The position numbers were made by a program, and so were the translations under genes. From Aestuariispira insulae (GTDB taxonomy: Bacteria; Pseudomonadota; Alphaproteobacteria; UBA8366; Aestuariispiraceae): a stretch of DNA of 64,000 nucleotides. Numbering within the stretch: position 1 is the first letter of the stretch; the number at the start of each line of letters is the position of its first letter. Shown one piece after another: positions 1 through 64,000 of the stretch. The notes below the pieces were generated by a model. The model did not search any database. It was not told the DNA's origin and saw only the letters and a list, made by a program, of their open reading frames with translations. The stretch lies in contig NZ_QRDW01000003.1 in the NCBI RefSeq assembly GCF_003385955.1, positions 310,001 through 374,000 of the forward strand, read 5' to 3'.

Positions 1-50
1 ACGGCCTGGCTAAGGAAACGTTAGGAGGATCAGGTTAGAATGAAACGCTT

Positions 51-872
51 TTGAAAAGGCGGAAAAGTGAAATGTGCATATACAGGACAGGCGTGATTCC
101 GGATCGTTTGCTGGCCAAAACCTTGGCCTGTGCCGTTGCGTTTTTCCTATTTCCGCTTTCCCAGGCTCTGGCGGAGGACCGTAGGTTAGAGGTCCTGGCG
201 GAGGAATTCCCCCCTTTTAACTATGTTGAAGACGGGGAGCTCAAAGGCTTTGCGGTCGATCTGGTGCGCGAAATGTTCCATCGCACCGATTTCCATGCCA
301 AAGGCGGGCGTTTCCGGGTGCTGCCCTGGAAACGGGCCTATCTCCTGGCCCAAACCCGGCCGGATATTTTGCTGCTGACCACGACGCGCACGGAAGAACG
401 TGAAGAGATGTTCCAGTGGGTCGGTCCCATTTACCCGCGTGAGCAATGGCTATATCGGCGGGCCGATGATCAGACTGTGAAGGTGCGCAGCCTGGAGGAT
501 CTGGAAGGGTATAACATGGTGGTGGTGGCGCAATCGGCCAATCATCAACTGTTGCTGGATGGCGGCTATGGGGAGCGCAACCATATTTTTGAGACCAGCA
601 GCATTGAATCCAAGATCAAGATGCTGCTGCATGCGCGCGCGCAAATTGCGCCCTTCCTGCCCCTGGAAGTGGCCCATGCGCTCAGCCGCCAGAATCTGCC
701 GCCAGGGTCCTTTGAAAGGCTGGTCAAGCTCTCCGGGCGCTATCACTATTTTCTGGCCATTAGCCGCCAGACAATGGGGGAAAAGGCTATACGGCTGCAA
801 TCGGCTCTCGACGAAATGCGGCGGGATGGTACCTACAACCGAATCCTGGCCAGGAATATGGGTGGTTCCTGA
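51..872 (+). CDS. Orphan periplasmic substrate-binding protein (SBP_bac_3-like)
   Basis: This is a solute-binding protein of the amino-acid ABC type that would act in the periplasm. A hydrophobic signal peptide spans about residues 20-42 and ends in a signal peptidase I site (QALA|ED). The mature protein opens with a family pattern, 'FPPFNYVEDGELKGFAVDL', followed by 'VLPWKRAYLLAQ'. Length (273 aa) is normal for the family. No permease or ATPase lies beside it, and two similar lone proteins occur at 54110 and 60729, so a sensing or accessory role is as likely as transport. The start is uncertain. The reading frame opens at TTG 51 and has an ATG at 72. The best ribosome-binding site (AGGAGG, 24-29) instead faces an ATG at 40, which stops after four codons in another frame. 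Confidence 0.8.
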   Translation: MKRRKSEMCIYRTGVIPDRLLAKTLACAVAFFLFPLSQALAEDRRLEVLAEEFPPFNYVEDGELKGFAVDLVREMFHRTDFHAKGGRFRVLPWKRAYLLAQTRPDILLLTTTRTEEREEMFQWVGPIYPREQWLYRRADDQTVKVRSLEDLEGYNMVVVAQSANHQLLLDGGYGERNHIFETSSIESKIKMLLHARAQIAPFLPLEVAHALSRQNLPPGSFERLVKLSGRYHYFLAISRQTMGEKAIRLQSALDEMRRDGTYNRILARNMGGS

Positions 873-953
873 CAGATTGGACAAATTCGCTTGCCTGTTG
901 CCGTCGGGCGGTGAATCAATTGGCATGATCAAAAAGTTGGGTAAGGGGTGGAT

Positions 954-1823
954 ATGACGGCTGAAATAATCTTGAAGAAAGATGGTATGAGCCTTGGGCT
1001 CCGGCCGGACCTGGGCGGATGTGTCAGTTTCCTCCGCTTTGACGGCGTGAATCTCTTGCGACCGCTGGAGGGGAATAATTATCGCAGTTGTGCCAGCTAT
1101 CCGCTGGTGCCCTTTTCCAACCGGATTTGTGATGCCCGATTTCTCTGGCAGGGGCGGGAGATTCAGCTGGAGCGAAATTTCAAGCCCGAGCCCCATGCCA
1201 TTCACGGCCATGGCTGGCAGAATGCCTGGCAGGTGGAAAAAATCACTGAAGAGTGCGTGATTCTCTGTTATGAGCATCCGGTATCCGACTGGCCCTGGGA
1301 CTATATTGCCCACCAGGAATTCAGCCTGGAGGCTGAAGGTGTCACCATGAAACTGAGCGTCGAAAACCGGTCCGACCGACCGATGCCGGCAGGGCTGGGG
1401 TTTCATCCCTTCTTTTTGAAAGGCAGTGGGGCCGAGCTGAAGATGCGGCTGACCGCCATGCATCAGGCCGAGGGCTGTATCCCGGTTGCGCGCGATGAGA
1501 CTCATCCTATCTTGGGATTGCTGACCTCCGGCGGGCCGGTGCCGGAAGGATTTGACGATGGGTTTGACGGCTGGGACGGGGTGGCCGAGATCACCTGGCC
1601 CGATGAGGGGCGCCGCCTCATCATCACCGCCAGCCAAAATGCCCGCAATGTCATTTTCTACAGCCCCGAGGGCCGCGATTATTTCTGTGTTGAACCGGTG
1701 ACCCATATGACCGATGCGATTAATCGCATGGGGGATCCGGACTGGCCGGACCATGGACTGGTTACGCTGGCGCCGGGAGAGTCCACGGCATTGACCATGC
1801 GCCTTGAGAGTGCCGAACTGTGA
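954..1823 (+). CDS. Aldose 1-epimerase family protein
   Basis: This is a GalM-like mutarotase-family enzyme expected to interconvert alpha and beta anomers of a free or modified sugar in the cytoplasm. Visible family motifs are 'HAIHGHGWQNAW' near residue 80 (first catalytic-region His), 'GFHPFF' near residue 145, and 'CVEPVTHMTDAIN' near the C-terminus, carrying the expected catalytic Glu. Length (289 aa) fits the family. I chose ATG 954 because a purine-rich site (AAGGGG) sits 6-7 bases upstream; a GTG at 948 is also in frame. Its stop overlaps the start of the next gene (GTGA), so the two are probably co-translated. The sugar substrate cannot be told from sequence. Confidence 0.85.
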   Translation: MTAEIILKKDGMSLGLRPDLGGCVSFLRFDGVNLLRPLEGNNYRSCASYPLVPFSNRICDARFLWQGREIQLERNFKPEPHAIHGHGWQNAWQVEKITEECVILCYEHPVSDWPWDYIAHQEFSLEAEGVTMKLSVENRSDRPMPAGLGFHPFFLKGSGAELKMRLTAMHQAEGCIPVARDETHPILGLLTSGGPVPEGFDDGFDGWDGVAEITWPDEGRRLIITASQNARNVIFYSPEGRDYFCVEPVTHMTDAINRMGDPDWPDHGLVTLAPGESTALTMRLESAEL

Positions 1824-2425
1824 CCGGCCATAGCTGGGATACCTATTACCAGTCGGTGGCGGATTTTCCGCCAAGGCCGCTTACTGTCAAGCTGGCGGCC
1901 CGGCTGGCGGACCGTCCTGAGAAGACCGCAATTGATATGGGTTGTGGGTCCGGCCGGGATTTTTCCCATCTGCTGGAAAACGGGTTTAGCGTTCATGCCT
2001 TTGATGCGGAACAGCGCTCTATTGATCTGTGCCGGGTGCGGTTTGGGGGTCATCCCCGGCTGACGCTGCGCCATTGCGGTTTTGACGGGTTCGATTATCC
2101 AAAAGCGGATTTGGTCCTGGCCTGGGCCAGCCTCTATTTCTGCCCGGCCGACAAGTTTGACCTTGTCTGGGGCCGGATCCAATCTGCGCTGAAGCCTGGC
2201 GGATATTTCTGTGGTGATTTCCTGGGCGTGAGGGACAGCTGGGTTGCGGATGAATGCCGGGCGATGGCTTCTTTCACCGAAGAGGCTTCGCGGGCCTTTT
2301 TGCAGGGGCTGGAGATTGAGATGTTCCATATCCGGGATGAGGCGGGCCAGACGGTGGCAGGGCGCGAGAAACACTGGCACACCTTCACCGTCCTGGCCCG
2401 AAAGCCGGCTAATCAGCCGGATTGA
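1820..2425 (+). CDS. Class I SAM-dependent methyltransferase
   Basis: This is a small Rossmann-fold methyltransferase (201 aa). Motif I is '[12 protein letters not shown]' near residue 40, the acidic residue at the end of strand 2 is in '[14 protein letters not shown]', and motif IV is '[13 protein letters not shown]'. The overall pattern resembles TehB/UbiE-like small-molecule methyltransferases, but the substrate is unknown. It begins with GTG overlapping the aldose epimerase stop codon by four bases, which points to translational coupling. Its 3' end overlaps the 3' end of the convergent chemoreceptor gene by 13 bp. Confidence 0.85.
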
Positions 2426-4200
2426 CATTCGCGCCGGTCGTTTTGCACCTCGACATCGCGCTGGCGGCGATCCACTTCTGGTGTGGCGGTTCTCAGCGAT
2501 CGTACGATCGAGTTGCGCAGCCCGGAGATATTATCGGTTAGGGATGCGATGGTATCGCGCACGGTTTCCGCACGCTGATCGACCTGCTTGGCTTCACTGG
2601 ATACATCGGCGACCCGTTCGGTCACTTCACGGGCCCCGGCGGCGGCTTCCTGGACATTGCGGGCGATCTCGCCAGTGGCGGATTGCTGCTGGTCGACGGC
2701 AGAGGCAATGGTCCGGCTGGAATCGCTGATTTCCTCGATGATTTCCAGGATGGAGCCGATGGCGGTCACCGCTTCTTTGGTGATGGATTGCATTTCAGTG
2801 ATCTGGGCGGAAATTTCACCGGTGGCTTTCTGTGTCTGGTTGGCCAATGCCTTAACCTCATTGGCGACCACGGCGAAACCCTTGCCCGCGTCGCCGGCGC
2901 GCGCAGATTCGATGGTGGCGTTGAGCGCCAGCAGGTTGGTTTGCTCGGCAATGTCGGAGATCAGCCCGACCACTTCGGCGACTTTACTGGACGCATCGGC
3001 CATGCCTTCAATGACGCCCCGGGTTTTGTCGGCCTCAGAGGTGGCTTTGCCGGCAACTTCGGCGGCATGTTCCACCTGGCCGGCGATATGCCGAATGGAG
3101 GAGAAAAGCTGTTGGGCGGAACTGGCCACCGTTTCGGAATTGACCAGGGCTTCTTCGGCGGCAGAGGCGACGGACGCCGATTCTGATTGAACCTTGGTTG
3201 AGGAGGAGGCCATTTCCCCGGCCAGTTGATTAAGCGAGTCGGAGGTCTTGGAGACTGAATCCACGGCGGCGGCGGCTTCTTTTTCCACCGTATCGGCCAT
3301 GTTGCGCACCGCAGCTTCTCGCTCTGATTTTGCCTGCTTTTCGCGGTTTCTGTTTTCTTCCTCCAGTCGTTTTTTCTCGGCCTCATTGTCCCGGAATTGT
3401 TGGAGGGATCCCGCGAAGGAGCCAATCTCATCGGTGTGGTGGATATAGGGTATATCCAGATCCTGGCGGCCGCCGGCAATCTCGTCCATGCAATTTGTCA
3501 GGCGGATGAATTTCCGGATGATGCCGAAATTGAGATAGAGGCAAACCGCAATCACCACCAGAACAATGACGACCGAGATGATCAGGGAGATGAGGGCGAG
3601 CGATTGCTGACTCTCCAGGATATGTTCGGAATGATAGACGCTGTCATTGATGATCTTGTTCACATAATCGGTGATCGCGACACTGAACCGGTCCAGTTCG
3701 CCATTGATGGCTTCGGCGGCCTTGTCGAAATCGCCCATCATCTTGTTGCCGGATTCCGGTCCGCCGTCGATATAGGCCTGGGCCATGGTTTTGCCGGCTT
3801 GGTAATAGGGCGGGAAGGCCCGCTCGATACGGTTCAGGATCTCAATTTCTTCTGACAGGTTGAGCTCGATCGCGTGGCCTTTGGCTTTTTCGAGGACAGC
3901 GCGCAGGGCCGTTGCATGTTCCTCTGCCTTTTCGAAGCCATCATTCAGGCCGTCCTGGCCACGGGTCGCTGAAATATCTGTGAGCCATTGTTGGACCTCA
4001 ACCACATGGAACCGGATCCGTTCGGCCTCGATGGCAAGCGGATAGGCAAGATCCCGGACCTCCCGGACCTCATTCACTTCCGTTTCAATTTCGGGAATCA
4101 GGGCTGCGATTTGGATTTCTGTATAGGCTGCCAGTCCGGCAATCATCAGGACAATGCCGGACAGCGCGGCATTCACTTTGTGGCCGATCAAGAATTTCAT
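2413..4200 (-). CDS. Methyl-accepting chemotaxis protein
   Basis: This is a transmembrane chemoreceptor of 595 aa. TM1 is at about residues 8-28, followed by a helical periplasmic domain to about residue 195 that looks like a four-helix-bundle ligand domain. TM2 is at about 198-223 and HAMP at about 225-280. A long cytoplasmic coiled coil follows, with the conserved hairpin tip '[20 protein letters not shown]' near residues 415-435 and '[16 protein letters not shown]' just after it. It should relay ligand state to CheA/CheW. No CheR-tethering pentapeptide is visible at the C-terminus. It stands alone, with cheZ at 49797 and another receptor at 33860. Confidence 0.93.
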
Positions 4201-4318
4201 GAAATATACCGTTATTTTTCAAGTGGTTATCAGCCGCACCATACCCGCTGTCATCATGGCGGCAAATGGTAAACAAACGGTAAAGAAATTGCAGGAAGAA
4301 ACCGGTTTGGGATCGGTA

Positions 4319-4359
4319 TCCCGCCCGGCCAAACAGGACAGTCCGGCGATCGGGCGGGA
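4319..4359. repeat. Inverted repeat between the XRE gene and the chemoreceptor
   Basis: TCCCGCCCG (4319-4327) and CGGGCGGGA (4351-4359) form a perfect 9-bp GC-rich stem with a 23-base loop. It lies just downstream of the XRE regulator gene on the minus strand, so it may terminate that transcript, but no U-tract follows it. Confidence 0.4.
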
Positions 4360-4379
4360 GGGAAAACTCTAGCAGTTTA

Positions 4380-4766
4380 TCAGAGGGAATCCTGGCGTTC
4401 CTGTTCCAGGGTATTTTTTAAACGGTTCACTTCGGACACGATTTCGAAGGTGAGCTGGGTCATGCGTTCATGCATTTTTTGCAGGCGCGCAAGCTTGCTT
4501 TCCAGATCCGCTGTTTCATGAAACTGAGTATGGGTGACGGCTTCGATCGGTGCTTTGCCACCCTCCAGCAGCCAAATGGGCGGTACACCCAGAATGCCGG
4601 ACAGCGCAACCAGCTTGTTGGAACGCGGTTCGGTTTTGTCCCGTTCCCAGTTTTGCAGGGTATGCGGTTTCACACCAATCCGGCGTGCCAGCTGAGAATT
4701 GGAAAGGCCCCTGGCCAGCCGGGCACTTTCGATCCGTTCCCCCAAGGTTGATTCTTCTGCAAGCAT
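4380..4766 (-). CDS. XRE/Cro-type transcriptional regulator with C-terminal coiled coil
   Basis: This is a 128-aa DNA-binding protein. A complete Cro/C1 helix-turn-helix occupies about residues 8-62 ('GLSNSQLARRIGVKPHTLQNWERD' region, with the usual Gln/Trp recognition pattern). A short proline-containing linker leads to a heptad-rich segment at about 85-122, probably a dimerisation coiled coil. The gene lies 128 bp from the stop of the PEP-CTERM operon in the same direction, separated by a terminator, so it is likely a separate transcript. The target is unknown; self-regulation or control of its neighbours is a guess. Confidence 0.85.
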   Translation of the reverse strand: MLAEESTLGERIESARLARGLSNSQLARRIGVKPHTLQNWERDKTEPRSNKLVALSGILGVPPIWLLEGGKAPIEAVTHTQFHETADLESKLARLQKMHERMTQLTFEIVSEVNRLKNTLEQERQDSL

Positions 4767-4856
4767 GCTCTCTTCCTTTCGGACCTGTTGTTAATACCGC
4801 TATGCTACAAGCGTATCAGAGCCAAAAGGATAAGGCTAACGACATGCCCAGGCAAA

Positions 4857-4877
4857 AGAGCGGCATTCTGCCGCTCT
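4857..4877 (-). terminator. Terminator of the PEP-CTERM operon
   Basis: AGAGCGGCA and TGCCGCTCT form a perfect 9-bp stem with a TTC loop. Read on the minus strand it is followed by TTTTG. It sits 18 bp beyond the stop of the second PEP-CTERM gene. Confidence 0.75.
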
Positions 4878-4894
4878 GATGCAACAGACCGGCC

Positions 4895-5611
4895 CTATCT
4901 TCGCCGTCGCCGAAACACGCCAAGCCCGATCAGGCCAAAACCGATCAAAGCCAGGGTGCCGGGTTCCGGCACTTCCTGGGGGGCGATGGCAAAGGTTTCG
5001 AGCCGGCCGATGTCAAAACGGCCCCGTGTGCCGAAAAAGTCGATCGTATCCTGGCGGGTCAACTCGGAGTCACCATAGGAAAAACCGAGCGCACCGTCTC
5101 CCCAGTTCAGTCCGACCAGACCGAAGTCAGTGCCGTTGATGCCGAAACGAGGCCCGGAGACAGGATGATTATAGGTTTGATAAGCGCCATAATCATCACC
5201 GCTGGTATCCTTATTCTGGCTATGGCGAACACCGGTGGTCAGATTGAAAATGAAGGCCGTGCGGTCGGCAGGATCCGGGGTCATGACATTTCCGTTTATG
5301 GCCGCATTCCAGCTTTGCGGATTGTATCCGCCTAAAGTCATGCTCTTTCCGTTGGCAATCACTTCCATGATCACAAAAGTCGGACCTTTGTTGTCAACAG
5401 CGGCATGCCAGTTCAGGCCTGTGTGATGTTGGTGCTTTGTATAGATGTTCGTGAGGGTCAGGTCATCCATGTCCAACCAGATTTCCAACTGATTGGCATC
5501 TGCCCTGCTTAAAAGGTCACTGCCGCCTGCAATCACGGCTGCGGTTGCGGGGGTGGCCAGATAACCGGTGGCGAGAAAACCGATTGCAGATAAGATTTGC
5601 AGTTTCTTCAT
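4895..5611 (-). CDS. PEP-CTERM sorting domain protein with TLDc-like mature domain (second gene of pair)
   Basis: This is an exported protein of 238 aa. A signal peptide covers about residues 1-25 (ATPATAA). The C-terminus has a typical PEP-CTERM tripartite signal: 'VPEPGTLALIGFGLIGLGVF' followed by RRRRR. Exosortase would therefore cut it and attach it to the cell surface or exopolysaccharide. The middle shares with its neighbour the patterns 'WHAAVDN', 'GGYNPQSW' and 'DRTAFIFNL', a late 'GPRFGINGTDFGLV' and 'LGFSYGD'. This order resembles TLDc domains (inference). The start codon overlaps the stop of the upstream paralogue (ATGA), so the two form an operon. No exosortase gene is in this window. 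Confidence 0.88.
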   Translation of the reverse strand: MKKLQILSAIGFLATGYLATPATAAVIAGGSDLLSRADANQLEIWLDMDDLTLTNIYTKHQHHTGLNWHAAVDNKGPTFVIMEVIANGKSMTLGGYNPQSWNAAINGNVMTPDPADRTAFIFNLTTGVRHSQNKDTSGDDYGAYQTYNHPVSGPRFGINGTDFGLVGLNWGDGALGFSYGDSELTRQDTIDFFGTRGRFDIGRLETFAIAPQEVPEPGTLALIGFGLIGLGVFRRRRR

Positions 5612-6330
5612 CGTTTTTCCCTCCTGCGCATGGCAAGGCCCATCAGCCCCAGGCCCATCAGGGCAAGGGAACCGGGGGCGGTGACATCGGTGTGTGTGTG
5701 ATGTGCAATGGTAAAGGTCTCGATTTTACTAACCGCGATGCGGCGATGGCCGCCGACAAAGGATTCGGCATAATCATTGTCACCGCGCCGGGAAACATCG
5801 CCATAGCTGTATCCTAGGTTACTGCTCAGATAGTTGAGATCAGATGTGACGCGCAGATCCATGCCGACACCGAAAGCGGGGCCGAGTTGCAGGCTGTTAA
5901 AGGTCTGGAACCGACCGTAGCTGGTGGTCAGATCCTGATCCAGTTTCATCCCCAGGGAGAGGTTGTAAATGAAGGCGGTGCGATCAGCTTCATCGCGGGT
6001 TAACCGGTAAGTCCTGAGGCTGGCATCCCAGGAATAGGGGTTGTATCCGCCGACCAACATGGTTTGGGCACCGAGGTTTATTTCGATCAGGGTGAAGCTG
6101 CGGACCCGATTGTCAACTGCGTCATGCCAATCGGTGGCACGGTCGCTATCCTGTTGCTGATAGATGCTGGTCAGGGCAAGCGGACCTTCACCAAGCCAGT
6201 TTTCCAGCTGGGTCAGGTGGCTGTCGTTGAGTAAGTCGCTGTCTCCGATGATCACGCCGGCGGTTGCCTTGCCGGTCAATCCAGCGCTGGTCATCATCAG
6301 GGAAAAGAGCAGGTAAGTTAGTTTTTTCAT
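5608..6330 (-). CDS. PEP-CTERM-like sorting protein with TLDc-like mature domain (first gene of pair)
   Basis: This 240-aa secreted paralogue of the next gene has a signal peptide at about residues 1-24 ('LTGKATAG'). Its C-terminus, 'APGSLALMGLGLMGLAMRRR', is a variant PEP-CTERM signal with PGS in place of PEPGT. The middle carries 'WHDAVDN', 'GGYNPYSWDA', 'DRTAFIYNL', 'GPAFGVGMDLRV' and 'NLGYSYGD', the same motif order as its neighbour. That order matches TLDc domains, which normally have a GGY..SW core and a late GP-FG-G-D-L motif (inference). Transcription probably starts from the sigma-54-type promoter at 6376-6391. The weaker sorting motif may affect processing efficiency. Confidence 0.85.
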   Translation of the reverse strand: MKKLTYLLFSLMMTSAGLTGKATAGVIIGDSDLLNDSHLTQLENWLGEGPLALTSIYQQQDSDRATDWHDAVDNRVRSFTLIEINLGAQTMLVGGYNPYSWDASLRTYRLTRDEADRTAFIYNLSLGMKLDQDLTTSYGRFQTFNSLQLGPAFGVGMDLRVTSDLNYLSSNLGYSYGDVSRRGDNDYAESFVGGHRRIAVSKIETFTIAHHTHTDVTAPGSLALMGLGLMGLAMRRREKR

Positions 6331-6375
6331 TGTCTTCCTAGAGCGTTAAACAGCTCTGTCCCCGCAGTGAGTGTT

Positions 6376-6391
6376 AGCAAGGACTGTGCCG
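6376..6391 (-). promoter_or_regulatory. Sigma-54 (RpoN)-type promoter for the PEP-CTERM operon
   Basis: The minus strand reads CGGCACAGTCCTTGCT. It has GG and GC exactly 10 bases apart, matching the -24/-12 consensus TGGCACG-N4-TTGCW at all positions but two. The predicted transcript would start about 35 bases before ATG 6330. In exosortase systems, PEP-CTERM genes are known to be driven by RpoN with the PrsK/PrsR two-component pair, which fits this placement. No prsR-type activator gene is in the window. Confidence 0.7.
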
Positions 6392-6489
6392 GAAGAAAAA
6401 ATCAAAGGATTGCATGTGGTTAATGAATAGTAGAATGCGATCCTAGTATCAGGTTGTAAAATACATCGTCTACACCAAATGCGGTATAT

Positions 6490-6520
6490 AAAACGGGCGG
6501 CTAATATAGCCGCCCGTTTT
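6490..6520 (-). terminator. Terminator after the BON lipoprotein gene
   Basis: AAAACGGGCGGCT and AGCCGCCCGTTTT form a 13-bp perfect stem around a five-base loop. Read on the minus strand the stem ends in TTTT, and it lies 31 bp past the stop of the BON gene. Confidence 0.8.
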
Positions 6521-6551
6521 AGGGAAAAGATGGAGACTGACAGGTTTGGTG

Positions 6552-7154
6552 TTATTTCGCCCGGACAAAGGCGTGGTTCACCACCCGGCGGACTTTTTCC
6601 GTATCCCGTGCAATGGCAACAACCTTGTTCATTTCCGCCTGGCTGAGCGCCCGGCCGAATAGATACAGTGTGCCGTTGACCGATTGGTAGCGCCAGTTGG
6701 ACTGGGTGACACCGGCAGTGGTGGCCAGTTTGCCAAAAAATTTCTGCTTGATCACCACATCGTCGACCAGATTGCTTTCCGCATCCGGGTCCACCACCTG
6801 CAGCTCGTTATAAACGGTTTTGCTGTCGGGATGGCTGTTGACGACTTCGGCCACTTTGATCCGGTCATCGCGGCTTTCCACTTCGCCGGTGATCATCACA
6901 TTGCCTTCATAAACGTCGAAGGTGAGCAGGGCGGCCAGTTTGGTGGTCATGCGATTATTCACATCGGCAATCAGGCCGGCTTTCAGCTCTGCATCGGCGG
7001 CAATCTGTTCACCGGTCCGGTCCTCAAGCGCCATTTCGATGGCCGCGATCGGCGGCCCGCATGAGGCGATCAGCGGGCTGGCGATGGCCAGGCCGATCAG
7101 GATGGCCACTGTTCTGGCCCCCCGGAACGCCTGGAATTGAGTGGTTTGTGTCAT
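6552..7154 (-). CDS. BON domain lipoprotein
   Basis: This is a 200-aa envelope protein. The N-terminus has a hydrophobic segment ending in a lipobox-like 'LIASC' (Cys32), so it is probably a lipoprotein. Two BON-type repeats follow, at about residues 65-112 ('VNNRMTTKLAALLTFDVYEGNVMITGEV' region, with the typical V.I.G.V strand) and about 130-200 ('WRYQSVNGTLYLFGRALSQ', then 'VRRVVNHAFV'). Proteins of this layout (OsmY/DolP-like) bind phospholipid membranes and support envelope integrity. It is a single gene with its own terminator. The relatively long N-terminal stretch before the hydrophobic core is slightly unusual. Confidence 0.85.
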   Translation of the reverse strand: MTQTTQFQAFRGARTVAILIGLAIASPLIASCGPPIAAIEMALEDRTGEQIAADAELKAGLIADVNNRMTTKLAALLTFDVYEGNVMITGEVESRDDRIKVAEVVNSHPDSKTVYNELQVVDPDAESNLVDDVVIKQKFFGKLATTAGVTQSNWRYQSVNGTLYLFGRALSQAEMNKVVAIARDTEKVRRVVNHAFVRAK

Positions 7155-7209
7155 TCAAAGACTCCTGGTTCGTTTATTTGTTGTCATACTTATAGCCAGA
7201 TTATGGCAA

Positions 7210-10200
7210 TTATCCGACAACAAGATTACGAAGTTCCCGTCCGACAACCGCCAGCATGGCCAGATCCAATTGTGGCAGGTTACCGAGCTCGCCCAGCAGC
7301 TGGTCCACCCGCTCCACCGATTCCGCCCGTTTGGCGATCCAGGCGTCGATGGCGTCACAACCGGAATCGCCATGGCTGAGGATTCTGGCGGTGAGGTCGG
7401 TCTGCAATCCCCACAGATCATCAATGATCGCGCCAAGCGCCATGCGATGCCATTGGCTTGATGCCGGGATCCGGTTGGCGGCAGACCGCAGCCAATCCAT
7501 GCCAAAACGTGCGCCGACCGCGGAATAGGTATTGCCCACTTCCTTGACCGGCTGATCGGCCTTGGCGGCAAGCCGCACCACGTCACAGGCGGAAGAAAGC
7601 ACCTTTAGCTGACCGATGGCCTGGGCCAGTTCATCCGGCACGCCTTTCTTCTTAAAGCGTTCGGTCCGTTTATACATATTATCCAGCGCCACCGGGCCGA
7701 GGATACTCTCCATATGTTCTTTCAGGGTTTGCACGCCGGACTGGTAGGTCTCGATATTGCGTGAGATATCCAGCGGGTGATCTTCATTGCGCAGGAACCA
7801 TTCGGTCATGCGGTTGATGGTCCGACCAGTTTCCTGAAGCATCAGATACTGGATTGAGGAATCAGCGATATTGTCCAATTCCTCAATTTGGTTCCATAGC
7901 TCCCGCATGCCAAAGACTTCCCGCACAATGGTGTAGGCCCGTGCGATCTCGGGGCTGGACATGCCGGTGCGCAGGTTCATCTCGTTGACGAAACTCGGTC
8001 CGGTCCGGTTGATCATCGAGTTGGTGACAACGGTGGCGATAATCTCCCGGCGCAGCCGGTGGGTCAGGACATTGGCGTAATATTTGACCCGAAGCGGCTC
8101 CGGGAAATAGCGGATCAGGTCTTCGGACAAAAGAGTATCATCCGGCAGGTCGGAATCCAGCAATTCCTGATAGGTGACATTCTTGGCATAGGCCAGGATC
8201 ACCGACAGTTCTGGCCGGGTCAGGCCCTTTTGCGCCTGCAGCCGCTCGCCGATTTCCTCGTCATCGGGGAGGAATTCCAGGCTCCGGTCCAGATGCCCGG
8301 CCCGTTCCAGCGACCGGATCAGACGCTGATGCCGGTCCAGCTCGCTGGCGGCGCGCAGATGCGTGACCGAAATGGACTGGGTCTGCTGGTAATTGTCCCG
8401 CAGCACCAGAGAGGAAACCTCATCGGTCATGGCGACCAGCAACTTGTTGCGCTGTTTTTCGGTCATGTCGCCATTGCCGACCACATCGCCCAGCAGGATC
8501 TTGATATTGACCTCATGGTCCGAGCAGTCAACACCGGCGGAATTATCTATGGCGTCCGTATTGCAGCGCCCGCCCTTCTGTGCAAACTCAATCCGCGCAC
8601 GATGGGTGACCCCCAGGTTGGCCCCTTCGCCGATGACCTTGCAGTTGAGATCCGCCGCATTGACGCGGAGTGAATCATTGGCGCGATCACCGGCATCAGC
8701 ATGGGTCTCGTCGCTTTCCTTGATATAGGTGCCGATGCCACCAAACCACAGGAGATCCACCTGCGCTTTAAGAAGCGCGCTGATCAGTTTGTTGGGCGGC
8801 AGCGCCTTGTCTTCTACATTCAGCAGCTTGCGGATTTCCGGGGTCAGTTCGATGGATTTCGCCGACCGGTTAAAGATGCCGCCACCCTTGGAAATAAGTT
8901 TGGTATCGTAGGCATCCCACCCTTTAACCTCTTCAAACAGACGTTTGCGCTCGGCAAAGGTCTTGGCCGCATCCGGGTTGGGGTCGATGAAGATATGCAG
9001 ATGGTTGAAGGCGCCGACCAGGCGGATATGTTCGGACAAAAGCATGCCGTTGCCGAACACGTCACCGCCCATATCGCCAACACCGACCACGGTGAAATCC
9101 TGGGACTGGGTGTCATGGCCAAATTCACGGAAATGGCGTTTGACGGATTCCCAGGCACCCTTGGCGGTGATGCCCATTTTTTTATGGTCATACCCGTCTG
9201 AGCCACCGGAGGCGAAAGCATCGCCCAACCAGAAATCATTCTTGACCGAGATGGCATTGGAATAATCGGAGAAGGTCGCCGTGCCCTTATCCGCAGCAAC
9301 CACCAGATAGGGATCATCCTGATCCTTGCGGATGACATCCACCGGCGGAATGACGGTGGTACCTTTCAGGTTGTCGGTAATGTCCAGCATGCCCTGGATG
9401 AAGGTCTGGTAACAGGTGATGCCTTCTTTCATGAAGGCTTCCCGGTCGGCCATGGGCGGGGCTTTCTTCAGCACAAAGCCGCCCTTGGAACCCACCGGTA
9501 CAATCACCGCATTCTTGACCTGCTGGGCTTTGACCAGGCCTAAAATCTCGGTCCGGAAATCCTCCCGCCGGTCAGACCAGCGCAAGCCGCCGCGAGCAAC
9601 CATGCCAAAGCGCAGATGGACCGCCTCAAACCGCGGGGAATAGACAAAGATCTCGCGCAGCGGTGCCGGCTGGGGGATCTCGTCAATTTCGCGGCTGGCA
9701 AATTTCAGCGAGACATAGGGTTTATAATGTCCGTCCTGGTCCTTCTGGTAGAAATTGGTGCGCAAGGTGGCGCCGACAATATTGATGAAGCGCCGCAAGA
9801 TCCGGTCTTCGTCCAGGTTGTCGACCATATCCAGCTTGATATCAATGACATTGCGCAAACCTTCTTCGCGATGTTTGCCGTCTTCGTCCGTGTCGTCCTC
9901 GGGCTGGGCGTCGGGGTCGAAGCGGACCTTGAACAGTTTGGCGATATCGGCGGCCAGATCGGCATTCTTGGCCAGCGTCTCTTCCATATATTCCTGGGAG
10001 AAGGGGATGGAGGCCTGACGCAGATATTTGGAATAGGCGCGCAGGACAACCACATCGCGCCAATTGAGGCCGGCGGCCAGAACCAGCTGGTTAAATCCGT
10101 CATCCTCGATGTCGCCATTCCAGACCCGGCGGAAACTTTCATGGAACGCATCGCGGATCGCATGGAAATTGATCGGCGATTTATCCGATGTCTCCAGGGT

Positions 10201-12057
10201 GAAATCATGGATGATGATATGCTGGTCATTGTCGGTCGGATCCACCTTATAGGGGGATTCCGAGAGCACTTTGACGCCCATATTTTCCAGCATCGGCATG
10301 ACCTCGGACAAGATCACCTGGTTCTGGAAATTATAGATCTTGAACCGCAGCTGGTGCTCTTCCGCTTCGATCGGGCGATAGAGATTGACCCCGATGCCCT
10401 TGCCAGAGACCACCTCTTCGATCCGGTCGATATCATAGATCGCGGTATGGACGTTGAAATTTTCCTTATAGGCAATGGAGAAACCATCGGCATAACGGCG
10501 ATACAGCATCAGACCGGTTTCTTCACCGCGATTTTCGATCAAGGCCTGGCGCAGGTCATCTTCCCAGGTGCGGCCCGTTTCCATGACCCTCTTGGCAACA
10601 TCGGCCGGGTCATATTCCGGCACTTTCCCCGGGGTCGTTTTGATAATGAAATGAACCCGGCTGAGCGCCTCGTCAGACATGTAGGTATAATGGGCGGCAA
10701 CGGACCCTTCGAAACTTTTGGCCAGGATATTGCCGATCCGCTGGCGAAGGGTGGTTGAGAACCGGTCGCGTGGCACAAAAACCAGGGCTGAAATATAGCG
10801 CTGGAACGGATCGGGTCGCAGGAAGAGCGCGATCTTCTGGCGTTCCTGCAGATGCACGATGCCGAGCGCGATTTCCTTCAGCAGAGGCACGGAGATTTGG
10901 AACAGCTCATCGCGGGGATAGCTTTCCAGCACATGCATCAAGGCCTTGGCGGAATGGCCGCCATGGGAGAAACCGGTGAGGTCCATGACCTCTTCCACTT
11001 TCCGGCGCAGCAGCGGTATATGCTGCGGGCTTTGGTTATAGGCGGCACTGGTCAGCAGACCGACAAACAGATGCTCGCCCACCGGTTTGCCGTCGGCGTC
11101 ATATTTCTTGAAGGCGATGGTGTCCATATGGACGCGCCGGTGCACGGTTGCCCGGTTATTGCCTTTCGTGACCCGGACCAGGCCCGGTTTGAAGATGGTT
11201 TTCTGGACCGCTTCCGGCAGCTTGCCCAGATTGCGCAGGCCTTCAAAAACCGGAACTTCCGGATCGCGCAGCACGCCAAGGCCGCTGTCTTTGACCACCT
11301 TCAGCCGTGCATTCTTGCCGGTGCCCTGATAATCAATCTCGCGATAGCCGAGGAAGGTGTAATGGTCGTCATAGACCCATTGCAGGAAGGCCTGAGCTTC
11401 ATCAACCTTTTCCTTGGGCACGCCCTTGAATTTTCGCGGGGTCAGCTCTTTCAGCAGCGATGCGGCGCGCTCGCGCATGCTTTGCCAGTCATCGACCGAG
11501 GCGCGGACATCGCCCAGCACATTCAACAGGCCCTGCTCAATGGCTTCCAGGGCGGCGGGCAGGGTTTGCTCGTCCACTTCCAAATGCATGAAGGATTCAT
11601 TGGCGGGGGCTTTTTTATTATCGGGCTCAACCAGTTTGGTTGTCTTGCCCTTGTCATCGCGGGTGACATGAAAAACCGGATGCACCACCAGATGGACCGT
11701 CAAATTCTGTCGGTTCAGTTCCATATTCACACTGTCCACCAGGAACGGCATATCGTCATTGACGATCTCAATCACCGTATGGGGAGAGTGCCAGCCATGC
11801 TGGTCATAGCGAGGGTTATAGACTCGGATTTTCGGTTCGCCCGCAGCCCGTGTCTGTCCCCAGGTCCACATGGAGATGGCGGCGCCATAGAGATCCTCCG
11901 GATCATGTTCCGCCATATCATTGGGGGCGACATTATCATAATAATGGTCGACAAAGCTCTGTGCGGCCTTGGCTTTGGCGCCGGTCATCCGTTTGGAGAC
12001 CAGGCTGGCCACTTTTTCCAAGAGCTCGGTTTTCAGCGCATCAATCCGCTGTGTCAT
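7210..12057 (-). CDS. gdhB: NAD-specific glutamate dehydrogenase, large (about 180 kDa) type
   Basis: This enzyme would deaminate L-glutamate to 2-oxoglutarate and ammonia with NAD+, feeding amino-acid carbon into the TCA cycle. At 1,615 aa it has the size of the large bacterial class (GdhB in Pseudomonas, GdhZ in Caulobacter). The N-terminal half contains the regulatory ACT-like segments. The catalytic core starts near residue 790 with 'RGGLRWSDRREDFRTEILGL' and continues with 'VGSKGGFVLKK', which carries the substrate-binding lysines. The dinucleotide-binding part follows ('VGVGDMGGDVFGNGML'). The C-terminal helical region is intact. It is monocistronic, and the frame is unbroken. Confidence 0.96.
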   Translation of the reverse strand: MTQRIDALKTELLEKVASLVSKRMTGAKAKAAQSFVDHYYDNVAPNDMAEHDPEDLYGAAISMWTWGQTRAAGEPKIRVYNPRYDQHGWHSPHTVIEIVNDDMPFLVDSVNMELNRQNLTVHLVVHPVFHVTRDDKGKTTKLVEPDNKKAPANESFMHLEVDEQTLPAALEAIEQGLLNVLGDVRASVDDWQSMRERAASLLKELTPRKFKGVPKEKVDEAQAFLQWVYDDHYTFLGYREIDYQGTGKNARLKVVKDSGLGVLRDPEVPVFEGLRNLGKLPEAVQKTIFKPGLVRVTKGNNRATVHRRVHMDTIAFKKYDADGKPVGEHLFVGLLTSAAYNQSPQHIPLLRRKVEEVMDLTGFSHGGHSAKALMHVLESYPRDELFQISVPLLKEIALGIVHLQERQKIALFLRPDPFQRYISALVFVPRDRFSTTLRQRIGNILAKSFEGSVAAHYTYMSDEALSRVHFIIKTTPGKVPEYDPADVAKRVMETGRTWEDDLRQALIENRGEETGLMLYRRYADGFSIAYKENFNVHTAIYDIDRIEEVVSGKGIGVNLYRPIEAEEHQLRFKIYNFQNQVILSEVMPMLENMGVKVLSESPYKVDPTDNDQHIIIHDFTLETSDKSPINFHAIRDAFHESFRRVWNGDIEDDGFNQLVLAAGLNWRDVVVLRAYSKYLRQASIPFSQEYMEETLAKNADLAADIAKLFKVRFDPDAQPEDDTDEDGKHREEGLRNVIDIKLDMVDNLDEDRILRRFINIVGATLRTNFYQKDQDGHYKPYVSLKFASREIDEIPQPAPLREIFVYSPRFEAVHLRFGMVARGGLRWSDRREDFRTEILGLVKAQQVKNAVIVPVGSKGGFVLKKAPPMADREAFMKEGITCYQTFIQGMLDITDNLKGTTVIPPVDVIRKDQDDPYLVVAADKGTATFSDYSNAISVKNDFWLGDAFASGGSDGYDHKKMGITAKGAWESVKRHFREFGHDTQSQDFTVVGVGDMGGDVFGNGMLLSEHIRLVGAFNHLHIFIDPNPDAAKTFAERKRLFEEVKGWDAYDTKLISKGGGIFNRSAKSIELTPEIRKLLNVEDKALPPNKLISALLKAQVDLLWFGGIGTYIKESDETHADAGDRANDSLRVNAADLNCKVIGEGANLGVTHRARIEFAQKGGRCNTDAIDNSAGVDCSDHEVNIKILLGDVVGNGDMTEKQRNKLLVAMTDEVSSLVLRDNYQQTQSISVTHLRAASELDRHQRLIRSLERAGHLDRSLEFLPDDEEIGERLQAQKGLTRPELSVILAYAKNVTYQELLDSDLPDDTLLSEDLIRYFPEPLRVKYYANVLTHRLRREIIATVVTNSMINRTGPSFVNEMNLRTGMSSPEIARAYTIVREVFGMRELWNQIEELDNIADSSIQYLMLQETGRTINRMTEWFLRNEDHPLDISRNIETYQSGVQTLKEHMESILGPVALDNMYKRTERFKKKGVPDELAQAIGQLKVLSSACDVVRLAAKADQPVKEVGNTYSAVGARFGMDWLRSAANRIPASSQWHRMALGAIIDDLWGLQTDLTARILSHGDSGCDAIDAWIAKRAESVERVDQLLGELGNLPQLDLAMLAVVGRELRNLVVG

Positions 12058-12372
12058 GTTTATTCTTCTCCCGCGGGGGAAACGCGGAGATGGAATTCAG
12101 TCGGGTACGCAGACATGTCGAGACGGTGCCATGCCTGTTTCATAAGCGGCTGAGGCCCTCTCCCCATATTCCAGTTTTTCTGTCCGGGGCGGGTTTTACG
12201 ACGGGTTTTCCCGGCGCGCTTCAAGGCCGCCCTCTGGGTTAAAGGTATTCCTGTCTTGAAAAAATTGAAAGTAGCAGCCGGGAGATTTTTATTTTGTTAA
12301 CTCAATTAGTGATACTTTTTGAGCATCAGTCATGCGGGAAAAACATGAGGGCTGGAACCGGGAGGTGAGGTT
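12058..12372. other. Intergenic region upstream of the glutamate dehydrogenase gene
   Basis: This is a 315-bp gap between divergent genes. Its last 100 bases are AT-rich (around 12260-12330), suggesting a promoter for the plus-strand gene at 12373. I see no repeats, small ORF with a good ribosome site, or RNA gene. Confidence 0.4.
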
Positions 12373-12744
12373 ATGTCGGTTATAGAACCTGCCGCACAGG
12401 CTTTTGGGGAGCGGGTATTGAAAATCCTGCCAAGCGGCTGTGCGGATGAATTATCCATCGCCCAGCGCGCGGCGATCAAACAGGCGGCGGCAGATGCCCG
12501 CGCGGATGATTGGACATCAACCCATTCTCTGGATGTGCGCTATTCCATTCCGGCACCGGGGCGCTGGTTTTACATCCGGATCATCGCCGGGCGCGAACGG
12601 CGGCCAAGACATCGCCACAAGGCTGAAGAGGCTTACGGGTCAGGCCGGGCTGTCTTCAATATCTTGATGCTGGGTATGTTTTCAGTGGTCTTTTACACAT
12701 TGGTGGCGGGCGGGTTTCTGGTCTTCAGTTCTGTTTTGCAATGA
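12373..12744 (+). CDS. Hypothetical protein with C-terminal membrane segment
   Basis: I do not recognise this 123-aa protein. A very good ribosome-binding site (GGGAGGTGAGG) precedes ATG 12373, which supports it as real. The first 75 residues are soluble, with an Ala-rich helix ('AQRAAIKQAAADARADD'). A strongly basic stretch ('RERRPRHRHK') follows at about 75-85, and a single transmembrane helix at about 95-120 ends the protein. The basic residues before the helix suggest the soluble N-terminal part is cytoplasmic. No neighbour gives a clue to its function. Confidence 0.6.
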   Translation: MSVIEPAAQAFGERVLKILPSGCADELSIAQRAAIKQAAADARADDWTSTHSLDVRYSIPAPGRWFYIRIIAGRERRPRHRHKAEEAYGSGRAVFNILMLGMFSVVFYTLVAGGFLVFSSVLQ

Positions 12745-12940
12745 CTTAACCGTTTCGCTACCCATCCGTGTGTAGATTGGAAAGAATAACCTCTTATGAA
12801 CGCACTTAATGGTTGAAAAATGACGAAAATGCGGTAGAATGACACCCATTATTCGGTTGAGTGGGGTTTTGCTGGCTGCAAATCTAAACCCCCTTCTTCT
12901 CAACCATTGATTTGCATGAGTTTCGGATGCTGGGGGGAAA

Positions 12941-13369
12941 ATGGCTTACCGACAACTTGATCATAGCTCTGCCGGCATCTACGGGTGCTGGATTGGTCCG
13001 GACAATGTGGTGCATCCTGATTGTCCTGTGCCGGTCATGCCGGGCCTATCCTATGACGCGGATGACTATCCTGAGACCGGCCTGAAAGATCGGGGAGAGC
13101 CCTATGGCGACGGGTTTGTTCAGGCCCGCTTTCAACGGGATTCCATCTTGAGTATCAGCGGCCATATCGAGGATCTGTCCCGAAGCCGGGATCAATGGCT
13201 GGCCCTGGCCAAAGCGATCCGGCGCATTCAATTGGTTCTGGTCTATGAAGAGACGGAATTACGCCAGTCGGTGATTTCGGAACCGGTTGAATTCTCTCTC
13301 CCAGAGCAGGAACAGGAATTGTTTGAATTCCTTGCTCAGCCGGGAGAATTGCAATACGCGTCGCGCTGA
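12941..13369 (+). CDS. Hypothetical protein
   Basis: This is an unrecognised soluble protein of 142 aa without a signal peptide or membrane segment. It is preceded by a G-rich ribosome-binding site (GGGGGG) close to the ATG. It has a Cys-containing N-terminal part ('YGCWIGPDNVVHPDCPVPV') and an acidic, Gln/Glu-rich C-terminus ('LPEQEQELFEFLAQPGE'). The small gene at 13407 on the other strand is convergent with it. Confidence 0.55.
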   Translation: MAYRQLDHSSAGIYGCWIGPDNVVHPDCPVPVMPGLSYDADDYPETGLKDRGEPYGDGFVQARFQRDSILSISGHIEDLSRSRDQWLALAKAIRRIQLVLVYEETELRQSVISEPVEFSLPEQEQELFEFLAQPGELQYASR

Positions 13370-13406
13370 CCTGCTTTGCCGCTTAACATCTTGTTGGCGG
13401 CAGATC

Positions 13407-13610
13407 TCAGTGATCGTACCAGCGTTCCCAGCTTTCCAGCGGAATATCCTCCCAATCCTGTTCCAGGCTTAAATCGTCAGACAGTTTTTTGGCTTCCCCG
13501 GCTAATCGGTTCCAGCGGCCGTCGCCATAGCGGCTGTCGTCTGCCAGATCGGAACCGTAACTGGACAGATAGCTCCGCAATTCCCGGTCATTATCAAATT
13601 GGATCTGCAT
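13407..13610 (-). CDS. Small acidic hypothetical protein
   Basis: A 67-aa protein with no recognised family, rich in Asp, Trp and Tyr ('DDSRYGDGRWNRL', 'EDIPLESWERWYD'). AGGAG lies eight bases before ATG 13610 on the minus strand, which argues that it is translated. It has no signal peptide or membrane helix. Confidence 0.5.
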   Translation of the reverse strand: MQIQFDNDRELRSYLSSYGSDLADDSRYGDGRWNRLAGEAKKLSDDLSLEQDWEDIPLESWERWYDH

Positions 13611-13809
13611 GAGAGTTGCTCCTCTGTGATTTTCGTCTCTCGGGAGGATAATCAGCAGGAGTCGTGCCAGACCGTCGATTTTATAACGAATTCAATTCAT
13701 TGCCAGCTGTTTGGTAGCGGTTTTCGAAGGGCGTTTTTTATGGAAACTGCATATGAAGGCAGAATTTGCCGGACGGGGATTATGGGTAGGGCATAGCACG
13801 GAAATGAAA

Positions 13810-13839
13810 GAAGCCCCCAAGGTTTCCCTTGGAGGCTTC
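13810..13839 (-). terminator. Terminator of the tRNA-Gly transcript
   Basis: GAAGCCCCCAAGG and CCTTGGAGGCTTC form a 13-bp stem with one mismatch and a four-base loop. On the minus strand it is followed by TTTCATTTC. It begins one base after the tRNA 3' end. Confidence 0.8.
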
Positions 13840-13840
13840 A

Positions 13841-13915
13841 TGGAGCGGGCGATGAGATTCGAACTCACGACATCAACCTTGGCAAGGTTGCGCTCTACCC
13901 CTGAGCTACGCCCGC
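13841..13915 (-). tRNA. tRNA-Gly (anticodon GCC)
   Basis: The 75-base minus-strand sequence folds as a full cloverleaf. The acceptor stem is GCGGGCG/CGCCCGC and the discriminator is U, with an encoded CCA. The D arm contains AGCTCAGGGGTAGAGC. The anticodon arm is CCTTGCCAAGG with GCC in the loop, and the T arm contains GTTCGAATC. A terminator follows directly. Confidence 0.97.
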
Positions 13916-14120
13916 ATCGTCTGAACGGCGCGGATAATACTCGCTGGCGGCGGACTGGCAAGCCCTTTTTTTCAAAAATTTGAAACTTTTTTTGAGAGGC
14001 AGATTTTTCTATGGATTCTGCGGGTTTCGTGCGGGCATATTCCAAGGTGCCCCGCATGGGATATGCAAACTTTGTACGGAATACCGGCGCTCGGCTGGAA
14101 AAATGAGAGGGTTTTTAATC

Positions 14121-14648
14121 GTGAGTGGAACCGAACGAGATCAGGATCTGTATCGCCGCCTGGATGAATTGGATCTGGACCATGATACCATCAGTCACGC
14201 ACCGGTCTTCACGGTGGAAGAGGCCCAGGCGATCCGGGAAGGCCAGGTGGGCGCGCATATCAAGAACCTGTTCTTGCGCGATAAAAAGAAAAACCTGTTT
14301 CTGGTCACCGCCTTGGAAACCAGCCAGGTGGATCTAAAGCAATTGCGCCATCTGATTGGGGCGTCGGGCAACCTCTCTTTCGGCAATGCGGATTTGTTGA
14401 TGGAGGTTTTGGGGGTGATCCCGGGTTCCGTTTCCCCGCTTTGTGTATTCAATGATCAGGAACGCCGGGTTCATGTGGTGTTGGATAAGGGCATTCTCGA
14501 CCATGAGACCGTTCATGCCCATCCCTTGCGTAATGATAAGACTACAGCGATCGGCACGCAGGATTTGCTGGCCTTTTTAAAGGCGGAGGGGTATGAACCG
14601 CAGATCCTGGATTTTGCTGCGGCCGCCCTTGAAGCGCAGGCCCAGTGA
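14121..14648 (+). CDS. Prolyl-tRNA editing deacylase (YbaK/ProX family)
   Basis: This is a freestanding trans-editing enzyme of the INS superfamily that would hydrolyse mischarged Ala-tRNA(Pro) in the cytoplasm. The family patterns are 'DHDTISHAPVFTVEEAQAIR' at the N-terminus, 'HIKNLFLRDKK' with the conserved Lys, 'LETSQVDLKQLR', and 'PGSVSPLCVFND' followed by 'HVVLDKGI'. From GTG 14121 the protein is 175 aa, normal for ProX. That start has GAGAGG ten bases upstream; ATG 14103 is also in frame but has a weak ribosome site. Confidence 0.88.
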   Translation: MSGTERDQDLYRRLDELDLDHDTISHAPVFTVEEAQAIREGQVGAHIKNLFLRDKKKNLFLVTALETSQVDLKQLRHLIGASGNLSFGNADLLMEVLGVIPGSVSPLCVFNDQERRVHVVLDKGILDHETVHAHPLRNDKTTAIGTQDLLAFLKAEGYEPQILDFAAAALEAQAQ

Positions 14649-14711
14649 ACAAATCTTTGTAAGGTCCGATCCAATCGGACCGGAAACAAATAAACAGCGA
14701 AAGCGATATCT

Positions 14712-15656
14712 ATGTCTTCGATTATTGGCATCCAGCCGCCGAAACAGCCCGCCGGAGAAGCCCAGCCGACCGGTGACTATATCAAGGATTCCACCGACCG
14801 GGATTTCGGCCCCGACGTGATGGAGCTGAGCCAGCAGGTGCCGGTAATCGTGGATTTCTGGGCGCCCTGGTGCGGGCCTTGCAAACAGCTGGGGCCTGTG
14901 CTGGAAAAGATCGTCAATGATGCGAAAGGCAAATTGCGCCTAGTGAAGATCAATATTGACGAGAATCCGGGCATTGCCCAACAGCTGCGTGTGCAGTCGA
15001 TCCCGGCGGTGTTTGCCTTCTTTGGCGGCCGCCCGGTGGATGGCTTCATGGGCGCGCTGCCGGAAAGCCAGATTAAAACCTTCACCGATAAGCTGATTGA
15101 GATGAGTGGCGGTGTGGGCGGTGATGATCCGCTGGAAGCCGCCTTGGAGCAGGCCAAGCTTTTGCTGGAAGAAGATGACATGGAACAGGCCATGGCGATC
15201 TTGCAGCAGGTCGTAGCCCACGCCCCTGAAAATGTGGAGGCCATCACGCTTTTTGCTGACTGCCTGTTGAAACAGGGTCAGTTGGAACCGGCAAAACAGC
15301 TTTTTGAAACTTTGCCGGAAGATACCCATAAGGACCAGAAAGTGGCCGCCTTGAAAGCCGCTCTGGAGCTGGCTGGCGAAAGCGAGGGGGCGTTGGCGGA
15401 GATGCAGGCGCTGCAGGCGCGCATTGATGCGGATGCAGATGATCATGAGGCGCGTATGGGCCTGGCCAGCGCGGTTTTCGCCACCGGCCGCGCGGATGTG
15501 GCCATTGACCACCTGCTGCATATCATCGCGGCTGACAGGGAATGGAACGATGGTGCCGCCCGCCAGCAGCTGTTGAAATTCTTTGAGGCGCTGGGTCATG
15601 CGGACCCGGTTACTGTGGCAGGTCGCCGCAAGCTCTCCGCGATCCTGTTTTCCTGA
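14712..15656 (+). CDS. ybbN: Thioredoxin-domain co-chaperone with TPR-like C-terminus (YbbN/CnoX)
   Basis: This 314-aa protein has a thioredoxin domain at about residues 30-140 with an intact active site, 'FWAPWCGPCKQLGPVLEK', and the cis-Pro motif 'IPAVFAFFGG'. About 160 residues of TPR-like helical repeats follow ('LLLEEDDMEQAMAILQQVV' and similar). Family members guard proteins against oxidative unfolding and hand clients to GroEL or DnaK. The intact CXXC is typical of redox-active alphaproteobacterial forms, whereas E. coli YbbN lacks one. A Trm112-like gene follows 35 bp downstream and may be in the same transcript. Confidence 0.92.
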   Translation: MSSIIGIQPPKQPAGEAQPTGDYIKDSTDRDFGPDVMELSQQVPVIVDFWAPWCGPCKQLGPVLEKIVNDAKGKLRLVKINIDENPGIAQQLRVQSIPAVFAFFGGRPVDGFMGALPESQIKTFTDKLIEMSGGVGGDDPLEAALEQAKLLLEEDDMEQAMAILQQVVAHAPENVEAITLFADCLLKQGQLEPAKQLFETLPEDTHKDQKVAALKAALELAGESEGALAEMQALQARIDADADDHEARMGLASAVFATGRADVAIDHLLHIIAADREWNDGAARQQLLKFFEALGHADPVTVAGRRKLSAILFS

Positions 15657-15691
15657 TAGACGCTTTGGCGCTGGCAAGGTAGATAAAACCC

Positions 15692-15883
15692 ATGAGCGAA
15701 GATACACAGATTGATCCCAAGCTGTTGGAAATCCTGGTAGAGCCCGGCACCCGCAACAGCCTGCGCTATGACCGGGAACGGCAATTGCTGATCTCCGAGA
15801 AATCAGGCCTGGCCTATCCGATCCGGGACGGCATTCCGATTATGCTGCCTGATGAAGCGATTTCCCTGGATGAGCTGGACTGA
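15692..15883 (+). CDS. Trm112 family protein
   Basis: This 63-aa protein matches the Trm112/UPF0434 family: '[19 protein letters not shown]' at the N-terminus and '[19 protein letters not shown]' at the C-terminus. Unlike many members it lacks the zinc-binding cysteines (no Cys at all), as in numerous bacterial homologues. Trm112 proteins act as small partners of methyltransferases; the bacterial partner is often unknown. It is packed between ybbN and the DUF971 gene. Confidence 0.9.
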
Positions 15884-15891
15884 CCCCATCC

Positions 15892-16269
15892 ATGGGTGAC
15901 GATCTCTATTCCACCAAGAGCTTTCCGACCAAGATCCACTATCGCAAGCAGGATCAGGTCCTGGAAGTTACCTTTGACGACGGCAATCATTTCGAACTGC
16001 CGGCGGAATATCTGCGGGTGGAAAGCCCCAGCGCGGAAGTGCAGGGCCATCATCCGGATCAGAAGGTGACCGTGTCCGGCCGTCGCCAAGTGGGTATCAT
16101 CGGCCTGGAGCCGGTCGGGCGTTATGCAGTCCGGATCCAGTTTGATGATCTGCATGATTCCGGGATCTATAGCTGGCAGTATCTCTACGAGCTGGGCCAT
16201 GACCATGACCGCCGCTGGCAGGCCTATCTGGCGGACCTGGAGGCCAAGGGACTGACGCGCGAGCCTTAA
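15892..16269 (+). CDS. DUF971 (gamma-butyrobetaine hydroxylase-like N-terminal) domain protein
   Basis: A 125-aa single-domain protein with the family pattern 'TKIHYRKQDQVLEVTFDDG', 'ELPAEYLRVESPSAEVQGH' and 'YAVRIQFDDLHDSGIYSWQY'. In eukaryotes this fold is the N-terminal domain of 2-oxoglutarate oxygenases, and standalone bacterial versions have been linked to iron-sulfur metabolism. It starts 8 bp after the Trm112 stop and ends before a bidirectional terminator. Confidence 0.9.
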   Translation: MGDDLYSTKSFPTKIHYRKQDQVLEVTFDDGNHFELPAEYLRVESPSAEVQGHHPDQKVTVSGRRQVGIIGLEPVGRYAVRIQFDDLHDSGIYSWQYLYELGHDHDRRWQAYLADLEAKGLTREP

Positions 16270-16290
16270 AATGGCAGGGGTTTCGGCCAA

Positions 16291-16322
16291 CAAAAAACGG
16301 CCCATTGGGCCGTTATATTTTT
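16291..16322. terminator. Bidirectional terminator
   Basis: AACGGCCC and GGGCCGTT form an 8-bp stem with a three-base loop, followed by ATATTTTT on the plus strand and TTTTTTG on the minus strand. It separates the convergent DUF971 gene and the small gene at 16339. Confidence 0.85.
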
Positions 16323-16338
16323 CCAACGATTAAGAATC

Positions 16339-16524
16339 TCAGACGGAAAGATTCACATAACGCCCGGCACTGTTCAGGCCGGTGGTGAGCGCTTCGGTGG
16401 TTTCCTGCAGCGCCTCATCAATCTTGCCCAATTGCTGGACCTGCTGGGCCTGGGCGGCGCTCAGCGTGATTTTTTGGGCCATCTGTGCCAGTTGCGCGGC
16501 GCTGGCCGCGGCGGAAACATCCAT
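16339..16524 (-). CDS. Small YjfB-like putative motility protein
   Basis: This 61-aa protein begins 'MDVSAAASAAQLAQMAQKI' and has a Gln/Ala-rich amphipathic helix, ending in 'SAGRYVNLSV'. The 'MDVSA..' opening and helical composition resemble the YjfB putative motility family (weak similarity, by eye). A GAGGG ribosome site precedes the start. It could simply be a small helical protein of unknown role. Confidence 0.55.
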   Translation of the reverse strand: MDVSAAASAAQLAQMAQKITLSAAQAQQVQQLGKIDEALQETTEALTTGLNSAGRYVNLSV

Positions 16525-16585
16525 GGGTTCAACCCTCGCGTGAATAGTCCTCCTATCATACCCGAATGAGCAAACAGGACCAAGG

Positions 16586-16618
16586 ATAAAAAAGAAACGG
16601 CGGAAAACCGCCGTTTCT
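16586..16618 (-). terminator. htpG terminator
   Basis: AGAAACGGCGG and CCGCCGTTTCT form an 11-bp perfect stem with an AAAA loop (16593-16618). On the minus strand it is followed by TTTTTTATCC. It lies 24 bp beyond the htpG stop. Confidence 0.88.
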
Positions 16619-16641
16619 CCCTTGCATCTTGTTGATAGGCC

Positions 16642-18567
16642 TTAACCGAAGCTTTTGGCCATCACGTCGGCCATCCGCTGGGCGAAGGCGGCCGGGTCGG
16701 GCAGGGTTTCCCCTTCGATGATCCGGGCCTGATCCAGCAACAGATGGGCGGCGTCTGAGAGGTCCGCACCGCTCTCCGCCTGTTTGGCCAGGGCGGTGAC
16801 CAGCGCATGAGAGGGGTTCAGCTCCAGGATGCGCGGGCTGGCCTGCTGCAATTGTTTATGCTGCTGCAGTAGACGCTCCAGATGCATATCCATGCCATTA
16901 TCATCCGCCACCAGGCAGACAGCGGATGTGGTCAGGCGGTCGGAAGAACGGACATCGGCAACCGCGTTGCCCAGTGCTTCCTTGACGGCGGCAACCAGCT
17001 TCTCCAGATCCGCGCTTTCTTCCTTTTTGGCCTCGTCCTTTTTGTCTTCCGCGTCGGGGGCCGCTTTGATATTGCCCAGATCCGCTCCGCCGCGGGTCAC
17101 GGATTTAAGCTGCTTGCCCTCATATTCATGCACGGCCGGGATCCAGAATTCATCGACCGGGTCGGTCATGAACAGGACCTCGATCCCCTTGGCGGCAAAA
17201 CCCTCCAATTGCGGGCTGCGGGCGGCGGCCTCTTTGGAATCCCCGGTGATGTAGTAGATATGCTCCTGGCCTTCCTTCATGCGGGCGATATAGTCGGCAA
17301 GCGAGACAAGGCCGTCCTGGGTCGTGGATTCGAACCGTGCCAGTTTCAGCAACTGATCCCGGTCGGCGGTGGTCTCATAGATGCCCTCTTTCAGGACGAT
17401 GCCGAAATTCTCCCAGAATTTCGCATATTCCTCCGGCTCCTTTTCCGCCTTGGTGCCAAGTTCGGACAGAACACGCTTGGTCAGGCCGGCACGGATTTTG
17501 GTGAGCACCGGATTGTTCTGCAGCATCTCGCGGGAAACGTTCAGGGGCAGATCTTCTGAATCCACTACACCGCGCAGGAAACGCAAGTAACTGGGGATCA
17601 GGTCATCGCATTCATCGCTGATGAAGACCCGCTTCACATAAAGTTTCAGCTTGGAAACCCGTTCCGGGTGGAACAGGTCAAAGGGGCGGCTGCCCGGCAC
17701 ATAGAGCAGGCCGCCATATTCAATCATGCCCTCGGCCTTGAAATGCAGCGTTAGCCACGGATCATCAAAGGCATGGGACACATGATGATAAAATTCTTTA
17801 TGCTGTTCCTCGGTCACCTGTGATTTCGGTTTGGTCCACAGCGCCGAGGCATCATTCAACTGTTCCTGTTCCGGCAGCTTGGCTTCGTCATCGCCTTCTT
17901 TCTGCTCGCCCGCCACGGTTAGGCGGATCGGGAAGGGGATATGGTTGGAATAGGTTTTGACGATATGGCGCAGGCGGTCCTCTTCCAGGAACTCACCGGC
18001 ATCTTCACGCATATGGAGCGTGATGGCGGTGCCGCGGGTCTCGCGCTCGCCGGGCTCGATGTCAAAGCTGCCCTGGCCGCTGGAGATCCATCGCCAGCTT
18101 TCTTCCTCGCCGGCTTTGCGGCTGTTGACCACGACCTTTTCCGCCACCATGAAGGCGGAATAGAAGCCAACGCCGAACTGGCCGATCAGGTTGACGTCTT
18201 TCTTGGAATCACCGCTCAGCTCACTGACAAAGGCGGAAGAGCCGGAGCGCGCAATGGTGCCCAGGTTGCCGATCAATTCATCCCGGCCCATGCCGGAGCC
18301 GTTATCGGCAATGGTCAGGGTGCGGCTGGCGGCATCAACCGTGATGTCGATGGCAAAATCCACATCGCCATTTGTCAGGTCGGGGCTGGCGATTGCGCTG
18401 TAGCGCAGCCGATCACAGGCATCCGCGCTGTTGGAGATCAGCTCGCGCAGGAAAATTTCGCGCTCGGAATAAAGAGAATGGGCGACAATGTCCAGCAGTC
18501 GGCCGACCTCGGCCTGAAAGCCCATGGTTTCCGTCGATGCGGAGGATTTGGTTTGTGTATCGCTCAT
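16642..18567 (-). CDS. htpG: Molecular chaperone HtpG (Hsp90)
   Basis: This is an ATP-dependent Hsp90 chaperone in the cytoplasm, 641 aa, normal length. The N-terminal GHKL ATPase motifs are intact: 'FLRELISNSADACDRLRYSA' (catalytic Glu and nucleotide-binding Asn), 'ADNGSGMGRDELIGNLGTIA', and 'GQFGVGFYSAFMVAEKVVV'. The middle domain has 'DLPLNVSREMLQ', and the C-terminal dimerisation region ends at 'AQRMADVMAKSFG'. A charged linker before it is rich in Lys, Glu and Asp ('DAEDKKDEAKKEESADLEKL'). It is monocistronic, with a heat-shock-like promoter upstream and a strong terminator downstream. Confidence 0.97.
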   Translation of the reverse strand: MSDTQTKSSASTETMGFQAEVGRLLDIVAHSLYSEREIFLRELISNSADACDRLRYSAIASPDLTNGDVDFAIDITVDAASRTLTIADNGSGMGRDELIGNLGTIARSGSSAFVSELSGDSKKDVNLIGQFGVGFYSAFMVAEKVVVNSRKAGEEESWRWISSGQGSFDIEPGERETRGTAITLHMREDAGEFLEEDRLRHIVKTYSNHIPFPIRLTVAGEQKEGDDEAKLPEQEQLNDASALWTKPKSQVTEEQHKEFYHHVSHAFDDPWLTLHFKAEGMIEYGGLLYVPGSRPFDLFHPERVSKLKLYVKRVFISDECDDLIPSYLRFLRGVVDSEDLPLNVSREMLQNNPVLTKIRAGLTKRVLSELGTKAEKEPEEYAKFWENFGIVLKEGIYETTADRDQLLKLARFESTTQDGLVSLADYIARMKEGQEHIYYITGDSKEAAARSPQLEGFAAKGIEVLFMTDPVDEFWIPAVHEYEGKQLKSVTRGGADLGNIKAAPDAEDKKDEAKKEESADLEKLVAAVKEALGNAVADVRSSDRLTTSAVCLVADDNGMDMHLERLLQQHKQLQQASPRILELNPSHALVTALAKQAESGADLSDAAHLLLDQARIIEGETLPDPAAFAQRMADVMAKSFG

Positions 18568-18621
18568 GATCCTAGAATGCTCTTTATTACTTGTTGATAC
18601 GGGACTGTTTATGCTGTTTCG

Positions 18622-18650
18622 ATATAGGTGACCCGACCAGCCATCTCAAG
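18622..18650 (-). promoter_or_regulatory. Heat-shock-like promoter of htpG
   Basis: On the minus strand CTTGAG is followed after 16 bases by CCTATAT, about 55 bases upstream of ATG 18567. This fits the alphaproteobacterial RpoH pattern (CTTGAA, then CCATAT-like) but could also be read as a vegetative CTTGAC/CTATAT promoter with a 17-base spacer. Confidence 0.5.
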
Positions 18651-18742
18651 GGGGAAGAACCGCTTCAATTGGCCCTGTTGCCATTTCGCACCTATCAGTA
18701 GATTGATCTTATTGATTTCAATTGAAGAAAGTGGATTGGTAA

Positions 18743-19048
18743 ATGTCAGTTCTGGCCGATGGTGCGACCCTGTTTGTTGTGGATCTGGAATATGTGGTGC
18801 CCGTGGAGCAGGTGGAGCCCTTGATCGAGGGGCATATGGATTTCCTGAAGGATTGTTACGACAAGGGGCTGTTCCTGGCGTCGGGTCCGAAAGTGCCGCG
18901 CACCGGCGGTGTGATCCTGGCGCAGTCCACAAGCCGCGCGGCGGTGGAGGGACTGATCAAGGCGGATCCGTTCCATGAGGCAGCTGTCGCCCGCTATACC
19001 ATCACGGAATTTGTGCCGCGCATGACCTGTGATGCTTTGGCGGGCTAG
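18743..19048 (+). CDS. YciI family protein
   Basis: A 101-aa ferredoxin-like fold protein of the YCII family. The conserved elements are the starting beta strand, 'DFLKDCYDKGLFLASGPKVP' (with the GP turn) and 'LIKADPFHEAAVARYTITEF'. The DPF motif with a nearby His forms the putative active site. The biochemical role of standalone YciI proteins is mostly unknown. It is convergent with the alpha/beta hydrolase, whose stop overlaps its end by four bases. Confidence 0.88.
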   Translation: MSVLADGATLFVVDLEYVVPVEQVEPLIEGHMDFLKDCYDKGLFLASGPKVPRTGGVILAQSTSRAAVEGLIKADPFHEAAVARYTITEFVPRMTCDALAG

Positions 19049-19836
19049 ATCTTAGCCAGGAAAGCGGAAGCTTCCTTTAGCACCGGTTCGGATGCCTGCA
19101 GATGCGGGATATGGCGGCAGTTGGGAATGATCAGCGGTCGTGCCGGGCCGCTGACTTGACGGGTGATGGCATGGACCTGGGCGTCGGTGCCATATTCGTC
19201 CTCTGCCCCTTGCAGGGCAAGCAGGGGGGCTGTGATCTTAGCCAGCAGAGGCTCGATATTCCAATCCCGGAATTCCCGCGAAAGCCAGGTGTCAGCCCAG
19301 GCGAAGAAGATCTGTTCGGTTTTGTCCCCGTGATAGCGGGCCAGTTTTCCGGGCAAGTCCGTTTCCTGCCAGGCCGTGACCGCCTCCTTGATGCCGGAGA
19401 TGCAGATATCCTCGACAAAGACATGGGCGGCGGCGGTGAGGGCGGCCGCGACCGGATAATGGGCCGCGTAGATAAGTGCGATGCTGCCGCCGTCGGAATG
19501 GCCGAACAGAACCGGTTTATCCAGTTCCAGCGTGCAAATCACCTGGCGCAGCTCGATCATGGCATAGCGATGCAGGTAATCCGGACGGCGGGCCTCAGTC
19601 AGCTTGGGCGAGAGGCCATAGCCTTGGCGGTCGTAAAGCAGGATCTCGCGGCCGGTGGCGGCGGATAGCTTTTCCGGGAAATCCTTCCATTGGGCAATGC
19701 TGCCCAATCCCTCGTGCAGCAGGATAATCGGGGCGCCGGAGGGGGGCTGATCATTGTTTCTGACCCGGCAGGCGGCCAGTGCCAGTTTTTTGCCCGCTAT
19801 CTCGACCGGGATCAGGAAGTTTTCGCGCGCGGTCAC
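19045..19836 (-). CDS. Alpha/beta hydrolase
   Basis: This is a serine hydrolase of 263 aa. The oxyanion region is 'PIILLHEGLGSIAQWKDFP' and the nucleophile elbow is 'LFGHSDGGSIALIY' near residue 113. The acid is in 'LALQGAEDEYGTDAQ' and the catalytic His in 'NCRHIPHLQ'. Ester, lactone or thioester substrates are possible. It begins four bases after the TetR gene stops on the same strand, so regulator and hydrolase are probably one transcript. That transcript diverges from the CoA-ligase/ABC operon, so the hydrolase may belong to the same catabolic function (inference). Confidence 0.87.
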   Translation of the reverse strand: MTARENFLIPVEIAGKKLALAACRVRNNDQPPSGAPIILLHEGLGSIAQWKDFPEKLSAATGREILLYDRQGYGLSPKLTEARRPDYLHRYAMIELRQVICTLELDKPVLFGHSDGGSIALIYAAHYPVAAALTAAAHVFVEDICISGIKEAVTAWQETDLPGKLARYHGDKTEQIFFAWADTWLSREFRDWNIEPLLAKITAPLLALQGAEDEYGTDAQVHAITRQVSGPARPLIIPNCRHIPHLQASEPVLKEASAFLAKI

Positions 19837-19840
19837 AACA

Positions 19841-20434
19841 TCAGTCCCGCGGGATCAGGATGTCGGTGCAGGTATTGTGGATGCGTTCCAAAATGTCATC
19901 GGTTTTTTCGAAAGAAAAGATCCCCTGACACATCACATAGGCATAAATCAGGAAGGCACGGCTTTCCAACTCCTCTTCCGGGAAGCCCAGCTCGCGCAGC
20001 AGGTCGGCAACATAGTTCACACGCAGGCGGTCAACGTCGGCCACCACATTTTCCGCATCATCGTCATAGCGCGCCCAGGACCGCATGGCGAGTTCCATGG
20101 AGCCGCCCAGATGTTTCGAGCCCCGCTTGCGCGGCACCACATCCAGCAGGTTGATCAGCCTGGTATAGGCGTCCCCGCCCATATGTTCGACTTTGGCGAT
20201 GACATATTGGTCGTGCCATTTGTCCAGAACCGCTTCCAATAGCTCGGTGCGGTCCTTGAAATGCCAATAAAAGCTGCCTTTGGTGACTCCTAGGCGTTTG
20301 GCCAGTTTCTCCACATTGATGGAGGTGACGCCACTTTCCGTCAACAGGCGGAAAGCCGCTTCAATCCACTCGCTTCGGCCCAGTTTGCTCGTCCGTTTCG
20401 TGTTTGCTTTGGTTTCCGGCAATTTAATTTCCAT
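19841..20434 (-). CDS. TetR/AcrR family transcriptional regulator
   Basis: This is a 197-aa repressor-type protein. The N-terminal helix-turn-helix covers about residues 22-68 ('INVEKLAKRLGVTKGSFYWH', then 'FKDRTELLEAVLDKW'), and a helical ligand-binding domain makes up the rest. It starts with the ATG at 20434, which overlaps a perfect 14-bp palindrome. A second matching palindrome lies 42 bp further into the divergent promoter region, so the protein likely represses itself and the CoA-ligase/Liv operon. A CoA thioester or free organic acid is the natural inducer guess, given the target genes. Confidence 0.92.
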   Translation of the reverse strand: MEIKLPETKANTKRTSKLGRSEWIEAAFRLLTESGVTSINVEKLAKRLGVTKGSFYWHFKDRTELLEAVLDKWHDQYVIAKVEHMGGDAYTRLINLLDVVPRKRGSKHLGGSMELAMRSWARYDDDAENVVADVDRLRVNYVADLLRELGFPEEELESRAFLIYAYVMCQGIFSFEKTDDILERIHNTCTDILIPRD

Positions 20435-20446
20435 ACGCTAGCGTAT
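20433..20446. promoter_or_regulatory. Operator 1 for the TetR regulator
   Basis: ATACGCTAGCGTAT is a perfect 14-bp palindrome overlapping the TetR start codon. Together with operator 2 it defines a half-site ATACG...CGTAT, and the two centres are 42 bp apart, about four helical turns. Confidence 0.7.
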
Positions 20447-20472
20447 TGACGCAATTTCATTTACAGGGTAAA

Positions 20473-20490
20473 CCATACGGTAGCGTATGG
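20473..20490. promoter_or_regulatory. Operator 2 for the TetR regulator
   Basis: CCATACGGTAGCGTATGG is an 18-bp palindrome with a single mismatched pair, sharing the CATACG/CGTATG arms with operator 1. It is placed between the TetR gene and the divergent operon. Confidence 0.7.
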
Positions 20491-20755
20491 GCAATAGGGC
20501 AAATAACAAAAGAGAAACCTTATGACCGCGCTTGTTATGGTCCCTGTTTGCGGTACCATGGCATAAAGAGAAAACCATCCCGTGAAAAGAATAAAGGGGT
20601 GGGCCATCGGGGAGGCTATTGGTCGATGAAGCGCGTTTTTCCGTTGAACGGGCGTACGTCACGAGGGTCGAAAACAAACTATCCTTGGTATCTGACTGCA
20701 AAATTGCGGTCTCCCGATGTCGTTGTTGAAGCAGATTTGACATCGCGGAGGCTCC
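20491..20755. other. Leader and promoter region of the CoA-ligase/Liv operon
   Basis: Together with the two operators this makes a 321-bp gap between divergent genes. No convincing small ORF is present. A GGAGG ribosome site closes it at 20747-20751, just before the ligase ATG. I could not fix the promoter hexamers by eye. Confidence 0.4.
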
Positions 20756-22723
20756 ATGAGCACGCAGACAGAAACGAATGACACATTTCCGAAACTGCTG
20801 CGCTACAATGCGCGGGTAAGGGCTGAGCGCCCCGCCATGCGGGAAAAGGATCTCGGCATCTGGCAAAGCTGGAGCTGGGCGGAGGTTTATGAAGAGGTCT
20901 CCGACTATGCCGCGGGTCTTTATGCGCTGGGGCTTCGGGCCGGGGACAAGATTGCGATCATCGGTGATAACCGTCCGCGCCTCTATTGGACCCTGACCGC
21001 CGCCCAGGTGATTGGCGCGGTGCCGGTGCCGACCTATGCGGATTCGGTCGCCGAAGAAATCCAGTTCGTGCTCGATCATGCCGAAGCCAAGTTTGCCATG
21101 GCCGAGGATCAGGAACAGGTCGATAAGCTGATCGATCAGAAGGACCATCTGCCGGGCCTGGAAGTGATCTTGTTTGATGATTCCCGGGGACTGCGCGATT
21201 ACAATCAGAGTTTCTTGTGGAATTATGAGGCGGTCCTGGAAAAGGGCCGGGAGTTTCGGACCCAGAACCCGGAATTCATTGAACGCTGCATTGACGGCCG
21301 GACCGGCAGTGACGTTTGCATCATGCTCTATACCTCCGGTACGACGGGTCAGCCCAAGGGCGTGGTCCACACCCATGACAGTGTGCTGATCACCGCGCGC
21401 AATGCGGCCGAACTGGAGGGCCTGAACGAGCGGGATGAAGTATTGGCTTACCTGCCGATGGCCTGGGTCGGGGATAATATCTTCTCCTTCGGACAATCCT
21501 ATGCGGCGGGTTTTTGTGTTTCCTGTCCAGAAAGCTCCGACACGGTCCTGAATGACCTATGGGAGTTGGGGCCGACCTATTATTTCGCCCCGCCTAGGAT
21601 CTTTGAAAACCTGCTGACCACTGTGATGATCCGGATGGAAGATGCCGGTAAGCTGAAGCAGCGGATGTTCCATTATTTCATGGATCACGCCAAAAAGGTT
21701 GGTGTGGATATCCTGGATGGTCGTTCGGTCGGTTTGATGGACCGGATCAAATACGGGCTTGGCGAATTGCTGGTCTATGGCCCGTTGAAAAATGCACTGG
21801 GGTTGAGCCGGGTGCGTCTCGGCTACACGGCGGGAGAGGCGATCGGGCCCGAGATTTTTGAATTTTACCGCTCCATCGGGATCAACCTGAAACAGCTTTA
21901 CGGTTCTACCGAAGCGGCCGTCTTCATCACCATCCAGCCCAATGGCGGGATCAAGCCCGACACGGTCGGTGTGCCGGCGCCGGATGTGGAGATCAAACTG
22001 TCGGATCGGGGCGAAGTTTTGTTCACCGGGCCGGGCGTTTTCAAGGAATATTACAAAAACCCGGAATCGACCGCCGATACCAAAACCGATGATAACTGGG
22101 TGATGACCGGGGATGCCGGTTTCTTCGATGATGAAGGGCAGTTGAAGATCATTGATCGGGCCAAAGATGTGGGCCAGCTGAATGACGGCACGCTCTTTGC
22201 CCCGAAATATATCGAGAACAAACTGAAATTCTTCCCCAATATCAAGGAAGTGGTGGCCTTTGGCCATGAGCGCGACTATTGCGCGGCCTTCATCAATATC
22301 GACCTTGAGGCGGTGGGCAACTGGGCGGAACGCAATGGCATTGCCTATGCCTCTTATCAGGAATTGGCCTCCCTGCCGCAGGTCTATGAACAGATCCAGG
22401 CCCATGTGGAGGAAACCAACCGGCAGCTATCCACAGAAGAGCGGGTGGCCGGGTCCCAGATCAAACGTTTCCTGCTGCTTCATAAAATGCTGGATGCGGA
22501 TGATGGTGAATTGACCCGGACCAGCAAGGTGCGCCGCCGCTATATCGCGGAAAAATACGACGTGCTGATCGAGGCGCTTTATTCCGACAAGAAAAACTGC
22601 CGGATCGAGACCGAAGTCACCTATGAGGACGGCCGTAAGGGCAAGCTGGCTGCGGATCTTGAAATCCGGGATGCAAAGACTGTTGCGATCGGGGCCGGTG
22701 CTGCGGCCCAGGCGGCAGAGTGA
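20756..22723 (+). CDS. Long-chain-type acyl-CoA synthetase (AMP-forming)
   Basis: This 655-aa ANL-superfamily ligase would activate a carboxylic acid to its acyl-adenylate and then CoA thioester. The P-loop motif is 'IMLYTSGTTGQPKGVVHTHD' near residue 192, and 'LYGSTEAAVFITIQ' is the A5 motif. 'MTGDAGFFDDEGQLKIIDRA' is followed by KDVGQLNDG, the long-chain acyl-CoA synthetase style of A7/A8. The catalytic Lys region is 'DDGELTRTSKVRRRYI'. It opens an operon with LivG-, LivH-, LivM-, binding-protein- and LivF-type genes and a second CoA ligase, so its substrate is probably what the transporter imports. Start: ATG with GGAGG close upstream. Confidence 0.92.
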   Translation: MSTQTETNDTFPKLLRYNARVRAERPAMREKDLGIWQSWSWAEVYEEVSDYAAGLYALGLRAGDKIAIIGDNRPRLYWTLTAAQVIGAVPVPTYADSVAEEIQFVLDHAEAKFAMAEDQEQVDKLIDQKDHLPGLEVILFDDSRGLRDYNQSFLWNYEAVLEKGREFRTQNPEFIERCIDGRTGSDVCIMLYTSGTTGQPKGVVHTHDSVLITARNAAELEGLNERDEVLAYLPMAWVGDNIFSFGQSYAAGFCVSCPESSDTVLNDLWELGPTYYFAPPRIFENLLTTVMIRMEDAGKLKQRMFHYFMDHAKKVGVDILDGRSVGLMDRIKYGLGELLVYGPLKNALGLSRVRLGYTAGEAIGPEIFEFYRSIGINLKQLYGSTEAAVFITIQPNGGIKPDTVGVPAPDVEIKLSDRGEVLFTGPGVFKEYYKNPESTADTKTDDNWVMTGDAGFFDDEGQLKIIDRAKDVGQLNDGTLFAPKYIENKLKFFPNIKEVVAFGHERDYCAAFINIDLEAVGNWAERNGIAYASYQELASLPQVYEQIQAHVEETNRQLSTEERVAGSQIKRFLLLHKMLDADDGELTRTSKVRRRYIAEKYDVLIEALYSDKKNCRIETEVTYEDGRKGKLAADLEIRDAKTVAIGAGAAAQAAE

Positions 22724-22738
22724 GCGGGGACATCAATC

Positions 22739-23542
22739 ATGAGTGAGATGATGGCAGATAATGAAAATGGCCGCATTGGCGGGGAATTGCTGTCGGTGGA
22801 CAATATCACGCTGCGCTTTGGCGGGGTGAAGGCGCTGACCGACATCAGTTTCAATATCAATAAGGGCGAGATCCGCTCGATCATCGGGCCGAACGGCGCC
22901 GGTAAATCCTCGATGCTGAACGTCATAAACGGGTTTTACAAACCCCAGGAAGGCACCATCCGCTTCAAGGGCAAGAATGTGAATATGAAGCCGGATCTGG
23001 CGGCCAAATCGGGGATTGCCCGAACCTTCCAAAATATCGCGCTCTTCAAGGGCATGTCGACGCTCGACAACATCATGACCGGGCGGATGCTGAAGATGAA
23101 GGCGGGATTCCTCTCCCAGGCGATTTATTGGGGGCGGGCGCAGAAGGAAGAATTGGAAAATCGCGCCTTCGTGGAAGAGATCATCGATTTCCTGGAGATT
23201 CAGTCGATCCGCAAAACACCGGTGGGGCGCCTTCCCTACGGCCTCCAGAAAAGGGTAGAGCTGGCCCGGGCGCTGGCCATGGAGCCGGAATTGTTGCTGC
23301 TGGATGAGCCCATGGCCGGGATGAATCTCGAGGAAAAAGAGGATATGTCCCGCTATATCATTGATGTAAATGAGTATTTTGGCACGACCATCGCGCTGAT
23401 CGAGCATGATATGGGCGTGGTGATGGATTTGTCTGATCGGGTGGTGGTGCTGGATTATGGCTGCAAGCTGGCCGATGGCTCGCCGGATGAGGTCAGCTCC
23501 AACCAAGCCGTGATCGACGCCTATCTTGGCGTGGCACATTAA
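22739..23542 (+). CDS. Branched-chain-type ABC transporter ATPase (LivG-like)
   Basis: This 267-aa ATP-binding subunit energises the Liv-type importer encoded here. Walker A is 'GPNGAGKSSMLNVINGF', and the Q-loop region follows in 'GIARTFQNIALFKGMSTLDN'. The signature is slightly unusual: 'LPYGLQKRVELARALAMEPE' has YGLQKR where LSGGQ is usual, as is common in LivG subunits. Walker B is 'LLLLDEPMAGMN', the H-loop 'ALIEHDMGVVMDL'. It lies 15 bp after the ligase. Confidence 0.93.
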   Translation: MSEMMADNENGRIGGELLSVDNITLRFGGVKALTDISFNINKGEIRSIIGPNGAGKSSMLNVINGFYKPQEGTIRFKGKNVNMKPDLAAKSGIARTFQNIALFKGMSTLDNIMTGRMLKMKAGFLSQAIYWGRAQKEELENRAFVEEIIDFLEIQSIRKTPVGRLPYGLQKRVELARALAMEPELLLLDEPMAGMNLEEKEDMSRYIIDVNEYFGTTIALIEHDMGVVMDLSDRVVVLDYGCKLADGSPDEVSSNQAVIDAYLGVAH

Positions 23543-23555
23543 GGGGAGAGATGAA

Positions 23556-24491
23556 ATGGAAGCTTTGAACGCACTGTTTGTCACTCCCTTTGTTGAGATT
23601 TTCGACGCTCCCTGGTTTTTCATGGAGGTGCTGACCGGCGGCCTGATGGCCGGGGTCATGTATTCCCTGGTGGCGTTGGGGTTTGTCCTGATTTTCAAGG
23701 CCTCGGGCGTCTTTAACTTTGCCCAGGGCGTGATGGTCTTGTTTGCGGCCTTGAATTTTGTCGGCCTGATGGATGCCGGGGTGCCCATGATACTGGCCGG
23801 GATTATAACGATCGCAATCATGGTCGCCGTAGCCTTTGCCATCGAGCGGTTCGTCCTGCGCCCGCTGGTCAATCAGGAACATATCATTCTTTTTATGGCG
23901 ACGATCGGTGTGGCCTATTTCCTGGAAGGCGTGGGCGAGATGATCTGGGGCACGGATGTGCGTCCGCTTAATGTGGGTATTCCCGATGACGTTTTCTTTG
24001 TCGGTGATGCCATGATCCAGCAGAGCGACCTGTTTGCCGCGGTGGTGGCCGGTTTCCTGGTGGTCGTGCTGGCCTTGTTCTTCCATTACACCCGCACGGG
24101 CCGGGCCTTGCGCGCGGTGGCGGATGACCATCAGGCGGCGCTTTCAATCGGTATTCCGCTCAATCATATCTGGGTGATCGTCTGGTCTGTGGCGGGCTTT
24201 GTTGCCCTGGTGACAGGCATCATGTGGGGTTCTAAGCTTGGGGTGCAATTCTCGCTCTCCGTGATCGCGCTCAAAGCGCTCCCAGTGTTGATCTTGGGCG
24301 GCTTCACCTCCATCCCTGGGGCCATTGTCGGCGGCCTGATCATCGGTGCTGGTGAAAAAGTGGCCGAGGTTTATTGGGGCGGCTTCTTTGGTGGCGCGAT
24401 TGAGGAATGGTTCGCCTATATCCTGGCGCTGGCCTTCCTGTTCTTTAGGCCTCAGGGCCTGTTCGGCGAAAAAATCATCGAGAGGGTGTAA
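23556..24491 (+). CDS. Branched-chain-type ABC transporter permease (LivH-like)
   Basis: An inner-membrane permease of about 311 aa with eight or so transmembrane helices. LivH hallmarks are 'GVMYSLVALGFVLIFKASGV', 'FNFAQGVMVLFAA' and, late, 'GFTSIPGAIVGGLIIGAGE'. I chose ATG 23556 because AAGGGGAGAG lies seven bases upstream; a TTG at 23526 is in frame but inside the ATPase gene. It pairs with the LivM-like permease that starts three bases after its stop. Confidence 0.93.
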   Translation: MEALNALFVTPFVEIFDAPWFFMEVLTGGLMAGVMYSLVALGFVLIFKASGVFNFAQGVMVLFAALNFVGLMDAGVPMILAGIITIAIMVAVAFAIERFVLRPLVNQEHIILFMATIGVAYFLEGVGEMIWGTDVRPLNVGIPDDVFFVGDAMIQQSDLFAAVVAGFLVVVLALFFHYTRTGRALRAVADDHQAALSIGIPLNHIWVIVWSVAGFVALVTGIMWGSKLGVQFSLSVIALKALPVLILGGFTSIPGAIVGGLIIGAGEKVAEVYWGGFFGGAIEEWFAYILALAFLFFRPQGLFGEKIIERV

Positions 24492-24494
24492 GTC

Positions 24495-25580
24495 ATGATC
24501 TATCGCGAAGCCGGAGAGTTCAAAACATCCTATGCCGCTGATCAGGGCCTGCTGACGATCCCGATGGACCGTTGGTTCGTGATCGGGCTGGTCTTGTTTG
24601 CCTTCATTGGCATGCCCCTGGTAGGGGACGAATATTGGCTGGGATCGATCATGATCCCGGTCCTGATCCTGGCCATTGCGGCCATGGGGCTGAACATCCT
24701 GACCGGATATGCCGGTCAGTTGAGCCTGGGCACCGGTGCCTTCATGGCGGCGGGCGCCTATATGGCCTATAAAGTGGCGACCAATCTTTCTTTCCTGCCG
24801 GTGCCGGTAGCCATTTTGGCGGGTGGCGGTTTTTCGGCCATGATCGGGGTTCTGTTCGGCATACCGAGCCTGCGCATCAAAGGGTTTTACCTGGCTGTGG
24901 CAACGTTGGCGGCACAGTTCTTTCTGCTCTGGCTGTTCACCCATGTGGATTGGTTCGTGAATTATAACCTGTCAGGCGTGCCGGCCATTGCCGACTATCA
25001 TTTGTTTGTCGACTGGGGGCCGTTGGTCACCGGGGCGCAGGCCAGTGTCGAGGCGCGCTATCTCTTTGTGCTGGTCTTTGCGGTTTTCCTGGCGTTGGCG
25101 GCGCGTAACATGGCCAGATGCAAGATCGGCCGGTCCTGGATGGCGATCCGGGATATGGATATTGCCGCTGAGATCATCGGCATCCGCCCGCTGCATACCA
25201 AATTGTCCGCTTTCGCCATCTCCTCCTTCTATTGCGGAGTGGCCGGCGCGCTCTGGGCGTTTTGCTTCATTAATAATGTGGAGCCGGGTGCTTATGAGAT
25301 CGAACGCTCTTTCCAAATCCTGTTCATGATCATTATCGGGGGATTGGGCTCGATCCTGGGATCCTTCCTGGGGGCGGCCTTCATCTTCCTGCTGCCGATC
25401 ACCTTGTCCCAGCTGCCGGGCTGGTTGGGGCTGGATGTGCCGGCGGATGTGATCACCCATCTGGAGTTTATGGTGATGGGCGTGCTGATCATCTTCTTTT
25501 TGATTGTAGAGCCCCATGGGCTGGCACGGCTATGGCAGATCGCGAAAGAAAAGCTGCGCCGCTGGCCATTCCCATATTAG
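24495..25580 (+). CDS. Branched-chain-type ABC transporter permease (LivM-like)
   Basis: The second permease, 361 aa, has about nine or ten transmembrane helices. LivM hallmarks include 'NILTGYAGQLSLGTGAFMAA', 'GIPSLRIKGFYLAVATLAAQ', the coupling region 'SWMAIRDMDIAAEIIGI' and 'GGLGSILGSFLGAAFI'. The N-terminus carries about 25 extra hydrophilic residues before the first helix. It is followed by a GC-rich stem-loop and then the binding-protein gene. Confidence 0.93.
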   Translation: MIYREAGEFKTSYAADQGLLTIPMDRWFVIGLVLFAFIGMPLVGDEYWLGSIMIPVLILAIAAMGLNILTGYAGQLSLGTGAFMAAGAYMAYKVATNLSFLPVPVAILAGGGFSAMIGVLFGIPSLRIKGFYLAVATLAAQFFLLWLFTHVDWFVNYNLSGVPAIADYHLFVDWGPLVTGAQASVEARYLFVLVFAVFLALAARNMARCKIGRSWMAIRDMDIAAEIIGIRPLHTKLSAFAISSFYCGVAGALWAFCFINNVEPGAYEIERSFQILFMIIIGGLGSILGSFLGAAFIFLLPITLSQLPGWLGLDVPADVITHLEFMVMGVLIIFFLIVEPHGLARLWQIAKEKLRRWPFPY

Positions 25581-25604
25581 GATCAATTAAAACAACAAAA
25601 TGAT

Positions 25605-25630
25605 CCCGCCCCGGGCTGTCCGGAGGCGGG
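25605..25630 (+). other. Intra-operon stem-loop between permease and binding-protein genes
   Basis: CCCGCC-CCGG, loop GCTGT, CCGG-A-GGCGGG gives a ten-pair GC stem with one bulge. No U-tract follows. Such structures between transporter membrane genes and the binding-protein gene often stabilise the downstream mRNA or act as partial terminators, giving more binding protein than permease (inference). Confidence 0.55.
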
Positions 25631-25692
25631 GCGGCCCCGAACCCCTGCGGCATAAAAGGGGACGATGAAAACTAGAGAGCAAGGAGTATGTC

Positions 25693-26994
25693 ATGAAATT
25701 TGGTAAATTGGGTCTGCTGGCCGCCAGTGCAGCCATGACCGTGGTTTCCACGGCAGCATTGGCCGCCGAGCAGTATATTCCGTCCCTGGTCTACCGTACC
25801 GGCCCTTATGCCAGTGGCGGCGTGCCGCTGGCCGATGGCTATGCGGATTATTTCCACCTGATCAACGAGCGTGACGGCGGTGTCAACGGGGTCAAATTCA
25901 AGGTTGAGGAATGCGAAACCGGTTATAAGACCGACCGCGGTGTGGAATGTTATGACCGCACCAAGGAAAATGCGACCATCTATAACCCCTGGTCCACCGG
26001 CATCACATACGCGCTGATCGACAAGGTTACCGCGGACAAGATCCCGTTCCTGTCCATGGGCTATGGCCGGACCAGTGCCGCTGACGGTCGGGTGTTCGAA
26101 TATATCTTCAATTTTCCTAGCACCTATTGGAACCAGGCAACCGCCATCGTCCAGTATATCGCCAATGAACTGGGCGGCACGGACCAGCTGAAAGGCAAGC
26201 GGATCGGCTATATCTATCTGGATCATCCCTATGGTAAGGAACCGATCCCGACCATGGATATCCTGGCGGAAAAATTCGGCTTCACCTATGACAAATATCC
26301 GGTCGCGCCGAAATCCATGACCGAGCAGAAATCCATCTGGCTGCAGATCCGCAAAACCAAGCCGGATTATGTGATCATGTGGGGCTGGGGGGCAATGAAT
26401 GCGACCGCAGTCAAGGAAGCCACCAACATCCGGTTCGATATGTCCAAATTCATCGGCAACTGGTGGTCTGCCGGGGAAGACACAGCCATTCCGTCCGGGG
26501 ATAAGGCCAAGGGCTATCGCGCAGCCACCTTCCATGGCGTCGGCAAGGACGCGCCGGTATTTGGTGATCTGCAACAGCATATCGTGGATAAGGGCATGGC
26601 GTCCGGCGACGGTTCCAAAATCGGCCTGGTGCTCTATAACCGCGGCTTTGCCAACGCAGCCTATGTTGTAGAGGCAGTCCGGAAGGCCCAGGAAAAATTC
26701 GGAAACCGGGTCATGACTGGCGAGGAAGTGCGCTGGGGGCTGGAAAACCTGGATTTGACCGAAGAACGGCTTGCCGAACTGGGCCTGACCGGGCTGGTGC
26801 CGCCGACCAAGGTGACTTGTGAAAATCATGAGGGCCTCAGCCCCGCGATCAAGATCCAGGAATGGAACGGGTCCGGCTATGAGGTGATCACCGACTGGAT
26901 CCCGGCGATGACGCAGGTTACCCGTCCGCTGATCGAACAGGATGCGGCGGCTTATGCGGCGGAAAAAGGCATCACGCCCCGCAGCTGCAATTAA
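25693..26994 (+). CDS. ABC transporter substrate-binding protein (branched-chain/aromatic-type, PBP1)
   Basis: This 433-aa periplasmic binding protein has a clear signal peptide ('MTVVSTAALAAEQ', cleaved after about residue 24). The mature N-terminus 'YIPSLVYRTGPYASGGVPLA' is that of the PBP1 Liv-type family subgroup with a YRTGPYA signature. That subgroup is often found with CoA ligases in loci for aromatic or aliphatic acids. Two Cys residues in 'EECETGYKTDRGVECYD' may form a disulfide, and a late pair ('KVTCENHEG', 'PRSCN') may form another. Ligand unknown. Confidence 0.92.
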   Translation: MKFGKLGLLAASAAMTVVSTAALAAEQYIPSLVYRTGPYASGGVPLADGYADYFHLINERDGGVNGVKFKVEECETGYKTDRGVECYDRTKENATIYNPWSTGITYALIDKVTADKIPFLSMGYGRTSAADGRVFEYIFNFPSTYWNQATAIVQYIANELGGTDQLKGKRIGYIYLDHPYGKEPIPTMDILAEKFGFTYDKYPVAPKSMTEQKSIWLQIRKTKPDYVIMWGWGAMNATAVKEATNIRFDMSKFIGNWWSAGEDTAIPSGDKAKGYRAATFHGVGKDAPVFGDLQQHIVDKGMASGDGSKIGLVLYNRGFANAAYVVEAVRKAQEKFGNRVMTGEEVRWGLENLDLTEERLAELGLTGLVPPTKVTCENHEGLSPAIKIQEWNGSGYEVITDWIPAMTQVTRPLIEQDAAAYAAEKGITPRSCN

Positions 26995-27050
26995 GACGCT
27001 GTAATCATAAGAAACGCTTGAAGCCCGTACCGTGAACAAGGGAGACCCCG

Positions 27051-27854
27051 ATGGCTGAACCGCTTTTGAAAGTGAATAATATCGAAGTCATCTATGATCA
27101 TGTGATCCTCGTGCTCAAAGGGGTCTCCCTTGAGGTGCCGGAGGGCGGCATTGTCGCCCTTCTCGGTGCCAACGGTGCGGGCAAAAGCACCACGTTGAAA
27201 TCCATCTCCAACCTGTTGCGCGCTGAGCGCGGCGATGTAACCAAGGGCACGATCGAGCTGAACGGCAAGACGGTCCATAACCTGACCGCCAATGATCTGG
27301 TGCGCCAGGGCTGTGTCCAGGTGATGGAAGGCCGCCATTGTTTTGAACATTTGACCATCGAGGAAAACCTTTTGACCGGGGCCTATACAAGGGGCCGGGT
27401 CAATGCGGCGGTGAAAGCCGATCTTCAGATGGTGTATGACTATTTCCCGCGCCTGTATGAGCGCCGCAAAAGCCAGGCTGGCTACACCTCAGGCGGCGAG
27501 CAGCAGATGTGCGCCATCGGCCGCGCCCTGATGGCGCGCCCGAAAATCATCCTGCTGGACGAACCTTCCATGGGGCTGGCGCCGCAGCTGGTAGAACAGA
27601 TTTTTGAGATTGTGAAAAAGCTGAATAAGGAAGAGGGTGTGAGCTTCCTGCTGGCAGAACAGAATACATCCGTCGCGCTGAAATATGCCGATTACGGCTA
27701 TATCCTGGAAAACGGCCGTGTGGTCATGGATGGCGATGCGGAAAGCCTTGCCAATAACGAGGATGTAAAGGAATTTTACCTGGGCGTCAGCCAGCAGGGC
27801 CGGAAAAACTTCCGGGAAGTGAAACATTACAAACGCCGCAAACGCTGGCTTTGA
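27051..27854 (+). CDS. Branched-chain-type ABC transporter ATPase (LivF-like)
   Basis: The second ATPase subunit, 267 aa. Walker A is 'GANGAGKSTTLKSISNLLR'. A 'GCVQVMEGRHCFEHLTIEEN' Q-loop stretch and the signature 'TSGGEQQMCAIGRALMARPK' follow. Walker B is 'IILLDEPSMGLAPQ' and the H-loop position is Q in 'LLAEQNTSVAL', as usual for LivF. A basic C-terminal tail (KHYKRRKRWL) extends beyond the typical LivF length of about 235 residues. Confidence 0.93.
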   Translation: MAEPLLKVNNIEVIYDHVILVLKGVSLEVPEGGIVALLGANGAGKSTTLKSISNLLRAERGDVTKGTIELNGKTVHNLTANDLVRQGCVQVMEGRHCFEHLTIEENLLTGAYTRGRVNAAVKADLQMVYDYFPRLYERRKSQAGYTSGGEQQMCAIGRALMARPKIILLDEPSMGLAPQLVEQIFEIVKKLNKEEGVSFLLAEQNTSVALKYADYGYILENGRVVMDGDAESLANNEDVKEFYLGVSQQGRKNFREVKHYKRRKRWL

Positions 27855-27878
27855 TCATCGGGGATTTGGGGGCAGGGC

Positions 27879-29114
27879 ATGTCTGATTTTTTTGATGCGT
27901 TGGAAACAAGAAGCCAGGACGAGCGTGAGGCATCGCAACTGTCGCAATTAAGCCTGCAGCTGGCCCATGCCAGAAATTATGCGCCACATTATCAGACCAT
28001 TTTGGCCGATGTGAACCCGGCGGAGGTGGGGGCGTTTGAGGCGTTGGCCGCCCTGCCGGTCACCCGGAAATCCGATCTGATCGCGGCCCAGGCCAGCAAG
28101 CCGCCGTTTGGCGGCCTGACCGCAACCCCGGTCGGCAAGCTGAACCGGCTTTATATCTCACCAGGGCCCATCGCGGATCCGGAAGGCCATGGCGAGGATT
28201 GGTGGCGCATGGGTCGCGCGCTTCATGCCGCGGGTTTCCGCGCCGGAGACCTGGCGCTCAATTGCTTTTCCTATCACCACACTCCGGCCGGTCATATGAT
28301 GGAAACCGGTGCCCGCGCGGTGGGCTGTGCGGTATATCCGGGCGGTGTCGGCCAGACAGACGCTCAGGTTCAGGCGGTGACCACCTATGGCCTGAACGGC
28401 TATATCGGCACCCCGGATTTCCTGAAGCTGATCCTGGATAAGGCGGATTCCTTGTCGGCGGATATTTCCAGCCTGAAAAAGGCCTTTGTTTCCGGAGGCG
28501 CTTTGTTCCCGTCCATGCGCGAAGAATATGGCGCGCGCGGTATTGCCACCTATCAGGCCTATGGGACGGCGGACCTGGGGCTGGTGGCTTATGAAACGGA
28601 AGCCGCTGAAGGCATGATCCTGGATGAAAATGTGATTGTCGAGATTGTTCGCCCCGGCACCGGCGAGTTGGTGCCTGATGGCGAGGTGGGCGAGGTGGTG
28701 GTCACGCTGCTGACCAATGTGGATTATCCGCTGATCCGGTTTGCTACTGGCGATTTATCGGCGATCATGGAGGGGCAGAGCCCTTGCGGACGCACCAATA
28801 AACGGATCAAGGGATGGATGGGCCGCGCCGATCAGCGCACCAAGATCAAAGGCATGTTTGTGGATCCGGCCCAGGTCGATCGGGTGGTCAAAGCCCATGC
28901 ACCGATCATGAAGGCGCGGCTTGAGGTCAATCTGGTCGACAATAAGGATCAGATGGTGCTTAAGGTTGAAACGGAGGATCTTAGCGAGGGTTTCCGCGAC
29001 CAGGTCGCCGGCAGTTTGCAGACCGAATGCAAGCTGAAAGGGGTTGTGGAGCTCATGGCCCCTGGCAGCCTGCCCAATGACGGTAAGGTGATTGACGATC
29101 AACGGGTTTATTAA
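27879..29114 (+). CDS. Phenylacetate-CoA ligase family protein
   Basis: A 411-aa adenylate-forming ligase related to PaaK. It starts with the PaaK-like helical segment 'LAHARNYAPHYQTILADV' and 'ALPVTRKSDLIAAQ'. Nucleotide-binding-type elements include 'AFVSGGALFPSMREEY', 'YQAYGTADLGLVAYE', 'LIRFATGDLSA' and 'GWMGRADQRTKIKGMFVDPA'. The usual PaaK P-loop with SSGTTGKP is replaced by 'LYISPGPIADPEGHGED', a pattern seen in transporter-linked members. It ends the operon, before a bidirectional terminator, and is probably a second activating ligase for the imported acid. Confidence 0.88.
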   Translation: MSDFFDALETRSQDEREASQLSQLSLQLAHARNYAPHYQTILADVNPAEVGAFEALAALPVTRKSDLIAAQASKPPFGGLTATPVGKLNRLYISPGPIADPEGHGEDWWRMGRALHAAGFRAGDLALNCFSYHHTPAGHMMETGARAVGCAVYPGGVGQTDAQVQAVTTYGLNGYIGTPDFLKLILDKADSLSADISSLKKAFVSGGALFPSMREEYGARGIATYQAYGTADLGLVAYETEAAEGMILDENVIVEIVRPGTGELVPDGEVGEVVVTLLTNVDYPLIRFATGDLSAIMEGQSPCGRTNKRIKGWMGRADQRTKIKGMFVDPAQVDRVVKAHAPIMKARLEVNLVDNKDQMVLKVETEDLSEGFRDQVAGSLQTECKLKGVVELMAPGSLPNDGKVIDDQRVY

Positions 29115-29140
29115 TGATCTGAAAACGAGAGATAATATGA

Positions 29141-29177
29141 AAACGGCCCGGTAGGTATTCCGGGCCGTTTTTCTTTT
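29141..29177. terminator. Bidirectional terminator between the ligase operon and small-protein unit B
   Basis: AAACGGCCCGG and CCGGGCCGTTT form an 11-bp perfect stem with an eight-base loop. The plus-strand tail is TTCTTTT; the minus-strand tail is weaker and AT-rich. Confidence 0.85.
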
Positions 29178-29215
29178 GGGGGTATTCATCTGCTGTAGGC
29201 AGACTTTTCGGGAAA

Positions 29216-29274
29216 GGGTCCGGGCCACCGGATGGGGGGCAGGCAGTTAAACGATAAAGCCCGGGCCCTCTCCC
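29216..29274 (-). ncRNA. Conserved 3' structured element, copy B
   Basis: This element is 12 bp past the stop of small ORF B. A 30-bp core (29227-29256) is identical to copy A at 29808-29837. It is flanked by arms that pair in each copy but with different bases. In this copy GGG (29216-29218) plus GGGCC (29222-29226) can pair with GGCCC (29264-29268) plus CCC (29272-29274) around a 3x3 internal loop. On the minus-strand RNA the conserved loop is rich in C. A structured 3' UTR or a processed small RNA is likely (inference). Confidence 0.5.
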
Positions 29275-29285
29275 AAACTTGAAAA

Positions 29286-29450
29286 TCAAGCTTTCTGGTT
29301 CAGCCTCTCGCCGCGATTGGCTTTCTCCCGGCTGATCAGGGCCTGATTATTCTGGTCGTCTTCACAATTACCCTGCAGGTTTGCCGCCAGGTCATCAATG
29401 CGGTCAAAAGACAGGCATTCTTCCATGATGACGGGGTTCAAGAGGGTCAT
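29286..29450 (-). CDS. Small protein, tandem paralogue B (54 aa)
   Basis: This small ORF has an AAGGAGC ribosome site eight bases before its ATG. Its product starts 'MTLLNPVIMEECLSFDRIDD' and ends RLNQKA. Paralogue A (29866-30030) has exactly the same length and nearly the same first 20 residues, while the rest diverges. Both copies share upstream and downstream blocks, which strongly supports a real gene. It is hydrophilic, with two Cys in this copy and no signal peptide or membrane helix. A constant N-terminus with a variable C-terminus recalls leader/core peptides, but no modification or export genes are nearby. I do not recognise a family. Confidence 0.6.
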   Translation of the reverse strand: MTLLNPVIMEECLSFDRIDDLAANLQGNCEDDQNNQALISREKANRGERLNQKA

Positions 29451-29499
29451 TGTTTGCTCCTTGGTTGTTGTCGCTTTCTGATTATCAATATGAGGGAAG

Positions 29500-29556
29500 G
29501 GGCGGGGTCAGTTACATGGCATAGATTCCAGTGGTTTTTACCCCTGCACAAAACAT
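29500..29556 (-). promoter_or_regulatory. Conserved upstream block of unit B
   Basis: Read on the minus strand: CAGGGGTAAAA, four bases, CTGGAATC, two bases, TGCCATG. The same order and nearly the same spacing occur before unit A. The block lies about 60-105 bases before the ATG, consistent with a promoter or operator. It fits neither the sigma-54 nor the standard vegetative consensus. Confidence 0.45.
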
Positions 29557-29694
29557 TGAAAACAAACAGTTTGTTCCCGAGTTTTCTGCTTGTAGGCAAT
29601 AAGTCCGCACAAAACGGTTATTCATTTACCCCCGGATGCGTGACATTAGTTCCACAGGGGTATTTCTTCAGTCTTGTAGGCGTTTGAAGAAGGA

Positions 29695-29731
29695 ATAAAG
29701 AGAACCCCCCGGATATTTCTGTCCGGGGGGC
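29695..29731 (-). terminator. Terminator of small-protein unit A
   Basis: CCCCCCGGA and TCCGGGGGG form a 9-bp stem with an eight-base loop. On the minus strand it is followed by TTCTCTTTATT. It lies about 70 bp past structured element A. Confidence 0.75.
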
Positions 29732-29796
29732 TTTCCATGGGGGTACATGAGTTATTTTTAACAAGTGGTACCATACTAGAGACCGTGTCTGAGGCA

Positions 29797-29856
29797 GGGG
29801 CGGGGCTACCGGATGGGGGGCAGGCAGTTAAACGATAGGGGCCCGACCCCTTCCCC
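29797..29856 (-). ncRNA. Conserved 3' structured element, copy A
   Basis: This copy starts 9 bp after the stop of small ORF A and shares an identical 30-bp core (29808-29837) with copy B. Its arms are GGGG-C-GGGG (29797-29805) and CCCC-TT-CCCC (29847-29856), so eight GC pairs can form. The arm sequences differ from copy B while pairing is kept, which argues for selection on RNA structure. Confidence 0.5.
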
Positions 29857-29865
29857 AAACACGTA

Positions 29866-30030
29866 TCAGACGGGCTGTTTCCGTTCGTCATCCTGTTGGA
29901 TGATGTCCTGGCTGATCATCGTCTGAATGGCGTCGAAGCTGGCTTGATGGTCCATCTGCGCCGCCGTGAACGCGTCGAGCGCGTCAAAGTTCAGCAACTC
30001 TTCCATGATCACGGGGTTTGAGAGGGTCAT
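29866..30030 (-). CDS. Small protein, tandem paralogue A (54 aa)
   Basis: The ORF has an AAAGGAGC ribosome site nine bases before ATG 30030. The product begins 'MTLSNPVIMEELLNFDALDA' and ends RKQPV. Ten of its first 11 residues match paralogue B, as do 'FD..D' and a later 'IS'; the C-terminal half diverges. The product is acidic and Gln-rich, with no Cys, no signal peptide and no membrane helix. The unit is a 580-bp tandem duplication with unit B. Function unknown. Confidence 0.6.
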   Translation of the reverse strand: MTLSNPVIMEELLNFDALDAFTAAQMDHQASFDAIQTMISQDIIQQDDERKQPV

Positions 30031-30083
30031 TTCAGTCAGCTCCTTTAATCAGTTGTTGTCTCCGTCTGAACAAAAGATGGGGC

Positions 30084-30143
30084 ACAGGGCCGGGCATGTT
30101 CCATGGCAGTGATTCCAGCATCTTTTACCCCCCTGGGTGCTGG
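30084..30143 (-). promoter_or_regulatory. Conserved upstream block of unit A
   Basis: On the minus strand: CAGGGGGGTAAAA, four bases, CTGGAATC, two bases, TGCCATG. This matches the block of unit B. A shared ACAACAAC stretch lies closer to each ATG. This is probably the transcription control region. Confidence 0.45.
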
Positions 30144-30252
30144 AATATTTCTTTGAATTTATTCATACTTATGAGATGGGGGTTATCAGGCGCGCGCATT
30201 GGGGTTAAAAAAACTGCCCCCTTACGTGTTGGATCAGAGGCACGAATAAACT

Positions 30253-30795
30253 ATGGCAAAGATACCTGCCGAATATGTTGCCGATATTGAAGGCAATTCC
30301 CGCCTGGGCACACGCGTTGCCCAATGGCTGCGCGTGTATGGCGGATCGATCAAGGGGGATGCCCGGAAATTTGGTGTGGCACCGGCAACCGCCAGAAGCT
30401 GGCGCGATGGCAACCAGCCGCAGGTCCGGCATCTGGATTTGATGATTGAGGCCTGGGGCCAGCCCTTTGTTGAATATATTTTCGGCGAATTGATGACCCA
30501 GGACCAGCTCAGCCTGGAAAAGCGGATTGAGCGTATGGAGGCCGAAGTGGTCGCCATGAAACTGTGGGCCCAGGAATTTGAAGAGGATAACCGCGATGCC
30601 ATCAAGGCATCGGAAAAGCGTCAGCCGGGATCGCGCGGCATGCAGATGGTCGCGCGCGGCATGACCATGGCGGTTGCCGTCTTTGTATTGCAGGCCACCT
30701 TCCATGTGGCGGGTGACAATGACTGGCGCACCGCGCCCCACGGCCCGGCGGTGGTGAAGGTGAAGCGGCGTGAATTTACCTTGGGCGCAGCCTGA
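30253..30795 (+). CDS. Helix-turn-helix protein with possible C-terminal membrane segment
   Basis: A 180-aa protein. A helix-turn-helix-like region lies at about residues 30-75 ('IKGDARKFGVAPATARSWRD', with GQPFVEYIFGEL after it). A charged helix, probably a coiled coil, follows at about 80-110 ('KRIERMEAEVVAMKLWAQE'). A moderately hydrophobic stretch near 140-158 ('MTMAVAVFVLQATFHVAG') may be a weak membrane segment. The gene is divergent from the small-protein units, and its start is 223 bp from small ORF A, so it is a candidate regulator of them (inference). Ribosome site is mediocre (AGAGG, 12 bases away). Confidence 0.6.
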   Translation: MAKIPAEYVADIEGNSRLGTRVAQWLRVYGGSIKGDARKFGVAPATARSWRDGNQPQVRHLDLMIEAWGQPFVEYIFGELMTQDQLSLEKRIERMEAEVVAMKLWAQEFEEDNRDAIKASEKRQPGSRGMQMVARGMTMAVAVFVLQATFHVAGDNDWRTAPHGPAVVKVKRREFTLGAA

Positions 30796-30845
30796 CCGGC
30801 GATTATTGAATGGCCTGAAACGGCAGTATCATCGATAGCCCCCTA

Positions 30846-30875
30846 GAAAAAAACGGGCGGAACAAGACCGCCCGT
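30846..30875 (-). terminator. Terminator after the dienelactone hydrolase gene
   Basis: ACGGGCGG and CCGCCCGT form an 8-bp stem with a seven-base loop, followed on the minus strand by seven T residues. It lies 22 bp past the hydrolase stop. Confidence 0.88.
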
Positions 30876-30896
30876 CCTTAAAAGGGGGAAGGCGTA

Positions 30897-31823
30897 TCAG
30901 TTTAAATGTTGATTGAAGAACGCTACGGTCCGGTCCCAGGCGATTTTGGCCTGCTCCTTGTTATAGCGCGGCGTTGAATTATTGTGAAAACCGTGCCTTG
31001 TGCCTGGATAGCTGTGCATTTCAAATGTCTTGCCATTGGCCTTGAGGGCGGCTTCGTAATCCGCGCGCATGGCATTAATGCGTTCGTCATCTTCGGCATA
31101 ATGGATCATCAGCGGGGCTTCGATTTTTGGCACATCTTCTGCCTTGGCCGCCGCACCGTAAAAGGGGACGCCCGCATTTAGATCACCGCCCATCTCAACC
31201 GCCAGCGCATTCACGACGCCGCCGCCATAACAGAAACCGGTCGCGCCCAGTTTTCCGGTGGATAGTTCATGGGCTTTCAGGAATTTGGCACCATTCAACA
31301 GATCGGTGAAAAGCTGCCCTTTATCCAGTGATTTCTGCATCACCTTGCCATCATCATCATTGCCGGGATAGCCGCCGACGGGATAAAGCCCATCTGGCGC
31401 AAAGGCCAGGAAACCGGCGACGGCGGCGCGTCTGGCGACATCTTCAATATGCGGGTTGAGGCCTCGATTTTCGTGAATGACCAGAACGGCCGGAAAGGGG
31501 CCATCGCCTTCCGGCTGGACCAGATAGCCGCGCATTTGGCCCGACGTGCCGCCGGGTGAGGCATAATCCACATAGCGGGCCTTGATCCGCTTATCCGTGA
31601 AGGAAATCATATTGGCCTTGGCATAGCTGGGCAACAATGCCTTTGCCATGGCAAGGCCGGATCCCCCGATGACCACCAAGGCGGCAGCCCTGCGCAAAAA
31701 CTCCCGCCGGGGCATGGCGGAATGGCAATATTCGTCATAGAGATCGTAAATCTTGGGATCAATGAAGATCGGTTCTGCTTCATCTGAGGTCGTTTTGACG
31801 GGTTCTGTTTTGGTGGCTTCCAT
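30897..31823 (-). CDS. Dienelactone hydrolase family protein with Tat-type signal
   Basis: This is a 308-aa alpha/beta hydrolase of the DLH family. A twin-arginine motif, 'MPRREFLRRAAALVVIGG', occurs at about residues 37-54, preceded by an unusually long hydrophilic N-region. Export by Tat to the periplasm is therefore likely. The triad is visible: Cys in 'GATGFCYGGGVVNAL', Asp in 'IHYAEDDERIN' and His in 'YPGTRHGFHN'. The 'VIHENRGLNPHIEDVARR' segment is typical of DLH. Actual substrates (dienelactones, other lactones or esters) are unknown. It has its own terminator. Confidence 0.9.
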   Translation of the reverse strand: MEATKTEPVKTTSDEAEPIFIDPKIYDLYDEYCHSAMPRREFLRRAAALVVIGGSGLAMAKALLPSYAKANMISFTDKRIKARYVDYASPGGTSGQMRGYLVQPEGDGPFPAVLVIHENRGLNPHIEDVARRAAVAGFLAFAPDGLYPVGGYPGNDDDGKVMQKSLDKGQLFTDLLNGAKFLKAHELSTGKLGATGFCYGGGVVNALAVEMGGDLNAGVPFYGAAAKAEDVPKIEAPLMIHYAEDDERINAMRADYEAALKANGKTFEMHSYPGTRHGFHNNSTPRYNKEQAKIAWDRTVAFFNQHLN

Positions 31824-31946
31824 ACTGTCCTCCCTGGGGCATCGGATGTGATCACGAACTACAGAATTACCCTATATGCCCAAAAGCATAGCGCGCATGG
31901 GGTTGGATTCATATGACAATACGCAAAAGGAACCTGATTGGATGCA

Positions 31947-31974
31947 CCGCCCGGCGGGGATACCGACCGGGCGG
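31947..31974 (-). repeat. GC-rich inverted repeat after the PEP-mutase family gene
   Basis: CCGCCCGG and CCGGGCGG form an 8-bp perfect stem with a 12-base loop, 15 bp beyond the stop of the gene at 31989. No U-tract follows, so its use as a terminator is uncertain. Confidence 0.45.
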
Positions 31975-31988
31975 CGCAAGGGGATTGC

Positions 31989-32891
31989 CTAACCGGCGGC
32001 CTTGTCAGGCCAGGCCGTGGACTGGGCCGGTCTGGAAGTTGCGGATAGCCCGTTCATGGCCATCAGGCTGATATTCTCCTGGAAGGGAACACCGGATGTT
32101 TCGGCGGTGAATTTACCATTATCGGCCTTGAGTTGGGCCAGCCCCCGATCAATGGCCTGCTGGGCCAGAAACAGGCAGGGCGTGGAATAGATCACCAGAC
32201 TGGCGCCCAGCTGCTGCAGTTTGCTGACCGTGACCGGTGGGGTTTTTCCACCGGCGATCAAGTTGATGGTCAGCATCAGATCGGGACCGATGGCCTCCCG
32301 GATTTCCGGGATGACTTCCAGGCTTGGCACACCTTCCACCAGGATCCCGTCGACGGGGCGGGTGGCATATAGTTTGGCCCGCCGGATGCCTTCCTCCAGG
32401 GTCGTGGCATCGGTCCGGGCGATCACACAGAGATCTTCGCGGACATCCAGGACCTTATCCAGGCGTTTGAGATAATCGTCGGTATCCAGGATATCCTTGC
32501 CCGGCAGATGCCCGCATTTCTTAGGGCGTCTTTGATCCTCCAGGATGACCGCGGAGGCCCCGACCCGTTCCAGCCTTTTGACGGTGTTGGCTGCCAGTTT
32601 CGGATCGCCATAGCCGTCGTCAATGTCGACCACGATATGCTGATCCGGCAGGACCGCGCGGATCCGTTCCACATAGGCCACCATGTCCGGCCAGGCAATA
32701 TAGCCCTCATCGGGCAGGCCATAATAGCTCGCGGCAAAACCATAGCCGGAACAAAAAACCGCTTCAAAATGCCTGGCCGCCAAACTGGCTGAAAACAGAT
32801 CGAATATGCCAATCAACGGCAGGGCACCGCCATGGGACACCCGCTGGCGCAACTGTGCGCCATATAGTTCCTTCCCCCAAACTTCAGTCAT
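31989..32891 (-). CDS. Isocitrate lyase/PEP mutase superfamily protein
   Basis: A 300-aa TIM-barrel enzyme of the PEP mutase/isocitrate lyase superfamily. The metal-binding acidic motif is 'HIVVDIDDGYGDP', followed by 'ASAVILEDQRRPKKCGHLPG', which contains the KKCGH catalytic loop with the Cys used by lyases. 'VIARTDATTLEEGIRRAKLY' is the next conserved block. The KKCGH Cys points to C-C lyase chemistry (2-methylisocitrate-lyase-like or oxaloacetate-type) rather than phosphonate mutase chemistry. It is not near propionate genes, so the substrate stays open. Confidence 0.85.
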   Translation of the reverse strand: MTEVWGKELYGAQLRQRVSHGGALPLIGIFDLFSASLAARHFEAVFCSGYGFAASYYGLPDEGYIAWPDMVAYVERIRAVLPDQHIVVDIDDGYGDPKLAANTVKRLERVGASAVILEDQRRPKKCGHLPGKDILDTDDYLKRLDKVLDVREDLCVIARTDATTLEEGIRRAKLYATRPVDGILVEGVPSLEVIPEIREAIGPDLMLTINLIAGGKTPPVTVSKLQQLGASLVIYSTPCLFLAQQAIDRGLAQLKADNGKFTAETSGVPFQENISLMAMNGLSATSRPAQSTAWPDKAAG

Positions 32892-33215
32892 GAAATCCTC
32901 CTGATCAATGATGCCGGTCCACTTCTCTCCGGCATAAAACCCCTCCCGCCTGCGGTCCGTTTACGGTCTGCAGGATGCTGGTTTAACGATACTTAGGATT
33001 GCTATCATCATCCGGTGCGATGCGCCGGTTTGTCAAGATTATAAGTTGTATAATGTTAACATATACTCGCATGAATCGAATTTTATATGCAATTTAAAGT
33101 GGTTTATGATATATTGATACGATCGATGCGTGATTCAGGTGAGTAGATTGTGAGGGGCAAGATCACGTTAATTTGGCTGTTATCTTTTGTCCGATAAGGA
33201 CGAAGGGGGGAAACT
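32892..33215. other. AT-rich intergenic region
   Basis: A 324-bp gap between divergent genes. The middle (about 33030-33120) is clearly more AT-rich than its surroundings and holds promoter-like stretches such as TTGTCA and TGTATAAT, although their spacing (13) is too short to be one standard promoter. No ORF with a good ribosome site was found. Confidence 0.4.
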
Positions 33216-33815
33216 ATGAATATCGTGAAAACTCTGTCTTTTTCCGTCGCTGCTGTTGCGTTGACCTTTGGCACGGCTTTGCCAATATCCTCCGTCTCGG
33301 CGGAGGAAGCCTATGAGCAATCAATTCGCGAAGTCGTTGAAGCTAAGCTGCGCGGCGTGCTGAGCGATAGCGTTGTGATTGAAGCCATCCAGGAACAAAA
33401 TCTACGGCATCAGAAGCTTCAACTGGCGGATATCGACCGCCTTGACAAGGAATGGCGCGCTCAAGTTGATGCTGCTGCAAAACCGTTGATCACGGAAGTG
33501 CTCAATAAGCCCGTATCCGATTATTTGCGGGAAGTTCTGATCTCCGGAAAAGGCCTATACACTGAAATCATTGTCATGGATTCAAAGGGTCTGAATGTTG
33601 GAGCCAGCACAATCACGTCCGATTATTGGCAGGGCGATGAGGCGAAATTCACCAAAACCTTCGTTCAGGGGAAGGACGCCATGTTCGTCGATGCGGTGGA
33701 AATGGATGAGTCCACCCAGACACTGCAATCCCAGGTCAGTTTCACCATCGTTGATCCGGTCAGTGGACAGCCCGTTGGGGCGGTTACGGTCGGTATCAAT
33801 ATGGATGAGCTCTGA
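33216..33815 (+). CDS. Secreted Cache/PDC-like sensory protein
   Basis: A 199-aa periplasmic protein without a membrane anchor. The signal peptide is residues 1-29 ('ISSVSAEEA'). The mature part is a helix followed by a Cache-like fold: 'YTEIIVMDSKGLNVGASTIT', 'SDYWQGDEAKFTKTF', and 'SQVSFTIVDPVSGQPVGAVT'. This pattern is usual in the periplasmic domains of chemoreceptors and sensor kinases (the SDYWQGDE and DP..G.PVGA motifs). It precedes a chemoreceptor gene by 44 bp, so it probably presents a ligand to that receptor (inference). Confidence 0.8.
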   Translation: MNIVKTLSFSVAAVALTFGTALPISSVSAEEAYEQSIREVVEAKLRGVLSDSVVIEAIQEQNLRHQKLQLADIDRLDKEWRAQVDAAAKPLITEVLNKPVSDYLREVLISGKGLYTEIIVMDSKGLNVGASTITSDYWQGDEAKFTKTFVQGKDAMFVDAVEMDESTQTLQSQVSFTIVDPVSGQPVGAVTVGINMDEL

Positions 33816-33859
33816 TCCGGCGCAAAACCGGTCCCTAAATTTTTATGATGGAGGCTGTG

Positions 33860-35497
33860 ATGCGAACATGGTCTGTGGGTCGGCGCGTGGGCCTTACGAT
33901 GGCGGCGGCGACAATGGTTGGATGCTTGATTCTCGGGGGCGCGCTGGTCGTGACCCAATTCGGTGAAGCGAAGGAAAGCGAGCGGCAGAATATTGCGTTG
34001 CTGACAGGTCTCTTCTCCGAGCAGATTTCGGGATTTGTGCGCTGGAACAAAACCGAATTGATGGATGCAACGGTCCAGAATATGGGATCAGCGGCCCAGC
34101 GCCGGATGGCTGAAGTTCTAATTCTCGATACGGATGGAAAACCGGTATTTGAAGCACCGGCAACCGGAGCCGAAAGCTATGGAGCCCTTTACCCCCTGCC
34201 GGACGCGCTGGCGGTTGGGCTGGACCATGATGCCATGACAGTTGCCGACGCAGGTGGGCATTTCCTGACCCTGCAACCGGTAACAATCCTGAAGAAAGGT
34301 GAAAAGGTCAGGGTTGGCACCTTGGCGGTGGCCTGGAGTCAGGAATTGCTGCGGGAATCCCTGTTGCACCTGATTGGTATTGCAACCTTGGTGACCTTGG
34401 CGGTGATGACTGGTTTGGTTCTTTTGTTAAACGGGGTCCTGCAGCGCCTGCTGATCCGGCCGATCAACGCGATCACCCAGGTGATGACCCGTTTGGCCGA
34501 TGGCCAGAATGATATTGAGATACCGGCCCTGGAGCGCGGGGACGAGATTGGTCATATGGCATTGGCGGTTCGGGTATTCCGCGACAATGCATTGGAACGC
34601 GAACGGCTGGAAGCGGCGGCGGAAGCCAACCGTGCCCGCCGGGAAAAACGGGTCGCGCGTGTCGATGAACTGGTTCACAGTTTTGAAGATGCGGTTACAG
34701 CCGTGATCCAGAGCCTCTCGATTTCGGCCAATGATCTTCATTCTACTTCGCAACAGCTCTCTTCAACCGCCAGCCAGACCACCAGCCAGGCGGCCACGGT
34801 CTCGGAGGCATCGGACCGCAACGCGGCCAGTGTACAGATGGTGGCAACCGCATCGGAAGAGCTTTCGGCCTCTATCCGCGCGATCAGCCAACAGGTGCAT
34901 GACACATCCGAAATGACCAAACAGGTGGCGGGCGAGGTGCATGCCACCAATGAGGCCGTTGATAAACTGGCCGATGCGGCGCGCGAGATTGGCGATGTGG
35001 TCTCCCTGATCAATGATATCGCCGAACAGACCAACCTGCTGGCGTTGAATGCCACGATCGAGGCAGCCCGGGCCGGGGATGCCGGCAAGGGCTTTGCTGT
35101 AGTCGCAAGCGAGGTCAAGGGACTGGCCAGCCAAACCTCGCAGGCGACTGACAATATCACCGGTCGGATCACGGAAATACAAAACACGGTTTCTGTTTGC
35201 GTGGATGCAATCCGTTCGATCACCCGGAATGTCGGTCATGTGGAGGAACTGGCCGCCACCATTGCCGGCACAACGGAACAGCAGACTGCCACCACCGGCG
35301 AGATTGCCCAAAATGCCCAGATGGCCGCCGAAGGCACCGATGCCGTGGCCAGCAATATTTCCGGCATCATCAATGCGTCCAAAGAAACCGGGGATGCGGC
35401 ATCGGTGGTGCTGCAATCCGCGTCTGGTTTAAGTGAGCAGGCGAGCACTTTATCGGCCCAGGTCAGCCGCTTCCTGGAAGATGTGCGAGCCGCCTGA
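33860..35497 (+). CDS. Methyl-accepting chemotaxis protein
   Basis: A chemoreceptor of about 545 aa. TM1 is at about residues 10-32, a compact periplasmic domain follows to about 160, and TM2 lies at about 172-195. HAMP follows ('[20 protein letters not shown]'), and the signalling domain has the tip '[20 protein letters not shown]'. The periplasmic part ('[20 protein letters not shown]', '[13 protein letters not shown]') resembles a single Cache-like domain. GGAGG lies five bases before ATG 33860; an ATG at 33845 is in frame. It forms a probable two-gene unit with the secreted Cache-like protein. Confidence 0.92.
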
Positions 35498-35550
35498 TGG
35501 GTGAAGGTCATCCTGGGCCGCGGCTCTCCCCACCGACCGCTGCCCGAACC

Positions 35551-35596
35551 ATCCACTCCCGGCTGCAAACAAAGTCTCCCACAGCCGGGCGTGGAT
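35551..35596 (+). repeat. Inverted repeat downstream of the chemoreceptor gene
   Basis: ATCCACTCCCGGCTG (35551-35565) can pair with CAGCCGGGCGTGGAT (35582-35596), with 14 of 15 pairs and a 16-base loop. It lies 54 bp after the stop. No U-tract follows, so it may stabilise or partly terminate the transcript. Confidence 0.5.
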
Positions 35597-35741
35597 CGGT
35601 TGCTTGACGCCAGAAGGGAGGATTCAGCCAGGTCGCGGCTTATCTCCGGTCAAACAGGCCGCTATCCCGATATTGGCAAATGCCCGGAGGGCTATAAGAT
35701 CACTTTTCTGATCAAACAGTTCAACTCAGGAAATGTGATCG

Positions 35742-37556
35742 ATGGAACATGGCGGCCTTCTGGTGAATGCGGTGATTTATCTGGCGGCGGCGGTGATCGC
35801 GGTGCCGCTCAGCAAGCGCATTGGGCTGGGGTCGATCCTGGGCTATCTGTTGGCGGGCGTCATCATTGGCCCATGGGGCTTGGGCTTGATCACCGATGTG
35901 GAGGATATCCTGCATTTCTCTGAGTTTGGCGTGGTCTTGATGCTGTTCCTGATCGGCCTGGAGCTGAACCCATCCAAGCTTTGGAGCATGCGCAAACCGA
36001 TCCTGGCGCTGGGGGGCGGCCAGGTGCTGCTCAGTGCGTTGGCGCTGGCAGGCGCGGTATCATTACTGGGTCACGGTCTGTCCGCGGCGATTGTTGCCGG
36101 AATGGGGCTTGCGCTATCCTCCACAGCTGTGGCGTTGCAAACGCTGGAAGAAAAGAAGCTGATGGGGACGCTGGCCGGTCGCTCCGCCTTTCCCGTACTT
36201 TTATTCCAGGATATTGCGGTGATTCCCATGCTGGCGATTGTGCCCTTGCTGGCGGTGGGTGCGGTCGAAACCGAAAGCCCGGCCGGGGCCGGCTGGATTG
36301 GGGCGCTGGAAATCCTGGGTGTCTTTGCCGGTATCATCATTGGCGGGCGCTATCTGCTGCGGCCCATCTTCCGCTATATCGCCAATACCCGCATGCGCGA
36401 GATTTTCACCGCCTTTGCCCTGTTGCTGGTGATCGGGATCGCGCTGTTGATGCAGATGGTGGATTTGTCCATGGCTCTGGGCACGTTCCTGGCCGGGGTT
36501 TTGTTGGCGGATTCCGAATATCGTCACGAGCTGGAGATCAATATCGAGCCGTTTAAGGGCCTGTTGTTGGGGCTGTTCTTCATTTCGGTCGGCATGTCGG
36601 TGGATCTGTCTGTCCTGCTGGCCAGCCCGCTTTTGGTGTTGGGCATGGTTCTGGGGCTGGTGGCGATCAAATTCCTGATTTTGTTGGGGATCGGCCGATT
36701 TGCAAAGATGGACGGCGCAGATCGCACGGTCTTTTCATTTGTTTTGTCACAAGGTGGCGAATTTGGCTTTGTCCTGTTTGCCATGGCGGAGAGTGCGGGC
36801 ATTTTCTCGCCCGAGGCCAAGGCCCTGTTTGTGGTAACAGTCGCACTTTCCATGCTGACCACACCTTTGTTGATGCTGTTCAATGACCGGGTGCTGCAGG
36901 GGCGGTTCCATTGTGCCAATGAACCGGCCAGCGATGTGGAGGATGAAGGCTATGATGTGATCATTGCCGGCTATGGCCGTTTCGGCCAGATTGTCGGCCG
37001 CCTGCTGCATTCGCTGAAAATCCCCTTCACGGTGCTGGAATCGGATCCCAACCAGATCGAGTTGCTGCGCAAATTCGGGCGCAAGGCCTTTTATGGCGAT
37101 GCCTCGCGGCTTGACCTTTTGGAAACCGCGGGTGCGGGGCATGCAAAACTGTTGGTCCTGGCGATCGATGACCATGAAAGTCTTCTAGAGACGGCGCGGC
37201 TGGCCAAGGAGCATTTCCCAAACCTGCGCATCCTGGCCCGTGCCAGGAACCGGACTGTTGCGGTGGAATTGATCCAGCTGGGCGTGGACAAGGTTAGCCG
37301 GGAAACCTTTGGATCGGCCCTGGAGATGGGTGAAAAAACGTTGCTTGAGCTTGGCTTCAGCGAAGAAAAAGCAAAGCGCGCGGCGGAAATTTTCCGGGCC
37401 CATGACAAACGCAATGTGACCAAGCTGGCTTCGCTGGAGATGGAAGAAGATGAGGTATATTCCTATGCCGCCCAGGCCCGTGCGGAGCTGGAGCAACTGA
37501 TGCAGTTTGATGAGGATGAGGCGGTCCAGCCAAACGGGAAGCAGCCGGAAATATGA
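35742..37556 (+). CDS. CPA2 family monovalent cation:proton antiporter with RCK domain (KefB/KefC-like)
   Basis: A 604-aa membrane transporter for K+ or Na+ against H+. About 12 hydrophobic segments fill residues 5-385, including 'LGSILGYLLAGVIIGPWGLG', 'FLIGLELNPSKLW' and 'QGGEFGFVLFAMAESAGIFS'. A cytoplasmic RCK/TrkA-N domain follows at about 405-520: 'YDVIIAGYGRFGQIVGRLL' binds a nucleotide, then 'LESDPNQIELLRKFG' and 'YGDASRLDLLETAGAG'. The C-terminal tail is acidic. Gating by NAD(H) or glutathione adducts is known for Kef proteins, but no KefF/KefG partner is adjacent. Confidence 0.92.
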   Translation: MEHGGLLVNAVIYLAAAVIAVPLSKRIGLGSILGYLLAGVIIGPWGLGLITDVEDILHFSEFGVVLMLFLIGLELNPSKLWSMRKPILALGGGQVLLSALALAGAVSLLGHGLSAAIVAGMGLALSSTAVALQTLEEKKLMGTLAGRSAFPVLLFQDIAVIPMLAIVPLLAVGAVETESPAGAGWIGALEILGVFAGIIIGGRYLLRPIFRYIANTRMREIFTAFALLLVIGIALLMQMVDLSMALGTFLAGVLLADSEYRHELEINIEPFKGLLLGLFFISVGMSVDLSVLLASPLLVLGMVLGLVAIKFLILLGIGRFAKMDGADRTVFSFVLSQGGEFGFVLFAMAESAGIFSPEAKALFVVTVALSMLTTPLLMLFNDRVLQGRFHCANEPASDVEDEGYDVIIAGYGRFGQIVGRLLHSLKIPFTVLESDPNQIELLRKFGRKAFYGDASRLDLLETAGAGHAKLLVLAIDDHESLLETARLAKEHFPNLRILARARNRTVAVELIQLGVDKVSRETFGSALEMGEKTLLELGFSEEKAKRAAEIFRAHDKRNVTKLASLEMEEDEVYSYAAQARAELEQLMQFDEDEAVQPNGKQPEI

Positions 37557-37710
37557 TTTGCGGTAGCCTATTACGGTAAAATTTCCGCGAGCATGACTTG
37601 GGGAATACTGCCCAAGTATCTGAAAATAAACAATTCATCGGTAGGGTTGTGCTTGCCCAAAAAATGCCACAATTCGAACACTGTAAAAACCCATTAACCC
37701 TCCCATATTA

Positions 37711-37831
37711 GAGGTGCTGAGACCTCCCCTCTCAACGGGGCCTTTCCCCAAGCCCAGGCCCCGTGGCGGTTGAAAAAACCGTTGCAGCAGCGCGACCATC
37801 GGTACCCCCTACCGATGGTCGCAACTTTTTT
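37711..37831 (+). ncRNA. Candidate small RNA with C-rich (anti-Shine-Dalgarno) loops and strong terminator
   Basis: Four consecutive hairpins lie in a gap of about 370 bp. Stem TGAGA/TCTCA (37718-37734) displays the loop CCTCCCC. Stem ACGGGGCC/GGCCCCGT (37735-37764) has a loop starting TTTCCCC. CGGTT/AACCG (37767-37781) follows. The last is a perfect 13-bp stem (37792-37822) with loop CCCCC and tail AACTTTTTT, a textbook terminator. Trans-acting alphaproteobacterial RNAs of the alpha-r14/CcsR kind show CU-rich loops of this type. It could instead be a leader of speE, whose start is 95 bp further on. The 5' end is not fixed. Confidence 0.65.
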
Positions 37832-37925
37832 GTGCCGCATCCGAAATAATCAAGAATCTGGTTGGCGAGAGGGCCTATGCGGCAGTATAAGGGCCGCCAA
37901 ATCCCGTTTTAGAAAGGCTTGGGCC

Positions 37926-38813
37926 GTGGCAAATCAGAAAACCGATTATTCAAAATGGTGGCATGAGGAATCTGAGGATGTGGGTTTCACCCATGCGCTC
38001 GACATGCAGCTGGTCAAATCGGTGCAGAGCCCGTTCCAACTGGTGGAGATCTATGACCACCGGGAATTTGGCAAAGTGCTTTGTCTGGACGGCATTGTCC
38101 AGGCCAGCCAGGCGGATGAATTCATCTATCATGAAATGGCGGTTCATGTGCCGTTGCTGGGCCGCAAACGCGAGAATGTCTCTGCTCTGATCATCGGTGG
38201 CGGTGATGGTGGATTGCTGCGCGAACTGCTGGTTCATGATCATGTGACCAAGGTGGTGATGGCCGAGATCGACCGCACGGTGATTGATCTGTCCAACGAA
38301 TATCTTCAGGTCAACGGCGATTATGACGACCCACGTGTGACCCTGATCTGTGATGATGCGGCGAAATACGTGAAGGCCGCGGTTGAGCGCGGCGAGCAGT
38401 TTGATGTGATCTTCCTGGATATCACAGAACCGGTCGGCCCCAGCGCCTCCCTCTTTACCGAGGAATTCCTGAACAATCTGGTCACGGTTCTAAAGGATGA
38501 CGGGGTCTGTGTTGATTCAGACAGCATCTTCATCGGCAAGGACCGTATCCGCTTCCTGCAGGAGATTTGCGGCGAAGAGGAAAAAAGCCTGCTGGAGATC
38601 ATGCGCTCAGGTGTCTATTTCCCGCATCTGGCCGGATACCGCTCCATTGTGCCCATGTATGCCGGCGCGGAATTTGGTTTCTTCCTCTATACCAAGGACG
38701 GTTTCGATTATTCCAAACCGTTCAAGGATCTGACCGGCCGCCATTATAACCCGCCGGTCCATTCGGCGGCTTTCGCCCTGCCGACCTGGTGGCAGGAACA
38801 GCTGGGGTTTTAA
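37926..38813 (+). CDS. speE: Spermidine synthase (polyamine aminopropyltransferase)
   Basis: This enzyme transfers the aminopropyl group of decarboxylated SAM to putrescine, making spermidine in the cytoplasm. Family motifs are 'LVEIYDHREFGKVLCLDGIV', 'ALIIGGGDGGLLRELLVHD' (dcSAM site) and 'VMAEIDRTVIDLSNEYL'. 'FDVIFLDITEPVGPSASLFT' holds the catalytic Asp region, and 'FPHLAGYRSIVPMYAGAEFG' follows. From GTG 37926 it is 295 aa, as expected, with AAAGG nine bases upstream. The frame extends further upstream, but that stretch overlaps the terminator of the candidate small RNA. Confidence 0.93.
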   Translation: MANQKTDYSKWWHEESEDVGFTHALDMQLVKSVQSPFQLVEIYDHREFGKVLCLDGIVQASQADEFIYHEMAVHVPLLGRKRENVSALIIGGGDGGLLRELLVHDHVTKVVMAEIDRTVIDLSNEYLQVNGDYDDPRVTLICDDAAKYVKAAVERGEQFDVIFLDITEPVGPSASLFTEEFLNNLVTVLKDDGVCVDSDSIFIGKDRIRFLQEICGEEEKSLLEIMRSGVYFPHLAGYRSIVPMYAGAEFGFFLYTKDGFDYSKPFKDLTGRHYNPPVHSAAFALPTWWQEQLGF

Positions 38814-38887
38814 GGCTGACTCGCGGATCTTGAAAAGGGTCAGGCGGCGGTAAATTCCGATTGACGTTGGGAACGGATCTTTCTATT

Positions 38888-38907
38888 ATTTCTGTAAGGA
38901 CAGAAAT
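38888..38907. promoter_or_regulatory. Inverted-repeat operator before the GbsR-type regulator
   Basis: ATTTCTGT-AAGG-ACAGAAAT is a perfect 8-bp inverted repeat with a four-base spacer, 14 bp before ATG 38922. A near-identical site precedes the DUF4166 operon. Confidence 0.65.
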
Positions 38908-38921
38908 TACGGAAATGACAA

Positions 38922-39452
38922 ATGCAACTGACGGCACCAATGGAAAAATTCATCCTGCATTGGGGGGAGATGGGCACACGCTGGGGCGTGAACCGGTCGG
39001 TGGCACAGGTTCATGCGCTGCTCTATCTGATGCCCAAGCCCTTGTCGGCCGATGACATTGTGGAAACGCTTTCCATGGCGCGGTCCAATGTGTCCAACAG
39101 TTTGAAGGAATTGCAGAGCTGGGGCTTGGTGCGGGTGACCCATATTCTGGGCGACCGGCGCGATCATTTCGAAACGTCGAAAGATATGTGGGAGCTATTC
39201 TCGATCATCGTCGAGGAACGAAAACGGCGCGAGATCGACCCGACCCTGACCATGCTGCGGCAATGTGTGCTGGAGTTTGACACCGATACGGAAACGCCGG
39301 CGGATGTGAAAGAGCGGATCCAGAATACGCTGACCTTCATCGAAACCCTGACCCTTTGGTACGACAAGATGAAAGCCCTGCCGCGCGGCACCCAGCAATT
39401 GCTGATCAAGATGGGCGACAAGGTGGCCCGTTTCATCGGAAAGAATGAGTGA
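38922..39452 (+). CDS. GbsR/MarR-type transcriptional regulator
   Basis: A 176-aa winged-helix regulator. The DNA-binding region is at about residues 27-85: 'SVAQVHALLYLMPKPLSADD' then 'IVETLSMARSNVSNSLKELQ' and wing 'GLVRVTHILGDRRDHFET'. A long C-terminal helical region mediates dimerisation. The opening 'EKFILHWGEMGTRWGVNRSV' is diagnostic of the GbsR branch of MarR. Twin operator sites at 38888 and 39488 suggest self-regulation and control of the following DUF4166 and fusion genes. Confidence 0.9.
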   Translation: MQLTAPMEKFILHWGEMGTRWGVNRSVAQVHALLYLMPKPLSADDIVETLSMARSNVSNSLKELQSWGLVRVTHILGDRRDHFETSKDMWELFSIIVEERKRREIDPTLTMLRQCVLEFDTDTETPADVKERIQNTLTFIETLTLWYDKMKALPRGTQQLLIKMGDKVARFIGKNE

Positions 39453-39487
39453 GGGGGAGAAGGTGTCAAAAATTTTTTACCCAATAG

Positions 39488-39505
39488 TTTCTCTCAATAC
39501 AGAAA
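39488..39505. promoter_or_regulatory. Second copy of the GbsR operator
   Basis: TTTCTCT-CAAT-ACAGAAA repeats the arm sequence and four-base spacing of the site at 38888, with one mismatched pair. It lies 58 bp before the DUF4166 start. Confidence 0.6.
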
Positions 39506-39562
39506 TTAATGAAATAAAGAAAAAGACGGCGTAGATCGGGTTGGATGCAAAGGAGGTGCGAT

Positions 39563-40324
39563 ATGCACATCATGCAGAAAAACAGAATAGGGTTTGAATT
39601 TGCGGCCAGTCCGTCCTGGCTGCCGGGGCTGGTCCGGCGCTGGCTGACCGGTTCGGCCCGCCACAATCCCGTGCACCGCCGGTTGCCACGTAGTGTTCCG
39701 AACCTGTCGGAAGCCGATAATGACATTGTTCGAGCCATGGGGATTGCCGACTGGCGGCGGCTGACGCCGTCTATCCGGGCGCGCTTCCTGAAAACCTGCG
39801 ACCATGCCAGCCATCTTCTCTATCAGGGCGTGATGACCAAGGTTCAGGCAAGCCCGCTTGGCTGGATGCTTGCACAGATCTGCCGCTTGACCGGCACGCC
39901 GCTGGCCCCGCACCGTGGCGAAAAAGTGCCGGTGGAGGTGGCGGTCTATCCGGACAGCGAGGGCAAAGGGGTGGTCTGGGCCAGGCGCTATTTCTTCGAG
40001 GGCAAAAAGCCGGTCACGGTGAAGTCCGCCAAGGCGCTCGATGCCCATGACCGATTGCTGGAATGTGTTGGCGGTGGGTTTGGTATGTTTTTACGGGTTT
40101 ATGAAGAAAATCGGGCGCTGCATTTCAGGAGCACGCGTTATTTCTGGGAAGTCTTCGGATTGCGCCTGTTCCTGCCGGATTTGATCTCACCGGGTGTTGC
40201 CCACGTAATCCATGCGGATATGGGCGATGATTATTTCCGCTTCACCATTTCGATCAAGCATCGCTGGCTGGGAGAGTTGTTCTTCCAGGACGGTATCTTC
40301 AAAGAGAAGAAAGGAGGCCTGTAA
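39563..40324 (+). CDS. DUF4166 domain protein
   Basis: A protein of about 253 aa with the DUF4166 domain over most of its length ('ASHLLYQGVMTKVQASPLGW', 'GTPLAPHRGEKVPVEVAVY', 'LECVGGGFGMFLRVYEEN'). The function of DUF4166 is unknown; it often occurs next to, or fused with, short-chain dehydrogenase-type epimerases, as here. The start is ATG 39563 with AAGGAGG six bases upstream. The stop overlaps the next start (TAATG), so the pair is translationally coupled. Confidence 0.85.
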   Translation: MHIMQKNRIGFEFAASPSWLPGLVRRWLTGSARHNPVHRRLPRSVPNLSEADNDIVRAMGIADWRRLTPSIRARFLKTCDHASHLLYQGVMTKVQASPLGWMLAQICRLTGTPLAPHRGEKVPVEVAVYPDSEGKGVVWARRYFFEGKKPVTVKSAKALDAHDRLLECVGGGFGMFLRVYEENRALHFRSTRYFWEVFGLRLFLPDLISPGVAHVIHADMGDDYFRFTISIKHRWLGELFFQDGIFKEKKGGL

Positions 40325-42186
40325 TGGAACTGGTCCTGATCATGCTGACGATCCAGGCGCTGATGGGTGCCTTTGATAATCTCTATCATCATGAAATCAC
40401 CGAACGCCTGCCGTCCAAGCCAGAGGCCAGGGGCGAGTTGGCGCTGCATACCACGCGGGAGTTCCTCTATGCGTTGATTTTCCTGATGATTGGCTGGACC
40501 CAGCCGCAAGGGCTTTGGGCCTTGTTCCTGATCGGTCTCATGGCGGTGGAGATCGTGGTGACGCTCTGGGATTTCATTATCGAGGATCAGACGCGAAAAT
40601 TGCCGAAATTCGAACGGGTCCTGCATACGGTGCTGGCAATCAATTTCGGGGCAATCCTGGCCTTCCTGCTGCCGATCCTGTGGGCCTGGACGCAGCTGCC
40701 AACCGCGTTGGTGCCGGTCAATTACGGCCTCTTCACGCCGGTCATGACGGTGTTTGCCATCGGTGTCTTCCTCTGGGCGCTGCGTGATCTGGTGGCGGTT
40801 ATCCGCCTGGGCGGCGGCGGTCTGCCCGCCTGGCAGCGCCGCCCGATCAAAAAAGGGCAACAGGCAAAGCCGCGCACGGTCCTGGTGACGGGCGCCACGG
40901 GTTTCATCGGCAATCATCTGGTCCGGGTGCTCCTTGAGGAAGGCGATGATGTGATAGTTCTGGCGCGGGATGAAAAAAAGGCAAAATCCCTGTTCGGGCC
41001 GCATGCCGAGGTGGTGAGTGATTTGGCCCTGATCCCTGATGACCGTAAGATCGATGCCATCGTCAATTTGGCGGGCGCACCCGTGATCGGCCTGCCCTGG
41101 ACCAAGGCCCGGCGGCAGGCATTGCTGGAAAGCAGGCTCGGTGTGACGGCACAAGTAAACGAATTGATCCAGCGCCTGAGTGAGAAACCGGAATGCCTGA
41201 TTAACGGATCCGCCATCGGCTTTTACGGCAATCGCGGTGACGAGCCGCTGGATGAAGCCGGCGGCAGCCAGGATATTTTCATGGCCGAACTGTGCCGGCG
41301 CTGGGAGGAGGCGGCGAAACTGGCCCGGAATTTCGGGGTGCGGGTCTGCTGTGTGCGCACGGGCCTGGTTCTTGGCCATGATGGCGGGGCGCTGCCGCAA
41401 TTGGCGCGTCCCGCCGCCTTTGGGCTTGGGGTGATTTTCGGTAGGGGCGATCATTGGCAAAGCTGGATCCATGTAGCGGATCTGGTGGCCTTGATCCGCT
41501 ATCTGGTTGATCACCGGGACATCAAAGGCGCGGTCAATGGCACGGCCCCGCATCCGGTGCGGCAACGGGATTTCGTGAAGATCCTGGGCCGGGTGCTGGT
41601 CCGCCCGGTCTGGCTTCGGGTGCCAAAGACGCTCATTCGCCTGGCGCTCGGTGAAATGGCGGAGATCTTTACCGAAGGCCAGAAGGTGTTGCCCGTTAAG
41701 GCGCAGGCCCATGGTTTCAATTTCCACTATCCCATGCTGGAAGGGGCGTTGCGGGCGCTCCGCCATGATAAGGCCAAGGTGAAGCCGAACCGGGAGCCTC
41801 TGACGGTCTATTACAACCACGCCTGTGGCATCTGCCGCCGTGAGATCGGCCATTATCAAAAACTCGCGGAAGCCGGGAAGCGGCCGCTTGAATGTTTGGA
41901 TATCAACAGCCATCCTCGGGCGCTGGCGGCTTATGGCCTGGGACCCAATGATATCCGGCGGCGCCTCTATGTGTTGGATGGTGACGGGCATTTATTTGGC
42001 GGAGTGGACAGTTTCATCCGGATCTGGGCTCTGATCCCGCGCTTTCACGGGCTGGCCGTCCTGGCCCAGATGCCGCTGGTCAACCCGCTGGCCGGTCTGA
42101 TCTATGAACGAATGATGGTGCCCTGGCTTTGGGCGCGGAACCAACGTTTGAAACGGACGGAATGTCCGGTCTGCCATCAGGAATAG
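40324..42186 (+). CDS. Fusion: membrane domain + TIGR01777-type NAD(P) epimerase/SDR + DUF393 (DCC1-like) domain
   Basis: A 620-aa protein with three parts. Residues 1-160 hold about four transmembrane helices. Residues 180-475 are a Rossmann SDR: 'TVLVTGATGFIGNHLVRVLL', 'NLAGAPVIGLPWTKARRQAL', 'INGSAIGFYGNRGDEPLDEA', 'VRTGLVLGHDGGALPQL', the TIGR01777 signature. Residues 495-615 are a DUF393/DCC1 thioredoxin-like domain with 'VYYNHACGICRREIGHYQK' (CXXC) and 'GVDSFIRIWALIP'. A final CPVCHQE may bind metal. The fusion of an epimerase with a thiol-disulfide domain and a membrane anchor suggests a membrane redox or lipid role (inference). Confidence 0.85.
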   Translation: MELVLIMLTIQALMGAFDNLYHHEITERLPSKPEARGELALHTTREFLYALIFLMIGWTQPQGLWALFLIGLMAVEIVVTLWDFIIEDQTRKLPKFERVLHTVLAINFGAILAFLLPILWAWTQLPTALVPVNYGLFTPVMTVFAIGVFLWALRDLVAVIRLGGGGLPAWQRRPIKKGQQAKPRTVLVTGATGFIGNHLVRVLLEEGDDVIVLARDEKKAKSLFGPHAEVVSDLALIPDDRKIDAIVNLAGAPVIGLPWTKARRQALLESRLGVTAQVNELIQRLSEKPECLINGSAIGFYGNRGDEPLDEAGGSQDIFMAELCRRWEEAAKLARNFGVRVCCVRTGLVLGHDGGALPQLARPAAFGLGVIFGRGDHWQSWIHVADLVALIRYLVDHRDIKGAVNGTAPHPVRQRDFVKILGRVLVRPVWLRVPKTLIRLALGEMAEIFTEGQKVLPVKAQAHGFNFHYPMLEGALRALRHDKAKVKPNREPLTVYYNHACGICRREIGHYQKLAEAGKRPLECLDINSHPRALAAYGLGPNDIRRRLYVLDGDGHLFGGVDSFIRIWALIPRFHGLAVLAQMPLVNPLAGLIYERMMVPWLWARNQRLKRTECPVCHQE

Positions 42187-42198
42187 GCACCTGTGCCC

Positions 42199-42229
42199 GG
42201 CGGGCCTTGCCGCATCGGCGGGGCCCGCC
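42199..42229 (+). terminator. Probable terminator after the fusion gene
   Basis: GGCGGGCC and GGCCCGCC form an 8-bp GC stem with a 15-base loop, 13 bp after the stop. It is followed by only two T residues, so it is moderately convincing. Confidence 0.5.
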
Positions 42230-42305
42230 TTCCGCCCGGTTGATCCTTATCAATCTTGTCCGTTCCACCCTTTCCCTTCCCCCATTCTTGCGCTAAGCAG
42301 GATTC

Positions 42306-42953
42306 ATGACTGAATTTAGCGCCGTCGATATGGCCTGCCTGCGTGGCCAGACCCTGGTATTTGCCGATCTTGCCTTCCGCCTGAAAGCGGGCGAGGCCAT
42401 GGTTCTGTCCGGGCCGAATGGCAGCGGGAAATCCAGCCTTCTGCGGGTGTTGGCAGGGCTGAACGCGCCTTTCAGCGGCGATGTTTCCTGGGATGGCGAG
42501 AATGTGTTCGAAGATCGCCAGGCCCATGCGGACCGCTTGATCTATGTCGGCCATCTCAACGCCATTAAGCCGCCCCTGACGGTGCGGGAAAACCTGGATT
42601 TTTGGGCGGGCATGCTGGGCAACCGGCCTGCGGTTGCCGATGCCATGGCGGCCTTTGATTTGACCGCGATCGCTGATGCGCCGGGCCGGGTCTTATCCTC
42701 CGGCCAGGGGCGCAGGCTGAACCTGGCCAGGCTCTGTCTGGATGATCGGCCGCTCTGGCTGCTGGATGAACCGACCGTCGGGTTGGATGTGGCCTCCTGC
42801 AGGAGATTGGAGGCATTGATCCAGGGGCATCGGGACAAGGGCGGCATGGTCATTCTTTCGACCCATGTGGGGATCGATGTGCCGGACCCAGTCACCCTGG
42901 ATATGGCGCGCTTTTCAAGGACCGTTGATCTGCTGGATGGGGGCGTGCGGTGA
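42306..42953 (+). CDS. ccmA: Heme exporter ATP-binding protein CcmA
   Basis: ATPase of the CcmABCD complex that releases holo-CcmE during cytochrome c maturation. 215 aa, normal. Walker A is 'GPNGSGKSSLLRVLAGLNAP', the signature region 'RVLSSGQGRRLNLARLCL', and Walker B 'PLWLLDEPTVGLD'. It starts the ccm operon and overlaps ccmB by four bases. Confidence 0.95.
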   Translation: MTEFSAVDMACLRGQTLVFADLAFRLKAGEAMVLSGPNGSGKSSLLRVLAGLNAPFSGDVSWDGENVFEDRQAHADRLIYVGHLNAIKPPLTVRENLDFWAGMLGNRPAVADAMAAFDLTAIADAPGRVLSSGQGRRLNLARLCLDDRPLWLLDEPTVGLDVASCRRLEALIQGHRDKGGMVILSTHVGIDVPDPVTLDMARFSRTVDLLDGGVR

Positions 42954-43618
42954 TGGCGGCGTTCTTTTCCCTGATCCGTCGGGATCTGCAACTGGCGCTG
43001 CGCCAGAGCGCGGATCTGGCCATGGTGCTGGCTTTCTTTGTGATTGCTGCCTCCCTGTTTCCCCTGGCGGTGGGACCGGACAAGGTGGTTCTGGGCCGGA
43101 TTGCCGCCGGGGTAGTTTGGGTTCTGGCTTTGCTCTCTGTGATGATGTCGCTCGATCGGCTGTTCCATAATGACTATCAGGATGGCGCGCTGGAGCTGAT
43201 CGTGCTGGGTCCGCAGCCGTTGATCCTGGTGGTATTAGGCAAAGTTCTGGCCTATTGGCTGAGCACGGGGCTGCCGTTGCTGATCCTGGCCCCGGTGATT
43301 GCCATGATGCTCAATCTGGAAGAGGCGGCTTATCTGCCCTTGATGACTGGATTGTTGTTGGGGACACCGGTCCTGGCGCTGATCGGCGCTGTGGGGGCGG
43401 CGCTGTCCCTTGGGGCCAGGCGGGCTGGGCTGTTGATGGCCCTGCTGGTCCTGCCGCTTTATATGCCGGTGCTGATTTTCGGGGTGACGGCGATTGAGGC
43501 AGCGACCACAGGTTTCAACTGGCAGCCGCATATGCTGTATCTCGGCGCGATCCTGGCCGCCGCTTTGCCGCTGGCCCCCTGGGCTGCGGCATCGGCCATC
43601 CGCCAGGCGCTGGATTAA
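42950..43618 (+). CDS. ccmB: Heme exporter membrane protein CcmB
   Basis: Membrane subunit of CcmABCD, 222 aa with about six transmembrane helices. CcmB patterns are 'LIRRDLQLALRQSADLAMVL' at the N-terminus, 'VLALLSVMMSLDRLFHNDYQ' and 'DGALELIVLGPQPL'. It overlaps ccmA and is separated from ccmC by a gap of 208 bp. Confidence 0.94.
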   Translation: MMAAFFSLIRRDLQLALRQSADLAMVLAFFVIAASLFPLAVGPDKVVLGRIAAGVVWVLALLSVMMSLDRLFHNDYQDGALELIVLGPQPLILVVLGKVLAYWLSTGLPLLILAPVIAMMLNLEEAAYLPLMTGLLLGTPVLALIGAVGAALSLGARRAGLLMALLVLPLYMPVLIFGVTAIEAATTGFNWQPHMLYLGAILAAALPLAPWAAASAIRQALD

Positions 43619-43710
43619 ATATTAGTGCGGCAAATCGTCATTGAAGCGCAATCAGGGCTTGAAAGCGGGCGTCGAAAGGAAAAGATTAGGGCCAATGATA
43701 AGGGCCATCC

Positions 43711-43741
43711 CAGATGATCAAACAATTCTTGATGATCTGGT
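43711..43741. repeat. Imperfect palindrome in the ccmB-ccmC gap
   Basis: CCAGAT-G-ATCAA, loop ACAATTC, TTGAT-G-ATCTGG gives an 11-bp stem with one mismatch. A further GATCTGG lies 11 bases downstream (43752-43758). It may be a regulator site for an internal promoter or a stem-loop. Confidence 0.4.
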
Positions 43742-43826
43742 GAGCCATAATTGATCTGGATCGTATCGACATGGAGCTCTCCGGCCTGCTATCAGTTTCC
43801 GGACAGTAACCTTAAGAAGACGGAAT

Positions 43827-44546
43827 ATGCACAGATTTGCCAATCCGACCCGCTTTATGAAGGTGGCAGATAGATTGTTTCCCTTTGTGAGTGCCGGTTT
43901 TCTGGCTCTGCTGGCCTGGGGCCTTTATGGCGCACTCCTCGCCTCGCCGGAGGATTACCAGCAGGGCAGCACGGTCCGGATCATGTATATCCATGTGCCG
44001 TCCGCCTATCTGGCCGTGATGATCTATGGTGTGCTGGCTGCCTGTTCGGCCAGTGTCCTGATCTGGAAACATCCGCTGGCCGACCTTATTGCCCGGGCCA
44101 GCGCGCCTGTCGGGCTGGTCTTCACCGTTTTGTGCCTGGCGACGGGATCGCTCTGGGGCAAGCCCATGTGGGGCACCTGGTGGGATTGGGACGCACGTAT
44201 GACTTCCGTGTTGATCCTGTTTTTTCTCTATCTTGGCTATATCGCGCTCTTGAATGCGTTTGACGACCCGGCCCGGGGATCGAAACCTGCGGCGATCCTG
44301 GCCCTGGTCGGGGTGGTGAACCTGCCGGTGATTAAATTCTCCGTTGATTGGTGGAACACCCTTCATCAGCCGGCCAGCCTGTTGCGGTTTGACGGGCCGG
44401 CCATGCCGGCATCCATGTTGCAGCCGCTTTTGGTGATGATGGCGGCCTTTACCTTTTTCTATCTGATGGTCCTGGTGATCCGGCTGCGCGCGGAATTTGC
44501 TGCGGCCCGGATCCGGACCTTGCGTATTACGGGGGCCAGCGAATGA
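43827..44546 (+). CDS. ccmC: Heme exporter protein CcmC
   Basis: This protein delivers heme to CcmE. It is 239 aa with six transmembrane helices. The tryptophan-rich WWD motif is 'PMWGTWWDWDARMTSVLILF', and 'MYIHVPSAYLAVMIYG' contains the conserved heme-ligand His before it; a second His lies in 'WWNTLHQPASLL'. It overlaps ccmD (ATGA). Confidence 0.95.
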   Translation: MHRFANPTRFMKVADRLFPFVSAGFLALLAWGLYGALLASPEDYQQGSTVRIMYIHVPSAYLAVMIYGVLAACSASVLIWKHPLADLIARASAPVGLVFTVLCLATGSLWGKPMWGTWWDWDARMTSVLILFFLYLGYIALLNAFDDPARGSKPAAILALVGVVNLPVIKFSVDWWNTLHQPASLLRFDGPAMPASMLQPLLVMMAAFTFFYLMVLVIRLRAEFAAARIRTLRITGASE

Positions 44547-44722
44547 CCGAGTTTTTCCAAATGGGTGGCTATGGCGCCTATGTCTGGAGCGCCTATGCGC
44601 TGGCGGGTGTTTTGATGGTCGTGGTTTTCGTTCTGTCCTGGGCATCCTGGCGCAGGAATGAAAAGACCCTTGCCGCGCTCAAGGCGGTGCAGGAACAATC
44701 GCGCAATCGGAGGGCTGCCTGA
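44543..44722 (+). CDS. ccmD: Heme exporter protein CcmD
   Basis: A 59-aa single-pass membrane protein beginning 'MTEFFQMGGYGAYVWSAYAL'. One transmembrane helix follows, then a charged cytoplasmic tail ending QSRNRRAA. It is required for release of holo-CcmE from CcmABC. Position between ccmC and ccmE with overlaps at both ends (ATGA, and TGATG) and the G-Y-Y-W pattern identify it. Confidence 0.93.
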   Translation: MTEFFQMGGYGAYVWSAYALAGVLMVVVFVLSWASWRRNEKTLAALKAVQEQSRNRRAA

Positions 44723-45231
44723 TGGCAAAAAGCCGGGCGCGGGCCCGTAAGCAGGTCCGGATGAATATCGTGATTGCCGGCATGGTCATGCTGGGGCTTG
44801 CGGTCGGGCTTGGCCTCTATGCTTTCCGCGGCAATGTCTCCTTTTTTGCCTCTCCCTCGGAAATTGTTGCGGGCCAGCTGGTGTCGGGTGAAACGCTGGA
44901 AAGCGGCACCAGGCTGCGACTGGGCGGCCTGGTGGAGGAAGACAGCTGGCAGCAAAGCGATGACGGCGTTGTCCATTTCTTCCGCGTAACCGACGAAGTG
45001 CAGGCAGTGAAAGTGGAATATAGCGGTATTCTGCCGGATCTGTTTCGTGAGGGCCAAGGGGTAGTCCTGACCGGCCAGATGAATGACAAAGGTGTGTTCA
45101 TGGCCAGTGAAGTCCTGGCCAAGCATGATGAAAATTATATGCCCAAGGAAGCGGTGGATGCCATGAAACGGGCCGGTACCTGGAAACATGCGGAAGAGGC
45201 GGAAGACGCCGGGGACGGGTCAGGACAATGA
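44722..45231 (+). CDS. ccmE: Cytochrome c maturation heme chaperone CcmE
   Basis: Periplasmic heme chaperone, 169 aa. A basic N-terminus and one transmembrane helix (about 12-35) precede an OB-fold. The heme-attaching motif is 'VLAKHDENYMPKEAVDAMK', with the covalent His and the conserved Tyr. 'FRVTDEVQAVKVEYSGILPD' is also conserved. It overlaps ccmF by four bases. Confidence 0.95.
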   Translation: MAKSRARARKQVRMNIVIAGMVMLGLAVGLGLYAFRGNVSFFASPSEIVAGQLVSGETLESGTRLRLGGLVEEDSWQQSDDGVVHFFRVTDEVQAVKVEYSGILPDLFREGQGVVLTGQMNDKGVFMASEVLAKHDENYMPKEAVDAMKRAGTWKHAEEAEDAGDGSGQ

Positions 45232-47204
45232 TCGCGGAAATCGGACATTTTGCGCTGATCCTGGCGCTGATGGTGGCGGTTGTACAGGGCACCGTGCCTT
45301 TTATCGCGGCGGCAAAAAACCACATGGGTGGCATGCGCCTGGCATCCTCGGCAGCGATCGCCCAGTTCCTGTGTCTGGCGGTTTCCTTCGCCGCTCTGAC
45401 CCATGCCTATGTGACATCGGATTTCTCCCTTTTGAATGTGGTGAACAACTCCCACTCCCTGAAACCATTGCTCTATAAGGTGGCGGGGGTTTGGGGCAAC
45501 CACGAAGGCTCACTGCTGCTTTGGGTTCTGACCCTGACTCTGTTTGGTCTGCTGGTGGCGGTTTTTGGGCGCGCCCTGCCGCCGGGGCTGAAATCCCGGA
45601 CCCTGGCGGTGCAGGGGCTGATTTCGGTTGGTTTCCTTATTTTTGTGTTGTTCACGTCCAACCCGTTTGAACGCATTCCCGTGCCGCCGCTGGAAGGGGG
45701 CGACCTTAACCCGCTGCTGCAGGATCCGGGTTTGGCCTTCCATCCGCCCATGCTCTATCTGGGCTATGTGGGTCTTTCCATAACCTACAGCTTTGCGGTG
45801 GCGGCCCTGATCGAGGGCAAGGTGGATGCGGCCTGGGCAAGATGGGTCCGGCCCTGGGCGCTGTTGGCCTGGGTGTTCCTGACCGGCGGCATCGCATTGG
45901 GCAGCTGGTGGGCCTATTACGAATTGGGCTGGGGCGGCTTTTGGTTCTGGGATCCGGTGGAAAATGCCAGTTTCATGCCCTGGCTGATTGCGACCGCGCT
46001 GATGCATTCCGCGATCGTGGTGGAAAAGCGCGATACGTTGAAATCCTGGACGATCCTGTTGGCGATTGTCGGTTTCTCCATGAGTTTGATCGGTACTTTC
46101 CTGGTGCGATCAGGCGTCTTGACCTCGGTCCATGCCTTTGCCAACGACCCGGAGCGCGGGGTGTTCATCCTGCTGCTGCTCATGATTTCCATCGGCGGCA
46201 GCCTGTTGATTTATGCCTGGCGTGCGCCGAACCTGCAGGGCGGCGGTTATTTCAAACTGGTCAGCCGGGAAGGCGCATTGGTTTTCAATAACATGCTGCT
46301 GACAGTGATCACGGCGCTTGTGTTCCTCTTCACCCTGGCGCCCCTGATTTTCGAGTTGTTTGAAAAACAGATCACCGTCGGCCCGCCCATGTTCAATTTC
46401 TTCTTTGTGCCATTGACCACCATCCTGGTGCTGGCCTTAGGGGTGGGGCCGTTGCTGGCCTGGAAACGTGGTGACTGGGCGGATGCAAAACGGCGCTTGC
46501 GCCTGGCTCTGCTGCTGACCCTGATCCTGACGGCATTGAGCGCGATTGTGGTCTGGGGGCGGGATGCCTATGCCCTGGTCGGGGTGGCGCTGGCGATATG
46601 GCTAACCCTGGCGGTAATTGTGGAAATGGCCAAAAAAGCTGGCTGGCCGCGTCAGTCTCTCTCGGGAACGTTACGGCGCGCGATCCGCCTGCCACGGGCA
46701 TCCTGGGGCATGACGGTGGCCCATATCGGGGTGGCGGTGGTGATTGCCGGTGCGACGGGGGCTTCCCTGCTCACAGTCGATAAAACACTTTCCATGAGGC
46801 CGGGGGACCGGACCACCATTGCCGGTTTCGAGATTGAATTTACCGGCGCGGAAGAGGTTAATGGACCAAATTACATCGCACTACGCGGGCATTATACCGC
46901 TTATGCGGATGGTCAGGCGGTTTCCCGTTTTGAGCCGGAAAGACGGCGTTACATCGCCAATGGCCAGCAGACCACAGAGGCCGCCATCGAAACCCATTCC
47001 TGGTATGACTTATATGTGGTGATCGGTGATCAGACCAAGAATGGCGGCTATGTGACAAGGCTCTATCACAAACCGCTGGCACCCTGGCTCTGGCTGGGGT
47101 CCATCCTGATGATGCTGGGCGGCATTTTGTCCCTGACCGATCGTCGGCTGCGGGTCGGTGCACCCCGCAGGGCGGCTGCTCCCATCCATCAGCCAGCGGA
47201 ATAG
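45228..47204 (+). CDS. ccmF: Heme lyase subunit CcmF
   Basis: Large membrane protein of the heme-ligation complex, 658 aa with about 14-15 transmembrane helices. The WWD motif is 'WGGFWFWDPVENASFMPW', and 'VWGNHEGSLLLWVL' and 'LHSAIV'-type heme-ligand His regions are conserved. A large periplasmic domain lies near the C-terminus ('GFEIEFTGAEEVNGPNYIAL'). It works with CcmH and CcmI to attach heme to CXXCH sites. Confidence 0.95.
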   Translation: MIAEIGHFALILALMVAVVQGTVPFIAAAKNHMGGMRLASSAAIAQFLCLAVSFAALTHAYVTSDFSLLNVVNNSHSLKPLLYKVAGVWGNHEGSLLLWVLTLTLFGLLVAVFGRALPPGLKSRTLAVQGLISVGFLIFVLFTSNPFERIPVPPLEGGDLNPLLQDPGLAFHPPMLYLGYVGLSITYSFAVAALIEGKVDAAWARWVRPWALLAWVFLTGGIALGSWWAYYELGWGGFWFWDPVENASFMPWLIATALMHSAIVVEKRDTLKSWTILLAIVGFSMSLIGTFLVRSGVLTSVHAFANDPERGVFILLLLMISIGGSLLIYAWRAPNLQGGGYFKLVSREGALVFNNMLLTVITALVFLFTLAPLIFELFEKQITVGPPMFNFFFVPLTTILVLALGVGPLLAWKRGDWADAKRRLRLALLLTLILTALSAIVVWGRDAYALVGVALAIWLTLAVIVEMAKKAGWPRQSLSGTLRRAIRLPRASWGMTVAHIGVAVVIAGATGASLLTVDKTLSMRPGDRTTIAGFEIEFTGAEEVNGPNYIALRGHYTAYADGQAVSRFEPERRRYIANGQQTTEAAIETHSWYDLYVVIGDQTKNGGYVTRLYHKPLAPWLWLGSILMMLGGILSLTDRRLRVGAPRRAAAPIHQPAE

Positions 47205-47212
47205 AGAGGGCC

Positions 47213-47761
47213 ATGATGAGCAAACGTGTCTTTTTCCTGGTGCCCTTTCTTGTGTTGTTCGGGCTGGGTGTTGCCTTTTATTTCGGTCTTTTTGCTGCCG
47301 CGGAGCGTGGTCAGCGAGTGATACCCGATGCCATGGTCGGAAAACCGGTGCCGAATTTCGATCTCGCTTCTTACCGTTCGGATCAACCAGGTTTGAACAC
47401 CGCGGATCTGAAAGGGCAGCCGCAACTGGTGAATTTCTTTGCCTCCTGGTGTGTGCCCTGTCTGGCCGAACATCCCCTGATCAGCAAGCTTGCAGAAGAG
47501 GAAGGGGTGATTGTGAATGGAATTGGTTACAGCGACACGCCGGAAAATATCGAAAACTGGTTGAAACGGCACGGCAACCCCTATGCCCGGGTCGGTGTGG
47601 ATGAAACCCGTCGGATCGGAGTTGACTGGGGCGTTTCCGGCGTGCCGGAAACCTATTTGGTCGATGCGGAGGGCAAGATCGTCTTTAAATATGGCGGACC
47701 GTTGACCCGGCAGGTGATTAAGGAAGAGATTCTGCCGTTGATGAAAGGCCTTTCCCGATGA
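47213..47761 (+). CDS. ccmG: Thiol:disulfide oxidoreductase CcmG/DsbE
   Basis: A membrane-anchored periplasmic thioredoxin of 182 aa that keeps apocytochrome cysteines reduced. It has an N-terminal anchor (residues 6-26) and the active site 'VNFFASWCVPCLAEHPLISK'. The family acidic patch and cis-Pro motif 'WGVSGVPETYLVDAEGKIVF' follow. It overlaps ccmH by four bases. ATG 47216 is an alternative start one codon later. Confidence 0.95.
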   Translation: MMSKRVFFLVPFLVLFGLGVAFYFGLFAAAERGQRVIPDAMVGKPVPNFDLASYRSDQPGLNTADLKGQPQLVNFFASWCVPCLAEHPLISKLAEEEGVIVNGIGYSDTPENIENWLKRHGNPYARVGVDETRRIGVDWGVSGVPETYLVDAEGKIVFKYGGPLTRQVIKEEILPLMKGLSR

Positions 47762-48228
47762 TCCGCCATTTTCTGATTGTTGTGACGGCCTTGTTCTTTC
47801 TGGCCCAGCCGGGGGGGGCGGTTCAGCCAGATGAAATTCTAGCTGATCCGGTTCTCGAACAGCGGGCGCGGGAACTGTCCAAGAATGTGCGCTGTGTTGT
47901 CTGTCAGAACCAGACCATTGATGAATCGGAAGCCGATCAGGCGCGTGATCTGCGCCTGGTTGTACGCGAACGCCTGATGGCGGGCGACAGTGACGAGGAA
48001 GTCCTGGATTATCTGGTCTATCGCTATGGTGACTGGGTGCTGTTGAGAACCCCGGTCAAAGCTGAAACCCTGGCACTGTGGCTGTTGCCGCTGGTTCTGC
48101 TCGGGATTGCGGCAGCTTCGGTTCTTTTCTGGTATCGCGGTGTCAGCCGACGCGCAAAAAAACCGGCACAAGCCCTTTCGGCCGAAGAAAAAGCGCGTCT
48201 TGACGCTCTGCTGGGAGAGGATGATTGA
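47758..48228 (+). CDS. ccmH: Cytochrome c maturation protein CcmH
   Basis: Periplasmic apocytochrome reductase, 156 aa. A signal-anchor is followed by 'RCVVCQNQTIDESEADQARD' with the CXXC-type redox pair, then 'YGDWVLLRTPVKAETLALWL', a transmembrane helix and a cytoplasmic tail. This is the short (CcmH/CycL) type, with the TPR part encoded separately as ccmI. It overlaps ccmI by four bases. Confidence 0.95.
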   Translation: MIRHFLIVVTALFFLAQPGGAVQPDEILADPVLEQRARELSKNVRCVVCQNQTIDESEADQARDLRLVVRERLMAGDSDEEVLDYLVYRYGDWVLLRTPVKAETLALWLLPLVLLGIAAASVLFWYRGVSRRAKKPAQALSAEEKARLDALLGEDD

Positions 48229-49631
48229 TGATGACCCTATGGCTGATCCTGGTTGTCCTGACCGTCGGCATCGTAGCCCTGCTTGTCTATCCGTTTCTGG
48301 TCAAGTCGCAAGAGGTTGCGGCGAGCACGGCGGATTATGATCTCCAGGTCTATAAGAAACAGCTTCGTGAAGTGGGCCGTGACCGGGACCGGGGTGTGAT
48401 CAGCGCCGAGGATGCCGAAGCAGCGGAGGCAGAGATCGGGCGGCGCATCCTGGCTGCGGACCAACAGCGTCAACGTCAGGGCGGGGTCGGGAGCGGGCCA
48501 TCGCGCCCCTGGGCCGCGGTCATGTTGCTGGCGGTGGTTGTGCCGGGCGGGGCCTATCTCATATATGACCGTCTCGGCAGTCCGGGACTGCCGAATTTCC
48601 CCTATGCGGAACGCAGTGAGGAAATCCGGGCGGCGCAGACGCAGCAAAACCGGGTGCAGGGCATGGAACAGGCCATGGCCCAGCTGGAAGCCCGTCTGGC
48701 CTCAGATCCCGATAATCTTGACGGCTGGATGCTTTTGGGCCGCTCTCACGTGATCCTGAAACGCTATTTGGAGGCGGTGCAGGCCTATGAGCGTGCGGTG
48801 GCGCTGGATGGCGGCAACCCCAATGTGCTGGGCCCCTATGGCGAAGCCCTGGTGTTGGCGGCGCAGGGTCAGGTGACCGAAGAGGCAGAGGCCACTTTCC
48901 GGCGGGTGGTGGCGATCGCGCCTGGAGACCCGCGGGCCAATTTTTTCCTGGCCCAGGCGGATTACCAGAAAAGCCGCTATCAGGCGTCCCTGGACCGGTT
49001 GCTGCCGATTTTGGCGCAGGCCAAAGGGGATGAGACCTGGTTGCCGGGTGTATTGGCCATGGCCCGTGGTGTCGCCGGCGAACTGGATCAGGATATCAGT
49101 GCGGAGATAGCTGCCCTGGAGGGTAAAAGCGGGTTGAATACTCCGGCGATGCCCCAGCCCTCTGAACTGGAAGCAATGAGCGAGGATGAACGCCAGGAGA
49201 TGATCGAAGGCATGGTCGATCGTCTGGCGGCAAGGCTGGAAGAAAACCCGGATGATCTGGAAGGCTGGCGCCGCCTGGCCCGCGCCTACCAGGTTTTAGG
49301 TCGCAGGGAAGCGGCCTTGGCGGCCTATGACGGCATGATCAGGGCGGGGGCGGAGGAAGTGCCGGTCTTGCTGGCCAAGGCCGAGGCAATCCGTGCATTT
49401 AATAACGGGGAACCCAATGATGAAAGCGCAGCCCTCATGGCGCGTGTGCTGGAGTTGAACCCGGACCAGCTGGAAGCCACCTGGTACAGCGCGCTTGCGG
49501 CGCTGCGCAATGGCGACAAAACAGCGGCAAAAAGCCTGTTTGACCGGGTGCTGGCGGGCCTGGATCCGCAGTCGCCGGAATATGGGAAACTGGCGGCGGA
49601 AGTCGACCGCCTGATGGGAGAAGAGGGCTGA
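48225..49631 (+). CDS. ccmI: Apocytochrome chaperone CcmI
   Basis: A 468-aa protein with two N-terminal transmembrane helices (about 3-23 and 90-110). A periplasmic TPR domain follows ('NLDGWMLLGRSHVILKRYLE', 'DDLEGWRRLARAYQVLGRRE'). The short cytoplasmic loop between the helices contains a leucine-zipper-like 'YDLQVYKKQLREVGRDRDRG'. It binds the C-terminal helix of apocytochrome c and closes the operon ccmABCDEFGHI. Confidence 0.93.
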   Translation: MMMTLWLILVVLTVGIVALLVYPFLVKSQEVAASTADYDLQVYKKQLREVGRDRDRGVISAEDAEAAEAEIGRRILAADQQRQRQGGVGSGPSRPWAAVMLLAVVVPGGAYLIYDRLGSPGLPNFPYAERSEEIRAAQTQQNRVQGMEQAMAQLEARLASDPDNLDGWMLLGRSHVILKRYLEAVQAYERAVALDGGNPNVLGPYGEALVLAAQGQVTEEAEATFRRVVAIAPGDPRANFFLAQADYQKSRYQASLDRLLPILAQAKGDETWLPGVLAMARGVAGELDQDISAEIAALEGKSGLNTPAMPQPSELEAMSEDERQEMIEGMVDRLAARLEENPDDLEGWRRLARAYQVLGRREAALAAYDGMIRAGAEEVPVLLAKAEAIRAFNNGEPNDESAALMARVLELNPDQLEATWYSALAALRNGDKTAAKSLFDRVLAGLDPQSPEYGKLAAEVDRLMGEEG

Positions 49632-49796
49632 GTCCGATCGGCCCATTTTCCATTATTTGCAATTTTCGATAAAAATTTCGTTTTGTTATCCGAAATTTAC
49701 GTCCTACTAATAGTTGGCGTATTATAGTAGCCGGGTGGATTGGTTATTGCTTGGAATGCCTTGCGGCATTTGCAGGGCGGTTAGAAGGACCAAACG

Positions 49797-50567
49797 GTGC
49801 AGAAAATGCAGGCAAAAAAAACATTCCGGATCGAAAAGAACCTGAAGCAGATGCTGCGTCAGGCGGATAACATCCAGCCCGGCAGCGGGGACGCCTATGA
49901 TGACGAACGGGCGGAAGAGCGTCATCAGGAATTAATGTCTGCAATCAACAAGTTGCGGGATGAGTTGTCCAAGGGCGCTGTCCTGGAATCCACCAAACCG
50001 GCGGAAGCCGTGGATAAGGAAGTGGTGGAAGATTACAAACAGCAGGTGATCGAGGCCACCAACCTGCGCCGGGACCTGCAAGAGCTTTCCGAGGCGATTG
50101 AGAAGACCAAGCAGGAAATCGCCATGCTGGGGACGGAAAACGAGTCCGATGATAAATTGAACTCTGCCAGTATCGAGCTTTCCGCTGTTGTCCAGGATAC
50201 AGAGGCGGCGACCGACAATATCATTGCTGCAGCGGAAAAAATCGAAGGATTGGGCGATACAATCCGTAATCATACGGATGATCCGGAAGAACATGCGACC
50301 CTGGATGAACTGAGCGAACAGATCGTTCAGATCTTCGAGGCCTGCAACTTTCAGGACATTACCGGCCAGCGCATCACCAAGGTGGTGAATACAATGAAAT
50401 TCATCGATGATCGTATCAAGCGTATGATGGATATCTGGGGTGGCAGCGAATTGTTCAAAGGGTTGGTCGAGGCCGAGGAAGTGGTCGAAGATGGCGAGGT
50501 CATGCATGGCCCGGCATTGCCCGATGAACGGATCAGCCAGGCCGATATTGACGCCCTGTTCGATTAA
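49797..50567 (+). CDS. cheZ: Chemotaxis protein phosphatase CheZ
   Basis: A 256-aa protein that dephosphorylates CheY-P. The catalytic helix carries 'FEACNFQDITGQRITKVVNT', with the Asp and Gln of the DxxxQ signature. Long amphipathic helices surround it, and the C-terminal CheY-binding tail is 'ISQADIDALFD'. The start is GTG 49797 with GAAGGA about eight bases upstream; ATG 49806 is further in. It is not in a che cluster here, although two chemoreceptors are in the window. Confidence 0.9.
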   Translation: MQKMQAKKTFRIEKNLKQMLRQADNIQPGSGDAYDDERAEERHQELMSAINKLRDELSKGAVLESTKPAEAVDKEVVEDYKQQVIEATNLRRDLQELSEAIEKTKQEIAMLGTENESDDKLNSASIELSAVVQDTEAATDNIIAAAEKIEGLGDTIRNHTDDPEEHATLDELSEQIVQIFEACNFQDITGQRITKVVNTMKFIDDRIKRMMDIWGGSELFKGLVEAEEVVEDGEVMHGPALPDERISQADIDALFD

Positions 50568-50634
50568 CGGACCTGTCCATGGATTGTCGCGGCATCTCCT
50601 TGTTTTTGCCATATTTCATGGTTAACAAATCCTC

Positions 50635-51786
50635 ATGAACGTATCGCGCCAAGCCCGCATTGCTATGGCCTGCCTGGGTGCTGCCTTGGTGGGCTACCTG
50701 TGTTGGTGGGGTTTTGCCGCCTGGCAGATGCGCACAATCGTTCTCAGCCAGTTTGATGACTGGCGTGCCAATGGTTTGCATGTGGGGGGAGACAATCCGG
50801 ATTTCGGCGGATTTCCTTTCGCCATCAGGCTGGATTTTGCCAATCTGGAAATCACTCATCCCCAGCATCAATGGCAGTGGATTGCGCGGGATTTGGAACT
50901 GGAGGCCAGACCGTGGAATCTGCGCAGCCTGAACCTTCATTTAGGGGGGACACAACGCACGACGGTGCCGGTCAATGGCCGTTTACTGATCCTGGAATGG
51001 CGGGCTGACCGGGCGGATTTCCTGGCGAGTATCGGGGACGGCGGTCGTTTGGAGCGGATTGATGTGGCCATGGACCACCTGACCGCGACCACTCCGCGAA
51101 AGCCGTTTTTCTTCCGAATGGCGGCCCTGGCCTTGGCCCTGGATTTCAACCCGGTGCCGGAACCGGGGAGCGATCCGGCTTTTGCGGAACTGATGTTGTC
51201 GGTCAGGGCGCTGGATCTACCGGATATCCTGTCCAAGCCAATGGGTAGTCGGATCGAGCGGTTTTCCACCCGGATGCTGATCCGGGAGATTGTGCCGTCT
51301 CTGGAATTGCAGGCCGGTCTGACCGGCTGGCGCAATGCGGGCGGTGCATTGGAAATTCCGCAATTGTCCATTGCCTGGGCGGGGCTGGAAGGGGACATGG
51401 CCGGTCGATTGACCCTGGATGATTATTTCCGGCCGGAGGGGGCATTCGAAGCCTCGGTCGCCGGGTTGCCCCAGGCCCTGTTGAACCTGGGGGACGCGGG
51501 GCTTATCCCGAAAAAAACCGCCGGTCTTGCCGCGGCGGGTGCCCAGTTTTTTGCTGTTGATCGCAATGCCGCAGGTCAACCCTCGGTCACTTTGCCGGTG
51601 TCCCTGCGCAATGGTGGACTGTTTCTGGGGCCCTTGAAAATGGCGGGAATTCCGTCCCTGCTGGGGCTTGAACCGGAATCGGAGCCAGCAAGAGAACCGG
51701 ATCTTCCGGACGGTCTGCCCAGTGCCGATCATTTGGCGGAACCGCCGGTTTTTAGGATTCCGGAAGCCAGGCGCGAAAGTAAATAA
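50635..51786 (+). CDS. DUF2125 domain protein
   Basis: A 383-aa exported or membrane-anchored protein. A transmembrane/signal helix covers about residues 8-26, and the rest is the alphaproteobacterial DUF2125 domain ('DFGGFPFAIRLDFANLEITH', 'ARDLELEARPWNLRSLNLHL', 'RADFLASIGDGGRLERIDVA'). It is a beta-rich envelope protein of unknown role, distantly like AsmA-type repeats. The C-terminus is Pro/Glu-rich. Confidence 0.87.
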   Translation: MNVSRQARIAMACLGAALVGYLCWWGFAAWQMRTIVLSQFDDWRANGLHVGGDNPDFGGFPFAIRLDFANLEITHPQHQWQWIARDLELEARPWNLRSLNLHLGGTQRTTVPVNGRLLILEWRADRADFLASIGDGGRLERIDVAMDHLTATTPRKPFFFRMAALALALDFNPVPEPGSDPAFAELMLSVRALDLPDILSKPMGSRIERFSTRMLIREIVPSLELQAGLTGWRNAGGALEIPQLSIAWAGLEGDMAGRLTLDDYFRPEGAFEASVAGLPQALLNLGDAGLIPKKTAGLAAAGAQFFAVDRNAAGQPSVTLPVSLRNGGLFLGPLKMAGIPSLLGLEPESEPAREPDLPDGLPSADHLAEPPVFRIPEARRESK

Positions 51787-51866
51787 TCACAGGTGTTGGA
51801 AATTTTCCCTCTTTTGCTGCAGTTGATAGTTTTCTTCATTGATTCTTGGGGCTAAAACGCTATCTC

Positions 51867-51897
51867 CAAGGGGCAAGGGGCAAGGGGCAAGGGGCAA
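51867..51897. repeat. 7-bp tandem repeat (CAAGGGG)x4 immediately upstream of the LysR gene
   Basis: Four perfect CAAGGGG units run from 51867 to 51894, followed by CAA and then ATG 51898. Every unit contains a Shine-Dalgarno-like AGGGG. Slippage could change spacing between promoter and start without altering the protein. Confidence 0.85.
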
Positions 51898-52863
51898 ATG
51901 GGGATGGCAGGCATGACCAGTATTGATCACTTCAATCTTCGATCCTTTGATCTCAATTTGATGATCGCCTTTGACGCGATGATGAAAGAGCGCAGTGTCA
52001 CCAAGGCGGCGGCAAAGCTGCGCATCCAGCAGCCCGCCATGAGCCATAATCTTTCCACATTGCGGATGCTGTTGGATGATGAATTATTCATCCGGATCGG
52101 CAATGTCATGCAGCCGACTGCCAAGGCAGAGGCGATTGCCGTATCGGTTGCGGACATTCTTGACCGCGCGCAATCGGTGATCCAGGCCAAGGATTGCTTT
52201 AATCCAGCCTGTGCCGAACGGGAATTCAAGGTTGGTTTCACCTGCGAGGAATTACTGCTATTGCCGGATCTGGTGGCGCGGATGGCTGTATCTGCCCCCG
52301 GTATCCGGATCCGGGCGGTACGCGTTTTCGGCGATGATGTGGGACGGGCTTTGGACCAGGGGGATATTGATCTCTCCGTCGTGTGTTTTCCGCTGGTACC
52401 GGCACGCTATCGCCACCAAAAGCTGCTCAATCAAACCCTCGCCTGTGTCTATAACCCTGATCTTTTGGCAGTCTCAGGCGCGCCGAGCAGGACGGAATAT
52501 TTAGCGGCCCGCCATGTTTTCATCGCACTGCAGGATGATATTCGCGGCTGTGTCGGCACGCTCATCCGCGAAGCCGGGTTTGATCTCGATATCGTTGTCG
52601 GTGTGCCCGATTACATGGCTGCCCTGGAAATTGCTGCGGTCAGCCCGATGATAGCGACCATGCCCGATTTGATTGCCAGCCGTTATGCGAGCCGGTTTGG
52701 CCTGGCGGTTCACCCGGCTCCGGTGCCGATCGACCTGCCATCGGTCTCTATGGTCTGGTCGGCGCGCGGGGAAAGTGATCCGGCCATTCAGTGGTTGCGG
52801 GCGGAGATCACCGATATTGCCGCTGGTATCACCAGTGAGGGCCGTTTGCTGGCAGCTGAATAA
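51898..52863 (+). CDS. LysR family transcriptional regulator
   Basis: A 321-aa LysR-type regulator. The helix-turn-helix is at about residues 22-50 ('SVTKAAAKLRIQQPAMSHNL' then STLRMLL), followed by the periplasmic-binding-like effector domain. The NodD-like opening 'NLRSFDLNLMIAFDAMMKER' suggests the NodD/SyrM branch. ATG 51898 directly follows a 7-bp repeat; ATG 51913 (MTSIDHF) is the more usual family start. It probably controls the MBL-fold gene that follows. Confidence 0.9.
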   Translation: MGMAGMTSIDHFNLRSFDLNLMIAFDAMMKERSVTKAAAKLRIQQPAMSHNLSTLRMLLDDELFIRIGNVMQPTAKAEAIAVSVADILDRAQSVIQAKDCFNPACAEREFKVGFTCEELLLLPDLVARMAVSAPGIRIRAVRVFGDDVGRALDQGDIDLSVVCFPLVPARYRHQKLLNQTLACVYNPDLLAVSGAPSRTEYLAARHVFIALQDDIRGCVGTLIREAGFDLDIVVGVPDYMAALEIAAVSPMIATMPDLIASRYASRFGLAVHPAPVPIDLPSVSMVWSARGESDPAIQWLRAEITDIAAGITSEGRLLAAE

Positions 52864-52885
52864 CACTATTAAAATTATCGATTTG

Positions 52886-52917
52886 GACCATAATCCAAAT
52901 CGATTTGGATTATGGTC
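52886..52917. promoter_or_regulatory. 32-bp perfect palindrome before the MBL-fold gene
   Basis: The left arm GACCATAATCCAAAT is followed by CG and then its exact reverse complement, so all 32 positions match. It lies 23 bp after the LysR stop and 48 bp before ATG 52966. It could be the operator of the LysR protein or of another dimeric regulator. Confidence 0.7.
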
Positions 52918-52929
52918 TGGGTCAGACTA

Positions 52930-52962
52930 TCTGAAACCTATCGCAACAAGAAAGGTTTCAGA
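52930..52962 (+). promoter_or_regulatory. 5' UTR hairpin covering the ribosome-binding site of the MBL-fold gene
   Basis: TCTGAAACCT (52930-52939) pairs perfectly with AGGTTTCAGA (52953-52962), with a 13-base loop. The AAAGG ribosome site (52951-52955) lies at the base of the right arm, and the start codon is four bases after the stem, so translation could be blocked when it forms. Confidence 0.5.
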
Positions 52963-52965
52963 CCC

Positions 52966-53985
52966 ATGATTTCCCCCTCTCTCTCCTCCCGCTTTGCCAG
53001 CACCGTTTCCGCCGCGGCCCTTCTCACGGCCGGCTTGCTGATGGCCTCCCCGGTCTTTCAGCCGGGAATGGCCCATGCGGAAAGTGCTGCCATGGCTGCA
53101 CCGATGGAAAAAGCCCAGGCAGGATTTTATCGGCTGCGCGTCGGTGATGTTAACGTGATTGCTGTCTCTGATGGCACGGTGCCCCTGGATATGGGCGTTT
53201 TGCATGGTGATGCGGATCATGTGCATGAGCTGCTGGTCCGGTCCCATCAGGCTTCGCCGGTTCAAACCTCTGTGAATGCCTATCTGATCGAATTGGAGGA
53301 CCGCCTTGTCATGGTGGATGCGGGCACGGCCGACCGGTTTGGCCCAAGCCTGGACAAGCTGGAGATGAGCATCCGTAATGCCGGTTACACGCCGGACGAC
53401 ATCACCGATATCCTGATCACCCATATCCATCTTGATCATGCGGGTGGATTGGCAGCCCATGGCAAGATGCGTTTCCCCAACGCGACCATCCATGTGGACA
53501 AAACCGAGCTTGATTTTTGGATGGATACGGAACAGCAGGCCAAGGCGGCGGATCATCATAAGCCCGGATTTGACATGGCGCGCGAAGTCATGACGCCCTA
53601 TCTGGAAAAAGGGCAGGTAAATGCCTTTGAGGATCATGCGGAACTGTTTCCGGGACTGACAACCATTCCGACGCCGGGCCATACGCCGGGCCATTCCTTC
53701 TATCAGCTGGAAAGCAAGGGCGAGAAGCTGGTTTTCTGGGGTGACATCATGCATGTGGCCGAAGTCCAGTTCCCCGATCCTTCGGTTACCATTCTGTTTG
53801 ATATCGACCCCAAAGCAGCGGAGACCCAGCGCAAGCGTGTCTTTGCCGACGCAGCAAAGAACGGCACCCTGGTGGCGCCGGCCCATGTTTCCTTCCCGGG
53901 GTTCGGCCGCCTGCGGGCGGATGGTGACAGCTATGACTGGCTGCCAGTGACCTATGTGAATGATGCGGTGATCCCGTCCAACTAA
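52966..53985 (+). CDS. Periplasmic MBL-fold metallo-hydrolase
   Basis: A 339-aa exported enzyme. The signal peptide is residues 1-38 ('FQPGMAHAES'). The dinuclear metal site is visible: 'DILITHIHLDHAGGLAAHG' (HxHxDH), 'TIPTPGHTPGHSFYQLESKG' (third His), 'LVFWGDIMHVAEVQFPDP' (bridging Asp) and 'LVAPAHVSFPGFG' (last His). The order is that of AHL-lactonase/AttM-like and related hydrolases. Lactone, ester or sulfur substrates are possible. The LysR gene upstream and the palindrome suggest inducible expression. Confidence 0.9.
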   Translation: MISPSLSSRFASTVSAAALLTAGLLMASPVFQPGMAHAESAAMAAPMEKAQAGFYRLRVGDVNVIAVSDGTVPLDMGVLHGDADHVHELLVRSHQASPVQTSVNAYLIELEDRLVMVDAGTADRFGPSLDKLEMSIRNAGYTPDDITDILITHIHLDHAGGLAAHGKMRFPNATIHVDKTELDFWMDTEQQAKAADHHKPGFDMAREVMTPYLEKGQVNAFEDHAELFPGLTTIPTPGHTPGHSFYQLESKGEKLVFWGDIMHVAEVQFPDPSVTILFDIDPKAAETQRKRVFADAAKNGTLVAPAHVSFPGFGRLRADGDSYDWLPVTYVNDAVIPSN

Positions 53986-53993
53986 ACCGCTGG

Positions 53994-54028
53994 GCACCTG
54001 GCCGGTGGCTCTGTCCCCGGCCGGGTGC
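53994..54028 (+). terminator. GC-rich hairpin after the MBL-fold gene
   Basis: GCACCTGGCCGG pairs with CCGGCCGGGTGC (11 pairs plus one wobble) around an 11-base loop, 8 bp after the stop. No U-tract follows. Confidence 0.5.
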
Positions 54029-54109
54029 AGTCATTGCGCTTCCCGATTAGGCCCCGGTTAACTTTGATATGTTAGGCTGCCTTTCTCTTGGGCTGATTGG
54101 GGCAATGAC

Positions 54110-54886
54110 ATGCGAAATCTCTTGCGAATGGTCCTGCTGCTTTTCTTGCTGCCCCCCTGCCAATCCTGGGCGCAAAGCCAGGTTATCCGTCTGACCAATG
54201 GGGAGTTTCCGCCTTTCCTGACGGAGGAAAAAGAGGGCTATGGTGTTGCCTCGCGCATTGTGACCGAAGCCTTTGCCGCCTCCGGCTATCTGGTCAATTA
54301 CGGTTTCTTTCCCTGGAAACGCGCCCTTGTCCTGGCCGAGCGAGGCGAATGGGACGGCAGTGTGGTTTGGTCCTGGTCGGAAGAAAGAGCCGAGAGTTTC
54401 CTTTATTCCGACCCGGTGATTGTCACCCGAGAGGTGTTTTTTCACCGATCCACCCGTGATTTCACCTGGGACGGCTATGAAAGCCTCACAGGATATCGGA
54501 TCGGTGCGACCATCGGCTATTTTTACGGAGAAGAGTTTCATCATGCGCAGGATACGGGCCTGATCCAGGTGGAACATGTGGCAACCGATTACCATAATCT
54601 GCGCAAACTTGCCCATGACCGGATCGATATCTCGCTGGTGGAAATCAATGTGGGACGGGCCTTGTTGAAAGAACAATTACCTGAATTCAGGGATATGGTA
54701 GTCCCCTATGATGAAAAACCGGTGCGAGTAACCACGCTTCATCTGGTTGTTTCCAAAACCCTGATGGACGGTGAGGGGATTGTTTCAGCCTTCAATAAGG
54801 GAATGAAGCAGATCGACGATACAGGCAGGATTGAAGAAATTTTCAGGCAAGCGGGGCTAACCCGTCGGATGGATCATTACGAATAG
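54110..54886 (+). CDS. Orphan periplasmic substrate-binding protein (SBP_bac_3-like)
   Basis: A 258-aa periplasmic protein. Signal peptide 'MRNLLRMVLLLFLLPPCQSW' with cleavage near AQS. The mature start 'VIRLTNGEFPPFLTEEKEGY' and 'NYGFFPWKRALVLAERGEWD' are close to the pattern of the proteins at 51 and 60729. No transporter subunits are adjacent. These lone proteins may feed sensory systems or shared permeases. Confidence 0.85.
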   Translation: MRNLLRMVLLLFLLPPCQSWAQSQVIRLTNGEFPPFLTEEKEGYGVASRIVTEAFAASGYLVNYGFFPWKRALVLAERGEWDGSVVWSWSEERAESFLYSDPVIVTREVFFHRSTRDFTWDGYESLTGYRIGATIGYFYGEEFHHAQDTGLIQVEHVATDYHNLRKLAHDRIDISLVEINVGRALLKEQLPEFRDMVVPYDEKPVRVTTLHLVVSKTLMDGEGIVSAFNKGMKQIDDTGRIEEIFRQAGLTRRMDHYE

Positions 54887-54983
54887 CCGGCGGAAAGCAG
54901 CTTCGATGCGGTCCATGTCTTGGCTGAATTCAATTTTGCCTGCGCCAAATATGGAATGACGAGCCTTGGCGCTGCTCTCTTGC

Positions 54984-55925
54984 CTATTCGGTCAAATCCG
55001 CATCCGGTGAGCGGGACGGCTGGTTTACGACCGAACGCCTGATCTCGCGCGTCCTGGTGAACCAGTCATGCAGTTTCTCGCCCTCGCCCCAGCGGATCGC
55101 GCGCTGCAGGGCGACCAGATCTTCCTGGAACCGGCCCAGCATCTCCAGTGTTGCTTCCCGGTTGGTGAGGAAAACATCCCGCCACATGGTAGGGTCGGAT
55201 CCGGCAATCCGGGTGAAATCACGGAAGCCGGAGCCGGAATAGCGGATAACCTCATTGGTTTTGACCAGATCGTCCGCATCGGCATTTTCCCGGTGCAGCT
55301 GGTTTTCCAGATCACTGGCGGTACCGACGATGGTATAGGCAATGAGATGCGGCAGGTGGGAAGTGATGGCCAGAACCCGGTCGTGATGTTCGGGTGACAT
55401 AACCTCCACCTGGGAGCCGATGGCCTTCCAAAGCGCCTCGACCTTTTTCAGCGCGCCCTTGTCGGCTTTCGCTTCCGGGGTCAGGATCACATAGCGCCCG
55501 TCGAACAGTTCGGCAAAGCCAGCTTCCGGGCCGGAATTTTCCGTACCCGCGATGGGATGCCCGGCGATAAGGTGCACACCGTCGGGCCTATGCGCGTTGA
55601 TATCGGCGATCACCTGGGATTTGCAGGATCCTACATCGGTAATGATGGCGCCTTTCTTGAGGGCAGGGGCAATGGCCTTGGCCACGGCTTTGTATGCTCC
55701 CAAGGGTGTGCAGATCACAATCAGGTCCGCCCCTTCAACCGCTTCCGCCATATTGTCGGAAACGCTGTCGACAAAACCCAATTCCAGAGATTTCTCGCGT
55801 GTGTCGGCGCTGCGGGCCGCGCCCACGATATGGCCTGCCAAACCGCCCCGTTTCATGGCACGTGCCATGGAGGAACCGATCAGGCCAAGCCCGATGAGAC
55901 AGACGCGGTCAAACAGAACGCCCAT
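54984..55925 (-). CDS. tyrC: Prephenate/arogenate dehydrogenase
   Basis: A 313-aa dehydrogenase for tyrosine synthesis (oxidative decarboxylation of prephenate or arogenate). NAD(P)-binding 'VCLIGLGLIGSSMARAMKRG' at the N-terminus, 'LIVICTPLGAYKAVAKAI', and the catalytic 'HLIAGHPIAGTENSG' are clear. The helical dimer domain follows ('AITSHLPHLIAYTIVGTASD'). It starts two bases after the hisC stop in the chorismate mutase-hisC-tyrC operon. Cofactor and substrate preference cannot be settled by eye. Confidence 0.92.
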   Translation of the reverse strand: MGVLFDRVCLIGLGLIGSSMARAMKRGGLAGHIVGAARSADTREKSLELGFVDSVSDNMAEAVEGADLIVICTPLGAYKAVAKAIAPALKKGAIITDVGSCKSQVIADINAHRPDGVHLIAGHPIAGTENSGPEAGFAELFDGRYVILTPEAKADKGALKKVEALWKAIGSQVEVMSPEHHDRVLAITSHLPHLIAYTIVGTASDLENQLHRENADADDLVKTNEVIRYSGSGFRDFTRIAGSDPTMWRDVFLTNREATLEMLGRFQEDLVALQRAIRWGEGEKLHDWFTRTREIRRSVVNQPSRSPDADLTE

Positions 55926-55927
55926 GC

Positions 55928-57007
55928 TTACCCCTTGAATTCCTTCATAATATCCACGCAGAGCCGAACCTCTTTTTCCAGGCCGACGGTGATGCGCACA
56001 TAATCCGCCAGGCCATAGCCGCCCATTTGACGGGCAATGACACCATTGCTGCGCAGATGGTTATAGGCGCGGTCGGCAGTATCTTTATCCCCGAACCCGG
56101 CAATCAGGAAGTTGCCGACCGAAGGCGGCACCTGAATGCCCAGATTTTCAAACTCGGTGGTCATGAAACTCAGCCATTTGTCGTTATGAGAGATGGATTT
56201 ATCCGTGTGGCTGAGATCGGCAATGGCGGCGGCACCGGCGATCTGTGCCGGCACACCCACATTGAACGGGCCGCGTGTGCGGTTCAAAAGCTCGGTGATT
56301 TTCGGCGGCGCATAGACCCAGCCCAGGCGCAGGGCGGCCAGGCCAAAGATTTTTGAAAAAGTCCGGGTCATGACGACATTCTGGTATTTATCCACCAGTT
56401 CAACACCGTCGTTATAGTCATTCTTGCAGACATATTCCGAATAGGCGGCATCTATCACCAACAGCACATTGTCCGGCAACCCTTCCACCAGGCGCTTCAA
56501 TTCTGCGGACGGGATATAGGAGCCCGTCGGGTTATTCGGGTTGGCGACAAAGACGATCTTGGTTTTATCGGTGACCGCCGCCAGCAGGGCATCCACATCG
56601 GTGGTCAGGTTGCTTTCCGGTGCCTTGACCGGGGTCGCGCCCACCTGGAGGGCGTTGATCGGATACATCAGGAAACCATGCTCGGAATAGAGCACTTCAT
56701 CGCCGGGGCCAGCGAAAATGCGGGTCAGCATGGTGATGATTTCATCGGAACCGGCGCCGCAGGTGATCTGGTCCGGATTGAGGCCGAACCGCTTGCCGAT
56801 TGCCGCCCTCAAATCAACCGCGCCGCCTTCCGGATAACGGAACAGTGCGTCGGCGGCACCATGATAGGCATCAATGGCCGCCTGTCCCGGACCCAGCGGG
56901 TTTTCATTGGCCGACAGGATTGCGGGTTCCGCAACGCCTTCCACATGGTGGCTGCCGGGGATATAGAGCGGGGCTTTTTCGATGCCTGGTCGCGGCACGA
57001 GGGGCAT
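55928..57007 (-). CDS. hisC: Histidinol-phosphate/aromatic aminotransferase
   Basis: A PLP enzyme of 359 aa, class II-type fold of the HisC family. Motifs: 'ANENPLGPGQAAIDAYHGAA' at the N-terminus, 'CGAGSDEIITMLTRIFAGPG', 'VFVANPNNPTGSYIPSAEL' and 'TRTFSKIFGLAALRLGWVYA' with the PLP Lys. Its place between chorismate mutase and tyrC suggests it also transaminates prephenate or the aromatic 2-oxo acids. Confidence 0.92.
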   Translation of the reverse strand: MPLVPRPGIEKAPLYIPGSHHVEGVAEPAILSANENPLGPGQAAIDAYHGAADALFRYPEGGAVDLRAAIGKRFGLNPDQITCGAGSDEIITMLTRIFAGPGDEVLYSEHGFLMYPINALQVGATPVKAPESNLTTDVDALLAAVTDKTKIVFVANPNNPTGSYIPSAELKRLVEGLPDNVLLVIDAAYSEYVCKNDYNDGVELVDKYQNVVMTRTFSKIFGLAALRLGWVYAPPKITELLNRTRGPFNVGVPAQIAGAAAIADLSHTDKSISHNDKWLSFMTTEFENLGIQVPPSVGNFLIAGFGDKDTADRAYNHLRSNGVIARQMGGYGLADYVRITVGLEKEVRLCVDIMKEFKG

Positions 57008-57055
57008 GGGTCTTACTCCGAAAAGATACGCTTGGGACGGTGGCTGTCAGTAAGA

Positions 57056-57916
57056 TTACTTCTTATACATCTTGCGGAAATCCTGGGACCGGATCACATC
57101 GGCATAATGGCCGATGATGTGGGTGCGCTGAATGGAATCGCGCACTTCCAGCATTTCCAGGCGCGGGTCATCTGCCTCCAGATATTCATCCAGCTCCACC
57201 AGGTTCATCCAGCCTTCCACATCGGCGGATGTCGTATAAACCGCGTTCAGTTTGGCGGCTTTGAGGATCTTTTCCAGGCCCGCATGGCTCATTTGATCCG
57301 TGCTTTCGATCACCAGCAAGGTGCGGTCCCGCCCGGTCGGCTGGAGGGGGATCGAGGCAACGGCGAGGGCTTCCATCGGCGTGCCCCGGACATTGCCGAC
57401 CCCGGCAAATGGCAGGCGTGAAATAACCTTGGGCGCGTTGGCTACCGCCAAAGCGGTCCACCAGGGATACATGTTTTTCACCGTCGGCAGGGGCAGCACA
57501 GCTACACCGGCCCGGCCCTCAAAAACCTGGGCCAGGGCTTCGCGTGTGCTGGGAAAGGCCGTGATCGGCGTTTGGGCGCCGAACTGGTCGCGCGCCAGAT
57601 CCCACATGCTCTGATGATCGTCATCCACATAAACGGCGATGGAATATTGGTTCTGGATCTGGGTGAAGGCGGCGATCATTTCCTGCCAGATCCGGGCCAG
57701 AGCTTCGAACGGGAAGGGATCGCGATGATGGGCGGCCAGACGGCGCAGCATGGCTGCTTCGCGCGCCGGGCGGATCGGCAGATCGTTCCTTTCGGCAATT
57801 CCCTTGGCCGCAGCCACATGCTGGACCACGTCGGCCCGCTTCATGATCAATTCATGAATGGCGTCGTCAATCTCATCAATTTCGCGGCGCAGATCGTCCA
57901 GAGACCTGTTGGACAT
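57056..57916 (-). CDS. Chorismate mutase fused to a degenerate prephenate-dehydratase-like region
   Basis: A 286-aa protein. Residues 1-95 are an AroQ chorismate mutase ('LDDLRREIDEIDDAIHELIM', 'LPIRPAREAAMLRRLAAHHR' with the active-site Arg and Lys pattern). Residues 100-200 follow the fold of a prephenate dehydratase, but I cannot find its Thr-Arg-Phe catalytic motif. The last 80 residues look ACT-like ('RTLLVIESTDQMSHAGLEKI'). It probably makes prephenate for the operon while the rest is regulatory (inference). Confidence 0.85.
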   Translation of the reverse strand: MSNRSLDDLRREIDEIDDAIHELIMKRADVVQHVAAAKGIAERNDLPIRPAREAAMLRRLAAHHRDPFPFEALARIWQEMIAAFTQIQNQYSIAVYVDDDHQSMWDLARDQFGAQTPITAFPSTREALAQVFEGRAGVAVLPLPTVKNMYPWWTALAVANAPKVISRLPFAGVGNVRGTPMEALAVASIPLQPTGRDRTLLVIESTDQMSHAGLEKILKAAKLNAVYTTSADVEGWMNLVELDEYLEADDPRLEMLEVRDSIQRTHIIGHYADVIRSQDFRKMYKK

Positions 57917-58064
57917 CGCGATGCCCCCTAACGTAATAAACTCCCAGAAGGACTTTGGTAGCGCCAGATTGCTTGGAAATCAAAGAAAAAGAAGGATGGG
58001 CGGCTGTCTCATCCCGGCCAAGCTGTTTATAATCCGGGTCACAGATGAAAGTGATTATGGTGCC

Positions 58065-58931
58065 GTGATCGTTTCCGCCAGCTACCGTACCGATATTCCG
58101 GCCTTTTATGCGCCCTGGTTTCTAAACCGCCTTCGGGCGTGTGAAGTCTTTGTCAAAAACCCCTATGGCGGCCGGGATTACCGGGTTTCCCTTGCTCCCG
58201 ATGACGTGGATGGTGTTGTCTTCTGGACCAGGAATATGGCACCTTTGATGGCGGAGCTGGATCTTGTGCGCGAGGTGGCACCTTTCATTGTTCAATTCAC
58301 CATGACCAACTATCCAAGAGCCCTGGAAACCAGCGTGATCGCAGCAGACCGGGCGATTGCGGATATGAGGGCGCTTGCCGGTCGGTTTGGCGCTCGGTCG
58401 GTGGTCTGGCGTTATGATCCGGTGGTGGTCACCGATCTGACCCCGCCGGAATGGCATCTGGAAAATTTCGCAGGTCTTGCCGCCCGGATGGAAGGGGTGA
58501 CGGACGAGGTGGTGCTGTCCTTTGTGCATCTTTATAGCAAAACAAAGCGCAATATGGATCAGGCCGCGCGTTCCGGCGGGTTTGGCTGGCGGGATCCGGA
58601 GGTGGCGGAGAAACGATCATTGCTGGCAAAACTGGCTGGGATTGCCAAAAGGCACGGCATGGCGGCAACTCTCTGCTCCCAACCGGATCTATTGGCGGAC
58701 GGTATGACGGGTGCTGCCTGCATTGACGCCAACCGCTTGGCGGATCTGGGCGGGCAATCGTTCAAATCCCGGCAAAAGGGCAATCGTGCAGGCTGTCTTT
58801 GCGCGGAAAGTCGGGATATCGGTCGCTATGACAGCTGCCCCCATGGTTGCGCCTATTGTTATGCCACCAGGAACCGGGCGACGGCCAAAAAAAGCTATGC
58901 CGGTCACAATGAAGACATAATCTGTTTGTAG
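58065..58931 (+). CDS. DUF1848 family protein (Fe-S/radical-SAM-like)
   Basis: A protein of about 288 aa. The N-terminal signature 'VIVSASYRTDIPAFYAPWFL' is diagnostic. The C-terminal Cys cluster 'CLCAESRDIGRYDSCPHGC' followed by AYCYATRN suggests an iron-sulfur site. The function is unknown; radical-SAM-like chemistry is proposed for the family. Homology starts at the GTG 58065; an in-frame ATG at 57996 with AAGAAGG directly before it is an alternative. It is divergent from the chorismate mutase gene. Confidence 0.8.
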   Translation: MIVSASYRTDIPAFYAPWFLNRLRACEVFVKNPYGGRDYRVSLAPDDVDGVVFWTRNMAPLMAELDLVREVAPFIVQFTMTNYPRALETSVIAADRAIADMRALAGRFGARSVVWRYDPVVVTDLTPPEWHLENFAGLAARMEGVTDEVVLSFVHLYSKTKRNMDQAARSGGFGWRDPEVAEKRSLLAKLAGIAKRHGMAATLCSQPDLLADGMTGAACIDANRLADLGGQSFKSRQKGNRAGCLCAESRDIGRYDSCPHGCAYCYATRNRATAKKSYAGHNEDIICL

Positions 58932-59015
58932 CAGGCAGTAGAAAGCGCTCAAATCTTTCTATAAACTGATTTGTGCAGGAGTGGCAGAAGCCCATAGCAA
59001 AAAGGAAGTATTTTT

Positions 59016-59201
59016 ATGATCCGGATCTTGATGATGCTCACACTCGCAGCCTTTACCGCAGGATCCCTGTCGGCCTGCCAGGTTTCCGCCAAAGGCAAGG
59101 AAGGCGCTGTCACCGTTGAAACCGGTGATGTGGATGATGACGGGGCGAAGAAAGACGGTAAATTCTGTCCGCCGGGTCAGGCCAAAAAAGGCACCTGCTG
59201 A
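59016..59201 (+). CDS. Small lipoprotein
   Basis: A 61-aa protein preceded by AAAGGAAG nine bases upstream. The signal ends in the lipobox 'AGSLSACQVSAKG', so the mature form is about 41 residues. It is acidic in the middle ('VDDDGAKKDGK'), and it ends 'FCPPGQAKKGTC', a two-Cys tail that may form a disulfide or bind metal. No known family assignment. Confidence 0.7.
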   Translation: MIRILMMLTLAAFTAGSLSACQVSAKGKEGAVTVETGDVDDDGAKKDGKFCPPGQAKKGTC

Positions 59202-59282
59202 TAGGGAATACTCGACGGTTTGTGTCAAGGCTGGCATCATCTGCGGGAACCTGATCCATAGAATGTCAATCCAGGAAAAGAA

Positions 59283-60035
59283 ATGGACTATATTCTCGCG
59301 CTTGCCACAGATCCGGCTGCCTGGGTAGCGTTTGCCACCCTCGCCACCATGGAGATTGTGCTTGGCATCGACAATCTTCTCTTCATTTCAATTTTGACGA
59401 ATAAACTACCCGAGGAACAGCGCTCGAAAGCGAGAAAACTTGGTATCGGCGCGGCCCTAATCCTGCGACTTGGCCTTCTGGGAACGGTGGCCGTTATCGT
59501 GCAGCTGACTGAACCGGTTCTCACCGCGTTTGGGCAAGGCTTTTCCTGGCGAGATATTATCCTGATTGCGGGCGGATTATTCCTGGTCTGGAAAGCGACC
59601 AAGGAAATTCATCATCGTGTGGATCCAGATACGGAAATGGAAGGGGCAGGCGCGTCTGCGGTGACTGCCACCATGACAGCGGTGATCGGTCAGATTTTGG
59701 TTTTGGATTTGGTCTTTTCTATCGACAGCATTATTACTGCGGTCGGGATGACTGACCATATTCCGATCATGGTTGGGGCGGTGGTGCTGGCAGTGACAGT
59801 GATGTTGATCGCGGCTGATCCGTTGGCGAAATTCATTGAAGGCAATCCGACCATCATCATGCTGGCCCTTGGCTTTTTGATGCTGATCGGTACCACATTG
59901 ATTGCGGATGGTTTTGGGGTTCATGTGCCGAAAGGTTATATCTATGCGGCCATGGCCTTTTCAGCCCTGATTGAAGCATTGAATATGTGGTCGCGGCATT
60001 CCAGGCGAAAACGTGCCCGCGACACCGGCGCGTGA
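59283..60035 (+). CDS. TerC family integral membrane protein
   Basis: A 250-aa protein with seven or so transmembrane helices. The TerC signatures are '[20 protein letters not shown]' and '[20 protein letters not shown]', each with an intramembrane Asp, and '[17 protein letters not shown]'. Family members export Mn2+ or act with tellurite-resistance systems; no ter genes are adjacent. A bidirectional terminator follows. Confidence 0.92.
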
Positions 60036-60063
60036 TAAGACTAAAAGGCTGTTAGGTAATCAC

Positions 60064-60092
60064 AAAAGGCCGGGCATCGCCCCGGCCATTTT
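60064..60092. terminator. Bidirectional terminator
   Basis: GGCCGGG and CCCGGCC form a 7-bp stem with a six-base loop, with ATTTTAG on the plus side and TTTTGTG on the minus side. It lies between the convergent TerC and FlgC-like genes. Confidence 0.8.
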
Positions 60093-60116
60093 AGACTGGA
60101 TTTGACTGGAGCTAGC

Positions 60117-60515
60117 TCAGGATTTTATATCCAGGACCTCTTCTTCCAGCTCAGCCGCGGCCTCCAAAACCTTGGCATTGGCCTTGTAGCTGTTTTCCGC
60201 AGTAATCAAATTGACCAGTTCTTCGCCCAAATCCACATTGGGGGCTTCCACCAGGCCTTCATCATTGGCCAGCGGCGAATTGGGGTCATAGGCCAGAAAA
60301 CTCTTCGGATCGCGGGAAACGAAGGACGCAGAGGTGCCGCCCTGTTCCTGGGAGGTTTGGACCACATCCACTGCCTGATACACACCATTTTCATCCACCG
60401 AGGTTCCAACCTCACCCACCGTGCGGTGATTGGCGATGTTGCTGGCGGTGGCTTCAACCCGTTTTGACGAGGCTTTCAGCCCGGAAACGGCAATGTTCAA
60501 GGCATCAATGGCCAT
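60117..60515 (-). CDS. FlgC-like flagellar basal-body rod protein
   Basis: A 132-aa protein of the flagellar rod family. It has the N-terminal rod motif 'ALNIAVSGLKASSKRVEATA' with SNIANH and the C-terminal 'ELVNLITAENSYKANAKVLE'. A single gene outside any flagellar cluster, so it is probably a FlgC paralogue. The central region, with the 'DPNSPLANDEGLVEAPNVDL' pattern, matches proximal rod proteins. Confidence 0.88.
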   Translation of the reverse strand: MAIDALNIAVSGLKASSKRVEATASNIANHRTVGEVGTSVDENGVYQAVDVVQTSQEQGGTSASFVSRDPKSFLAYDPNSPLANDEGLVEAPNVDLGEELVNLITAENSYKANAKVLEAAAELEEEVLDIKS

Positions 60516-60588
60516 GATTACGGTCCTTCGGTTTTCTAACCTTTGGGTCTCAACTGTTAACTACACTAGCAGATCAAAGGCCTTCTGT

Positions 60589-60606
60589 CCGTGATCATCG
60601 TCACGG
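60589..60606. repeat. Inverted repeat in the FlgC-like/binding-protein intergenic region
   Basis: CCGTGA-TCATCG-TCACGG is a perfect 6-bp inverted repeat, 74 bp upstream of the FlgC-like start (minus strand). Possible operator; no more can be said. Confidence 0.35.
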
Positions 60607-60728
60607 ATTTTATCTAAATTTACCGGCTTTCCAGGCTATGATGCACGTTAACCAAGCTTTATCAGCTGATTGGGTATAAACGGCTTGGTGGGTATCTTCG
60701 ATACATCCGCTCTGTTTGAGAGGCTCTA

Positions 60729-61496
60729 TTGCGTCCGTTTTTTTCGCTACTTACCTTGATGTTTACAGTTTTGATCGGCCTGTCAGCCGATCGTCCGGCT
60801 CGGGCGGAGCCGTTGCGCCTGGCGGTCGTGGAATGGGGCGGCCTGACCTACAAGGACAACAATGGGCAATATACCGGACCGTGGTTCGACATCATGACCC
60901 GGATAGTGGCGTCACTGGGGCAGGATACCGAATTGCTGGTCCTGCCATTGCCCAGGATATTTCGCAGACTGGATATAGGTGAGACGGATCTCACCCTGTT
61001 CACCACCAATCTGGGTCAGAAATTCCTGGATATGGGCAATGGGCACGAACCCTATCACCGGGTGGTATTGGTGCATCAGGAGACGGGTATTGTAATTGTC
61101 GGTCGGAAAGAGAGCCAATTCACCGGCTATGCGGATCTAAACGGCCACCGGGCGGCCATCGGCATCGGCGGCTGCTGCTTTGCCGGTTTTTCGGACAATC
61201 CAAAAATCGAAAAGCTACAGGTGCCCGACAATGTGATCTTGAAAATGGTCACTGCGGGCCGGGTGGAAGCCGGGATATTGCTGGATCTCGACTATAATTT
61301 CTATGTAACCCATGCGGGTTTTAATGCCGCCGATTACAGCCCGCCCGTGGTCGCCACGCCCCTGGAGGCCTGGATCCATAAAACAAAGCATTTCAAGGAC
61401 AATGCGGCCCTGAAAAGGGTCACCGAAACGGTGAACAGGCTTCGAACGCAAGGGGTGTTTGACCGGATCCTGGCCCGTTATCGCCCGCAGAGCTGA
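60729..61496 (+). CDS. Orphan periplasmic substrate-binding protein (SBP_bac_3-like)
   Basis: A 255-aa periplasmic protein. The signal peptide covers about residues 1-26 ('LIGLSADRPARAE'). The mature N-terminus 'LRLAVVEWGGLTYKDNNGQY' and 'LPLPRIFRRLDIGETDLTLF' resemble the lone binding proteins at 51 and 54110. The GAGAGG ribosome site supports the TTG start at 60729. A Gly/Cys run ('IGIGGCCFAGFSDNP') is unusual and may carry a disulfide. No permease genes are adjacent; cobN is convergent. Confidence 0.82.
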   Translation: MRPFFSLLTLMFTVLIGLSADRPARAEPLRLAVVEWGGLTYKDNNGQYTGPWFDIMTRIVASLGQDTELLVLPLPRIFRRLDIGETDLTLFTTNLGQKFLDMGNGHEPYHRVVLVHQETGIVIVGRKESQFTGYADLNGHRAAIGIGGCCFAGFSDNPKIEKLQVPDNVILKMVTAGRVEAGILLDLDYNFYVTHAGFNAADYSPPVVATPLEAWIHKTKHFKDNAALKRVTETVNRLRTQGVFDRILARYRPQS

Positions 61497-61500
61497 GCAG

Positions 61501-64000
61501 TCAGCTCTCGGAGTTACCCGACCATTCCCCCAGCAAATCAAACGCCTGGTTATGTTTGGTTGACCACAGACCCCGGTCGAGCGCCTCGCGCAGCCGATCG
61601 GCGATGTCTTTAAGCGCGTCCGGATTATGTTTTTCCAGGAAATCGCGCACCTGGTCATCGGCGAGATAAGCTTCATAAACCGCATCGAAATGATGGTCGC
61701 CGACGCATTTGGCGGTGGCGGCAAAGGCAAAGAGATAATCCACCGTAGCGGCCATCTCGAAGGCACCCTTGTAACCATGGCGCATTACGCCATCGATCCA
61801 TTTGGGATTGACCACGCGGGCGCGCACCACCCGGCCGATTTCCTCTTCCAGCGTCCGGATCTGCGGGCTTTCCGGCCGGGAATGATCATTGTGGTAAACG
61901 GTGGGCTGGTCGCCCGAAAGCATGCGGATAGCCGCCGTCATGCCGCCTTCGAACTGGTAATAATCGTCCGAATCCAGCAAGTCATGTTCGCGGTTATCCT
62001 GGTTGTGCAGGACCGCTTCCACAGTGGAAAGCCTGCGTTCGAACAGGCCGTGCGCGGCCTCCCCCGTGGCCCCTGCGCCATAGGCGTAGCCGCCCCAGGC
62101 CACATAGGCCTTGGCCAGGTCGTCTTCGCTTTCCCAGCCTTTTTCATCAATCAATGCCTGCAGTCCCGCACCATAGGCGCCGGGCTTGGAGCCGAAAATA
62201 CGCGCACCCGCCCGCTTTTCCGCATCCTCTGCAGCTATGCCGCCATTGATCAGCTCTTCCTTTTCCCGCTTCCAGCTGGCGGCTAGTGGATTGTCGGCTT
62301 CCGCTTCATCCAGTTTGGAAACCGCGCGTGCCGCACTGTCGACCAGATCGATCAGGCCGGGGAAGGCATCACGGAAAAAGCCGGAGATGCGCAGGGTCAC
62401 ATCGACCCGGGGTCGGTCCAGGATATCAACGGGCAGGATCTCGAACCCGGTCACCCGTCGGCTGGCCGGGTCCCAGGTCGGCTGGACGCCCATCAGGGCC
62501 AGCGCCTGGGCGATATCATCGCCGCCGGTGCGCATGTTGGAGGTTCCCCAGGCGCTCAACGCCACCCGTTTGGGATAGGAACCATGTTCCTGGGCATGGC
62601 GCTCGACCAACAACTGCGCCGATTTCCAGCCCAGTTTCCAGGCGGCGGGGGTGGGCACGGTCCTTGTGTCCACCGAATAGAAGTTGCGCCCGGTGGGCAG
62701 GACATCCGGGCGGCCCCGTGTGGGTGCGCCAGAGGTGCCGGGCTGGACATAACGGCCGTCCAGACCGGTCAGGATACCGTCAATCTCCGCCGTGCCGCAG
62801 GCTTCCACGGTGGGGCGCAGATGGTACCGGATCTTTTCCAAAACAGCGGCGGAATGTGCGCCGGGTGCGGCTTGTTTGTCCTGGACCAATGCCAGCGCCA
62901 GCGCCTCCAGCCGTTCCACCACATCGCCTTTGGTGCGCCAGGGGGCCTCGACTAGATCCAAAGCAGCTGGTTTTGGACCGTGCCAGGCGTCCCCCATCTG
63001 GCAATCCAACGGGTCGAAATCATCCCCCAGCGCCAGATCCTTGGCCAAAGCCCGGTGCAGGGAGGCATCTGCGCCTTCGCCGGTATCGCGCGGGACGCGG
63101 GCCAGCGCCACCAGCAGATTATCCAGCAATTCCCCGTCCGGGGAGGCCCCGAAGATATGCAGCCCGTCGCGGATCTGCAGCTCTTTTAGTTCACAGAGAT
63201 AGTTATCCAGCTGGGCCAGGGCATCTTCGTCACTGGCGTTTTTCTCAATGCCGCAATCCTTGTCCAGCCCGATAGAGCGGGTCAGGTCCAGGATTTCGCG
63301 CTTGAGTATCTTGAGGCGGCGCGGATCGACACCGGCGGCCTCGAAATATTCATCCACCAATTGTTCCAGGTCTTTGAGCGGGCCATAGCTTTCCGCCCGG
63401 GTCAGCGGCGGGGTCAAATGATCGATGATCACCGCCTGCGCTCTGCGTTTGGCCTGGGTGCCTTCGCCCGGATCATTGACAATAAAGGGATAGAGATGGG
63501 GCAGCGGACCAAAGACCGCTTCGGGGAAGCATTCTTCAGACAAGGCCACCGATTTGCCCGGCAGCCATTCCATATTGCCATGTTTGCCCATATGGATAAT
63601 GGCGTTGGCGTTGAACCGGTTACGCATCCAGGCATAGAAGGCCAAATAGCCATGGGGCGGCACAAGATCGGGGCTGTGATAGGTCTCGACCGGGTTGATG
63701 TTATACCCCCTTGCGGGCTGCAGGCCGATTGCCACATTGCCGAGCCGGAAGACGGAGAGCGCAAAGACACTGCTATCCGCCATGAAGAAGGGATCTTGCT
63801 CGGGCGCTCCCCATTTTTCCGTAATCTGGTCGCGTACAGCCTGCGGCAGATTGTCAAAGAAGGCCTGATAGTCGGCAAGATCCAGGGTCTCGCGGATTTC
63901 GCGGCCCTCAAATTCCGCATTGGTTGGTCCTGCCGCGAGGTGGTTGATCAAGGCGTCACTGTCGGCAAAGGGGATATCAACCATATAGCCCTGTTTTTTC
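61501..64000 (-). CDS. cobN: Cobaltochelatase subunit CobN (C-terminal part, cut by window edge)
   Basis: The large subunit of the aerobic cobaltochelatase CobNST, which inserts cobalt into hydrogenobyrinic acid a,c-diamide. The frame is open to base 64000, so about 830 of the usual 1,200-1,300 residues are present and the start lies outside. Identifying patterns are 'ANAIIHMGKHGNMEWLPGKS', 'EECFPEAVFGPLPHLYPFIV', 'NDPGEGTQAKRRAQAVIIDH', and near the end 'YKGAFEMAATVDYLFAFAAT'. It points to aerobic vitamin B12 synthesis. It ends four bases from the convergent binding-protein gene. Confidence 0.95.
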   Translation of the reverse strand, partial: KKQGYMVDIPFADSDALINHLAAGPTNAEFEGREIRETLDLADYQAFFDNLPQAVRDQITEKWGAPEQDPFFMADSSVFALSVFRLGNVAIGLQPARGYNINPVETYHSPDLVPPHGYLAFYAWMRNRFNANAIIHMGKHGNMEWLPGKSVALSEECFPEAVFGPLPHLYPFIVNDPGEGTQAKRRAQAVIIDHLTPPLTRAESYGPLKDLEQLVDEYFEAAGVDPRRLKILKREILDLTRSIGLDKDCGIEKNASDEDALAQLDNYLCELKELQIRDGLHIFGASPDGELLDNLLVALARVPRDTGEGADASLHRALAKDLALGDDFDPLDCQMGDAWHGPKPAALDLVEAPWRTKGDVVERLEALALALVQDKQAAPGAHSAAVLEKIRYHLRPTVEACGTAEIDGILTGLDGRYVQPGTSGAPTRGRPDVLPTGRNFYSVDTRTVPTPAAWKLGWKSAQLLVERHAQEHGSYPKRVALSAWGTSNMRTGGDDIAQALALMGVQPTWDPASRRVTGFEILPVDILDRPRVDVTLRISGFFRDAFPGLIDLVDSAARAVSKLDEAEADNPLAASWKREKEELINGGIAAEDAEKRAGARIFGSKPGAYGAGLQALIDEKGWESEDDLAKAYVAWGGYAYGAGATGEAAHGLFERRLSTVEAVLHNQDNREHDLLDSDDYYQFEGGMTAAIRMLSGDQPTVYHNDHSRPESPQIRTLEEEIGRVVRARVVNPKWIDGVMRHGYKGAFEMAATVDYLFAFAATAKCVGDHHFDAVYEAYLADDQVRDFLEKHNPDALKDIADRLREALDRGLWSTKHNQAFDLLGEWSGNSES

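Follow-up and report, generated by a model that had tools for sequence, protein, structure and literature searches.

The window, a stretch of 64,000 nucleotides from the 4.82 Mb (99% complete) genome of Aestuariispira insulae, carries a pair of overlapping minus-strand open reading frames, an upstream one encoding 240 amino acids and a downstream one encoding 238 (Table 1). The original prediction had placed two exosortase-type surface proteins with a TLDc-like domain here, and the pair was found at the same coordinates. The reading frames overlap by 4 bp, an ATGA in which the start codon of the 238-residue gene meets the stop codon of the 240-residue gene; this arrangement suggests that both are probably read from one transcript with translational coupling. 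A full-length comparison of the two products gives 41% identity (E 6e-56). Each consists of a signal-peptide-like start, a globular domain of about 190 residues and a PEP-CTERM tail, and neither contains a cysteine. Genes for a BON-domain protein and an XRE-type regulator neighbour the pair in the window; exopolysaccharide genes do not. The BON-domain protein (6552-7154, minus strand) adjoins the pair, has a lipoprotein-like start and matches PRK11023, a model for an outer-membrane-stress lipoprotein, below cut-off. Strong G+C-rich inverted repeats at 4848-4880 and 6485-6520 flank the gene pair and appear terminator-like by eye; both lack the T-tail sought by the terminator scan. The consensus scan around the gene pair returned neither a sigma-70 promoter nor a T-tailed terminator.

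Table 1 Features of the PEP-CTERM TLDc gene pair and its upstream region.
Feature	Coordinates	Strand	Basis
240-aa PEP-CTERM TLDc protein, first gene	5608..6330	-	ORF; NF038124 196.4 bits; PF07589 25.2 bits
240-aa protein parts: signal peptide (about aa 1-24), TLDc domain, tail DVTAPGSLALMGLGLMGLAMRRREKR			
238-aa PEP-CTERM TLDc protein, second gene	4895..5611	-	ORF; NF038124 257.4 bits; PF07534 26.5 bits
Mature TLDc domain (aa 25-213) of the 238-aa protein, modelled part	4973..5539	-	AlphaFold2 and structural matches
PEP-CTERM sorting tail EVPEPGTLALIGFGLIGLGVFRRRRR of the 238-aa protein	4898..4975	-	PF07589 31.3 bits; TIGR02595 27.6 bits
Variant PEP-CTERM tail of the 240-aa protein, TAPGS for PEPGT	5611..5688	-	PF07589 25.2 bits; TIGR02595 15.6 bits
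Sigma-54-like promoter CGGCACAGTCCTTGCT (GG-N10-GC)	6376..6391	-	Consensus scan, 10/12 positions

Sorting signals and predicted regulation

Both tails scored above the PF07589 cut-off of 20.7 bits. For TIGR02595 the tail of the 238-residue protein was above the cut-off of 16 and that of the 240-residue protein slightly below it. The latter is a PGS variant (DVTAPGSLAL), as originally predicted. Several other PEP-CTERM proteins of the source genome carry PAP instead of PEP, so the TAPGS tail is little out of the ordinary and gives no sign of decay. Twelve other open reading frames of the genome have a PEP-CTERM tail in common with the family model. Recognition of such tails by XrtA is established for the exosortase system, and XrtA was the sole exosortase found in the genome (260.7 bits, cut-off 208). 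Its locus, on a different contig from the TLDc pair, also holds a PrsR response regulator, a PrsT TPR protein and an XrtA-type polysaccharide deacetylase. The predicted exosortase sorting of both proteins is thus supported by the PEP-CTERM matches together with the genomic XrtA system.

The sigma-54-like site lies 45 bp ahead of the first start codon. Sites matching 10-11 of 12 positions stand 56-61 bp upstream of three other PEP-CTERM genes, and two further PEP-CTERM genes have 9/12 sites at 54 and 73 bp. A score of 10/12 was reached by 12 of 558 background blocks of 300 bases. With about 2% expected, its occurrence in 4 of 13 upstream regions has a binomial probability of about 1e-4, a figure for which the threshold was chosen after the site had been seen. 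The window as a whole has a mild excess of sigma-54-like sites (12, against 3-10 in simulation). RpoN is encoded in the source genome, and its presence together with the promoter matches makes a PrsR/RpoN regulatory link likely. A comparison of the regions ahead of the PEP-CTERM genes brought out no common enhancer word. Sigma-54-like sites recur 45-73 bp ahead of several of these genes (L059-L067), which suggests that they form one PrsR/RpoN regulon.

Family membership and predicted fold

TLDc proteins have roles in oxidative stress, neurological disease and control of the V-ATPase. Both proteins of the pair matched NF038124 ("PEP_CTERM-anchored TLD domain-containing protein", PEP_CTERM_TLD_A) over nearly their whole length and far above its curated cut-off of 100 bits, and a search of the whole genome recovered them at 256.8 and 195.9 bits. 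By profile, then, the pair are members of an already named NCBIfam family, which they resemble throughout, from signal peptide to TLDc domain to PEP-CTERM tail. Most NF038124 members found belong to another proteobacterial family and are single genes; the pair in the window differs in that its genes overlap and have diverged. The general TLDc profile PF07534 matched the 238-residue protein above its gathering score of 24.5 (residues 30-165, profile positions 4-128 of 170); for the 240-residue protein it reported no match, even at E 10. The HMM search proposed at the outset therefore bore out one copy and left the other unreported, and the TLDc character assigned to the 240-residue protein rests on its identity to the other copy and on NF038124. 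PF07534 also matched 16 of 23 NF038124-family homologues (best E 1e-10), in some of them nearly end to end (L046, positions 4-169 of 170).

The five motifs on which the original prediction was built (WH.AVDN, GGYNP.SW, DRTAFI.NL, GP.FG....D and LG.SYGD) are all present in the predicted order, and across the 23 homologues the key residues vary little or not at all. Many of the invariant columns fall within these motifs, namely H69, D73, GGYNP 94-98, W101, R117, F120 and N123, followed by GP 153-154, FG 156-157, D162 and Y179. The invariant polar residues of the family are H69, D73, N97, R117, N123, Q132 and D162.

The mature domain of the 238-residue protein was modelled with AlphaFold2, without templates and from three sequences. 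Confidence was low (pLDDT 55, pTM 0.59). When this model was compared with 350,542 PDB chains using Foldseek, the first five ranks were TLDc chains (mEAK-7, Oxr1 and Skywalker/TBC1D24; E 0.001-0.013). In VIA-align, TLDc entries occupied ranks 1-10 (Z 7.7-9.3, 127-141 residues aligned), nine being recognisable as TLDc by title and the title of the remaining one, 8ar9, naming no protein; the next row fell to Z 5.0, with unrelated beta-sandwiches. Cutting the model to the mature domain improved on the full-length version, also from three sequences, which was poor (pLDDT 46) and had mEAK-7 as its top, non-significant Foldseek matches. Sequence searches of the PDB with the protein and with a 23-member profile returned no TLDc chain and nothing significant; the solved TLDc structures are too distant for the sequence route. 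The 238-residue protein is accordingly predicted to have a TLDc fold, as read from a low-confidence model of this one copy. Within that limit the structural check proposed at the outset bears out this copy, and the TLDc-like domain put forward originally is upheld by PF07534, NF038124, Foldseek and VIA-align. The likeness to the PF07534 proteins OXR1, NCOA7, mEAK-7 and TBC1D24 lies in the sequence profile of the 238-residue copy and in the predicted fold; unlike them, the window proteins carry export and surface-sorting signals and are free of the eukaryotic proteins' other domains.

Distribution, descent and gene neighbourhoods of relatives

An exosortase-anchored bacterial TLDc domain had been called unusual. 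Rarity of TLDc in the phylum was found, PF07534 occurring in 1 of 299 genomes of a phylum sample, the source genome; the combination of domain and tail is already the named family NF038124, so that the description is right only in part. What is new is therefore the occurrence of diverged tandem members in a class poor in them, together with the likely sigma-54 link. A search of the open-access literature for PEP-CTERM paired with TLDc or TLD domain gave no paper, and the family is apparently unstudied beyond its database model. NF038124 was present in 1 of 43 genomes of the source genome's order (the source genome alone), in 2 of 385 genomes of its class, in one alphaproteobacterial metagenome bin (L012), and in 42 of 245 genomes and 5 of 44 genera of another proteobacterial family, which, judged by gene content, is probably Oxalobacteraceae. 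Such scattered occurrence points to horizontal transfer or to frequent loss, two histories that the tree cannot separate. No relatives were found in viral contigs, plasmids, phages or PHROGs, and these collections thus lend no support to a mobile origin. The grouping of the two window copies in the tree is weak (74/0 support) and both sit on long branches; an old tandem duplication is the likely, though unproven, origin of the pair. In one relative genome (L058, G905:C80:40556-42030) a broken TLDc copy with two internal TGA codons stands beside an intact one, a tandem pair of which one copy is decaying.

The surroundings of the TLDc gene in relatives follow two arrangements. At five loci of one clade (L017-L020 and L056, TLDc gene at about 8000-8750) it belongs to a cassette of constant order: GalE, ManC, the TLDc gene, a TIGR03790 protein, an ExeM/NucH nuclease and an NF038129 PEP-CTERM protein. 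At seven loci of another clade the TLDc gene precedes an ABC ATPase gene, after which come TIGR03008, related to CAAX proteases, and EpsL; most of these loci also have the priming transferase WcaJ and EpsD. Both arrangements place the TLDc gene near exopolysaccharide and exosortase-system genes. Eight further loci in that bacterial family lack the GalE-ManC cassette, and TIGR03790 has no match in the source genome. The extracellular nuclease and two sorted surface proteins of the five-locus cassette may point to a matrix-DNA function there.

Proposed role of the exported TLDc domain

The reading that best explains the locus as a whole, and that is considered somewhat probable, is an XrtA-sorted protein of the surface or matrix, associated with exopolysaccharide, in which the TLDc domain serves as a non-enzymatic binding module. 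Both genes would be co-transcribed from the matched sigma-54 promoter under PrsR, and their products, judged by inspection of the signal peptides, would be exported through Sec. The XrtA of the genome would then recognise the C-terminal PEP-CTERM tail, so that the TLDc beta-sandwich, a globular domain, would remain either on the surface of the cell or within the exopolysaccharide matrix, where binding by the domain may retain exopolysaccharide or other matrix partners at the cell. This last step draws on the gene neighbourhoods of relatives and on the precedent of PepA, an RpoN-dependent PEP-CTERM protein that moves exopolysaccharide from the soluble to the cell-bound fraction and restores flocs (PMC9850573). 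PepA of Aquincola and Zoogloea (NF033554) resembles the window proteins in its PEP-CTERM tail, the type of PrsT/PrsR system and a sigma-54-type promoter, but the match is limited to the sorting tail and the globular part is unmatched. Other PEP-CTERM genes tried in the floc study gave no rescue (PMC9850573), so PepA cannot stand in for all PEP-CTERM proteins. This counts against the proposed reading, as do the low confidence of the model, the window's own neighbours of the pair, which are not exopolysaccharide genes, and the position of the XrtA locus on a different contig.

Several other explanations were weighed. An enzymatic or redox-protective TLDc domain at the surface, guarding for example the envelope against oxidants in the manner of OXR1 in eukaryotic cells, is considered unlikely. 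It would be in keeping with the protection against oxidative stress afforded by eukaryotic TLDc proteins, for which a short OXR1 isoform that is nearly all TLDc suffices (PMC5614904), and with the family's retention of its invariant polar residues. Against it, TLDc has no known enzymatic activity, and none has been reported for OXR1 (PMC5614904); neither window protein has a cysteine, and the gene neighbours of relatives indicate exopolysaccharide, not redox chemistry. A link to matrix DNA or to a nuclease, in place of polysaccharide binding, appears no more probable than redox protection: the ExeM/NucH and TIGR03790 cassette that speaks for it occurs at five loci of one clade, but it is missing from eight other loci of the same family and from the window, and no TIGR03790 protein is encoded in the genome.

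Modulation of a proton-pumping V-type ATPase, the role played in eukaryotes, is regarded as extremely improbable here. Binding to the V-ATPase is a known property of the TLDc module (PMC8608904, PMC9263379), some of the TLDc chains among the top structural matches come from structures of V-ATPase complexes, and mEAK-7 contacts the peripheral-stalk subunit E (PMC9263379). A search of the genome for V/A-type ATPase subunit E (PF01991), however, found no homologue, and the export and sorting signals would put the protein on the wrong side of the membrane. With the subunit missing and the exported protein out of reach, the eukaryotic role is not transferable. It is also quite improbable, somewhat more so than a redox or nuclease-linked function, that the pair consists of drifting duplicates with almost no function, retained by chance. 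Their low mutual identity and long branches, and the variant tail and missing PF07534 match of the 240-residue copy, could be read in that way; yet both reading frames are intact, the invariant residues of the family are kept, and the NF038124 scores are about twice the cut-off or more.

Compared with the overall reading of a sorted, exopolysaccharide-associated surface protein, the more general proposal that bacteria export the TLDc domain as a module for binding polysaccharide or matrix outside the cell is tentative and stands on the doubtful side. To our knowledge, polysaccharide or matrix binding has so far not been assigned to TLDc. The domain's own function could be studied cleanly in a small, single-domain, exported TLDc protein whose genome encodes no detectable stalk partner from the V-ATPase. 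If the proposal is true, it would suggest that binding of ligands or surfaces is a general trait of the TLDc fold, and V-ATPase binding one eukaryotic use of it.

Follow-up and report, generated by a model that had tools for sequence, protein, structure and literature searches.

A tandemly duplicated small-protein module with a candidate C-rich-loop regulatory RNA in its 3' region in Aestuariispira insulae

Introduction

When two small neighbouring open reading frames (ORFs) share their first residues and differ afterwards, is the protein the part of the unit that matters, or does something else in the repeat carry the conserved function? The question is raised by a locus of Aestuariispira insulae lying in a window of 64,000 nucleotides, the whole stretch of DNA analysed here (contig NZ_QRDW01000003.1, positions 310,001 to 374,000; coordinates below are those of the window). 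The original prediction for this locus was of a repeated unit encoding small proteins with a constant N-terminus and a variable C-terminus, reminiscent of precursor peptides, antitoxins or stress proteins. We find that the best conserved part of the unit is non-coding, and we tentatively read the locus as a small-protein gene whose 3' region may also provide a regulatory RNA.

Results and Discussion

Organisation of the tandem modules

The locus consists of two minus-strand modules in tandem, flanked on one side by the terminal gene of a liv-type operon and on the other by a divergent HTH gene. The features are as follows.

27879-29114, plus strand: AMP-binding ligase, last gene of the liv-type operon
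29140..29171, minus strand: terminator, module 1 (strong terminator-like stem then T)
29204..29278, minus strand: 3' hairpin, module 1 (-36.0 kcal/mol, z -3.15)
29227..29256, minus strand: invariant 30-nt loop region, module 1 (identical to module 2)
29286..29450, minus strand: small-protein gene, module 1 (54 aa, MTLLNPVIMEECLSFD..., acidic, pI 4.46)
29457..29462, minus strand: ribosome-binding site by sequence, AAGGAG, module 1
29511..29544, minus strand: conserved promoter/operator-side block, module 1 (same pattern as the module 2 block)
29703..29732, minus strand: intrinsic terminator, module 2 (strong stem then T)
29784..29865, minus strand: 3' hairpin, module 2 (-39.8 kcal/mol, z -3.75)
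29808..29837, minus strand: invariant 30-nt loop region, module 2 (TATCGTTTAACTGCCTGCCCCCCATCCGGT)
29866..30030, minus strand: small-protein gene, module 2 (54 aa, MTLSNPVIMEELLNFD..., acidic, pI 4.05)
30040..30046, minus strand: ribosome-binding site by sequence, AAAGGAG, module 2
30098..30131, minus strand: conserved promoter/operator-side block, module 2 (GGGGTAAAA N4 CTGGAATC N2 TGCCATG N AAC)
30253-30795, plus strand: divergent HTH gene (180 aa)

Read along the minus strand, each module runs from the conserved promoter-side block through a 5' leader, roughly 60-70 nt long, with a good ribosome site at its end, to the 54-codon ORF, the 3' hairpin and an intrinsic terminator. Both predicted ORFs are present where they had been placed, both encode 54 aa, and their starts lie 580 bp apart as described. 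Repetition of the entire unit (upstream block, ribosome site, ORF, 3' element and terminator) had also been proposed, and two lines of evidence agree with it: DNA blocks repeated between the modules at a spacing of 580-588 bp (63 nt at 83%, 58 nt at 72% and 49 nt at 82% identity), and blastn within the genome, where two separate stretches match between the modules with E values of 1.6e-12 and 2.5e-13, far beyond chance. At the sequence level the data support a small-protein unit, carrying its own promoter side, ribosome site and terminator, that has been duplicated in tandem. The terminator stem of module 1 is followed by a T run on the plus strand as well, and this terminator is apparently common to the module and the convergent ligase gene of the liv operon.

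The small proteins

Trained on nine neighbouring genes, codon statistics score the two ORFs at +21.8 and +21.0 in their true frames, compared with -36 +/- 11 for shuffles and values below zero in the two remaining forward frames. GC3 is 0.68 and 0.81 in the ORFs versus 0.69 in the neighbouring genes. Equally good scores are reached by the reverse-complement frame, the usual mirror effect of GC3 periodicity; by its sequence features, the minus strand is the sole fit for the order of ribosome site, promoter-side block and terminator.

The peptides are identical at 10 of the first 11 residues and then share L.FD..D, in agreement with the original prediction. Identity over the whole length is 35% without gaps, and none are needed for full-length homology. 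The C-termini have indeed diverged as claimed, but they are not unrelated: similarity stays above shuffles over the diverged residues 12-54 (BLOSUM shuffle P 5e-5 from residue 12 and 0.004 from residue 17), and the ORFs keep the same length and frame despite 46% DNA identity over codons 17-54. Codons 1-11 differ by four changes, three of them at third positions, too few to prove constraint at the protein level. The description "fixed start, free end" holds for the protein, but constraint is strongest in the loop region (30/30) and the promoter-side block, both of them outside the ORF.

Both proteins are hydrophilic and acidic, and structure models predict, with moderate confidence, one helix through the C-terminus in each. 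Searches of the small proteins against PDB gave no match, and those against Pfam and NCBIfam gave no family match and no DUF1127. The antitoxin-like reading is not upheld, there being no toxin partner and no family match. A type I toxin was also considered and set aside, given the hydrophilic and acidic character of the peptides.

The 3' hairpin and its loop

Directly 3' of each stop codon, the 3' element forms a long predicted hairpin of about 22 bp around a C-rich stretch, CUGCCUGCCCCCCAU, which is identical between the copies at all 30 positions. It is this 30-nt stretch, not the protein, that is the best conserved part of the module. Identity is also high in the promoter-side block and across the initial 33 nt of the ORF, versus 46% over codons 17-54. 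Were sites to change independently at the rate of codons 17-54 (46% DNA identity), the 30/30 match would have a chance probability of about 1e-10, although constraint is here inseparable from patchy gene conversion because there are only two sequences, both paralogues.

In both copies the element is predicted as a single long hairpin that greatly outperforms shuffled sequences (z -3.15 and -3.75), with a 21-nt loop, GUUUAACUGCCUGCCCCCCAU, unpaired in both folds. The arms differ between copies, yet native partners still pair (at -36.3 and -39.9 kcal/mol, versus -26.3 and -36.1 when swapped); the 2-1 swap pairs almost as well as the native arms, the pairing register of the stem has moved by one between copies, and covariation support from the two paralogous sequences is thin. 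The hairpin is not itself the terminator, since a separate strong terminator follows each one. A stem that has diverged and is still predicted to pair, around an unpaired invariant loop, is as would be expected for an RNA with the loop as its working part.

An Rfam search returned nothing at gathering level except one tRNA, and its weak matches were mostly terminator hairpins. Against its own mRNA, the loop gives predicted pairing that does not exceed that of shuffled sequence. Outside the two modules, the genome has neither another copy of the loop nor a 22-nt site complementary to it, at up to 3 mismatches. An integron attC origin was rejected on inspection: RYYYAAC / GTTRRRY core sites are absent from the hairpin ends, and there is a single RYYYAAC-like word (GTTTAAC) in the loop.

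The promoter side

The promoter-side block occurs in two copies only in the genome (searched at up to 3 mismatches). Consensus patterns for sigma-70, sigma-54, EcfG and RpoH reveal no site common to both modules. A GGAAC-N-GTT string of the sigma-EcfG type precedes module 1 alone, with no conserved counterpart in module 2; the one RpoH-type string, CTTG-N-CCCAT at 29765 by a rough consensus, is in front of neither gene. In the divergent promoter region, a 9-bp inverted repeat (ATTCCAGCA / TGCTGGAAT, 30112-30120/30138-30146; shuffle P 0.014 in one test) overlaps the conserved block of module 2, and module 1 has a half-site only. A regulatory link between the HTH gene and the modules is possible.

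Distribution

Many further copies would have supported a family, and this expectation was not borne out: protein, profile, DNA and pattern searches find exactly two copies in the 4.8-Mb genome and none elsewhere. No relative was recovered by profile search in 13 other genomes of the same family and 43 of the same order, nor was any found in 384 genomes drawn from the class, and the small protein is absent from the phage, plasmid and viral-contig collections searched. The module is a lineage-restricted tandem unit, orphan among the genomes searched, "orphan" meaning here that it was not found in those genomes. It may be genus-wide, as the window's own genome was the only one of its genus in the searched set.

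Several candidate matches were discarded. A 96% DNA match on C5 lies, by eye, inside an MlaD-like frame. The sole match in the named genome collection, L040 from Bacteroidetes, amounts to a single short peptide match within another, much longer open frame and was taken as chance. Elsewhere the RNA model retrieved only unrelated G+C-rich palindromes; those in G305 and G365 are intergenic and have no such ORF alongside. Similar G+C-rich intergenic palindromes, of the CCCTCTCCC / GGGAGAGGG type, are seen in other Alphaproteobacteria at L073:1440-1640 and L074:1440-1640, where they score with the hairpin model by composition.

Comparison with known systems

Small-protein mRNAs with sRNAs derived from their 3' UTRs are known in Alphaproteobacteria. 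In Rhodobacter sphaeroides ccaF1-CcsR1-4, a short small-protein gene is followed on the same transcript by 3' UTR sRNAs and a Rho-independent terminator, and the CcsR RNAs are cut out of the ccaF1 3' UTR (PMC10253847, PMC8625941). The modules resemble this locus (the CIN1 locus, with its cuckoo RNAs) in having a small-protein gene, a candidate 3' UTR RNA element and a terminator. In contrast to ccaF1-CcsR, the protein here is acidic and is not DUF1127 (no Pfam or NCBIfam match), there is one hairpin per gene rather than four sRNAs, the gene itself is duplicated, no RpoH-like promoter is conserved (rough consensus), and there is no Rfam match. The loop motif of the ccaF1-CcsR / CIN1 (cuckoo RNA) loci is CCUCCUCCC, which is absent from both modules and has a single occurrence elsewhere in the window. 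In those loci, RNase E frees the sRNAs from the mRNA.

C-rich loops are working parts of alphaproteobacterial sRNAs; GsrN of Caulobacter pairs with the katG leader, and no other part of this RNA is as well conserved as its exposed C-rich loop (PMC5869019). The predicted folds of both hairpins here likewise leave a C-rich loop exposed. GsrN is a member of the sigma-EcfG general stress response, with BLASTn homologues limited to Caulobacteraceae, whereas a sigma-EcfG-type GGAAC-N-GTT is found here upstream of module 1 only. To our knowledge, GsrN is not part of any protein-coding transcript. The module is not a member of either the ccaF1-CcsR or the GsrN family: it lacks DUF1127 and CCUCCUCCC, and its two copies have no EcfG site in common nor, by a rough consensus, an RpoH one.

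A proposed small-protein mRNA and candidate regulatory RNA

The explanation that we prefer, tentatively, is a tandemly duplicated small-protein mRNA with a candidate C-rich-loop regulatory RNA in its 3' UTR. Each module would be one short transcription unit of about 400 nt with two products: a 54-aa acidic and probably helical protein, and a hairpin in the 3' UTR with an exposed C-rich loop that would act as a regulatory RNA. The hairpin might act in trans, base-pairing to G-rich ribosome sites or leaders once released from the mRNA, or it might act while still part of the mRNA. The unit would have been duplicated in tandem in this lineage, after which the promoter-side block, the translation start, the first 11 residues and the loop were kept and the rest of the protein drifted. 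Transcription, translation, hairpin release, pairing and targets are all steps that we infer.

A more specific version is rather doubtful, namely that the modules are a lineage-specific pair of dual-function transcripts combining a previously undescribed family of small acidic proteins (MTLxNPVIMEExLxFD) with a new C-rich-loop regulatory RNA, where identical loops would give shared RNA targets, the proteins would differ, and the conserved function would reside in the RNA rather than in the protein. If true, this would be a compact natural case of a gene whose RNA part stayed perfectly preserved through duplication while its protein part drifted, and the small-protein-plus-sRNA arrangement would have arisen more than once in Alphaproteobacteria. 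In the annotation of small orphan ORFs, the untranslated parts deserve a look as well.

Alternative explanations and genomic surroundings

Nearly as likely as the regulatory-RNA reading is that the small protein is the only product and the hairpin a cis element of its own mRNA, serving stability, processing, localisation or protein binding to the loop, with nothing acting in trans. The strong coding statistics of both copies, the gapless full-length homology of the proteins, the position directly 3' of the stop codon and the lack elsewhere in the genome of loop copies or 22-nt complementary sites (up to 3 mismatches) all suit such an element; a plain stability hairpin, however, needs no invariant 21-nt single-stranded loop, although a protein-binding site could. 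That the ORFs are spurious and the locus a chance, non-functional duplication of an intergenic repeat is improbable: it would account for the lack of relatives in everything searched and for arms resembling the G+C-rich intergenic palindromes that the RNA model picked up in two other genomes, but not for the codon statistics, the ribosome sites, the identical ORF length and frame despite 46% DNA identity, or the presence of only two copies in the genome. Less credible still are precursor peptides of a ribosomal peptide or bacteriocin, with constant leader, variable core and enzymes encoded elsewhere in the genome. RiPP precursors share with these proteins the conserved N-terminus, diverged C-terminus and tandem copies, but a Pfam scan of 30 window proteins found no modification domain (the original prediction had itself remarked that no modification gene is present), the acidic helical C-termini have no Cys/Ser/Thr clustering, core motif or GG-type processing site, and conservation reaches into non-coding parts, the best conserved being an RNA-type element.

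The surroundings bear on one further alternative, which we regard as unlikely: that the locus is a mobile-element or prophage remnant, in which the modules arrived together with the HTH gene as its targets or as accessory genes. The ligase has been conserved across the family, at 58-71% identity in 10 of 13 genomes, but what lies behind it is different in each relative examined, so that the modules sit in a variable spot; the modules and the HTH gene vary among relatives as well, local GC is 0.51, compared with 0.57 for the window, and the divergent promoter contains the 9-bp inverted repeat. The HTH protein, which has a hydrophobic stretch in its C-terminal part, has only distant relatives (34-37%) in three other Alphaproteobacteria genomes among those searched, one of which has three copies, and some of these are beside phage-type genes by reading of frames. 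Against a mobile origin, neither the HTH protein nor the small protein matches any of 50,697 phage records, the small protein has no match in viral contigs or plasmids, no integrase or transposase was seen nearby among the proteins scanned, and none of the loci of the HTH relatives has such modules.

Further along the window, a plus-strand gene at 33216-33815 immediately precedes a chemotaxis receptor gene (33845-35497); its 199-aa product has no match in Pfam or NCBIfam.
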